From: a virus
Strand: one strand, 5' to 3'
Virus record (IMG/VR): IMGVR_UViG_3300025010_000199
Location: 1 to 28,346 of that record
Length of the DNA stretch: 28,346 nucleotides
Part shown: one piece after another, positions 1 to 28,346 of the stretch
Layout of the letters: every line of letters begins with the position of its first letter
Position numbering within the stretch: position 1 is the first letter of the stretch
The notes under the pieces: generated by a model
The model's input: the letters and a program-made list of their open reading frames with translations, nothing else
What the model was told of the DNA's origin: nothing
Databases searched by the model: none
Position numbers and translations under genes: made by a program

Positions 1-1425
1 GTTATCGATTAAAACCCCGTTATGGTACTTACCTGAAGCCCCCTCAAGCCGTATCCCCTCACCCTTCAGCCCTGAAATATTGTTACCCTTAATAATCAGT
101 CCGTTTATAGGCGAAGGGTTTATGCCCACTATCTGCCAAGCAAAAGCACCTGTGTAATGGTTCGCTGCGGTAATAACATTGTCTGATATCGTCCAGTTTG
201 ACGAGGTTTCCGTTGACGTATCATAACCGACAGACAAGATACCCCCGCCTGGAGGATACACCCCGGCCTCTTCATTATCGTAAACGCTGATTCGATTGCC
301 AGAAATAACCAGATCATTTACTGTGTACGCAGATTGCGCCCATATAACCACACCGCGAGTGACAAAGTTCATGACATTGCCGGTGATGGTAATACCGCTG
401 GACGTCTCCTGGTCGCCAGCAACATTTATTCCATGGCTGTATTTGGCAATGGTGTTGCCAGCACAGGTTATGTTGCCCCCGTGGATTTCAATAGCTGTAG
501 CTACCTCATCCTGACCGGAGTTCGTAAACTGATTGTTGGTAATCACTAGACCGTTACTATCTGCGTATATTGAAGAATGGTCAGTGACCTCATTTCCAGC
601 TATGCTTTGGCCGCATTCAGAGAAGATGTTGTTCGTGATATTGACGTTAGTAAAACCACCGTCGAACCATAAAGAATGGTGCCCCCCAGCGTTTTTAAAA
701 GTCATACCGGAAACATTAATGTTGCTACCGCCAGCACTAGCCCCCATCCTGTTCACGTTGGCGCTGATACCGTAGCCGGTGACAAACAGATTGTTTGCGC
801 CGTTAAAATCGACGGTAAAATTTGAGTAGGTAACGTCGCTAATCGGCTCTGTGTGGTTGTACAGAACGGCGACCCCTGTTGAAGTCGTGCGTATACCATC
901 ACCAACCCTGATGATTGACGACGCACCTTCACCTATTACGGATGCCCCTGATTTGCTCTTGACAAGGTAGTATGTGCCCTCCTGGATCGAGTCCAGCAGA
1001 TAAGTACCTGCTGACAGGCGTAAAGTCCCACCACCAGCGACGGCAATAATCGCCTTTGTCATACCAGGGGCGCAATCTGTTGAGCCATCGGGGAGTGCCC
1101 CAAACCATTCGGGCCGCGCTTCTTTCAGGCCGGTGAATTTGGTTGTCGGGTTTATGCTGCCGCCTGTTTTAACATCTAATGTTCTATCAGAAGGCCACGA
1201 ATGAACAGTGGCACTACTGATATTTGACTGAATGGCCGTCAACGCCGTTGTAACCACGATGGTTTTACCAGCGTTAGCTGGGTCAGTAGCAGCAGCCGAA
1301 AGCGTCTGCGTCTGTGGTAACGAGTATGTACCGTTTGGGTTGAATACTAATATGGCGGCAGGAGAAGGTGAACCACACCCAGTGATTACCAGTACCGACA
1401 ATAACGCGACAATAAGACGATTCAT
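1..1425 (-). CDS. Beta-helix (pectate-lyase-like) surface protein with lipoprotein signal, 3' end missing
   Basis: I read this frame directly from the minus strand. It opens at ATG 1425 and stays open for 475 codons to the window edge, so the C-terminus lies outside. Residues 1-17 form a lipoprotein-type signal: a short basic start, a hydrophobic core and a lipobox-like ITGC with Cys17. Around residues 95-140 is the segment typical of phage tailspikes and pectate-lyase-superfamily proteins (ARPEWFGALPDGSTD, then GGGTLRLSAGTYLLDS). After it come many short rungs with Asn-rich turns (ITNNQF, CAGNTI, ITGNVM, ISGNRI, ISDNVI, IKGNNI), the signature of a right-handed parallel beta-helix. A GGGGGT ribosome site overlaps the end of the preceding gene. 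The role is probably polysaccharide binding or cleavage. The lipoprotein signal is odd for a tailspike, so a cell-surface protein made during infection or lysogeny is also possible. I saw no stop or frameshift. Confidence 0.82.
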   Translation of the reverse strand, partial: MNRLIVALLSVLVITGCGSPSPAAILVFNPNGTYSLPQTQTLSAAATDPANAGKTIVVTTALTAIQSNISSATVHSWPSDRTLDVKTGGSINPTTKFTGLKEARPEWFGALPDGSTDCAPGMTKAIIAVAGGGTLRLSAGTYLLDSIQEGTYYLVKSKSGASVIGEGASSIIRVGDGIRTTSTGVAVLYNHTEPISDVTYSNFTVDFNGANNLFVTGYGISANVNRMGASAGGSNINVSGMTFKNAGGHHSLWFDGGFTNVNITNNIFSECGQSIAGNEVTDHSSIYADSNGLVITNNQFTNSGQDEVATAIEIHGGNITCAGNTIAKYSHGINVAGDQETSSGITITGNVMNFVTRGVVIWAQSAYTVNDLVISGNRISVYDNEEAGVYPPGGGILSVGYDTSTETSSNWTISDNVITAANHYTGAFAWQIVGINPSPINGLIIKGNNISGLKGEGIRLEGASGKYHNGVLIDN

Positions 1426-1426
1426 T

Positions 1427-1771
1427 TTAATGACCCCCATTGGTTTTAATCCAGCTAATTATTGCTGTTTTTACCATGTAGACAATACCTGACAGGATAC
1501 CGGCAACAATACCCGTGATAACCAACCCTGACGCTATTTTTTGAGTGCGGTTGATGTTTTTTGCAACATTTGACAAAGTTTCCCGTTCTTCATCAACAAA
1601 CGGGCAAGTATGAGGTATGTTTGCTACCTTGGCTATTCGATAAATAAGCAGTACGTCGCCTTTAGTCAGACTATATTCACGTCGCTCATTACCAGCATGA
1701 TCAGCCGCGTCAGGCAGAGACTCCATTATGTCCCGTAGTTTGTCTACTTCATTTTCCTGGCTGTCGGTCAT
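1427..1771 (-). CDS. Small membrane protein, holin or lysis-module candidate
   Basis: This is a 114-residue protein. Its N-terminal two thirds are charged and soluble. A single long hydrophobic stretch (about residues 80-108, starting IASGLVITGIVAGILSGIVY) sits near the C-terminus and is followed by a short basic tail. A Cys-Pro-Phe-x-Asp-Glu-Glu motif (about residues 56-62) precedes the membrane segment. I have seen this layout in small phage membrane proteins near tail-fibre genes, but I cannot assign a named family. The start ATG 1771 has GGGAG seven bases upstream. It lies between the fibre-like gene and the beta-helix gene, a usual position for lysis genes. No endolysin is visible in the window, so holin is an inference from topology and position. 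Confidence 0.6.
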   Translation of the reverse strand: MTDSQENEVDKLRDIMESLPDAADHAGNERREYSLTKGDVLLIYRIAKVANIPHTCPFVDEERETLSNVAKNINRTQKIASGLVITGIVAGILSGIVYMVKTAIISWIKTNGGH

Positions 1772-1784
1772 TGGTAGACTCCCA

Positions 1785-2765
1785 TTACTTTGTCGTTATT
1801 TGTCTGCTGCCCACAGTATCAGCTTCAGCGTGTATACCAATCTGAGTTATGAAAGTATTATCGGCATACTCGGTGCCACCCGTGGCAGCAATACGCTTGA
1901 CCGCAATCTTTACCTGAGTGCCGATGGTCAGCCCTGTCATATCGACTGATCCTAGATCAAGTTTAAAGTGATTGAGTGCTGCCGTAGTATCTGGAATGGT
2001 TAATTCAGCCGTCACGCTGGTTTCTGTCCATACAGTGTCAATCCCGGCGTATGCAAAATATACGGTGAACTTGGCGAACCTATCAGCACCAGACGTGTTC
2101 GCAGTCTTGTTGGCAACATGCATGTGAACATGGGCGGCTGTACCTTCCTTCCACCAATGCGCCATTTCATTCGCACCAAGGGCAATATGATCGTCCACTG
2201 TGAAGGAGTATTCTGAGGTGTTTGTAGTGAATGCTTCCCATGTAGGGAAGTTTGCTGCCGGGACTTTACCGGTACTAATCTGAAATTGAATGTCATCCCA
2301 TACAGTGGCATCACCGTTAAATTTAAGTGTGCCATCCGACTCTATTTCAGTATTGTTACCGGCGTTGTCACCTATCTGAGCCGTACCGACCATAGTAAAC
2401 GGTCCGGTGGCTGATGGGGCGTCTACTGGTAGATAGTCTGTATTTGCTGTTGCTGCTGTTACGTCTGTCCCATCACCTTTAAGAATGCCTGTTGCTGCTG
2501 TCTTGTCTTTTGTACTTGCTGGCATTGCATGACGATGATCTTCGCGGGAATATGTGGTGAGTGTGCCTACTACAGCAGCGTTACCATACGCTTCATCAGT
2601 TACTGTAGTAGCTGCTTGGGGTATCTTATTGTTCACGCTTTCAATATTGGCGTCGTTGGCGCTTATCAGATTCTGAAACCATATTCGCCACACTGACGAG
2701 GTTACAACCGTCTTCAGGTCGCCTTCCACAAGCGGTGCAACTATTGGTGGTGGCTGGATAATCAT
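1785..2765 (-). CDS. Tail-fibre-like / receptor-binding protein
   Basis: The likely protein has 326 residues starting at ATG 2765. That start overlaps the upstream stop as TAATG and follows a GGAAG site. A TTG codon five triplets earlier is a less likely start. The N-terminus is Pro-rich and is followed by a short helical, neck-like part. The middle (YSREDHRHAMPAS, TGILKGDGTDVTAATANTDY) is the low-complexity shaft sequence seen in many phage fibres. The C-terminal half has a Trp-Lys-Glu-Gly and His-x-His-x-His pattern (MAHWWKEGTAAHVHMHVAN) inside a beta-rich domain, as in C-terminal domains of environmental phage tail proteins. It directly follows the head-binding tail protein, so it probably builds the distal tail. 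The precise receptor is unknown. Confidence 0.68.
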   Translation of the reverse strand: MIIQPPPIVAPLVEGDLKTVVTSSVWRIWFQNLISANDANIESVNNKIPQAATTVTDEAYGNAAVVGTLTTYSREDHRHAMPASTKDKTAATGILKGDGTDVTAATANTDYLPVDAPSATGPFTMVGTAQIGDNAGNNTEIESDGTLKFNGDATVWDDIQFQISTGKVPAANFPTWEAFTTNTSEYSFTVDDHIALGANEMAHWWKEGTAAHVHMHVANKTANTSGADRFAKFTVYFAYAGIDTVWTETSVTAELTIPDTTAALNHFKLDLGSVDMTGLTIGTQVKIAVKRIAATGGTEYADNTFITQIGIHAEADTVGSRQITTK

Positions 2766-3304
2766 TACGCTTTCTTCCAATCGTTGAGTGCTGCGTGAGG
2801 TACTAGACGTACCGACTCGTTCTGTGTAGTCAAACTGTAATCTGCCTGACCGAGTATTGTACCAGTGGTCGGTGTAATCACGACTTCATTGGCACTGGTG
2901 TCGGTTTTAATAAACAACATCTCTTCAGCTGCTGGATCGTTTGCAGATAATATCGTTTCGTTCACAGTGGCGAACGACGCGTCGGCGAACGACGTGCTAC
3001 TTGTGCCGCTACCAGACCCACCGACGTTATCCTGAGACTCCACCAGCACGCCTGCCGCGTCGTAAATGGCAATGCTGTAACCGGCATCCAGCCAGATAGA
3101 CGCCTTACCACTGCCGTCGAGTATAACCGGATTGGTGTTTGCCACGGTGCCGGTGCTGTCGGTGTATGTCGCTTTGGGGTATGACTGTCCTGGACCGGCA
3201 ACAGTTCCTGGCTGAGCTGTATAGACTTTACCGCCGACAAGCGGTGCACCTGTGGGGTTGAAGACGGAGAAATTAATCATCGGTGCGAGGAAGAGGATGG
3301 GCAT
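2765..3304 (-). CDS. P22-tailspike-like head-binding domain protein
   Basis: This is a 179-residue protein. Its first 90 residues match the head-binding domain of P22-type tailspikes: a short strand with PMINFSVFNPTGAPLVGGKV, then a Tyr-x-Ala-Gln-Pro-Gly-Thr loop, then NTNPVILDGSGKASIWLDAG and YSIAIYDAAGVLVES. In P22 this domain attaches the spike to the tail hub. Here no beta-helix follows in the same chain. The rest is a Ser/Gly linker and a small beta-domain with TGTILGQADYSLTTQNESVR. The protein therefore looks like a free adaptor onto which the fibre-like protein and perhaps the beta-helix protein dock. The start ATG 3304 has GGAG six bases upstream, overlapping the previous stop. I see nothing broken; the short length looks like true modularity. 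Confidence 0.75.
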   Translation of the reverse strand: MPILFLAPMINFSVFNPTGAPLVGGKVYTAQPGTVAGPGQSYPKATYTDSTGTVANTNPVILDGSGKASIWLDAGYSIAIYDAAGVLVESQDNVGGSGSGTSSTSFADASFATVNETILSANDPAAEEMLFIKTDTSANEVVITPTTGTILGQADYSLTTQNESVRLVPHAALNDWKKA

Positions 3305-3305
3305 G

Positions 3306-3677
3306 TCAGACTCCTATCGGCGTGTGCGAATAGACTTCAGCGAACGAACGACCGTCTTGCTGTGCAATCAGGTATTCGACAGCCATTGACAGCAGATGTT
3401 CGGCGTGGTATGGGGCGTCAGGCAGTAAGCCGGGGTCTGGATGATCAGCGTGGTCAAGGTCGAACTGGTCTATGTCAGCGAACGGCACGCCGCGTTCAGC
3501 ACAGCGCCATGCTTCGAGTAGTTCGTGGATTGCTATATTGCGGGCGTCACGAGGATCGGCAAATTCTGACACGCGGATTTGCAGGGAGCCATTGGGGTCT
3601 ATAAAATAATCGCCATATTGCGACTGGTCGCGCATATCGCCGTGTGGAATAATCTGTATGTTGATGCGAGTGAACAC
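3306..3677 (-). CDS. Conserved phage protein with HExxE...H pattern, function unknown
   Basis: This 123-residue protein is translated from GTG 3677, which overlaps the previous stop as TAGTG. Its core reads IAIHELLEAWRCAERGVPF, followed by an acidic stretch (DIDQFDLDHADHPDPG) and APYHAEHLLSMAVEYL. I recognise this arrangement from a widespread unnamed group of small phage proteins: a His-Glu-Leu-x-Glu helix, a Phe-Asp pair, then Tyr-His-x-Glu-His. The spaced His and Glu residues (HELLE, later YHAEH) could bind a metal. However, the HExxH signature of zincin proteases is not met, because the fifth residue is Glu. It sits between the ATP-grasp enzyme and the tail head-binding protein. The function is not known to me. 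Confidence 0.6.
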   Translation of the reverse strand: MFTRINIQIIPHGDMRDQSQYGDYFIDPNGSLQIRVSEFADPRDARNIAIHELLEAWRCAERGVPFADIDQFDLDHADHPDPGLLPDAPYHAEHLLSMAVEYLIAQQDGRSFAEVYSHTPIGV

Positions 3678-5329
3678 TAGAACTCTATCCCGATTTTACT
3701 CATGGCGTCGATTCCTTTAGTCGCTTTCTCCATCACATCGCCTTCGTACTTAACGTCCTCACCTTGTACCATCTCGGCGTACTTAACGGCCATCTCACAG
3801 GCTTCTTCAGCAGTCTTACCGAATCCGATAGCACCGCCGAAAAATCCGCCGTTTCCGTTTGGCACTATATAGTATTTTCCGTCTTTAATGCAATGGTTTT
3901 TCAGCCGAATATATCGTGCCGCTTCAGCAGGAAATTCAATCGGCAACCAGTGATCATCTTCCAACCAACCGCTTGTCAGAATTATCTCGGCGCAATACGT
4001 GTGATGCGGTGTGAGTACCGGCATTCTGCCATTTGCCAAGTCCCATAACGCCTGTGCATAGCAGTGCATCTCATAAACCTCCACCATCAGCTCACCGGGT
4101 GGGCTAGGAACTCGCATTGTCGGGTCGATGTAATGACCCTCCGTCTTATTGACGCACCGCACCTCAGTCGAATAGTGGCCTGCCAGACCGAGTTTTGCCA
4201 GTATCGGTTCCATCGCTTCGTTCACATGTTGGAGGATTTCGGGCTGTACGGGAAACACCTTACCGAGATATCCGGCATCCTTCATCTCTAAGCCACAGAG
4301 TGAATTATCAGGCACCTTACCGGCAAGACTCAGGGTATCAGTTCCTATCTCTCCTACCGAGTCAATACGATGCTGCACAATGAATACCTGCGAATCGGTA
4401 TGTCGTCCTAATCTGCATTCCAAGTCGTGCAACCAGACTGACGACAGGAAGCTACCGAGCCATTTTTTCGTTTCCATCAGACCACGATGATGGGATATTT
4501 TAATAAAACACTCGCCAGACGGCTTGTCTGCGAGGTATTTACTCAGTGCCTTGGTGCCGACCAGTCGTTCAGTCTTGGCGACCGGCAGACCAGCAGCTTT
4601 CAGTTCCTGCTGGAAGAACCACTTATCCAGCTCCAAACGGTCGGCATCACCTGACCCGCAGACTTTAAAGCCGTCAGCACGAAGCTGTGACTGCATACCG
4701 CTGAAACCGACATCAGGGAAGAAGAATAAGGTTTTAAGCGGGTCGGGTTTATCGTCCAGAAACTGTTTGAACGTCGCTCTACCTTCGTCCTCCACGCTCC
4801 ATGAACTATAAATCCGTTCGACGCCGGGTAGTCCGGTACCGATACAGTCGCGGTCAGTATTCGGGTATGCTTCGATATTCGGCACGAGTAGCAGAACACG
4901 CTCAAACGATTCGGTTAGCTTCTCGGCTATGGATATATTCAACCCATGATCGATCATCACAAGAGTAATCTGACTGAGTGGCGTTTCCTCGGTGACGTCC
5001 TGTGGCGTGAGTCCCTGCTTTCGTTCCTCCGCCGTTATACGCATAACAATACCCTTTGCAGCCGCGTAGATATGCGAGTGCAGACCTTCAGCAGGAACCT
5101 TACGATGAACTTTCGCGTAAATGTCAGGTTCAAACCGTCTGAGCCACGACATCGCCTGGGAGCGGGACAACCACATGCGCTCGTTGTCGGATGGTATAAA
5201 GCCGTGAGCGTTATCATTACGGACGTGTAGGCCGTGACGAGTCTTGATATGGTCGTGGTTTTCGTCGATAGCCCCAGGATAAATTCGAGTACCTACTCGA
5301 ACCGCTGGTTTAAGGTGTGCTGCTGGCAT
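3677..5329 (-). CDS. ATP-grasp-fold enzyme with extra N-terminal phage domain
   Basis: This is a 550-residue protein. Residues about 10-75 (VGTRIYPGAIDENHDHI, then HGFIPSDNERMWLSRSQAM) form a separate small domain with a His-x-x-Ile, Gly-Phe, Arg-x-x-Ala pattern. I have seen this pattern in stand-alone phage and plasmid proteins of unknown role. Residues about 120-440 look like an ATP-grasp ligase. They include a pre-ATP-grasp-like segment, DKWFFQQELKAAGLPV (235-250), a candidate nucleotide-binding lysine in CFIKIS (Lys277), and the metal and phosphate site STEVRC...YIDPTMR (Glu389, Asp402, Arg406). ATP-grasp enzymes join an acyl-phosphate to an amine or similar nucleophile; the substrates here are unknown. 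ATG 5329 lies 20 bases inside the ejection-protein gene with AGGAG seven bases upstream. GARS-like (PurD-type) folds are the nearest I can suggest, but the catalytic assignment is inferred. Confidence 0.62.
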   Translation of the reverse strand: MPAAHLKPAVRVGTRIYPGAIDENHDHIKTRHGLHVRNDNAHGFIPSDNERMWLSRSQAMSWLRRFEPDIYAKVHRKVPAEGLHSHIYAAAKGIVMRITAEERKQGLTPQDVTEETPLSQITLVMIDHGLNISIAEKLTESFERVLLLVPNIEAYPNTDRDCIGTGLPGVERIYSSWSVEDEGRATFKQFLDDKPDPLKTLFFFPDVGFSGMQSQLRADGFKVCGSGDADRLELDKWFFQQELKAAGLPVAKTERLVGTKALSKYLADKPSGECFIKISHHRGLMETKKWLGSFLSSVWLHDLECRLGRHTDSQVFIVQHRIDSVGEIGTDTLSLAGKVPDNSLCGLEMKDAGYLGKVFPVQPEILQHVNEAMEPILAKLGLAGHYSTEVRCVNKTEGHYIDPTMRVPSPPGELMVEVYEMHCYAQALWDLANGRMPVLTPHHTYCAEIILTSGWLEDDHWLPIEFPAEAARYIRLKNHCIKDGKYYIVPNGNGGFFGGAIGFGKTAEEACEMAVKYAEMVQGEDVKYEGDVMEKATKGIDAMSKIGIEF

Positions 5330-7934
5330 CAGACTGCTCCTGTGGTGGTTGAGTAGCTGTTACGGCAAGCTGACGGATAAACGGTGTGAGATATTTCTGA
5401 GCGGCAGCACCTACATTGGCAGGTTTCGCTTTGGCTACTTTCATGAGTGCTTCACGAGCGTCCTTATTGAATACTGCCTCACGTAACAGCGCATCAATCT
5501 GTGCTCTCTGTACTGCTAACCTGCCTTTGAACAGACTTCCTATAAGACCCTCTGTTGCGCTATAAGTCCAACCGTGACCACTCATAACGGAGAGTAGCTG
5601 GACTAATTTCTTGCCGACACCCACTGCTGTGTCGCCGGTTGCTTTTTCCATAGTCGTCGAACCACCAACTGCTGAAACATTTTTATTGCGACCAATAATA
5701 CGCAGCGCCTCGGCGTAATCCTTTAGACCTTGCATCGCCTCAGAGTTCAAGCCGTAGGTTTCTCTCATCGCTGGTGCCATTTTACGCATTAACTTGTACG
5801 CCTGAATGGCTGTCATTTCAGGCGTACCAAGAGCGTCAAACTTGCCAGTTGCTTCCAGAGCATTTTCGATAGAACGCGGAATCTGGTCTTTGATCACCTG
5901 TTTGACTGAACTGGTAAGACCTAATTCATGCAACACATCAGCATTTTGTCTTAGGAACGCCCTGGCTCCTGGTATATTCATAATACCCGTGTTGGTATCT
6001 ACAATACCGGGTGAACTAATCATCTTTTCGATTACAGCAGGCATTGCTTGTCTGGCAGCTTTCTGTCTACCAACCAACATACGCTCGGGTAAATTCATCA
6101 CATCGCCTGTAACCGGGTCAAGAGTACCTTTAGGTGGTATAAGTGACCGGTACAGGTCTTTAGCACCTGTTCTCGTAGTCAAGAAGCGGGGCGCAACGCT
6201 TTCATTAATCACGCGCCTTCCGCTGGCTTGATTACCTTGTGCGAGAACGTCCTGCACTGCCCCACGGTAATATTTCTTAAACACTTCTTCATGACTGTAT
6301 TTCTTAGCTGCTGAGTAGGCTTTTGCCACGTCGTCTGCTGGTTCGGCAGCGTCAAGCTGTTGCTGGAGGGCAGTGTGCCGTGTGGTTAGACCTTCCAGTT
6401 TGGGGTCAGCGACACCCCCACCCACCATCGGCACCGGTTCGTCAGGATAGAATTTCTTAAACTCAGTGGTCAGCTTCTCCAGATGCGCTTTATCCGTCAT
6501 GCCTGTAGACGGCATGAATGACCCTTGTTTCGCTTGTACGGCTTTCATCAGAGCCATTTTATCCGGTGTGCCGCCGCTTGCCTGCTGTGCTGCAATCTGC
6601 TCGTCGATCATAGCTATGTCGGCCTTCAGCCGTGACGGTATGATAACCTTACCGCCTGACACCATTATGTCGCCACGATCTGCTGCCTCACCAATGGCGT
6701 TAAAGTCATCTCTCACTGCTTTGCGTAGGGTTTCCAAGTGACCTGCTGTCTCGGCGTCGTTGGCCCCATGCGCTTTTTTAATAGCCTTACCCAATGACCG
6801 TTCGACGCTCTGTAAGCCTTGTGTGTTATTATTCTTACTTAGTTCTTCGTTGATATAATCCTGCATACTGTCTACAACTTTACGAGAGTCAGCAGGCATT
6901 GCTTTACCTCTTACTTCTCGCCCAACACGTGAGAGATTTTCAGCAGGTATCGGGTAGTCAGGCACTTTCGCCCATACTGCTTTTTGAGCAGCCTTAGCCG
7001 CTGTTTTCTGATCGCTGATTGCCTTGACGATGTTTGACCCGGTTATGTCTCGTGACTGTACTGACGGTAACGGTGCACCAGGACCTAACTTATTTTTAAG
7101 GTTACTTGTGGCGTCTTTTCGTATCACGGCGTCATTGTCGATCAGCAATTCACCAAATGACGGTTCGTTACCGACTGAAACATCTTTCGACGCTCTTGCT
7201 TGCTCAAATTTACGAGCGTTGAAGTTATCGGTTGTCTGACCGGGTGTCGGCTGTGCTTTTGTGCCAATCCGATTCATAACTGCTTCGGTTTCCGCTTGTC
7301 TGAGTTTGTTCTTTTCAGCAGACTTTGCACTTGGTGTATACACTTGGTCGTATTCTTCTGCCGCCCTAAGTCGAGTACGCTTGGCACGTAGCGGCATACC
7401 TTTTCGACTTGCATCAACCAGACCATTTACCACACGACCAGCAACCTTACCGGCAATCTGTCCACCCATCTCTATTTCGGCACCGGTCTTCAACTTATTG
7501 ACTACATTGCCGACTTCCTCACCGGCTGTGCGTGGTCGGTATTTCGGATTGGATAATTCACCGGGTATAAACGGCTGACGGACCTGAGTGGCTGACGGAC
7601 CTTCTATTATGTCGGTTGCCTGGCTACCCATACCGTAACCGAGTGCTGAACCAGCGACAGTACCGGCAGCCGTACCGAGTACAGGCACCGCGCTACCACC
7701 GGCTGCACCGATAATGCCACCGGCAACCATACCAGCACCTTCGAGTATCGGTCGGGCGTATCTAGCGACTGTCTTGCGGGAGGGTAACGCTTCCTTGACT
7801 CGCTGCATGACACCTTTGGGCGGTAGAACACGTTTGCCGCGTGAATGCGACGACATGGTGTTGAGCACCGGTTCGTCAGGCTCCCATCCGGCAATTGCTG
7901 GTTTATCAGGTTCCCAACCAGGGATAGTAGCCAC
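5310..7934 (-). CDS. Large internal virion / DNA-ejection protein (P22 gp16 position)
   Basis: This is an 874-residue protein with a GTG start at 7934, set by a perfect AGGAGG site six bases upstream that overlaps the previous stop. The N-terminus carries a short duplicated motif (GWEPDKP and GWEPDEP, residues 6-22). A Gly/Ala-rich hydrophobic stretch follows at residues 65-108 (AGGIIGAAGGSAVPVLGTAA and on), which could insert into a membrane. The remaining 750 residues are mostly helical and rich in Ala, Lys and Gln, with no recognisable enzyme domain. This layout, the size and the position as last of three internal-protein genes match the ejection proteins of P22-like phages, which leave the head with the DNA and form a channel across the envelope. 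The gp16 correspondence rests on position and layout, not on visible sequence identity. Confidence 0.66.
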   Translation of the reverse strand: MATIPGWEPDKPAIAGWEPDEPVLNTMSSHSRGKRVLPPKGVMQRVKEALPSRKTVARYARPILEGAGMVAGGIIGAAGGSAVPVLGTAAGTVAGSALGYGMGSQATDIIEGPSATQVRQPFIPGELSNPKYRPRTAGEEVGNVVNKLKTGAEIEMGGQIAGKVAGRVVNGLVDASRKGMPLRAKRTRLRAAEEYDQVYTPSAKSAEKNKLRQAETEAVMNRIGTKAQPTPGQTTDNFNARKFEQARASKDVSVGNEPSFGELLIDNDAVIRKDATSNLKNKLGPGAPLPSVQSRDITGSNIVKAISDQKTAAKAAQKAVWAKVPDYPIPAENLSRVGREVRGKAMPADSRKVVDSMQDYINEELSKNNNTQGLQSVERSLGKAIKKAHGANDAETAGHLETLRKAVRDDFNAIGEAADRGDIMVSGGKVIIPSRLKADIAMIDEQIAAQQASGGTPDKMALMKAVQAKQGSFMPSTGMTDKAHLEKLTTEFKKFYPDEPVPMVGGGVADPKLEGLTTRHTALQQQLDAAEPADDVAKAYSAAKKYSHEEVFKKYYRGAVQDVLAQGNQASGRRVINESVAPRFLTTRTGAKDLYRSLIPPKGTLDPVTGDVMNLPERMLVGRQKAARQAMPAVIEKMISSPGIVDTNTGIMNIPGARAFLRQNADVLHELGLTSSVKQVIKDQIPRSIENALEATGKFDALGTPEMTAIQAYKLMRKMAPAMRETYGLNSEAMQGLKDYAEALRIIGRNKNVSAVGGSTTMEKATGDTAVGVGKKLVQLLSVMSGHGWTYSATEGLIGSLFKGRLAVQRAQIDALLREAVFNKDAREALMKVAKAKPANVGAAAQKYLTPFIRQLAVTATQPPQEQSDASSTP

Positions 7935-9767
7935 TTATAGCCTCCTGCCCGTTGCCTGTGAGAAGAACGATTTGCCACCGTCAGTTGTGTAAGCCGGTTC
8001 ACCGTGATACTTACCGGTCTGTGCGCCTGCCGGTATTTTACTGCCTGTGGGTTTGGGTGCAGGTGACGCCTGTGGTGCAGCAACACCCTTTCCGAGATGC
8101 TGCCTCATCTCCTCATACACTTCTTTTTGCGAATTGAGAGAGTCTTTCATCAAACCACGGAACTGCGTAAACTTCTGATCGATCATTGCAGGGTTATCTT
8201 TGAGTACGCTGATCAGGTCGTTTGTGTTCTTCATGGCCGAATCTGTAGGAGCCGCGCCGGTCGTCTGCCGTGTGACCACACGGGTATATTCGATCATTGT
8301 CTCGTAAGCTACTGCCTCGGCGGTTCCTGGTGCTGGCGCGCCCATACCCTTTTTCATCCGATTGACTACACCGTTTAACATTGGCACAGTGCCATTACCG
8401 AGCTGCTTGAATAATCCGTGTAGCCGGGTAAGGTTCTTCTGTGCTTGTAGTTCGCTGCCTTCCAGATTCGCTATCAGGCCTTTCTGCTTGCTCATTGCTG
8501 CTACATTGGCTTTCACGTCGGCTCCGGCAGCAAATAGCTCCGGCAGCGTCATACCGGCGTCCCTGGCTATTTCAGACACGCGGGCGAACGCCTTTTCTCT
8601 AACGTTATCGCCACCCTTACTGCGACCCATGCCAGGAGGTAATTTACCGTAAAATGCTAGATACTGAGCGGCGAACTCTACAGCGTCACTCGGTTTGCCC
8701 TTATTCAGAGCACCCATCACCTTACCTTCAGACGGTATTCCTGCTGACGATCCGCCACCGTTTTTCACACTTGGCTTGACATCTCGTCCGTGGTAAGGCT
8801 GACCGTCTACGAACTTTTCGCCTCTTTTATTGGTGAAGATCATCTTACCGCCGGGTGTAATCATACCTGATCGGGTAAGCTCGTTGAGTTTCGCGTCTTC
8901 TTTGGTGGCCGTCAGTTTTTGTTCCTCTAACGCCTTAAATGTATCAGCCATACTGTACGCCAACAACGGACTAAACCGTTTAGGCGCTGTTTCGGCAGCT
9001 TTTGCAAGTCCCGGTATCTGACCCATATCCTGGATCATCTGCGAGTACATCGGCTGAAGAGTCTCGATTGCCTGCTGTTCCGGTATGCCTGACGCCACCA
9101 TTGCCTCGTATTTCTGAGTCAACGGGGTCTGTGCTCTGGCAATTGGTTCAATCATGGAAGTAAGCTCTAACTGCTGTTCTTTGTTGAGTTTACCCTGTTC
9201 CACGGCAACTTTCAGCATACCGAGCTGTTCTGTAGACCGCTTGATTTTTATGCCGTCGCTCTGTGCCATTGCACCAGTCATAAGTCTGCTGTACTCGGCG
9301 TCGTCAATCTTGCCACTCTCACGGAGGCCTTTATACGACTGCATTTGTGTCTGAAGCATCTGCTCGTCGGTGGGTGGTTGTGGTTGCGCGGCAGGCGTTC
9401 CCATAGGCTGAGCGCCTGCTGGAGGTGTAGTTGCCATATTAGCAACCTGACCGTACATTCCGCCAGGGACAGGCGGTGGTACGAGGTTATTCTGTATGGG
9501 TGCTGGCTGTGGTTGGGTGGGTGCTGGTTGTGGTTGAGTGGCAACGGGCTGCTGCGGCTGCTGTTGAACGAGTAGATTACGTCCCACGTCACTGTCGATC
9601 ATTTTATTGACTTCCAGCATACGCAAAGCGTCTTGATTTTTCATATACGCCAGACGATTTTGAGTCGCATAGACAGGCATTTCTGAGGCAAAAATCTGCC
9701 TGCGTTCACCTTCCTGCTGACCGGCAACTCCACCCTGAAGTACGTTCCAAGAAGTCATTTCAGACAT
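7935..9767 (-). CDS. Internal virion / DNA-ejection protein (P22 gp20 position)
   Basis: This is a 610-residue protein starting at ATG 9767, with GAGGT seven bases upstream. The first 65 residues are helical and charged. Residues about 67-110 are a Pro/Gln-rich linker with a near-perfect repeat (QPQPAP twice). The rest is Gln-, Lys- and Met-rich helix with coiled-coil character and no catalytic motif that I can see. The C-terminus ends in a Pro/Ala linker and a short PAYTTDGGKSFFSQATGRR tail. It is the middle one of three consecutive internal-protein genes, and its stop codon is immediately followed by the GTG of the next one. In P22 the corresponding slot is gp20. The assignment is by gene order and composition. 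Confidence 0.58.
   Translation of the reverse strand: MSEMTSWNVLQGGVAGQQEGERRQIFASEMPVYATQNRLAYMKNQDALRMLEVNKMIDSDVGRNLLVQQQPQQPVATQPQPAPTQPQPAPIQNNLVPPPVPGGMYGQVANMATTPPAGAQPMGTPAAQPQPPTDEQMLQTQMQSYKGLRESGKIDDAEYSRLMTGAMAQSDGIKIKRSTEQLGMLKVAVEQGKLNKEQQLELTSMIEPIARAQTPLTQKYEAMVASGIPEQQAIETLQPMYSQMIQDMGQIPGLAKAAETAPKRFSPLLAYSMADTFKALEEQKLTATKEDAKLNELTRSGMITPGGKMIFTNKRGEKFVDGQPYHGRDVKPSVKNGGGSSAGIPSEGKVMGALNKGKPSDAVEFAAQYLAFYGKLPPGMGRSKGGDNVREKAFARVSEIARDAGMTLPELFAAGADVKANVAAMSKQKGLIANLEGSELQAQKNLTRLHGLFKQLGNGTVPMLNGVVNRMKKGMGAPAPGTAEAVAYETMIEYTRVVTRQTTGAAPTDSAMKNTNDLISVLKDNPAMIDQKFTQFRGLMKDSLNSQKEVYEEMRQHLGKGVAAPQASPAPKPTGSKIPAGAQTGKYHGEPAYTTDGGKSFFSQATGRRL
9498..9539 (-). repeat. Two 21-bp tandem copies encoding a Pro/Gln linker
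   Basis: Two adjacent 21-base units (9498-9518 and 9519-9539) differ at only two positions. Read on the minus strand they encode the repeated TQPQPAP-type linker near residues 75-90 of the internal virion protein. The unit length is a multiple of three, so copy-number change would keep the frame. Confidence 0.8.
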
Positions 9768-9779
9768 TGTGTCACCTCT

Positions 9780-10673
9780 TTAGTACAAGTCGCCAGCGTA
9801 CATGTCGGTGCCAGCATACGAACCACCTGTGACACCACCATACCCATTGCTGTTGGAATACGCATCGCCGAAACCGTAATTATTTGCCTGTTGCTGTTGT
9901 AACGCATTATTATAGTTATAAGTCTTCAACCCACTCATGAGCTGATTGTTGACGCTGTTACTTGCGTTACTGAACCCCGACTGTATGTTGTTCCCGATCT
10001 GTGTAGCGGCGTTTGTTCCCATAATACCTGAGTTTACAGCAGAACTCAGTAAGTTATTACCCATGTTCGTTGCTGTCGCCAGACCATAGGAACCCAACTG
10101 GTTACTGGCTGTCTGACCTGTGCCAGCGATACCTGACAGGCGGTTGAATATAGTGTTTTGATTATTGAGTTGCGAGTTATACTCATCGAGTTGTTGCTGA
10201 TATATGCGGTTGTATGCAGCACCGTACTCCTGACTACCTGCCTGTTGGCCGTAATTAACCAGTGCCGTGCCAAGATTGCCTGAACCAAGATTACCAGCGG
10301 CAGAACCAGCAGCGGTAAGCGCGTTCACGCCTTGCTGTGTTCGGAATGCGTAGCCGGGGTCTTGCTGCACTTGTGCTGGATTAAATTGAAACGTCGGCAC
10401 GGTGGAAAACTGACCGCCTTGTGACATACCGGAAGACAATTGATTAACCGCACTCGTGCCAGCAGCAACCCACGGAGCCTGTGCTTCTCTCTGCAAGTCG
10501 AGTTCTCGCTGCTGTAAAGCGTTGGCATTGGTGGCAGCAAGTGTATTGGCATTGGTGGCCTTGTCTGACGCTGCTCGCGATTCTTTTGCCGACGCTATGG
10601 CACCGATCCACGAGACATCACCCATCATAACCCAAAACGGAGCCAGCAATATTCGTCGTATCCAGTTTTTCAT
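9780..10673 (-). CDS. Phage DNA-transfer / ejection protein (P22 gp7 position)
   Basis: This is a 297-residue protein with ATG 10673 and AAGGAG seven bases upstream. The N-terminal 30 residues contain a hydrophobic stretch (ILLAPFWVMMG) and then an Ala-rich charged helix. The diagnostic core is about residues 105-205: QQDPGYAFRTQQGVNAL, a Gly-rich loop, then NYGQQAGSQEYGAAYNRIY, NTIFNRLSGIAGTGQTA. The order DPGYxFRxQQG, YGQxxxSxEYxxxYNR and NRLxxxAGxGQTA is a common signature of small internal proteins next to tail genes of podoviruses, usually annotated as DNA transfer protein. The C-terminus is a Gly/Asn/Tyr-rich tail. It directly follows the GNAT gene and starts the three-gene ejection block. 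Confidence 0.7.
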   Translation of the reverse strand: MKNWIRRILLAPFWVMMGDVSWIGAIASAKESRAASDKATNANTLAATNANALQQRELDLQREAQAPWVAAGTSAVNQLSSGMSQGGQFSTVPTFQFNPAQVQQDPGYAFRTQQGVNALTAAGSAAGNLGSGNLGTALVNYGQQAGSQEYGAAYNRIYQQQLDEYNSQLNNQNTIFNRLSGIAGTGQTASNQLGSYGLATATNMGNNLLSSAVNSGIMGTNAATQIGNNIQSGFSNASNSVNNQLMSGLKTYNYNNALQQQQANNYGFGDAYSNSNGYGGVTGGSYAGTDMYAGDLY

Positions 10674-10674
10674 A

Positions 10675-11136
10675 TCACAACTCCTTGTGCCACTGTAACC
10701 CGGTTGCTGTGTAACCCTGTTTTTCCAGCAGACGACCTGTTGCCCCGGCTTTTAATCGTGTTCCCATTGCCGAAAGAATTGCCCCCTTTTCTCTCAGGTG
10801 TTTATCCGCAAGTGCTACCAGTTCCGACATTATCTTTATCCGGCGAAATGGACTCAGCTCAGGGTCCGTATGGAGAATTATCTCCTGTGCGACCGCAATT
10901 TTACGCTGATAAAATGTGGTTCGCAATATAATTGCGTAAATCACTCCAATTATTTTACCATGCGCCTGTGTGACTATCAGTACACTGTCTGGTCCGTTAC
11001 AGGCAGCAAGCATGTCGGCGGCATGTTCTTCCTCGAATATGCCCACCAGTGGGCCGAATGCTATTTCATCGTAATACGCCCGACTGACGGCAGCTATCCG
11101 TGGTATGTCTGTCTCGCGGGCGAGTCTGGTTATCAT
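10675..11136 (-). CDS. GNAT-family N-acetyltransferase
   Basis: This 153-residue protein has the size of a single GNAT domain. It begins ITRLARETDIPRIAAVSRAY, the usual beta1-alpha1 of the family. It has a central strand pair (VLIVTQAHGKIIGVIYAI), then ILHTDPELSPFRRIKIMSEL. The last piece is where motif A would hold the acetyl-CoA pyrophosphate loop, here degenerate (SPFRRIKI in place of the usual R/QxxGxG/A). It ends in GATGRLLEKQGYTATGLQWHKEL, the typical FYxxxGF-like closing segment. GNAT enzymes move an acetyl group from acetyl-CoA to an amine; the acceptor here is unknown. The ATG overlaps the radical SAM stop by four bases (ATGA), so the two are almost certainly co-translated and may act on the same molecule. 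Confidence 0.78.
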   Translation of the reverse strand: MITRLARETDIPRIAAVSRAYYDEIAFGPLVGIFEEEHAADMLAACNGPDSVLIVTQAHGKIIGVIYAIILRTTFYQRKIAVAQEIILHTDPELSPFRRIKIMSELVALADKHLREKGAILSAMGTRLKAGATGRLLEKQGYTATGLQWHKEL

Positions 11137-12068
11137 ATCGACTCATTAACTATCATCGCTTTCACGAAATCCATTATGCGCCCATCCTTCGTCGTGTAGG
11201 TCGGTGGCATGTCTACGTCGTTCAAGTCAATATTGTCGATGTTATACCACTTGATTATTGCATATCGTACACCGTTAAACGTCAGACGGTAATACGATAT
11301 CTTGCCTGACGGTGCAAGTACCAGCTCACCTGGATGATTGCCGAACCACTTGATGACATCCGATACGAAGATGTCGGCGTTATTGCGCTCGTTCCACACT
11401 TTAGATGCTATTTTGATTCGCACCACACTGAACAACTCGTGATAATCTTCAGCAAGGGTGACGACAGCAGGCAGTTCTTCAAGACTGTCAATCACGAAGA
11501 AAATAGTGTCGAACTTGACGCGGTGTGACACTATATTAGCGATTACTGCCGGAAACCAGCGAGCTTCCTTATGATACGACAAACCGATCTGTACGACGCC
11601 GGTATGGTCGGTAAGGCGGTTAAGATACTCTCTGAATCCTAACCCGCTGTCTTCCAGACCGTAACCGTTGGTCAGCATGTACGCAGGGCCGATCTGCTGC
11701 ACTCGATCAATTATCGCGAATATTTCAGGATGCAGCGTCGGCTCGCCGCCGGTCAGGATATACGGTCCAGGTGCCTGACGGCAATTTTCCAGTATGGTTT
11801 CCACCGGTATGTCTGACTGACCTCTCTCATAAAAGCAGTATTTGCAGTTAATGTTGCATCGGGTCGTCACATCGACCAGGTGTCCAGCGTAAATCTGGTC
11901 AGGGTTTTGTTCACAGTGCTGGAAAAACGACGAGTCGGACTCCAGCAGACCGACAGTCATGCCGTGGTCAGGACAACTCTTTGCAATTATCGCCTGCCCT
12001 CCATCGCTACAAACGACCGCCTGAACCTCCTTGTAACAGGTGTTACATAGACTTCTGGTCACTCTCAT
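11133..12068 (-). CDS. Radical SAM enzyme with N-terminal zinc-ribbon-like Cys cluster
   Basis: This is a 311-residue protein. Residues 8-35 carry Cys8-x2-Cys11 and later Cys20 and Cys32-Pro-Asp-His35-Gly, a zinc-knuckle-like start. The same kind of N-terminus is seen in the MJ0619-like group of radical SAM proteins. Residues 71-78 are the 4Fe-4S motif CNINCKYC (CxxxCxxC), followed by Phe-Tyr. ILTGGEPTLHPEI (104-116) is the SAM-binding GGE motif. The C-terminal half has alternating strands and helices as expected for the partial TIM barrel and lacks a SPASM-type cluster of cysteines. Radical SAM enzymes cleave SAM to make a 5'-deoxyadenosyl radical; the target cannot be read from the sequence. 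The start ATG 12068 overlaps the tail-hub stop (TAATG) and has GGGGAG upstream. Its slot between tail hub and ejection proteins is unusual. Confidence 0.85.
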   Translation of the reverse strand: MRVTRSLCNTCYKEVQAVVCSDGGQAIIAKSCPDHGMTVGLLESDSSFFQHCEQNPDQIYAGHLVDVTTRCNINCKYCFYERGQSDIPVETILENCRQAPGPYILTGGEPTLHPEIFAIIDRVQQIGPAYMLTNGYGLEDSGLGFREYLNRLTDHTGVVQIGLSYHKEARWFPAVIANIVSHRVKFDTIFFVIDSLEELPAVVTLAEDYHELFSVVRIKIASKVWNERNNADIFVSDVIKWFGNHPGELVLAPSGKISYYRLTFNGVRYAIIKWYNIDNIDLNDVDMPPTYTTKDGRIMDFVKAMIVNESI

Positions 12069-14464
12069 TACTTACTCCCCTCGACGTACCACCCCATTAT
12101 AATCCGTTTAACCGGACTACTGATACGTAGTTTGAACACCACATCTTTGCTTCGCCCCACCGATCTCCAGAGAACTCGCTTGCGGTACTCCCCTATTTTG
12201 CCCATTGAGCGGGTAGATTCTGGACCCCACGTCTTGCCACCGTCTTTACTGCGCGATAATCCGGCGACTGGCTCGATTTCCTGTATGGCGAAAATAACTT
12301 TCGGCGCTGTCGTGTAGCCTGACCCGGCATTGGTTATGGTTATGCTGAATATTGAACCATGCAACACACCGGCAACTGCTGCTGCTCCTGACCCGTTACC
12401 ATCTACTGCTTGAAAAATAATAGCCGGGGCAGTCGTGTAGTCAGCACCCGCGTAAGTTAAATTAATACCAGTGACACCGCCACCAGCAATTGCCGAATAA
12501 GCTGTTGCTGGTGAAATTACGTCACTTCGACCAACACCCGACTCAATATCTATCTGTAGTTCGTCAATGAAAATATCGTCAAGTGACTCTCTGTCGTTCA
12601 GATGTTGTGTTGTCTGGATGCTCGTAATGGGCAAACCCGCGTCAGTATGGAACTTGCTGCTTAACTCATAGATATTGCCAGTGTGAATGTCACCTACAAG
12701 ATGCATGTTATTGAACCGCACGTAGCAATTAGCCCTGTCCCTGTGAACGTCATTGTCTATAAGGTTATTGGTAGACCGCTCATGCCACATCTGACTTGTT
12801 GTGTCATATACAAAAGTCCAATCGTCTACAGGATTTGTTATCTGGTAGAAAGTATGTCCCTCATCGCTGTAACAGAAACCGAAACACTGCGTCAGGTCGG
12901 TTGATTGCGACATTTTGTAGACTATCGATTGCGGCGTAATTGGTGTCGGCGTATAACCGTTCAATTCCACCACGCCGACGAAGCACGGGTTTTCGCCATC
13001 CCGCTCGTTTGCTAAGAAGAACGCCGAATTATTACCTCGTGCCACCGACCAGGGGGCGGGTGTACCATAGTCAATTACTGCTCCCTGCATTCTGGAGAAT
13101 GGGAAACCAAGAGCGGTTGGTGTAGCATTGTTATAAAATACTTCAGTTGTGTACTGTTTAATGAAGAATAATTGTTCGTGCAGATTCAGCAGATTCGACA
13201 CGCTATCGGATACTGCCTGAATGGGTGTTGTTGCAATGGCGTTCCACAGTAAACCATTATACAGTTCGGAAGCAAAAGCGTTCATCGTGCCATCAGTCAC
13301 AATGAAATAGCCGTCGACATATTCGACATGTTGCGGCGTGAGAGTGAATGAGCTTCCTTCGGGTGTGCTAATCGTTACTGTAGGATTATCTGTATAATCA
13401 GGACTACCACCAGTAATAGTTATCGCCGTGACGACACCATCAACAGCGGTTGCGGTGGCTGTCGCATTACCACCTGTTCCTGTTATTGTAACAATTGGTT
13501 GACTTATATAGCCGGAGCCACCGTTTATCAGATTGATTGCCGTAAGCGTTTTTACTGAAACTGCCGCCGTAGCCGTAGCCGTACCGCTGCTTATTACCAC
13601 GAGTGGTGCTGTGTAATTTGACCCACCATTCGTAACGTCTATGCTGATAATCGAACCGGCAGTAGTGTCTAGACTGGCTGTCATGTCAGCCGTAGCATTT
13701 GTCACCGTGAGTACGGGCGCGGTGTATCCTGACCCAACAGCCGTAACGACAAACCCGACCAGAAGACCACCGACCACTGTCGGGGTGATAACCGCACCAG
13801 TGCCTGTCGGGTCAGATATATTAACAACCGGAGTTCCTGTCAGAGCCTCGCTGTATGTACCAGCAACAACAGGCGCAAGTGAATAACCTAAATTGACTTG
13901 TAGAACTGCACCTACTCCTGTCGCGTCGGTAATGGTCGCCGTCGGCGGTGTCGCAATATCGTATCCCGATCCAGGGGCTGTTATTGTAATTGCCCCGACA
14001 GGTGATGTCGATATAGCGGGTAAAGCAGCAGCCTGCACTGCCGGTATATCAGCCTGCTGAGTGAACACGCCTGTCAGAACGTTATAGATGTAACCGTGTG
14101 CACCATCCACAATCATTATCTGATTGCCGCCGATGCCGTTGGACAGCAGACCGTTCTCAGCCATACTCACGCGGCCTGCTGACGTGGTGAGCGTTCCGAG
14201 TATCGTATGTACACCTGTTGTATCAATCGACACCAGTTTGTTGCTCTCGACAGCGTACAGTACGCCTGCAAGGGTAACGGCCCCACGGACAGGTGACGAC
14301 AGACCTGATGAGAACAGGCGCTTGCCAGGAGCACCGATGAGCATCCCGACGCCTTTTTCGTTCGGCGCGGTGGCAAGTTCAGGATACAGATTTACGTATC
14401 GCTGAGACTCGAACGCGGTGGATCGGCCAGAATACGACGATGGAATAAACGGGAGTCTGCTCAT
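12068..14464 (-). CDS. Tail hub / packaged-DNA stabilisation protein (P22 gp10-like) with beta-repeat insertions
   Basis: This is a 798-residue protein against about 470 in P22 gp10. The N-terminus (PFIPSSYSGRSTAFESQRYV, then NLYPE) and the block after residue 370 (EYVDGYFIVTDGTMNAF, NLHEQLFFIKQYTTEVFYN, MQGAVIDYGTPAPWSVARGN) follow the gp10 family, a beta-propeller-like hub protein that plugs the portal and carries the tailspikes. The extra length comes from repeats of the form GSGYTxxPxVxI. Five copies lie in residues about 155-368 and two at about 663-737. Removing them would leave a protein close to normal gp10 size. ATG 14464 overlaps the gp4-like stop (TAATG). Assignment to gp10 is strong from order and motifs; the role of the insertions is unknown. 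Confidence 0.82.
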   Translation of the reverse strand: MSRLPFIPSSYSGRSTAFESQRYVNLYPELATAPNEKGVGMLIGAPGKRLFSSGLSSPVRGAVTLAGVLYAVESNKLVSIDTTGVHTILGTLTTSAGRVSMAENGLLSNGIGGNQIMIVDGAHGYIYNVLTGVFTQQADIPAVQAAALPAISTSPVGAITITAPGSGYDIATPPTATITDATGVGAVLQVNLGYSLAPVVAGTYSEALTGTPVVNISDPTGTGAVITPTVVGGLLVGFVVTAVGSGYTAPVLTVTNATADMTASLDTTAGSIISIDVTNGGSNYTAPLVVISSGTATATAAVSVKTLTAINLINGGSGYISQPIVTITGTGGNATATATAVDGVVTAITITGGSPDYTDNPTVTISTPEGSSFTLTPQHVEYVDGYFIVTDGTMNAFASELYNGLLWNAIATTPIQAVSDSVSNLLNLHEQLFFIKQYTTEVFYNNATPTALGFPFSRMQGAVIDYGTPAPWSVARGNNSAFFLANERDGENPCFVGVVELNGYTPTPITPQSIVYKMSQSTDLTQCFGFCYSDEGHTFYQITNPVDDWTFVYDTTSQMWHERSTNNLIDNDVHRDRANCYVRFNNMHLVGDIHTGNIYELSSKFHTDAGLPITSIQTTQHLNDRESLDDIFIDELQIDIESGVGRSDVISPATAYSAIAGGGVTGINLTYAGADYTTAPAIIFQAVDGNGSGAAAVAGVLHGSIFSITITNAGSGYTTAPKVIFAIQEIEPVAGLSRSKDGGKTWGPESTRSMGKIGEYRKRVLWRSVGRSKDVVFKLRISSPVKRIIMGWYVEGSK

Positions 14465-15192
14465 TATGACATCCAGTCGCCGGATAGAATATCGTTACCC
14501 GTCTGTTCGCCTGTACCTGGTATGTCGATACGGCACACCGGTATTTCGTGGTTGATATTTTCTACGGTCTGCATGGCAATACGTGCGTCTTTCAGCAAGT
14601 CGGCGGGTATTGGCCCCTTCCGACCCATGACACGCCAGATTTTGCACGCCAGATTTTGCACGATTGCATCGTAGTAAATAGGCTGGAATGTTACAACATC
14701 GGTGAGATTGACAAATTGCGTCAGATATTTTTGACTGTTCAGGAACAGTGTATAAACAGCGTCAGGTATTGGATAGCAGGAAATCTGACCGAGATGACTG
14801 GTTTGCTGAGTCAGACCGGGTGTGTAATAAATTGCGTCAGGTCTATCGGTTGAAATCATGTTGTCGGAAATCGAATCGTAAATATCTTCATCCAGTATGT
14901 ATACTGGATAATTGACCAGTGCGCTGTCTCTGATAAACGCACTTTCAATTTTAATTGGCTTACCAGTGTTGAAATTACCACCTGTACCGATGGTGTAGAC
15001 ACGCTGATTGGCTACCAGCGGGAAGGCCTCTTGGATGGTCGCCGCCAACATCAGACGGCGACCAGACCAAGAATTAAGCATCAGATTACAATGTCGCATA
15101 CATTTCTGTAGCTCTGACTGTTCCGGTGTCTCGTCAAGACTCGTTGCCCCTATGACTTCCATTGATGCTACGAAAATGTCTTGAACGAGCAT
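14464..15192 (-). CDS. Tail accessory / DNA stabilisation protein, P22 gp4-like head-to-tail adaptor
   Basis: This is a 242-residue protein. The N-terminal helices (VQDIFVASMEVIGATSLDET, then a Cys/His-containing helix, then LMLNSWSGRRLML) and the central AFPLVANQRVYTIGTGGNF and RPDAIYYTPG segments are typical of gp4-like adaptors. These bind under the portal ring and extend it to form the tail tube start. The size is in range for environmental gp4 homologues, which are longer than the 166-residue P22 protein. ATG 15192 has AAGGAG nine bases upstream, overlapping the preceding gene's end. It is followed without gap by the gp10-like gene, the same order as in P22. Confidence 0.8.
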   Translation of the reverse strand: MLVQDIFVASMEVIGATSLDETPEQSELQKCMRHCNLMLNSWSGRRLMLAATIQEAFPLVANQRVYTIGTGGNFNTGKPIKIESAFIRDSALVNYPVYILDEDIYDSISDNMISTDRPDAIYYTPGLTQQTSHLGQISCYPIPDAVYTLFLNSQKYLTQFVNLTDVVTFQPIYYDAIVQNLACKIWRVMGRKGPIPADLLKDARIAMQTVENINHEIPVCRIDIPGTGEQTGNDILSGDWMS

Positions 15193-15198
15193 GATATG

Positions 15199-15729
15199 TT
15201 ACTCCTTAGCCGGAATAGAAGCCACCAACGCCAGCAACGACGCTTTATTGTCTCGTGGCGTGTGTTTAATACCAGCAGCGTCGAGTTGATCACGCAGCTG
15301 CTGATTGGTCGGTCCTTCTGATGGCTGTATCCATGTGTCAGATGGGTCTTTGGGTGCAGGTGCAGGTGCAGGTGCAGGTGCGAGGGGCAGGCCGAAACCG
15401 GTGTCAGGCACCTCGTCACCCTTCAGCTTTGAGATAGATTCATTCAGACCGGCGATAACTTCCTCGAAATCTGCCTGCATGTCGGCGATAACCTGATCTT
15501 TAGCTGCAAGTGCTTCAGTCAGGCTTTGAATCTCGGCGTTCGTGGCGTCTGGTACAGGCGCTTGCGGTGTGTCCAGCACATTATACGGTTTGGTCGGTGG
15601 AATGACAGGCGCATCACGAGTAAGGTCCTCTTCATTTTCCACCCATCCCTGATTCAAATGGAACTCCAGGGACTCTTTACTGGTTACTATGTATGGATCA
15701 CAGTCCTTCTTGAACAGCGTTGTCTTCAT
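15199..15729 (-). CDS. Linker-rich protein with C-terminal HeH/SAP-like helix domain
   Basis: I choose ATG 15729 because a strong GGGAGGA site lies just upstream. An in-frame longer start would run through the preceding small gene. The protein has 176 residues: a beta-type N-terminus (MKTTLFKKDCDPYIVTSKES), then a Pro-rich segment, a coiled helix (TNAEIQSLTEALAAKDQVIA and on), an Ala-Pro repeat linker, and a C-terminal PTNQQLRDQLDAAGIKHTPR followed by KASLLALV. That last part matches the HeH/LEM or SAP-like helix-extension-helix pattern (TxxxLxxxLxxxGIxxxxxxxKxxLLALL), known in phage and nucleic-acid-binding proteins. It may be a minor virion protein joining DNA or capsid to another partner. 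Its job is not known to me. Confidence 0.68.
   Translation of the reverse strand: MKTTLFKKDCDPYIVTSKESLEFHLNQGWVENEEDLTRDAPVIPPTKPYNVLDTPQAPVPDATNAEIQSLTEALAAKDQVIADMQADFEEVIAGLNESISKLKGDEVPDTGFGLPLAPAPAPAPAPKDPSDTWIQPSEGPTNQQLRDQLDAAGIKHTPRDNKASLLALVASIPAKE
15353..15382 (-). repeat. GGTGCA hexanucleotide repeat encoding an Ala-Pro linker
   Basis: Four perfect GGTGCA units and a degenerate fifth run from 15353 to 15382 on the plus strand. On the minus strand they encode alternating Ala-Pro residues in the HeH-domain protein. Such a run is prone to in-frame slippage and would change linker length only. Confidence 0.85.
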
Positions 15730-15742
15730 TATTCCTCCCTTT

Positions 15743-15871
15743 CTACATCCAGTTAGGTAATTTGCCGTCACCTTTGGGTTGCTTGGCGACGGCTTTCTTG
15801 ATGGCAGGCTTCTTGGTTTTCTTCTTGACTTTAGGTTTTACCACCTTACCGGCTGTCAGTATGTTTTTCAT
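15743..15871 (-). CDS. 42-residue lysine-rich peptide, DNA- or capsid-binding candidate
   Basis: This small ORF is read directly from the minus strand: ATG 15871, stop TAG at 15743-15745. GAGGT lies five bases before the start. About one third of its residues are Lys, with almost no acidic residues; the middle reads KVVKPKVKKKTKKPAIKKAV. The C-terminus ends GDGKLPNWM. The composition resembles small histone-like or condensing peptides and the basic cores of some virion minor proteins. It fills the gap between the secreted 133-aa protein and the HeH-domain protein exactly, with 13 bases before the next start, which supports it being real. The Ala-Lys-Pro-rich sequence gives no named family. 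Binding to packaged DNA is an inference from charge. Confidence 0.68.
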   Translation of the reverse strand: MKNILTAGKVVKPKVKKKTKKPAIKKAVAKQPKGDGKLPNWM

Positions 15872-15894
15872 TTTATACCTCGCGTTTTAGTTAT

Positions 15895-16296
15895 TTACAT
15901 CCCTTGAACGTAGTTGGCACCAGCACCAAAAACAACAGTCACCGATAGGACATTGGGTTGCGCCACGAAAATATCACAGAATAGAGTGGCAGGACAGATG
16001 AATGTTTTAGTGGTGTCCGAGTTGTAATAATACGTGGTATCTGCGACAGAATATAGGTGAATATTATACCAACCGGCAATATTCACCTGACCAGTTGCAC
16101 CGGCAACAGGAAAATAAAAAACCACCGTGCCGGTCATTGCTGATGTAACCTGGCTCTTTGCCGGGTCAGGCACAGTGCCCTGCACCATACTTATACCACC
16201 ACCATTCGTGCCAGCAGAAGTCTGACCGCCTGGCAGACAGAACGCTTGTGAACATAACGTAAGCACCAACAGCAGACCGATTACCAGTGATTTCAT
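15895..16296 (-). CDS. Secreted small protein of unknown function
   Basis: This is a 133-residue protein with a clear N-terminal signal peptide: Lys2, then LVIGLLLVLTLCSQAF, with a likely cut near residues 19-21. There is no acceptable lipobox (QAFC is not the usual pattern), so signal peptidase I is more likely. The mature part is Gly/Ser/Thr-rich at first, then beta-type with several aromatic and Cys residues (FICPATLFCDIFVAQPN, two Cys likely bridged in the periplasm). ATG 16296 follows GAGGT at five to six bases and is coupled to the stop of a 23-residue membrane peptide (TAAAATG). I know no family for it. Secreted phage proteins in accessory positions often act at the cell surface (entry exclusion, phage defence, lysis timing), but there is no direct evidence here. 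Confidence 0.68.
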   Translation of the reverse strand: MKSLVIGLLLVLTLCSQAFCLPGGQTSAGTNGGGISMVQGTVPDPAKSQVTSAMTGTVVFYFPVAGATGQVNIAGWYNIHLYSVADTTYYYNSDTTKTFICPATLFCDIFVAQPNVLSVTVVFGAGANYVQGM

Positions 16297-16297
16297 T

Positions 16298-16369
16298 TTA
16301 GACCTCGTTCATGATTAAAATTATTGTAACGACTGTGAGCATGATTACTCCAATAACGGTAGACGTCAT
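16298..16369 (-). CDS. 23-residue single-pass membrane peptide
   Basis: This short ORF is read directly: ATG 16369, stop TAA at 16298-16300. A perfect GGAGGT lies five bases before the start and overlaps the end of the GT-MT gene. After three polar residues the peptide is almost entirely hydrophobic (VIGVIMLTVVTIILIM) and ends Asn-Glu-Val. Its stop is one base before the ATG of the secreted-protein gene. Overlap on one side and coupling on the other, with a strong ribosome site, argue for translation. Such peptides occur in phages as small holin-like, antiholin or regulatory membrane peptides. The function is unknown and no homologue can be claimed. Confidence 0.6.
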   Translation of the reverse strand: MTSTVIGVIMLTVVTIILIMNEV

Positions 16370-16370
16370 C

Positions 16371-17603
16371 TCAGACCTCCACGTAGGCTATTGTTCCGCA
16401 GGTTTTAATTCTAGCGACCTCGTACATTTCGTTAAACGCCTGCATGACACCGGGCCAAGAAGCCGTGTAGTCATGAACAGCAACAATTTTACGGGCTTTG
16501 GGTGCCCATGCTTCCAGGTCGGCTTTACAGCCTTCGTAGGTATGCTCGGCGTCGATAAACACCATGTCGAATTGCTCGCCGGTGATGCCGTTACCAATTT
16601 CAGCAGACTGACCTCTGACGACCATCAGATTATCATAAGCAGCAGTATTCCGACGGAAGGTGTCGTACACATCTTCGGTTGCGGCGATATCTTCGAGAAT
16701 ACCATTACTTGACGGGTCGTGACCTAACCAGTTATCCACTGCTGTCACGTAGCCATTGCATCCTTCTAGCAGTGCCGTGGTGCTTCTACCCTTCCAGCTT
16801 CCTACCTCCGCGATGCTGTTCATACGCTGAGCTGTCTCGTACAGCCAAGCCAGTTCTTCCTCAGACATGAAACCGTCAATCTGTAACGCTTTCATTATTG
16901 CTTCCGGTCGTGGTCGAGTCAGAAACGTGTGGAAGTTACCTTTATAGTCTTTACTGCCTGAATGAGTGAACGTAATATTCGGCAGGCACCAGAGTTGACC
17001 GCCCGTCTTTTCCCATAGGTGGCAGAACCCGTAGTCATCATAAAACATGCGACCGTCGATCATGAACTCACCGAAAAAATTGTATGTCGGCTGGTTGCTG
17101 ATCCCGTCATTATAAAGCAGTTCGGGGTACGCTTCCTGTAATGTGATGATTGCTTCACGGCTGATTTTCATGAATCCTGTAGCTAACCCCTCGGCCAGCA
17201 GGACACCGTTATTAAAGATTACACCGCCGTCATCACCCTTCTTCAGACGAACAGCATACTCTTCAGAATCTTGTTTTTTCGGGTACGCACCACCTATCAC
17301 ATCCTCCTTGCTGATAATCAGGTCGTGAAAGATACCGGGCGCAAAACCAATATCCGAGTCGATAAAAACCATGTGACTACAGTCAGACGCCATGAATTTT
17401 CTCACCAGATTGTTACGCGCCATACTGATGTAAGGCAGGCCGACTTCGTAGCAGAAACTGAACGGGATATTACAGGCGAGCATAACCTGTAAGGCGTTCA
17501 TTAATGCTTGATGACAATTACAGAAAATCTTTTTGTCAATGCACGGCACCGCAACAAAGATTTTCAGACCGGTGTACTGCTCATTTAGTGGTTGTTCGCT
17601 CAT
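16371..17603 (-). CDS. Fused glycosyltransferase (GT-A-like) and SAM methyltransferase
   Basis: This is a 410-residue two-domain protein. Residues about 12-230 look like a GT-A glycosyltransferase: an IFVAVPCID start, ARNNLVRKFMASDCSHMVFI and then Asp-Ser-Asp at 82-84 (the DxD motif that holds the metal and sugar nucleotide), followed by GGAYPKK and a late FTHSGS. Residues about 232-410 look like a class I methyltransferase of the Methyltransf_24 type: IAEVGSWKGRST (264-275, SAM motif I), VTAVDNW (acidic end of strand two), then FDMVFIDAEHTYEGCKADLE and IVAVHDYT. It could add a sugar and methylate it or its acceptor, modifying a surface glycan or a virion part. ATG 17603 follows GAGG at five bases. 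It is the first large gene after the terminator and promoter at 17784-17843. The motifs look intact in both domains. Confidence 0.82.
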   Translation of the reverse strand: MSEQPLNEQYTGLKIFVAVPCIDKKIFCNCHQALMNALQVMLACNIPFSFCYEVGLPYISMARNNLVRKFMASDCSHMVFIDSDIGFAPGIFHDLIISKEDVIGGAYPKKQDSEEYAVRLKKGDDGGVIFNNGVLLAEGLATGFMKISREAIITLQEAYPELLYNDGISNQPTYNFFGEFMIDGRMFYDDYGFCHLWEKTGGQLWCLPNITFTHSGSKDYKGNFHTFLTRPRPEAIMKALQIDGFMSEEELAWLYETAQRMNSIAEVGSWKGRSTTALLEGCNGYVTAVDNWLGHDPSSNGILEDIAATEDVYDTFRRNTAAYDNLMVVRGQSAEIGNGITGEQFDMVFIDAEHTYEGCKADLEAWAPKARKIVAVHDYTASWPGVMQAFNEMYEVARIKTCGTIAYVEV

Positions 17604-17609
17604 GTGTCC

Positions 17610-17729
17610 TCACCCTCCCCAGGTGTTTGATATATGTCTGTCTCTCCAGACTGTCACGCTGGGTTCATCGGTTGCCAGTTTGGTACAGCGTTCACCTGCT
17701 TGATTCACCCCGAATCGGTGTTCCGTCAT
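17610..17729 (-). CDS. Possible 39-residue leader ORF before the GT-MT gene
   Basis: This ORF is read from ATG 17729 to TGA 17610-17612, with a GGGAG run close upstream (spacing short). The peptide is polar, with Arg, His and Trp residues (about residues 27-38: TVWRDRHISNTW) and no membrane segment. Its stop lies six bases before the GT-MT start, and the GGAGGGTGAGGA at its end serves as the next ribosome site. Position and coupling fit a leader or a small protein, but the short, unremarkable composition and weak spacing leave room for chance. Confidence 0.4.
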   Translation of the reverse strand: MTEHRFGVNQAGERCTKLATDEPSVTVWRDRHISNTWGG

Positions 17730-17783
17730 TCTCCCTATCTGCCGGACGTTCCCTACTATGTTACCAGGGGGAAGATGTGTAAC

Positions 17784-17812
17784 GGTATACCGTACAACGA
17801 ACCGTCTGTCAA
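17784..17812 (-). promoter_or_regulatory. Candidate sigma70-like promoter for the GT-MT accessory block
   Basis: On the minus strand a perfect TTGACA (complement of 17807-17812) is followed after exactly 17 bases by TATACC (complement of 17784-17789), which matches TATAAT at four of six positions. It begins right after the T-run of the terminator, points toward the GT-MT gene and lies about 180 bases upstream of its start. The -35 match and the spacing are good; the -10 is partial. Confidence 0.45.
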
Positions 17813-17843
17813 TAAAAAAGCGGCAGGCTGTTACACCTGCCGC
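17813..17843 (-). terminator. Strong intrinsic terminator after the capsid-associated gene
   Basis: Minus strand: GCGGCAGG, an eight-base loop, CCTGCCGC, then six T. The perfect 8-bp GC-rich stem is the complement of 17820-17827 and 17836-17843, and the T-run is the complement of 17814-17819. It starts seven bases after the stop of the 581-residue gene. It should end or weaken the capsid transcript before the accessory and tail genes. Confidence 0.9.
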
Positions 17844-17849
17844 GTGCTA

Positions 17850-19595
17850 TTACGCAGCGCCTTTCAGAGCACCGATGCCTGCATTACACAGACCCTGCTG
17901 GAACTCGTTGTTCAGGTTAAGGGTCTGACCGTCGCCTGTGCGGGCACAGAGGGCTACCCACGAGCCAGGAGCACCACCGCCAGGACCAACAGCATTGAAC
18001 ACGCCGACAGTGTACTGCTCGGCTACCGGAGTGATTGCGGAAGCTGTCAGGTTGATGTATGTAATTGCCAGAGTGTTGGCAGCAGAAACCCTGCATCCGG
18101 CAACAGCCAAACCAGCAGTCGCCGATGGCTTGTTGACGAATACCGTTGACGGGCTGGAGTTGATGAACGGCAGCGGGGTGACAGTGAACGTCTGTTCGGC
18201 TGTGGTATTGGCAGCCACACTCACGGGAGTCAGTGTCGGGGTGAGCACCGTGAACGGTATTAACGGAGTCTGAGTCAGCACTGTGACACCATAAATTTCG
18301 GTCGCCGATGGCGTAACCGCTGCTGCTGACGCGTTGATGAACGGAACCTGAAGAGTATTGGCCGCGCTGACCCGACCAGTACCTGCCATAAGTCCTGCCG
18401 ATACAGTCGGCTTGCTGACGCCGATAACAATGTCAGTAGCCAGCAGACCATTGACGGTCAGTGCTTGCTCGGCTGACGTAATGGACGCCACGGAAACCAG
18501 ACCAGTACCGACAACGCCGTAGCTGGCTACGTGGTTGCAAGGAGGCAAGGTCATCAGACCGGCGATTCTGTACGCCTCAGAAGTGGGTGTAATTGCCACA
18601 CTGGTTGCGTTGGCATAGGTGATTGCTATGCGGTTATTAGACACCACACGGGCGTTGGTTACTGCAAGGCCAGCATCGGTAGTCGGTTTGTTGACGGCAA
18701 TAGCCATACCAACCGAAATGTTGTTACCACCCAGGAAGGCAACAGTCGTGCTGCCGGAAGTGTAACCGGAGCCGGGGTTAGTAACCTGTACACCGATAAC
18801 AGTGCCGGTGGAAGACATAATCGGCAGAGCCGTCGCACCTTTACCGGGACCAGGGTTAATACTAGGATTGCCGGTAAGCTGTGGGTTGACACCGTTGACT
18901 CCAGACAAACTCGGTGCATACTGAGTGTTTGACCCGGCAGCAATTGCGGCACCGGCGATCGTAGTATCCGTAAACACGATGGTCGGCGGCACGGTGTAGT
19001 TCGATCCAGCAGCAGTCAGCGTGACACCAGTAACCTGACCGGCGTTATTGACGGTAACAGTGCCGGTTGCGCTTACGGGTGTCAGGGCAAACTCCTGCTC
19101 GGCGACTGTGCCGATACCGGCAACACCGGAGCCAGGTACAGCGGCGGGTGTCAGGATCTGGCTGTGAACCGGCATACCGCGAAGCAGGGTTACGTTGTAA
19201 ATCTGCCCTGCTGTAGGTGTCACGGCGGCGGCTGTTGCGTTCGACAGCACGAACTGAAGTGTGTTGGCGGCACTGATTCGCCCACCGTGGAAACCTGCAC
19301 CGGCATTGGCTGTCGGTTTGTTGATCGCAGCAATGAAGTCGGTTGTGAGTGGGCCGTTACCAGCGGTAGTGCCGACAGTCAGTGCCTGTTCAGCAGCGGT
19401 ATTGGCAGCGATTGACGCTACGGTAAGTGTTTCCTGATAGGTGACGATCTGTGCGCCGACGGTCGGAACTACCGGACCCTGCATACCACTGGCGCGTTGC
19501 GGTACTGGACCATTGCCGTAAAGCGAAACGGGATCGGTTGCATCTTTACCGAGAGTGATACCGTCAATTGCGTCACCTGTGTAAGTTCTCTTCAT
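17850..19595 (-). CDS. Capsid-associated repeat protein, head decoration/fibre candidate
   Basis: This is a 581-residue protein. The N-terminus (about residues 10-34: IDGITLGKDATDPVSLYGNG) matches a signature common to phage proteins coded just after the coat gene. The body holds about four copies of an 80-residue unit with core AEQALTV, then NKPTxxAGLA, RVSAANTLQI and NATAAAVTPTA, near residues 59-137, 160-345, 362-440 and 453-534. The second copy is split by about 115 residues that contain two GSGYT-type repeats (near 188-210 and 265-287), the same family as in the tail hub. The C-terminus ends SWVALCARTGDGQTLNLNNE and a small Cys-containing tail. ATG 19595 has AAGGAG seven bases upstream; an intrinsic terminator follows the stop. 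It probably decorates the capsid, but no direct evidence places it there. Confidence 0.72.
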   Translation of the reverse strand: MKRTYTGDAIDGITLGKDATDPVSLYGNGPVPQRASGMQGPVVPTVGAQIVTYQETLTVASIAANTAAEQALTVGTTAGNGPLTTDFIAAINKPTANAGAGFHGGRISAANTLQFVLSNATAAAVTPTAGQIYNVTLLRGMPVHSQILTPAAVPGSGVAGIGTVAEQEFALTPVSATGTVTVNNAGQVTGVTLTAAGSNYTVPPTIVFTDTTIAGAAIAAGSNTQYAPSLSGVNGVNPQLTGNPSINPGPGKGATALPIMSSTGTVIGVQVTNPGSGYTSGSTTVAFLGGNNISVGMAIAVNKPTTDAGLAVTNARVVSNNRIAITYANATSVAITPTSEAYRIAGLMTLPPCNHVASYGVVGTGLVSVASITSAEQALTVNGLLATDIVIGVSKPTVSAGLMAGTGRVSAANTLQVPFINASAAAVTPSATEIYGVTVLTQTPLIPFTVLTPTLTPVSVAANTTAEQTFTVTPLPFINSSPSTVFVNKPSATAGLAVAGCRVSAANTLAITYINLTASAITPVAEQYTVGVFNAVGPGGGAPGSWVALCARTGDGQTLNLNNEFQQGLCNAGIGALKGAA

Positions 19596-19653
19596 GATTT
19601 TTCTCCTTACCCGCCGACTTAACCGCCGACGGGTGGTTGATGTTGGTTGACGG

Positions 19654-20919
19654 TTATCTTGTGATCCTGACAGCTAATTGCGCCCGCGTAGTCAGGTAGC
19701 CCATCAGAACGTCGAAACGACTGATATACAGGCGGTTGATTATGTCGAAACCACGGATGAAGGACAGGCTGATGCCGTCAACTGCTTCACGGTAAGCTAT
19801 ATCCATACCTTTGGGAAGGTCGAGGTCGGCAGTGACGAAGGTGAAAGCGTCCTTGTGGTAAGCGATGTTCTGACCATAGGTGGTGCTTGCTGCGCCGGTC
19901 AGGAAGGTAAGTGCTCCACCGTTGGTCGGTGATGCGCTAACATTCTGATAAGCACCGCTCGTGATGATCTGAGGATTAACCACGATGGGGATCAGGCCGT
20001 TGGCGTCTGCGGTATAGAAACCCTGTGTTACCAGCACGCCGTTGGTGAACACTGCCGGTGTGTAGTAAGCACTGGAGCCGACAGCAACAGCGAACTGCTG
20101 GAGCGCACCGTAATTGGTCTTGGCTTCGGGGTGAACTTTGTTGCAACCAGCAGCGGTAAACACGGTGCCGACGGTGATGGTCGCACCAGGAGTCCAGCCG
20201 GAAGTATTCAGAATGGAGCCTGTCTGATTCAGGCCATTGACGACAACATTGGCGGAACCGAGCATTGTGCCGTTGGTATGGGTCGGGACCAGCTCGTTCT
20301 CGAAGAAGTCGAAGCCTGACAGATGCCCCATTTCACCGTCCAGATACTGACTGGAGATGTTTTTCGAGGGGTTAAAGTTGTTCTGCAAGCCGTTGACCAA
20401 ACCTGCTGACGTAACGCTATCAAGCTGAACGAAACGGCTGTTGCCCTTGGGTGCGAGACTCTGGTTAAGCAGAGTTTTAGCATTCAGGAACGGCAGGATT
20501 GTTGCCGGGGTGACGCCCGCTGTGCCAACGAACTGATACACGTCAGAATACAGGCGACTGAGCACTTCAGACTCGATACTGGCGGAAATGATCGCCATAC
20601 AGGGGTCGAGGAACCGCTCGCCGAAATCATCGATGTTCATGGTCAGGTCGATACTGTTAATGTCAAGATCAGCACCGACTACAGTACTGACAACCAGTGT
20701 TTCAGACTGCTCGTTGGTTGCCTGGGGTGAGGCGACAAGGCCGCGACGGGCGACATACTGGTTGGGCAGGCGGATACGCAAAGACTGACCGATTCTAGCA
20801 CCGGAGTTGGCAAACTGGTCATCATACTGCCTGGACACAGTGCCGATGAAAGCCGGTTTCGAGTGTAATATTGCTAATGCCTTGCGCGTTACCTTGATGT
20901 CTGTTAAGAAGGTACTCAT
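19654..20919 (-). CDS. Major capsid (coat) protein, P22 gp5-like
   Basis: This is a 421-residue protein, close to the 430 of P22 coat protein. The N-terminal TDIKVTRKALAILHSKPAFI, VSRQYDDQFA and GARIGQSLRIRLPNQYVARR are typical of the P22-type coat family (HK97 fold). Other family-like parts are the beta-hinge and spine region with LDINSIDLTMNIDDFGERFL and a C-terminal YREAVDGISLSFIRGFDIIN. An Ile-Gly-rich middle (about residues 200-310) takes the place of the inserted domain of P22 coat. ATG 20919 follows GGAG at seven bases, three bases after the scaffold stop. The gene lies between scaffold and decoration-type protein, as expected. I am confident of the role; the insertion-domain comparison is by position only. 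Confidence 0.9.
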   Translation of the reverse strand: MSTFLTDIKVTRKALAILHSKPAFIGTVSRQYDDQFANSGARIGQSLRIRLPNQYVARRGLVASPQATNEQSETLVVSTVVGADLDINSIDLTMNIDDFGERFLDPCMAIISASIESEVLSRLYSDVYQFVGTAGVTPATILPFLNAKTLLNQSLAPKGNSRFVQLDSVTSAGLVNGLQNNFNPSKNISSQYLDGEMGHLSGFDFFENELVPTHTNGTMLGSANVVVNGLNQTGSILNTSGWTPGATITVGTVFTAAGCNKVHPEAKTNYGALQQFAVAVGSSAYYTPAVFTNGVLVTQGFYTADANGLIPIVVNPQIITSGAYQNVSASPTNGGALTFLTGAASTTYGQNIAYHKDAFTFVTADLDLPKGMDIAYREAVDGISLSFIRGFDIINRLYISRFDVLMGYLTTRAQLAVRITR

Positions 20920-20922
20920 TGT

Positions 20923-21858
20923 TTAGCTCCTTTTTCGTCGCTCCGCTTGCCGCGCCTTTTCCCTGGCAAGATACTCGGCCATCGGTATTTTGTCGTCATC
21001 TGCATCGACGTTACCGCCGCTATTGAGTGGCTTGATCGGGTCGGGAGCGGCTGACACATGCTTCACGACTGGTTGTGGTTTATTTATGATACTGGCTTCA
21101 ATTCGCCCAATTTCCCTCAGTTGTGTGACCGGGCTGAGTGAAGCCAGTCGCAATACTTCGGGTTTGTTATTTGCAAAATATCTGAGTAGCTTTGGACCGA
21201 CATCCGATTCGCGTATAGCTTCCTGCATCGGGTCGGTCAGCGGCAGGTGATTTGGTCCCGGCAGATGAAAAGTATCTGCAATGGTTTTGATATCGGGATC
21301 AAGTGCCGCTTCTTCATTCAGCCGTTTTTGAAAACTGGCTGTAATCTGTGCATCGGTCTGTTGACGTTGGTGTTGCTGTGCCTGAGTGCCAAACTCCTGA
21401 CGCGCCTCGTATCTCGCCAAATCGACGATATACTTACGGTCAGCTTGTCTGAACGCCGCGTCAGCAGCCTCGAAATCAGAGTATTCTTCAAACTGATTAG
21501 GTAACGGCTGTACGGGTGGCTCTGGTGGACCGGCGGGTTTGGCGACCGGTGTAGGTGCTGCTGGTGTAGCCACAGTGGGTCGCTCGGCAATTCCACGGTA
21601 GTAAGCCGCTTCCTCGCGGGCTGTCTGTGCGGCAGCTTCAGCAGCTTGACGCTTGACGCGTTCCGCTTTAGCGGCAGCACGTAACCCAGCTTCAGGTGTG
21701 CCGGCAGCGGGTTCGTTGCTGTCGGGTGGGTCCGGTGTTACTGGATCGGGTGTAACCGGGTCCGGTGTTACTGGATCGGGTGTAACCGGGTCCGGCGTGT
21801 TGCCTCCACCATTCAACTCAGGATTGTCAAAGACCAGATGTACGAATTTTCTACGCAT
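20923..21858 (-). CDS. Capsid scaffolding protein with PDPVT repeats
   Basis: This is a 311-residue acidic and helical protein just upstream of the coat gene, the place of P22 gp8. After a short basic start and PELNGGGNT it has a run of PDPVT units (about residues 22-42) and a Pro/Glu linker. Then come long charged helices (AAKAERVKRQAAEAAAQTAR and others), a Pro-rich hinge (about residues 95-120) and a further helical part with many Gln. The C-terminus EYLAREKARQAERRKRS is a basic helix-turn-helix tail, like the coat-binding end of P22 scaffold. ATG 21858 follows GGGAG at six bases. Scaffold identity comes from position and composition, as scaffolds diverge quickly. Confidence 0.78.
   Translation of the reverse strand: MRRKFVHLVFDNPELNGGGNTPDPVTPDPVTPDPVTPDPVTPDPPDSNEPAAGTPEAGLRAAAKAERVKRQAAEAAAQTAREEAAYYRGIAERPTVATPAAPTPVAKPAGPPEPPVQPLPNQFEEYSDFEAADAAFRQADRKYIVDLARYEARQEFGTQAQQHQRQQTDAQITASFQKRLNEEAALDPDIKTIADTFHLPGPNHLPLTDPMQEAIRESDVGPKLLRYFANNKPEVLRLASLSPVTQLREIGRIEASIINKPQPVVKHVSAAPDPIKPLNSGGNVDADDDKIPMAEYLAREKARQAERRKRS
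21731..21795 (-). repeat. 30-bp tandem repeat encoding PDPVT units in the scaffold
   Basis: Two identical 30-base units (21731-21760 and 21761-21790) and the start of a third lie head to tail. Each splits into two 15-base half-units that differ by synonymous changes. In frame they encode repeated Pro-Asp-Pro-Val-Thr. The exact identity at DNA level points to recent expansion. Confidence 0.88.
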
Positions 21859-21930
21859 GATTCACTCCCTCTGCCCGTAAGTCGGCATCACTTTATTGTG
21901 CTACTTGCCCGATAACCCGGCACCGGCTTG

Positions 21931-22152
21931 TTATTTACTCTTCAACAAAGTTTTAGCATGACGCATTGCCTCATTTTCTGACTTTGCAATCATTATCTTT
22001 TCACCTTTTGGACCGTAAGTACTCACCGTCAGTCCATTATCAGCCTCAGTAATACGGACACACCTTTTTTCGCGGTACTGTTGTACAGTTGGTTCTGGCA
22101 CCGGTGAGTTACCACCGTGCTTACGCCCCTTACCCTTGTCCTTCATTGCCAT
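21931..22152 (-). CDS. Small conserved protein between portal and scaffold
   Basis: This 73-residue protein starts at ATG 22152, inside the end of the portal gene, with GGAGG five bases upstream. The N-terminus is Lys/Gly-rich (KDKGKGRKHGGN). The rest contains QQYREKRCVRITEADNGLTV and STYGPKGEKIMIAKSENEAM, a small beta-beta-helix unit ending in Lys-rich LLKSK. I have seen proteins with a similar Asn-Gly-hydrophobic-Val-Ser-x-Tyr-Gly and Ala-Lys-(S/T)-x-(D/E)-E-A-M pattern next to portal genes in phages, without known role. The start overlap of 23 bases and the gene's place in the capsid operon support expression. Confidence 0.68.
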   Translation of the reverse strand: MAMKDKGKGRKHGGNSPVPEPTVQQYREKRCVRITEADNGLTVSTYGPKGEKIMIAKSENEAMRHAKTLLKSK

Positions 22153-24376
22153 TTTGTCCTCCCATTAATTGCTGGTCCGCTGGATGAGCACCCGGTGCCG
22201 CGTGAAGCTCACTGAGGATACCCAATACGGCTGACCGCACCTCTTTGATTTGTTCGTCCTTAGACTCGGCCATTTCTTTTGCCAGTTTGACGAGTGCGAC
22301 TTTCTGCTCAATCAGACCTTTTTGCTGGCGCACCTCTTCCGTGCGCGACTTCTGGTGCATCAACATGACCTGTGGCGGTGGCGGTGGTTGATACGGCTTC
22401 TCGCCCTCGTGTAATGCAACCAGACCTGGAGGCATGGTCTTACGTATCCTGGCAGCAAGTTTTTCACCCTGCTGATTGTCCATGATACCTTCGATAATCA
22501 GATCGCCACCAAGTTTACCAATGGACGGTACGCTGTTAATCAGCGACATCATCTGCTGAGATGCTTCCTGGCGAGCGGTCGCGTAAGACGGGCCGACTGT
22601 GACCACAACTTCATACTTGCCCTCGGCAATGTCATTCAGCTTTGCCATATCGTCGCCGCGCTGATACATCTCAACGAGTTTCGCCGGATTCATACCGCGA
22701 TAAGTGGTCGGGAAGCGTTGCAACTTCTCGATTGCCGCTCTGACGGTGGTGTTAATCGGCACGACAGTCTCGGTGTCGTCGATGTTACGAATACGAACGT
22801 CCCGCTCCGTGTCATACAGGGTCGGAATCATGGAGTTCATAATCTTGGCGCTGTGCTCGATACCGCGATTCAGTTTGTAAGCGTATACGTAGCTACCGAC
22901 ATCTGACGGCTTCTGCTTGGCATACACGGCTGCACCGGTTCGTTCAGGACCACCCTCGCCGATATCGCCGCCGAAAATACCAATAACCCGCCTCAAGTTA
23001 TCCACGGCTCTTGCTGCCTGGTTGAACAATGCAATAGGTGGGTCGCCGGGTCGAGTGCGTATTGGCGGTGGTGCCGGAACGCCTGACTCCACGTCCATGT
23101 TATAAAGCAGGAACGGATTGTTCTTGACGTTGGCGTTCTTATAGTCTTCCTCAAATCCTTCGACTTGCCGCGGTGTCAGCATGTATGGTGCCTTGGGCGA
23201 CATGGCAATTGCCTCGGCAAGTGCCGTTTCACTGTAGTTCACCATTTTCTGCTGGTCGCGGGCGTCTTTGATAAGACCCTTGACGTACTGCTTGCCCTCG
23301 ATATTCTGCGTGACACCGAGGATCTGAACGATGGGTACATACTCGCCGGGGAAATCCTCACCATCCAGCAGCTTCTGAGTATGCTCCTTGTCGGTCATGT
23401 TCTTCGACTTTGCCGGTCCAAGAATCGCCGTGGCAGTCAGTGTGTAGTATTTAACTTTTTTAACGTATGTCGCTTTCTCTTTGACTATGGTGGGGGGCAG
23501 CAGCCGCCGATGCTGCGGTGCTGCACCAGGTAATACAGGCAAAGGAGCGGGTAACGCCGTAGGGGAGGGGGCCACGGGTGTTACACCACTCGACTTTGCC
23601 TGACTCTCAGCCATCAACTCGTCTGCTTCCTCGCGGGTAATTACTGTGCCGTCTTCCATCTGGCACATCATTATCTTTTCGGATTTGACGACGAAGTATT
23701 CGGCCAGCGTTATGAAATCCTTATCGAAATACAGTTCGTCCTTCATGCCAAGACCGGTTTTAATTATCTCGGACGGCCAATCGGCATCAGGCCACTCGTC
23801 CTCAAATTGATCGCGGGAGTACTTGGTCAGGATGAAACCGAACTTGGCGTCGGCACCGGCCTCGTCCTTGCGTGTCGGGTCCAGGTAGACGTTGAATGGA
23901 TTGGGGATCGCTTCAAGGTACATCTCTTGGATAAACGGGTTTTCTTCGGTGTAGCGGGTGTTGATACGCCACGCGCCATAACCACATGCCACCTGGCTCT
24001 TACCGGCAGTCATGTAGATGTCTTCGCCGTTGGAGCGGTATTCGGTATTGGATATGATGCCGGAACGAATCTTGGCTATGTGCTGAGAGGATTTGTAGTC
24101 GCCGGGCTTGACTTTAGCTCGTGCGCGGTTGTGCAGCATTTCGCCGACAACCTGATTGACGAAGACAGGGAACAGCGGGACGTTCAGGCAGGGGCGACCT
24201 TCCAACTTGCGACGCTTGACTTCCTCGTCATCCCACATGTTATCGCCGTTGAGCATCTTCAGACAGTTAACGGCGATTTTACGGTTATGATCGTCGGAGT
24301 CGATACACTTCTTCAGCTGCTTCTTGGCTTTATCAAGAAACTTCTGGAGTTTTTCGTCGGCAGTATTTTTAGCCAT
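22130..24376 (-). CDS. Portal protein, P22 gp1-like
   Basis: This is a 748-residue protein, near the 725 of P22 portal. The N-terminal third has NRKIAVNCLKMLNGDNMWDD, RPCLNVPLFPVFVNQVVGEM and AIPNPFNVYLDPTRKDEAGA, all typical of P22-type portals. The middle has DARDQQKMVNYSETALAEAI and APYMLTPRQVEGFEEDYKNA (wing/stem parts). The C-terminal part is a long charged coiled-coil (barrel), with a Pro-rich stretch (PYQPPPPPQVMLMH) and Lys-Glu-Gln helices. Portals form the dodecameric ring through which DNA is packed and released. ATG 24376 has AGGAG 12 bases upstream, a long spacing. It is the first gene after the 108-base gap that may carry a promoter. Confidence 0.9.
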   Translation of the reverse strand: MAKNTADEKLQKFLDKAKKQLKKCIDSDDHNRKIAVNCLKMLNGDNMWDDEEVKRRKLEGRPCLNVPLFPVFVNQVVGEMLHNRARAKVKPGDYKSSQHIAKIRSGIISNTEYRSNGEDIYMTAGKSQVACGYGAWRINTRYTEENPFIQEMYLEAIPNPFNVYLDPTRKDEAGADAKFGFILTKYSRDQFEDEWPDADWPSEIIKTGLGMKDELYFDKDFITLAEYFVVKSEKIMMCQMEDGTVITREEADELMAESQAKSSGVTPVAPSPTALPAPLPVLPGAAPQHRRLLPPTIVKEKATYVKKVKYYTLTATAILGPAKSKNMTDKEHTQKLLDGEDFPGEYVPIVQILGVTQNIEGKQYVKGLIKDARDQQKMVNYSETALAEAIAMSPKAPYMLTPRQVEGFEEDYKNANVKNNPFLLYNMDVESGVPAPPPIRTRPGDPPIALFNQAARAVDNLRRVIGIFGGDIGEGGPERTGAAVYAKQKPSDVGSYVYAYKLNRGIEHSAKIMNSMIPTLYDTERDVRIRNIDDTETVVPINTTVRAAIEKLQRFPTTYRGMNPAKLVEMYQRGDDMAKLNDIAEGKYEVVVTVGPSYATARQEASQQMMSLINSVPSIGKLGGDLIIEGIMDNQQGEKLAARIRKTMPPGLVALHEGEKPYQPPPPPQVMLMHQKSRTEEVRQQKGLIEQKVALVKLAKEMAESKDEQIKEVRSAVLGILSELHAAPGAHPADQQLMGGQNGNEGQG

Positions 24377-24452
24377 GATGCTGGTCTGCTCCTGTTTGAG
24401 TACCAGTCTTGTCGTGCCACCCCCATTGGGCTACACGTTTTGCCAAATATCC

Positions 24453-24477
24453 TTACGCTAATGTAAACAGTTGTCAA
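24453..24477 (-). promoter_or_regulatory. Possible promoter/operator ahead of the portal gene
   Basis: In the 108-base gap between the HTH gene and portal there is a perfect TTGACA on the minus strand (complement of 24472-24477), directed toward portal. Six bases later lies the inverted repeat TTAC-ATTAGC-GTAA (24453-24466). I do not find a good -10 at normal spacing, so an activated promoter or a repressor site is as likely as a plain promoter. The rest of the gap shows only the portal ribosome site. Confidence 0.3.
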
Positions 24478-24484
24478 GATAATT

Positions 24485-24781
24485 TTATGCGGTGTCCCAC
24501 TCCGCTAAATTAGGCACACCGAGCGGATTTTCCTTTGCCAGGCGTGCGTCAACTCTTGCCGGTAGTTCGGCTATGAACGTTTCGTTGATCTGCAACAACT
24601 CCTGCGCTGCCCGCTGAACGGCTGGCGGCGGTTCGGCAGAACCGTCCTCGTATCGTTGATAGGTAGACTTCGGGATACCAAGACACAGTGCGATATCGGT
24701 CATACTGAAGCCGATTTTATGTCGTAATTCTTTCAGATTCATGCGTACAGTTTCCGTATCGTTTGTGCGATTCTGACCCAT
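24485..24781 (-). CDS. Cro/CI-type helix-turn-helix DNA-binding protein
   Basis: This is a 98-residue protein. Residues about 14-65 (LKELRHKIGFSMTDIALCLG and IPKSTYQRYEDGSAEPPPAV) give the five-helix HTH_3 fold: helix 2 SMTDIALCL, turn GIP, recognition helix KSTYQRYEDG. The rest is an acidic helix with Asn-Glu and ALA/ARG parts. I choose ATG 24781, which overlaps the previous stop as TGATG with GGAGG eight bases upstream; GTG 24784 and internal ATG 24742 remain possible. It may regulate the late operon; an inverted repeat just downstream (24453-24466) is a possible site. It is not near any cI/cro pair in this window, so it is probably not the lysogeny switch. Confidence 0.75.
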   Translation of the reverse strand: MGQNRTNDTETVRMNLKELRHKIGFSMTDIALCLGIPKSTYQRYEDGSAEPPPAVQRAAQELLQINETFIAELPARVDARLAKENPLGVPNLAEWDTA

Positions 24782-25026
24782 CACTTCTTCCTCCCATCCG
24801 TATGCAATCTGCCGATCAGACCAATCAGCAGTCGTTCCATGGGCGTGTTACGACACTGCTCAACATCAATCCATGGACAGAAAAATATGTTTTTAAGAGT
24901 GACAGTAACCTCGTGAATACCACATTCTTCCTCAATTACCTGTACGGCAGCAGCCAACCGCTGAAACTTCTCCAAGCTTTTAATCTGGATACCTTCAAGC
25001 ATTATTTCCGGTCGGCGTATGTTCAC
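24781..25026 (-). CDS. Small protein of unknown function
   Basis: This 81-residue protein has ATG 25026 overlapping the previous stop as ATGA. The sequence shows MLEGIQIKSLEKFQRLAAAV, then an acidic Cys-containing stretch with VIEEECGIHEVTVTLKN, then NIFFCPWIDVEQCRN. Its end is Gly/Arg/Lys-rich. Three Cys residues are not in a recognised metal pattern. I do not recognise the family. It is coupled at both ends to its neighbours, so it is probably translated. Confidence 0.58.
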   Translation of the reverse strand: MNIRRPEIMLEGIQIKSLEKFQRLAAAVQVIEEECGIHEVTVTLKNIFFCPWIDVEQCRNTPMERLLIGLIGRLHTDGRKK

Positions 25027-25223
25027 TCCCCGACTTCCTGCTCCATCTCGTTCTGCCAGATAGCCACCAGTGCTTCCGGCGCGATGTCCATTTTTAAACG
25101 GAGTGCTTTGGAAGACAAGTCGTACCGTTCGGTGATGTGGGTGGCAAACAGCGTGATGACTTCTCGCACGTCTTCAGTGGTATACGTTGCGACTGGCTGG
25201 TTACGTGTACGCTTACTGCCCAT
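25023..25223 (-). CDS. Small helical protein of unknown function
   Basis: I choose ATG 25223 because GGAGGT lies six bases upstream; a longer start would run 63 bases into the GroES-like gene. The 66-residue protein begins GSKRTRNQPVATYTTEDVRE and is mostly helical, with VITLFATHITERYDLSSKAL and an acidic C-terminus (EMEQEVGE). The basic start and acidic end suggest a small regulator or an interaction protein. I know no family. The gene overlaps the GroES-like gene by 11 bases. Confidence 0.58.
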   Translation of the reverse strand: MGSKRTRNQPVATYTTEDVREVITLFATHITERYDLSSKALRLKMDIAPEALVAIWQNEMEQEVGE

Positions 25224-25590
25224 GAAACACCTCCACACTGGTGCCACTCGCAGCACCATCATGCGGATATTCAGACCACACCCCATGCGACAGTCTCATT
25301 GCGGGTGGCTGGTCTACCACACACGCCACGTCTTCTTCGTGCATGATCCGTACGTCATCGTCACCTGGTATCCTGAACTCACCAGCACCGGCTTCATAGA
25401 CGACTCGATCACCGACCTGCATATCAGTCACTCGTGGGCCGATTGCCTCAACGATACCATGCAGGACAGGCGTGCAGCGGTTCAGGTCGGCACCGGGTAA
25501 GATGACACCGGGCAGCACGACGGGCAACTCCCTGACGAAACAGAAGTCGCGTACAGGCTTCCAGTTGAGCTGCGAATAGTCAGTTAGCAT
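25213..25590 (-). CDS. GroES-like co-chaperonin (cpn10 fold)
   Basis: This 125-residue protein starts at ATG 25590, with GAGG seven bases upstream. The cpn10 signature runs in order: WKPVRDFCFVREL (strand 1), mobile-loop-like PVVLPGVILPG with the hydrophobic VIL tripeptide that binds GroEL, HGIVEAIGPRV, VGDRVVYEAGAGEFRI, then DDVRIMHEEDVACVV. After this beta-barrel there is an extra C-terminal tail of about 35 residues that ordinary GroES lacks. GroES caps the GroEL chamber. A phage version may retune the host GroEL for its capsid protein, as T4 gp31 does. No GroEL is in the window. It is coded just before the capsid operon, which fits a role in coat folding. Confidence 0.83.
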   Translation of the reverse strand: MLTDYSQLNWKPVRDFCFVRELPVVLPGVILPGADLNRCTPVLHGIVEAIGPRVTDMQVGDRVVYEAGAGEFRIPGDDDVRIMHEEDVACVVDQPPAMRLSHGVWSEYPHDGAASGTSVEVFHGQ

Positions 25591-25768
25591 GACAGTCCTC
25601 GATTGCTCTTGCAAACGTGATTAACTTACGAGCAAAAGCAGTCAAGTCTTTTGATTTCTTCAGACTGATCGTGCCATCACCGTTGTCAACCGGTTGCAAA
25701 GAGCCGTGTAAATATAGTGAAAACCCGTGTTCCGATGCCAATTGAATAATCTCTTCATCAGTTAGCAT
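25580..25768 (-). CDS. Small protein of unknown function
   Basis: This 62-residue protein starts at ATG 25768. The N-terminal LTDEEIIQLASEHGFSLYLH and C-terminal LTAFARKLITFARAIEDCH resemble a common type of small phage protein (TDEEIIxLAxExG...LxxFAxxI), frequent in early or replication clusters. A loop PVDNGDGTISLKKSKD separates two helices. Its stop lies 11 bases inside the GroES-like gene, suggesting translational coupling. No function is known to me. Confidence 0.58.
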   Translation of the reverse strand: MLTDEEIIQLASEHGFSLYLHGSLQPVDNGDGTISLKKSKDLTAFARKLITFARAIEDCHAN

Positions 25769-25953
25769 GACTCGTTAATCTCCGTGACCAGCTCGACAAG
25801 CAGTTGCTCAGGCTGATCGGAATACAGCACCTCGATGTGGTTGCCTTGCTGATTCCAGGTTGACATTATGACGCTGACGACGTGCTCTTCAGCGACTGCT
25901 CCTTGGACTGCTTGCGGGTTAATCCATTTTCCGTTTGGTAGTTGTATCAGCAT
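25762..25953 (-). CDS. Small beta-type protein of unknown function
   Basis: I choose ATG 25953 (63 residues): GGAGGT lies seven bases upstream, overlapping the preceding stop. The sequence LIQLPNGKWINPQAVQGAVA then VVSVIMSTWNQQGNHIEVLY suggests a small beta-sheet domain, with an acidic helix at the end (QLLVELVTEINESC). The NGKWI...VxxV pattern is like many small phage proteins described only as hypothetical. It overlaps the next gene by 7 bases. Confidence 0.55.
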   Translation of the reverse strand: MLIQLPNGKWINPQAVQGAVAEEHVVSVIMSTWNQQGNHIEVLYSDQPEQLLVELVTEINESC

Positions 25954-25956
25954 CAC

Positions 25957-26172
25957 TCACACCTCCATGTAAGGTCCGTTTGGTGTCATCTGATCCATAT
26001 CAGTTATGTCCATTCGGTTGTAAAAAATCTGGCAGATTGCTGTTTTAGTGGCGTGCAGTCGGTCAGGTGACTGCTGACGTTTACGTCGCATGAACGATTC
26101 CGCTGCATACTGATACGCGTCAAGTCGGTCTGCGTCTTCCTGCCGCTTCCGCTGGTTCTCCCTGTAACCCAC
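25957..26172 (-). CDS. Small basic protein of unknown function, GTG start
   Basis: The reading frame extends further upstream, but that part is the out-of-frame reading of a membrane peptide gene. I therefore choose GTG 26172 with GGGGGAGG five bases upstream. The 71-residue protein is rich in Arg, Lys and Asp: GYRENQRKRQEDADRLDAYQ, AAESFMRRKRQQSPDRL. Its tail is Met-rich (DITDMDQMTPNGPYMEV). It is helical and charged, with no recognised domain. Nucleic-acid or protein binding would fit but is not shown. Confidence 0.52.
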   Translation of the reverse strand: MGYRENQRKRQEDADRLDAYQYAAESFMRRKRQQSPDRLHATKTAICQIFYNRMDITDMDQMTPNGPYMEV

Positions 26173-26174
26173 AC

Positions 26175-26261
26175 TCACCTCCCCCACTTTCCGATTAATA
26201 TTCCGGTAAAAAGACCGATAAAAAACACGACTATACTCAATACAATAGCAGCCTCGTGCAT
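26175..26261 (-). CDS. 28-residue single-pass membrane peptide
   Basis: This short ORF is read directly: ATG 26261, TGA 26175-26177. GGAGGT precedes the start by seven bases, the same layout (GGAGGTGTGAGTGATG) as at 25953. After the acidic start MHEA comes one membrane helix (IVLSIVVFFIGLFTGILIG) and a basic end (KWGR), which predicts the N-terminus outside and the C-terminus in the cytoplasm. A different frame over the same bases gives a Cys/Tyr/Arg-rich sequence without features, so the membrane reading is preferred. The stop is two bases from the GTG start of the next gene. The function is unknown; small membrane peptides in phages often affect lysis, exclusion or host membrane proteins. 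Confidence 0.62.
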   Translation of the reverse strand: MHEAAIVLSIVVFFIGLFTGILIGKWGR

Positions 26262-26264
26262 CAC

Positions 26265-26948
26265 TCACACCTCCTGTAGTGTTTCATGTTCGTCTATCAG
26301 GTCAACACCGTCAACGACTGTCAGTGGGTCAACTTCTCGAAGCAGACCGACAAGTATTTTACTCACCGCTTTCTCGTCTGTCAGGCTGACATCTTTCAAA
26401 CGACTCACCAGACGACTTATGACTCCTGCCATACTCTCTGCCTGTATGCTGTATCCTCGTTGAATAAACTTTTTCATCCTAATCATTGACCCACCTGCGT
26501 CTTCATCTCGCTGTGGGTAAGTATAGACTAATCGACGTGCTGCCAAATCAAAATAAAACCCCTCACTGACCACTGAAAACCATTTACCGCCATCAAACCA
26601 GATTGCAGCTTGACAGACTGTAAAATCAAATGACTCGATACATGTTACTGGGTCAGCGAATAACCATCGTTTGACAAACTGCACAGGCAGGCGTGGGGGT
26701 GACAAAACTGTGGTAGCGTTTTTAGTTTTAAACAATCGCCCTTTACGTTCTTGTGACAACTCCAGTGCGGCTAGATCTAGTATGTTTTCAGCAGTACCAA
26801 AAACATCAATATCAGAAACCTTACCGCAAGCAATGGTTTCCCGAATAAACCCTCCCGCAACAATCAGTCGATGTTTTTTAATCAGACCAACCAAGTCTTT
26901 TGGAAGTCTGGCAACCACAAATCGTAAATCCCCTCGCGTCAGCTCCAT
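26265..26948 (-). CDS. Nucleotidyltransferase-fold protein
   Basis: This is a 227-residue protein with ATG 26948 and GGAGGT six bases upstream, set within the end of the terminase gene region. The signature is IVAGGFIRETIACGKVSDID (29-48): Gly-Gly-x-x-Arg then Asp46-x-Asp48, as in the polynucleotide/tRNA nucleotidyltransferase head domain. The third carboxylate is probably Asp109 in ESFDFTVCQ. The expected RNA-binding neck and tail domains of CCA-adding enzymes are absent, and the C-terminal part is a small helical unit (SMAGVISRLVSRLKDVSLTD). It may therefore transfer a nucleotide to RNA, a protein or a small molecule. It lies directly after the terminase gene, where phages often carry such a protein, with unknown substrate. 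Confidence 0.75.
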   Translation of the reverse strand: MELTRGDLRFVVARLPKDLVGLIKKHRLIVAGGFIRETIACGKVSDIDVFGTAENILDLAALELSQERKGRLFKTKNATTVLSPPRLPVQFVKRWLFADPVTCIESFDFTVCQAAIWFDGGKWFSVVSEGFYFDLAARRLVYTYPQRDEDAGGSMIRMKKFIQRGYSIQAESMAGVISRLVSRLKDVSLTDEKAVSKILVGLLREVDPLTVVDGVDLIDEHETLQEV

Positions 26949-26951
26949 CCG

Positions 26952-28346
26952 TTACCTCCCCCATTCGTTTCGTATTGGTCCTGCCGCCATGATTTGACTC
27001 ACTGACTGAACAACTCGTGGTCGATGTCGCTCAAACTTAAAAGCTGCAAACAGATCGTAAGCATACGCCAACATATTCAGAATATCCGTGTGATAGACCG
27101 GAAAATTCTTCATTTCTTCAATCATCTTATCGCGGTAAACCGGGCTTATCGCGGTGCTGTACCACAGTTTGCTGTTATTTAAGGGCCACTGTAGGGCTGA
27201 CTTGACGCGTTGCTCCAATGACCTGTTAGCGGGACGCAATAACACCAGATTACCGTTCTCCACTGATAGTTTTCTGCCTTTCTTCTTCAGTGCCTCGGCA
27301 ACGTGAATCTCGGTGGTGCTCAGACCGACCTTCTCAACGCCGAACTGCATTATCATACCGTTTCGCATGTACATTCGGATAATTGTCTCAATCGCCTCAC
27401 TATGGGTCATCTGGTCGGCTATCAGGTCTTCCAGATACACGTCGCTGATACCCAAGTCGTCCTCGTCAAGTTCCAAATTGTTGGTGGCAGGCAGGATGCT
27501 GACTACTCCTATTGACCACATGTCACCCTGACCTTTACTGATGTTTGTGTCGTCACCGCCTGCCTGGTCAACTACGAAAAACTTAAAACGACCTTTCGGT
27601 AAGAACTCCGGTTCGATTGGTTGGAACATAACATAATCAAGTATCACATCGCCCTCCGGCGTGGGATTGCAGAGCTGCTGGCTATTTACGTGGCGAGTCA
27701 CTTTAATACGTTGCCACGTTTCGGGGTCAAGCAGAACAGGCGTGCCGGTTATTGTGCCGTCATGAGTGGCAGGAATGACCCTTAATTTCCACATCGGCTT
27801 GCCTGGTATTACATTACCTTGCTCATCTTTGGTGTCGTCAAACTTCATGTCGCCAATACGTTTGATTGGTCCGACATGGTTGTAATACGTGCCAATGACC
27901 CGCCGTTTGTCTTTATCGCTGCCGGTGCCAAGATTGAAAATAGCCATCTCAAACTTGCTAAAAACATCAGTGAGCATCTTCGGACTCTTGGCAATATCTT
28001 CAGTCTCGGCGTCGTCCACGACAAGACGTTCAAAGTGTCTGCCTGTCGGTTGTCCTTCAGTTAGCCCGTAGGCCTCTATGGTGCTCTCGCCGCGTGATGC
28101 TGACTTGCGTTTGAAGACTAGCCCGTCGTCCTCACTCCATTTTGGCGACTCGACAGTGGGGTTCTCCCATAGAACGTCAGGAAAACCTTTTTTCAGGGTG
28201 ACGGATTGCTCACACAGATTCTTGATTGACCGTAAGAATTTCTTGGCGGCAGGTCTGGCGTAAGCCAGTATACCGGTGCATTCCTCAGGATATTTCAGGT
28301 GATATTGCAGAGTTTCGGCAACTGTGATGATCGCACTTTTCCAATG
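26952..28346 (-). CDS. Terminase large subunit (TerL), 5' end missing
   Basis: The frame is open to the right window edge, giving 464 residues. ATG 28019 is internal, not the start. The first visible residues HWKSAIITVAETLQYHL fall inside the ATPase P-loop (Lys3-Ser4 of the Walker A). Walker B is FERLVVDDAE (105-114), with catalytic Glu114, followed by the coupling motif VIGTYYNH (150-157). The RNase-H-like nuclease part begins KFFVVDQAGGDDTN with Asp260, then IMQFGVEKVG with Glu338, and FPVYHTDILNMLAYAYDLF with Asp421 or Asp431 as the last metal ligand. The enzyme cuts and pumps DNA into the empty head. Stop TAA 26952-26954 overlaps the ribosome site of the next gene. The small subunit lies outside. 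Confidence 0.92.
   Translation of the reverse strand, partial: HWKSAIITVAETLQYHLKYPEECTGILAYARPAAKKFLRSIKNLCEQSVTLKKGFPDVLWENPTVESPKWSEDDGLVFKRKSASRGESTIEAYGLTEGQPTGRHFERLVVDDAETEDIAKSPKMLTDVFSKFEMAIFNLGTGSDKDKRRVIGTYYNHVGPIKRIGDMKFDDTKDEQGNVIPGKPMWKLRVIPATHDGTITGTPVLLDPETWQRIKVTRHVNSQQLCNPTPEGDVILDYVMFQPIEPEFLPKGRFKFFVVDQAGGDDTNISKGQGDMWSIGVVSILPATNNLELDEDDLGISDVYLEDLIADQMTHSEAIETIIRMYMRNGMIMQFGVEKVGLSTTEIHVAEALKKKGRKLSVENGNLVLLRPANRSLEQRVKSALQWPLNNSKLWYSTAISPVYRDKMIEEMKNFPVYHTDILNMLAYAYDLFAAFKFERHRPRVVQSVSQIMAAGPIRNEWGR

Follow-up and report, generated by a model that had tools for sequence, protein, structure and literature searches.

The late operon of a P22-type podovirus carries a radical SAM enzyme (rSAM) and a GNAT-fold protein between the gene for the gp10 tail hub and that for gp7, the first ejection protein. 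The two occur together in every full-length member of a phage family, and they occupy a hypervariable slot which, in phages with related hubs, is filled by other enzymes. We tentatively read the pair as a late-expressed cassette that modifies a virion or ejected protein, its putative substrate. While radical SAM and GNAT proteins are already known as structure-function classes, the rSAM family restricted to phages, the GNAT that constantly accompanies it in the main clade and the enzyme slot itself appear to be undescribed: a limited literature search returned no relevant report of rSAM with GNAT in phage tail operons or in this slot, and nothing relevant on a gp14 acetyltransferase.

Genomic context

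The window (the whole 28,346-nucleotide stretch analysed here) is the late operon of this phage, read from the minus strand in the order terminase, portal, scaffold, P22-type coat, gp4-position gene, gp10, rSAM, GNAT and gp7, followed by two more ejection-type genes (Table 1). Both enzymes are intact and lie between tail hub and ejection genes, as the preliminary description had it, and the 'fused' pair of that description proved to be two separate open reading frames that overlap at an ATGA. The packing is tight on either side, with one base (12068) shared by the gp10 stop and the rSAM start and 1 nt between the GNAT stop and the gp7 start. By eye, rSAM and gp7, unlike GNAT, are preceded by a purine-rich stretch resembling a Shine-Dalgarno sequence, which suggests translational coupling of GNAT.

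The same phage is represented in IMG/VR by contig 3300025000_000115 (58,553 bp), both ends of which align to stretches of the window that overlap by 161 bp (L009 and L011 alignments); searches could therefore cover the whole circular genome of ~58.4 kb. In this genome the window rSAM is the only match to the Radical_SAM family, and the P22-type needle family phrog_1219 was not found, in line with the earlier remark that the slot lacks a recognizable needle. A 331-aa protein encoded at 1785-2780 resembles, in its C-terminal part, a protein that in the related record L153 sits directly after gp10, i.e. in the needle position; thus needle-position material may have moved downstream in the window phage. 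The whole phage genome contains no tRNA genes. A thymidylate synthase of phrog_85, possibly of the ThyX type, lies beside a DNA polymerase gene (L010 14041-14685).

Table 1. Coordinates of the features discussed, in the window (first 12 rows) and in related records (L numbers).
Feature	Location	Strand	Basis or remark
gp10-type tail hub / head closure Hc3, 798 aa	12068..14464	-	phrog_578, 1.4e-85; upstream slot border
Radical SAM enzyme (rSAM), 311 aa	11133..12068	-	founder of phage-specific family
N-terminal rubredoxin-like / zinc-ribbon domain, residues 2-39	11952..12065	-	PF23545; C8-X2-C11-X20-C32-X2-H35
CX3CX2C [4Fe-4S]/SAM motif CNINCKYC, residues 71-78	11835..11858	-	invariant cysteines
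GGEPT motif, residues 107-111	11736..11750	-	sequence motif
Family-specific C-terminal region, residues 274-302	11163..11249	-	WY...N.DL.(D/E)(I/V)...P...G...V
ATGA stop/start overlap, rSAM/GNAT	11133..11136	-	4 nt; same overlap in L148, L150, L153
GNAT-fold protein, 153 aa	10675..11136	-	phrog_1249, 2.2e-12; model; degenerate acetyl-CoA loop
gp7-type DNA ejection protein, 297 aa	9780..10673	-	phrog_598, 4e-25; downstream slot border
Second ejection-type protein (gp20 position)	7935..9767	-	position only
Third ejection-type protein (gp16 position)	5310..7934	-	position; homologue in same place in L148, L153, L155, L158, L159
331-aa protein, C-terminal ~190 aa like L153 post-gp10 protein	1785..2780	-	BLASTP E 4e-26, 32% identity
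B12-binding rSAM, about 370 aa	L149 3039-4121; L150 8847-10004; L153 8898-10010; L155 8773-9879		no curated cut-off reached
Divergent rubredoxin-type rSAM clade, about 345 aa, CNMxCSWC	L232 8373-9425; L247 7680-8711		directly before gp7
SET-domain or cupin-SET-like slot proteins	L226 3081-3890; L229 8148-8987; L064 2284-3132; L005 9747-10622		candidate lysine methyltransferases
Recurring ~150-aa protein	L056 4939-5388; L061 7126-7575; L074 6556-7017; L091 6400-6843; L092 6186-6644		just before gp7

A compact rubredoxin-type radical SAM enzyme

The rSAM is a member of the radical SAM superfamily by its cluster motif, GGE motif and core fold. Pfam places Zn_ribbon_HMPTM (PF23545) over residues 2-39 (E 5.6e-11; above the cut-off here and in relatives) and Radical_SAM (PF04055) over residues 67-163 (E 5.4e-9; 36.9 bits against a cut-off of 29.5), and the structural model is confident (pLDDT 88, pTM 0.87). 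The CX3CX2C and GGE motifs and the N-terminal Cys/His knuckle previously recognized in the window protein are thus all present, and they are a property of the family: the catalytic motifs are intact in every one of 12 members, from which we predict catalysis, and the N-terminal metal motif CX2CX19-20CX2H occurs in 12/12 (X19 in three). The only invariant cysteines of the 12 are C8, C11 and C32 of the rubredoxin site and C71, C75 and C78 of the SAM cluster. Towards the C-terminus, W274, N279, P289, G296 and V302 are also invariant.

By both fold and profile, the closest characterized protein is the tetraether lipid synthase Tes (GDGT-MAS, MJ0619; PDB 7TOL/7TOM), which is the nearest solved structure to the model (Z 28.2, 2.8 A over 304 of 311 residues, the second-best match being MoaA with Z 13.4) and the top hit in a profile search of the PDB (4.7e-30). 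The domain order, a rubredoxin-type domain followed by a radical SAM core, is the same in both. The mononuclear rubredoxin-type iron site of GDGT-MAS is C9X2C12X20C33X2H36 (PMC9433317), and the ligand spacing CX2CX20CX2H of the window rSAM is identical to it. On the other hand, the phage enzyme is much smaller (311 aa vs about 500 aa), the linker that bears the N-terminal auxiliary cluster motif of GDGT-MAS (C73/C77/C80) is absent from the phage family, the C-terminal cluster of GDGT-MAS has no conserved cysteine counterpart, and the phage C-terminal region is conserved in a manner of its own. The two auxiliary [4Fe-4S] clusters that, beside the SAM cluster, characterize Tes are therefore not represented, and scores against the Tes equivalog NF045702 (cut-off 450 bits) are only 60.8 for the window protein and 64.7 and 78.1 for two relatives. 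Given the missing linker and cysteines, the phage rSAM should not share the cluster-bound carbon chemistry of Tes. TrsS-type radical SAM (seleno)proteins (NF045646) are just as good a distant match by profile (1e-16 to 6e-23), with the rSAM far below their curated cut-off of 490 bits, and indeed none of the NCBIfam equivalog cut-offs was reached by the window rSAM or the two relatives. Taken together, its domain architecture and profile matches place the rSAM with the rubredoxin-domain radical SAM enzymes of the Tes/TrsS superfamily.

The preliminary description had also raised the idea of a small peptide-modifying pathway with a small substrate gene. The radical SAM core fold is indeed shared with RiPP maturases such as SuiB, SkfB, PqqE and the sactisynthases (Z 10-13). 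Searches against Pfam and NCBIfam found neither an RRE nor a SPASM/twitch domain, all NCBIfam maturase cut-offs were missed, and the genes of the module abut or overlap, leaving no room for a precursor open reading frame. The RiPP maturase reading is accordingly disfavoured.

The GNAT-fold partner

The window GNAT is recognized only weakly by Pfam (0.013, below the cut-off), matches the phage acetyltransferase family phrog_1249, and is modelled as a confident GNAT fold (pLDDT 88.4; Z up to 17.3 against solved acetyltransferases). Within phrog_1249 it is a distant member, 29% identical to the protein of Aeromonas phage MJG, whose gene adjoins the portal gene, not the gp7 slot, in a genome that has no rSAM. 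In place of the canonical (R/Q)xxGx(G/A) loop that holds the acetyl-CoA pyrophosphate, the window GNAT has RRIKIM, and its closest relative, in L148, has a similarly degenerate RRINLM; several other members have kept RGxG-like loops. The window protein would work like, or derive from, a GNAT; its predicted catalysis is uncertain and it may be non-catalytic.

The long-known P22 protein gp14 (DUF2824) and T7 gp13 occupy the same position before the first ejection gene and are about 140-150 aa long. The window GNAT matches them in both respects, lying immediately before gp7 and having about 150 aa. Homology to P22 gp14 or T7 gp13 was not significant by BLAST, an alignment of the GNAT profile with P22 gp14 by hhalign gave a probability of 1%, the gp14 family PF11039 has no match in the complete genome, phrog_651 was not matched either, and P22 gp14 is not a recognized GNAT in Pfam. 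The equivalence of the GNAT with gp14 is thus one of position and size only.

Conservation and distribution of the pair

Used as a single query against IMG/VR and against genomes, the window rSAM retrieved only itself. The family emerged only from scans based on alignments of this protein, at first with distant relatives carried on plasmids (A2) and later with the earliest relatives recovered from phages (A3). It comprises full-length members in 12 distinct phage records, 32-51% identical to the window protein, with two further contigs being near-copies of one of these records. No full-length member was found among 50,697 records of isolate phages, nor did any full-length relative turn up in the genomes of 84,980 species of bacteria and archaea, which were scanned with short patterns and thus not exhaustively.

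In all 12 records a GNAT lies beside the rSAM, once with an intervening gene. The rSAM comes first in eight records (window, L148, L149, L150, L152, L153, L155, L158) and the GNAT in three (L154, L156, L159); in L151 a glycosyltransferase-like open reading frame (so assigned by eye, with no Pfam match) separates rSAM and GNAT. Most rSAM/GNAT junctions overlap by 4 to 29 nt. The association exceeds chance: of 61 further gp10-to-gp7 slots that lack this rSAM, three hold a GNAT of the same type, or eight if short divergent GNAT-like open reading frames are counted (Fisher tests, 2.5e-11 and 6.9e-9, respectively). The divergences of rSAM and GNAT are also correlated (Mantel r 0.43, p 0.013), a result that shared phage ancestry alone could explain. 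The pair is always inside the tail/ejection operon, beside a gp7-type gene wherever this is readable or beside other ejection-type genes.

Four members (L149, L150, L153, L155) carry a B12-binding radical SAM gene directly upstream of the rSAM, an unusual cobalamin enzyme to be phage-encoded. A second B12-binding type, of about 425 aa, was seen in L154 (1335-2621) and L159 (1366-2640), after a glycosyltransferase-like gene and upstream of gp4.

An exchangeable slot before the ejection genes

The space between gp10 and gp7 is hypervariable among the relatives, in which gp7-type homologues mark about 60 related loci. A scan with four gp10 queries (window, L148, L155, L150) retrieved phages whose hubs are close relatives of these (about 45-70% identity). 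Among these, the slot holds rSAM with GNAT in the window and L148; a B12-rSAM, rSAM and GNAT in L155; a divergent rubredoxin-type rSAM without GNAT in L232 and L247; GNAT alone in L227 and L244; and a SET domain behind a cupin-like half (cupin by reading) in L226 and L229-L231. In more distant relatives, motif-based counts gave cupin-like, SET, GNAT or unrecognized proteins, while in P22 itself the slot holds the needle gp26 and gp14. The SET domain scores above its Pfam cut-off in L226, L229 and L064; the SET-domain and cupin-SET-like proteins are candidate phage-encoded lysine methyltransferases next to ejection genes. A protein of about 150 aa, probably helical, recurs just before gp7 in five further records (Table 1).

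Phages that keep the same tail genes and lack the pair had been named beforehand as what would speak against a role in virion modification. Such phages do exist (L226, L227, L229-L231, L244), and it follows that the tail itself can do without the pair; their slot, however, holds other enzymes, and being of a protein-modifying type these fit modification of virion or ejected proteins. The divergent rSAMs of L232 and L247, which have no GNAT, indicate that the rSAM fold can work without GNAT.

The rSAM tree (internal support in this part of it partly low) groups L155 with L149, L150, L153 and L158, not with the window and L148, whereas the gp10 of L155 is closest to those of the window and L148, a conflict such as cassette exchange would give. 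On the gp10 phylogeny, which is weak owing to long branches and uneven sampling, the rSAM-bearing phages require one parsimony change, and close gp10 relatives without rSAM exist. The place next to the ejection genes is therefore an exchangeable enzyme slot, and the presence of an enzyme in it looks like a recurrent feature.

Possible roles of the cassette

Three observations make modification of a virion or ejected protein the likeliest role: the pair lies in a late structural operon, it is permanently adjacent to ejection genes, and it is replaced in relatives by enzymes of a protein-modifying type. In such a scheme the rSAM would reductively cleave SAM and take hydrogen from its substrate, with the rubredoxin-type domain handing on electrons, and the GNAT-fold partner would acylate the product or help present the substrate. 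The substrate would be a protein expressed simultaneously from this operon, with ejection and tail proteins as the likeliest candidates, and would then be packaged or ejected in modified form. A possible parallel is Elp3, a tRNA modifier in which the same two catalytic folds, radical SAM and GNAT, work together. In Elp3 both reside in one polypeptide with a Cys motif that differs from that of the phage rSAM; here there are two genes in variable order. Against modification of virion proteins, the slot may be no more than a site at which unrelated late genes accumulate, and the window GNAT has lost its canonical acetyl-CoA loop. An inspection of the gp7 proteins by eye showed no obvious common modified motif, and the hypothetical target proteins are poorly homologous across the 12 phages. 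Several phages also have glycosyltransferase-like genes near the module, which makes a sugar pathway conceivable.

This last alternative, in which rSAM, GNAT and, where present, B12-rSAM and glycosyltransferase-like genes together build or decorate a small molecule or glycan, such as a (nucleotide-)sugar for the virion or host surface, is unlikely but the best of the competing explanations. It draws on the glycosyltransferase-like reading frame inserted in L151, on the frequency of GNATs and B12-rSAMs in sugar and antibiotic pathways, and on the B12-rSAM, whose only sequence matches in the PDB include an enzyme of the apramycin pathway. It also draws on a 410-aa protein (16371-17603, minus strand) whose gene separates the coat region from the gp4-position gene; its N-terminal half is weakly glycosyltransferase-like (Anp1) and its C-terminal domain is Methyltransf_24. 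Its relatives lie near the same place in L148, L154, L155 and L159, and it is possibly a second tailoring gene. Yet the pair does not consistently have glycosyltransferase-like neighbours, a complete sugar pathway was not observed, and among the proteins that fill the slot in other phages are those with a SET domain, whose typical targets are proteins.

We consider it somewhat less probable still that the enzymes are directed at the host, altering its metabolism, membrane lipids or a host protein, and are merely located in the late operon. Phages often carry such genes, and GDGT-MAS, the closest characterized relative, acts on lipids. But the position in the late structural operon is fixed across divergent phages, the pattern scan of prokaryote genomes found no host homologue, and the C-terminal cluster that takes part in the GDGT-MAS mechanism has no conserved cysteine counterpart here. 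A viperin-type antiviral or counter-defence enzyme was rejected, as the rSAM scores 30.9 against the curated 180-bit cut-off of NF038283.

It is doubtful, too, that the GNAT is a non-catalytic assembly factor like P22 gp14 or T7 gp13, with the rSAM an incidental neighbour or acting on the GNAT. The shared position directly before the first ejection gene, the near-identical size (153 vs 151 aa) and the degenerate loop would suit such a factor, in contrast to the negative hhalign and PF11039 results, the retention of RGxG-like loops in most members, and a GNAT that can lie on either side of the rSAM and is missing from related phages. Finally, phage radical SAM enzymes and acetyltransferases act in thymidine hypermodification, and this phage has the same pair of enzyme classes and the phrog_85 thymidylate synthase, but DNA modification is very improbable because the ThyA-type dUMP hydroxymethylase (PF00303) and the 5-hmdU kinase helical domain (PF18723) were each found in 0/12 records, of which eight span 39 kb or more.

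Returning to modification of virion or ejected proteins, a bolder and more speculative extension is that P22-type podoviruses have a programmable tailoring slot, whose interchangeable modules (rubredoxin-type rSAM with GNAT and an optional B12 radical SAM; SET or cupin-SET; GNAT alone) each install a different modification on ejected or tail proteins, the rSAM being a new phage-only class without auxiliary clusters. We know of no described radical SAM modification of a virus particle. If the cassette does act on ejection proteins, phages would be adjusting, by chemical means, proteins that pass through the bacterial envelope, and relatives would swap the choice of chemistry like a cartridge. 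The slot may also help explain P22 gp14. As to the enzyme itself, the Tes/TrsS superfamily, of which few reactions are known, gains a viral branch of compact proteins (about 310 residues) that is confidently modelled, lacks conserved cysteines for auxiliary clusters and offers a tractable target for new radical chemistry.

A minor observation concerns the tail hub that borders the slot. The window gp10 is unusually long (798 aa vs about 470-580), the extra length coming from repeat-like insertions with similarity to other virion proteins (phrog_19630, 701, 460), and among the relatives only L232 has a gp10 of similar length (800 aa).
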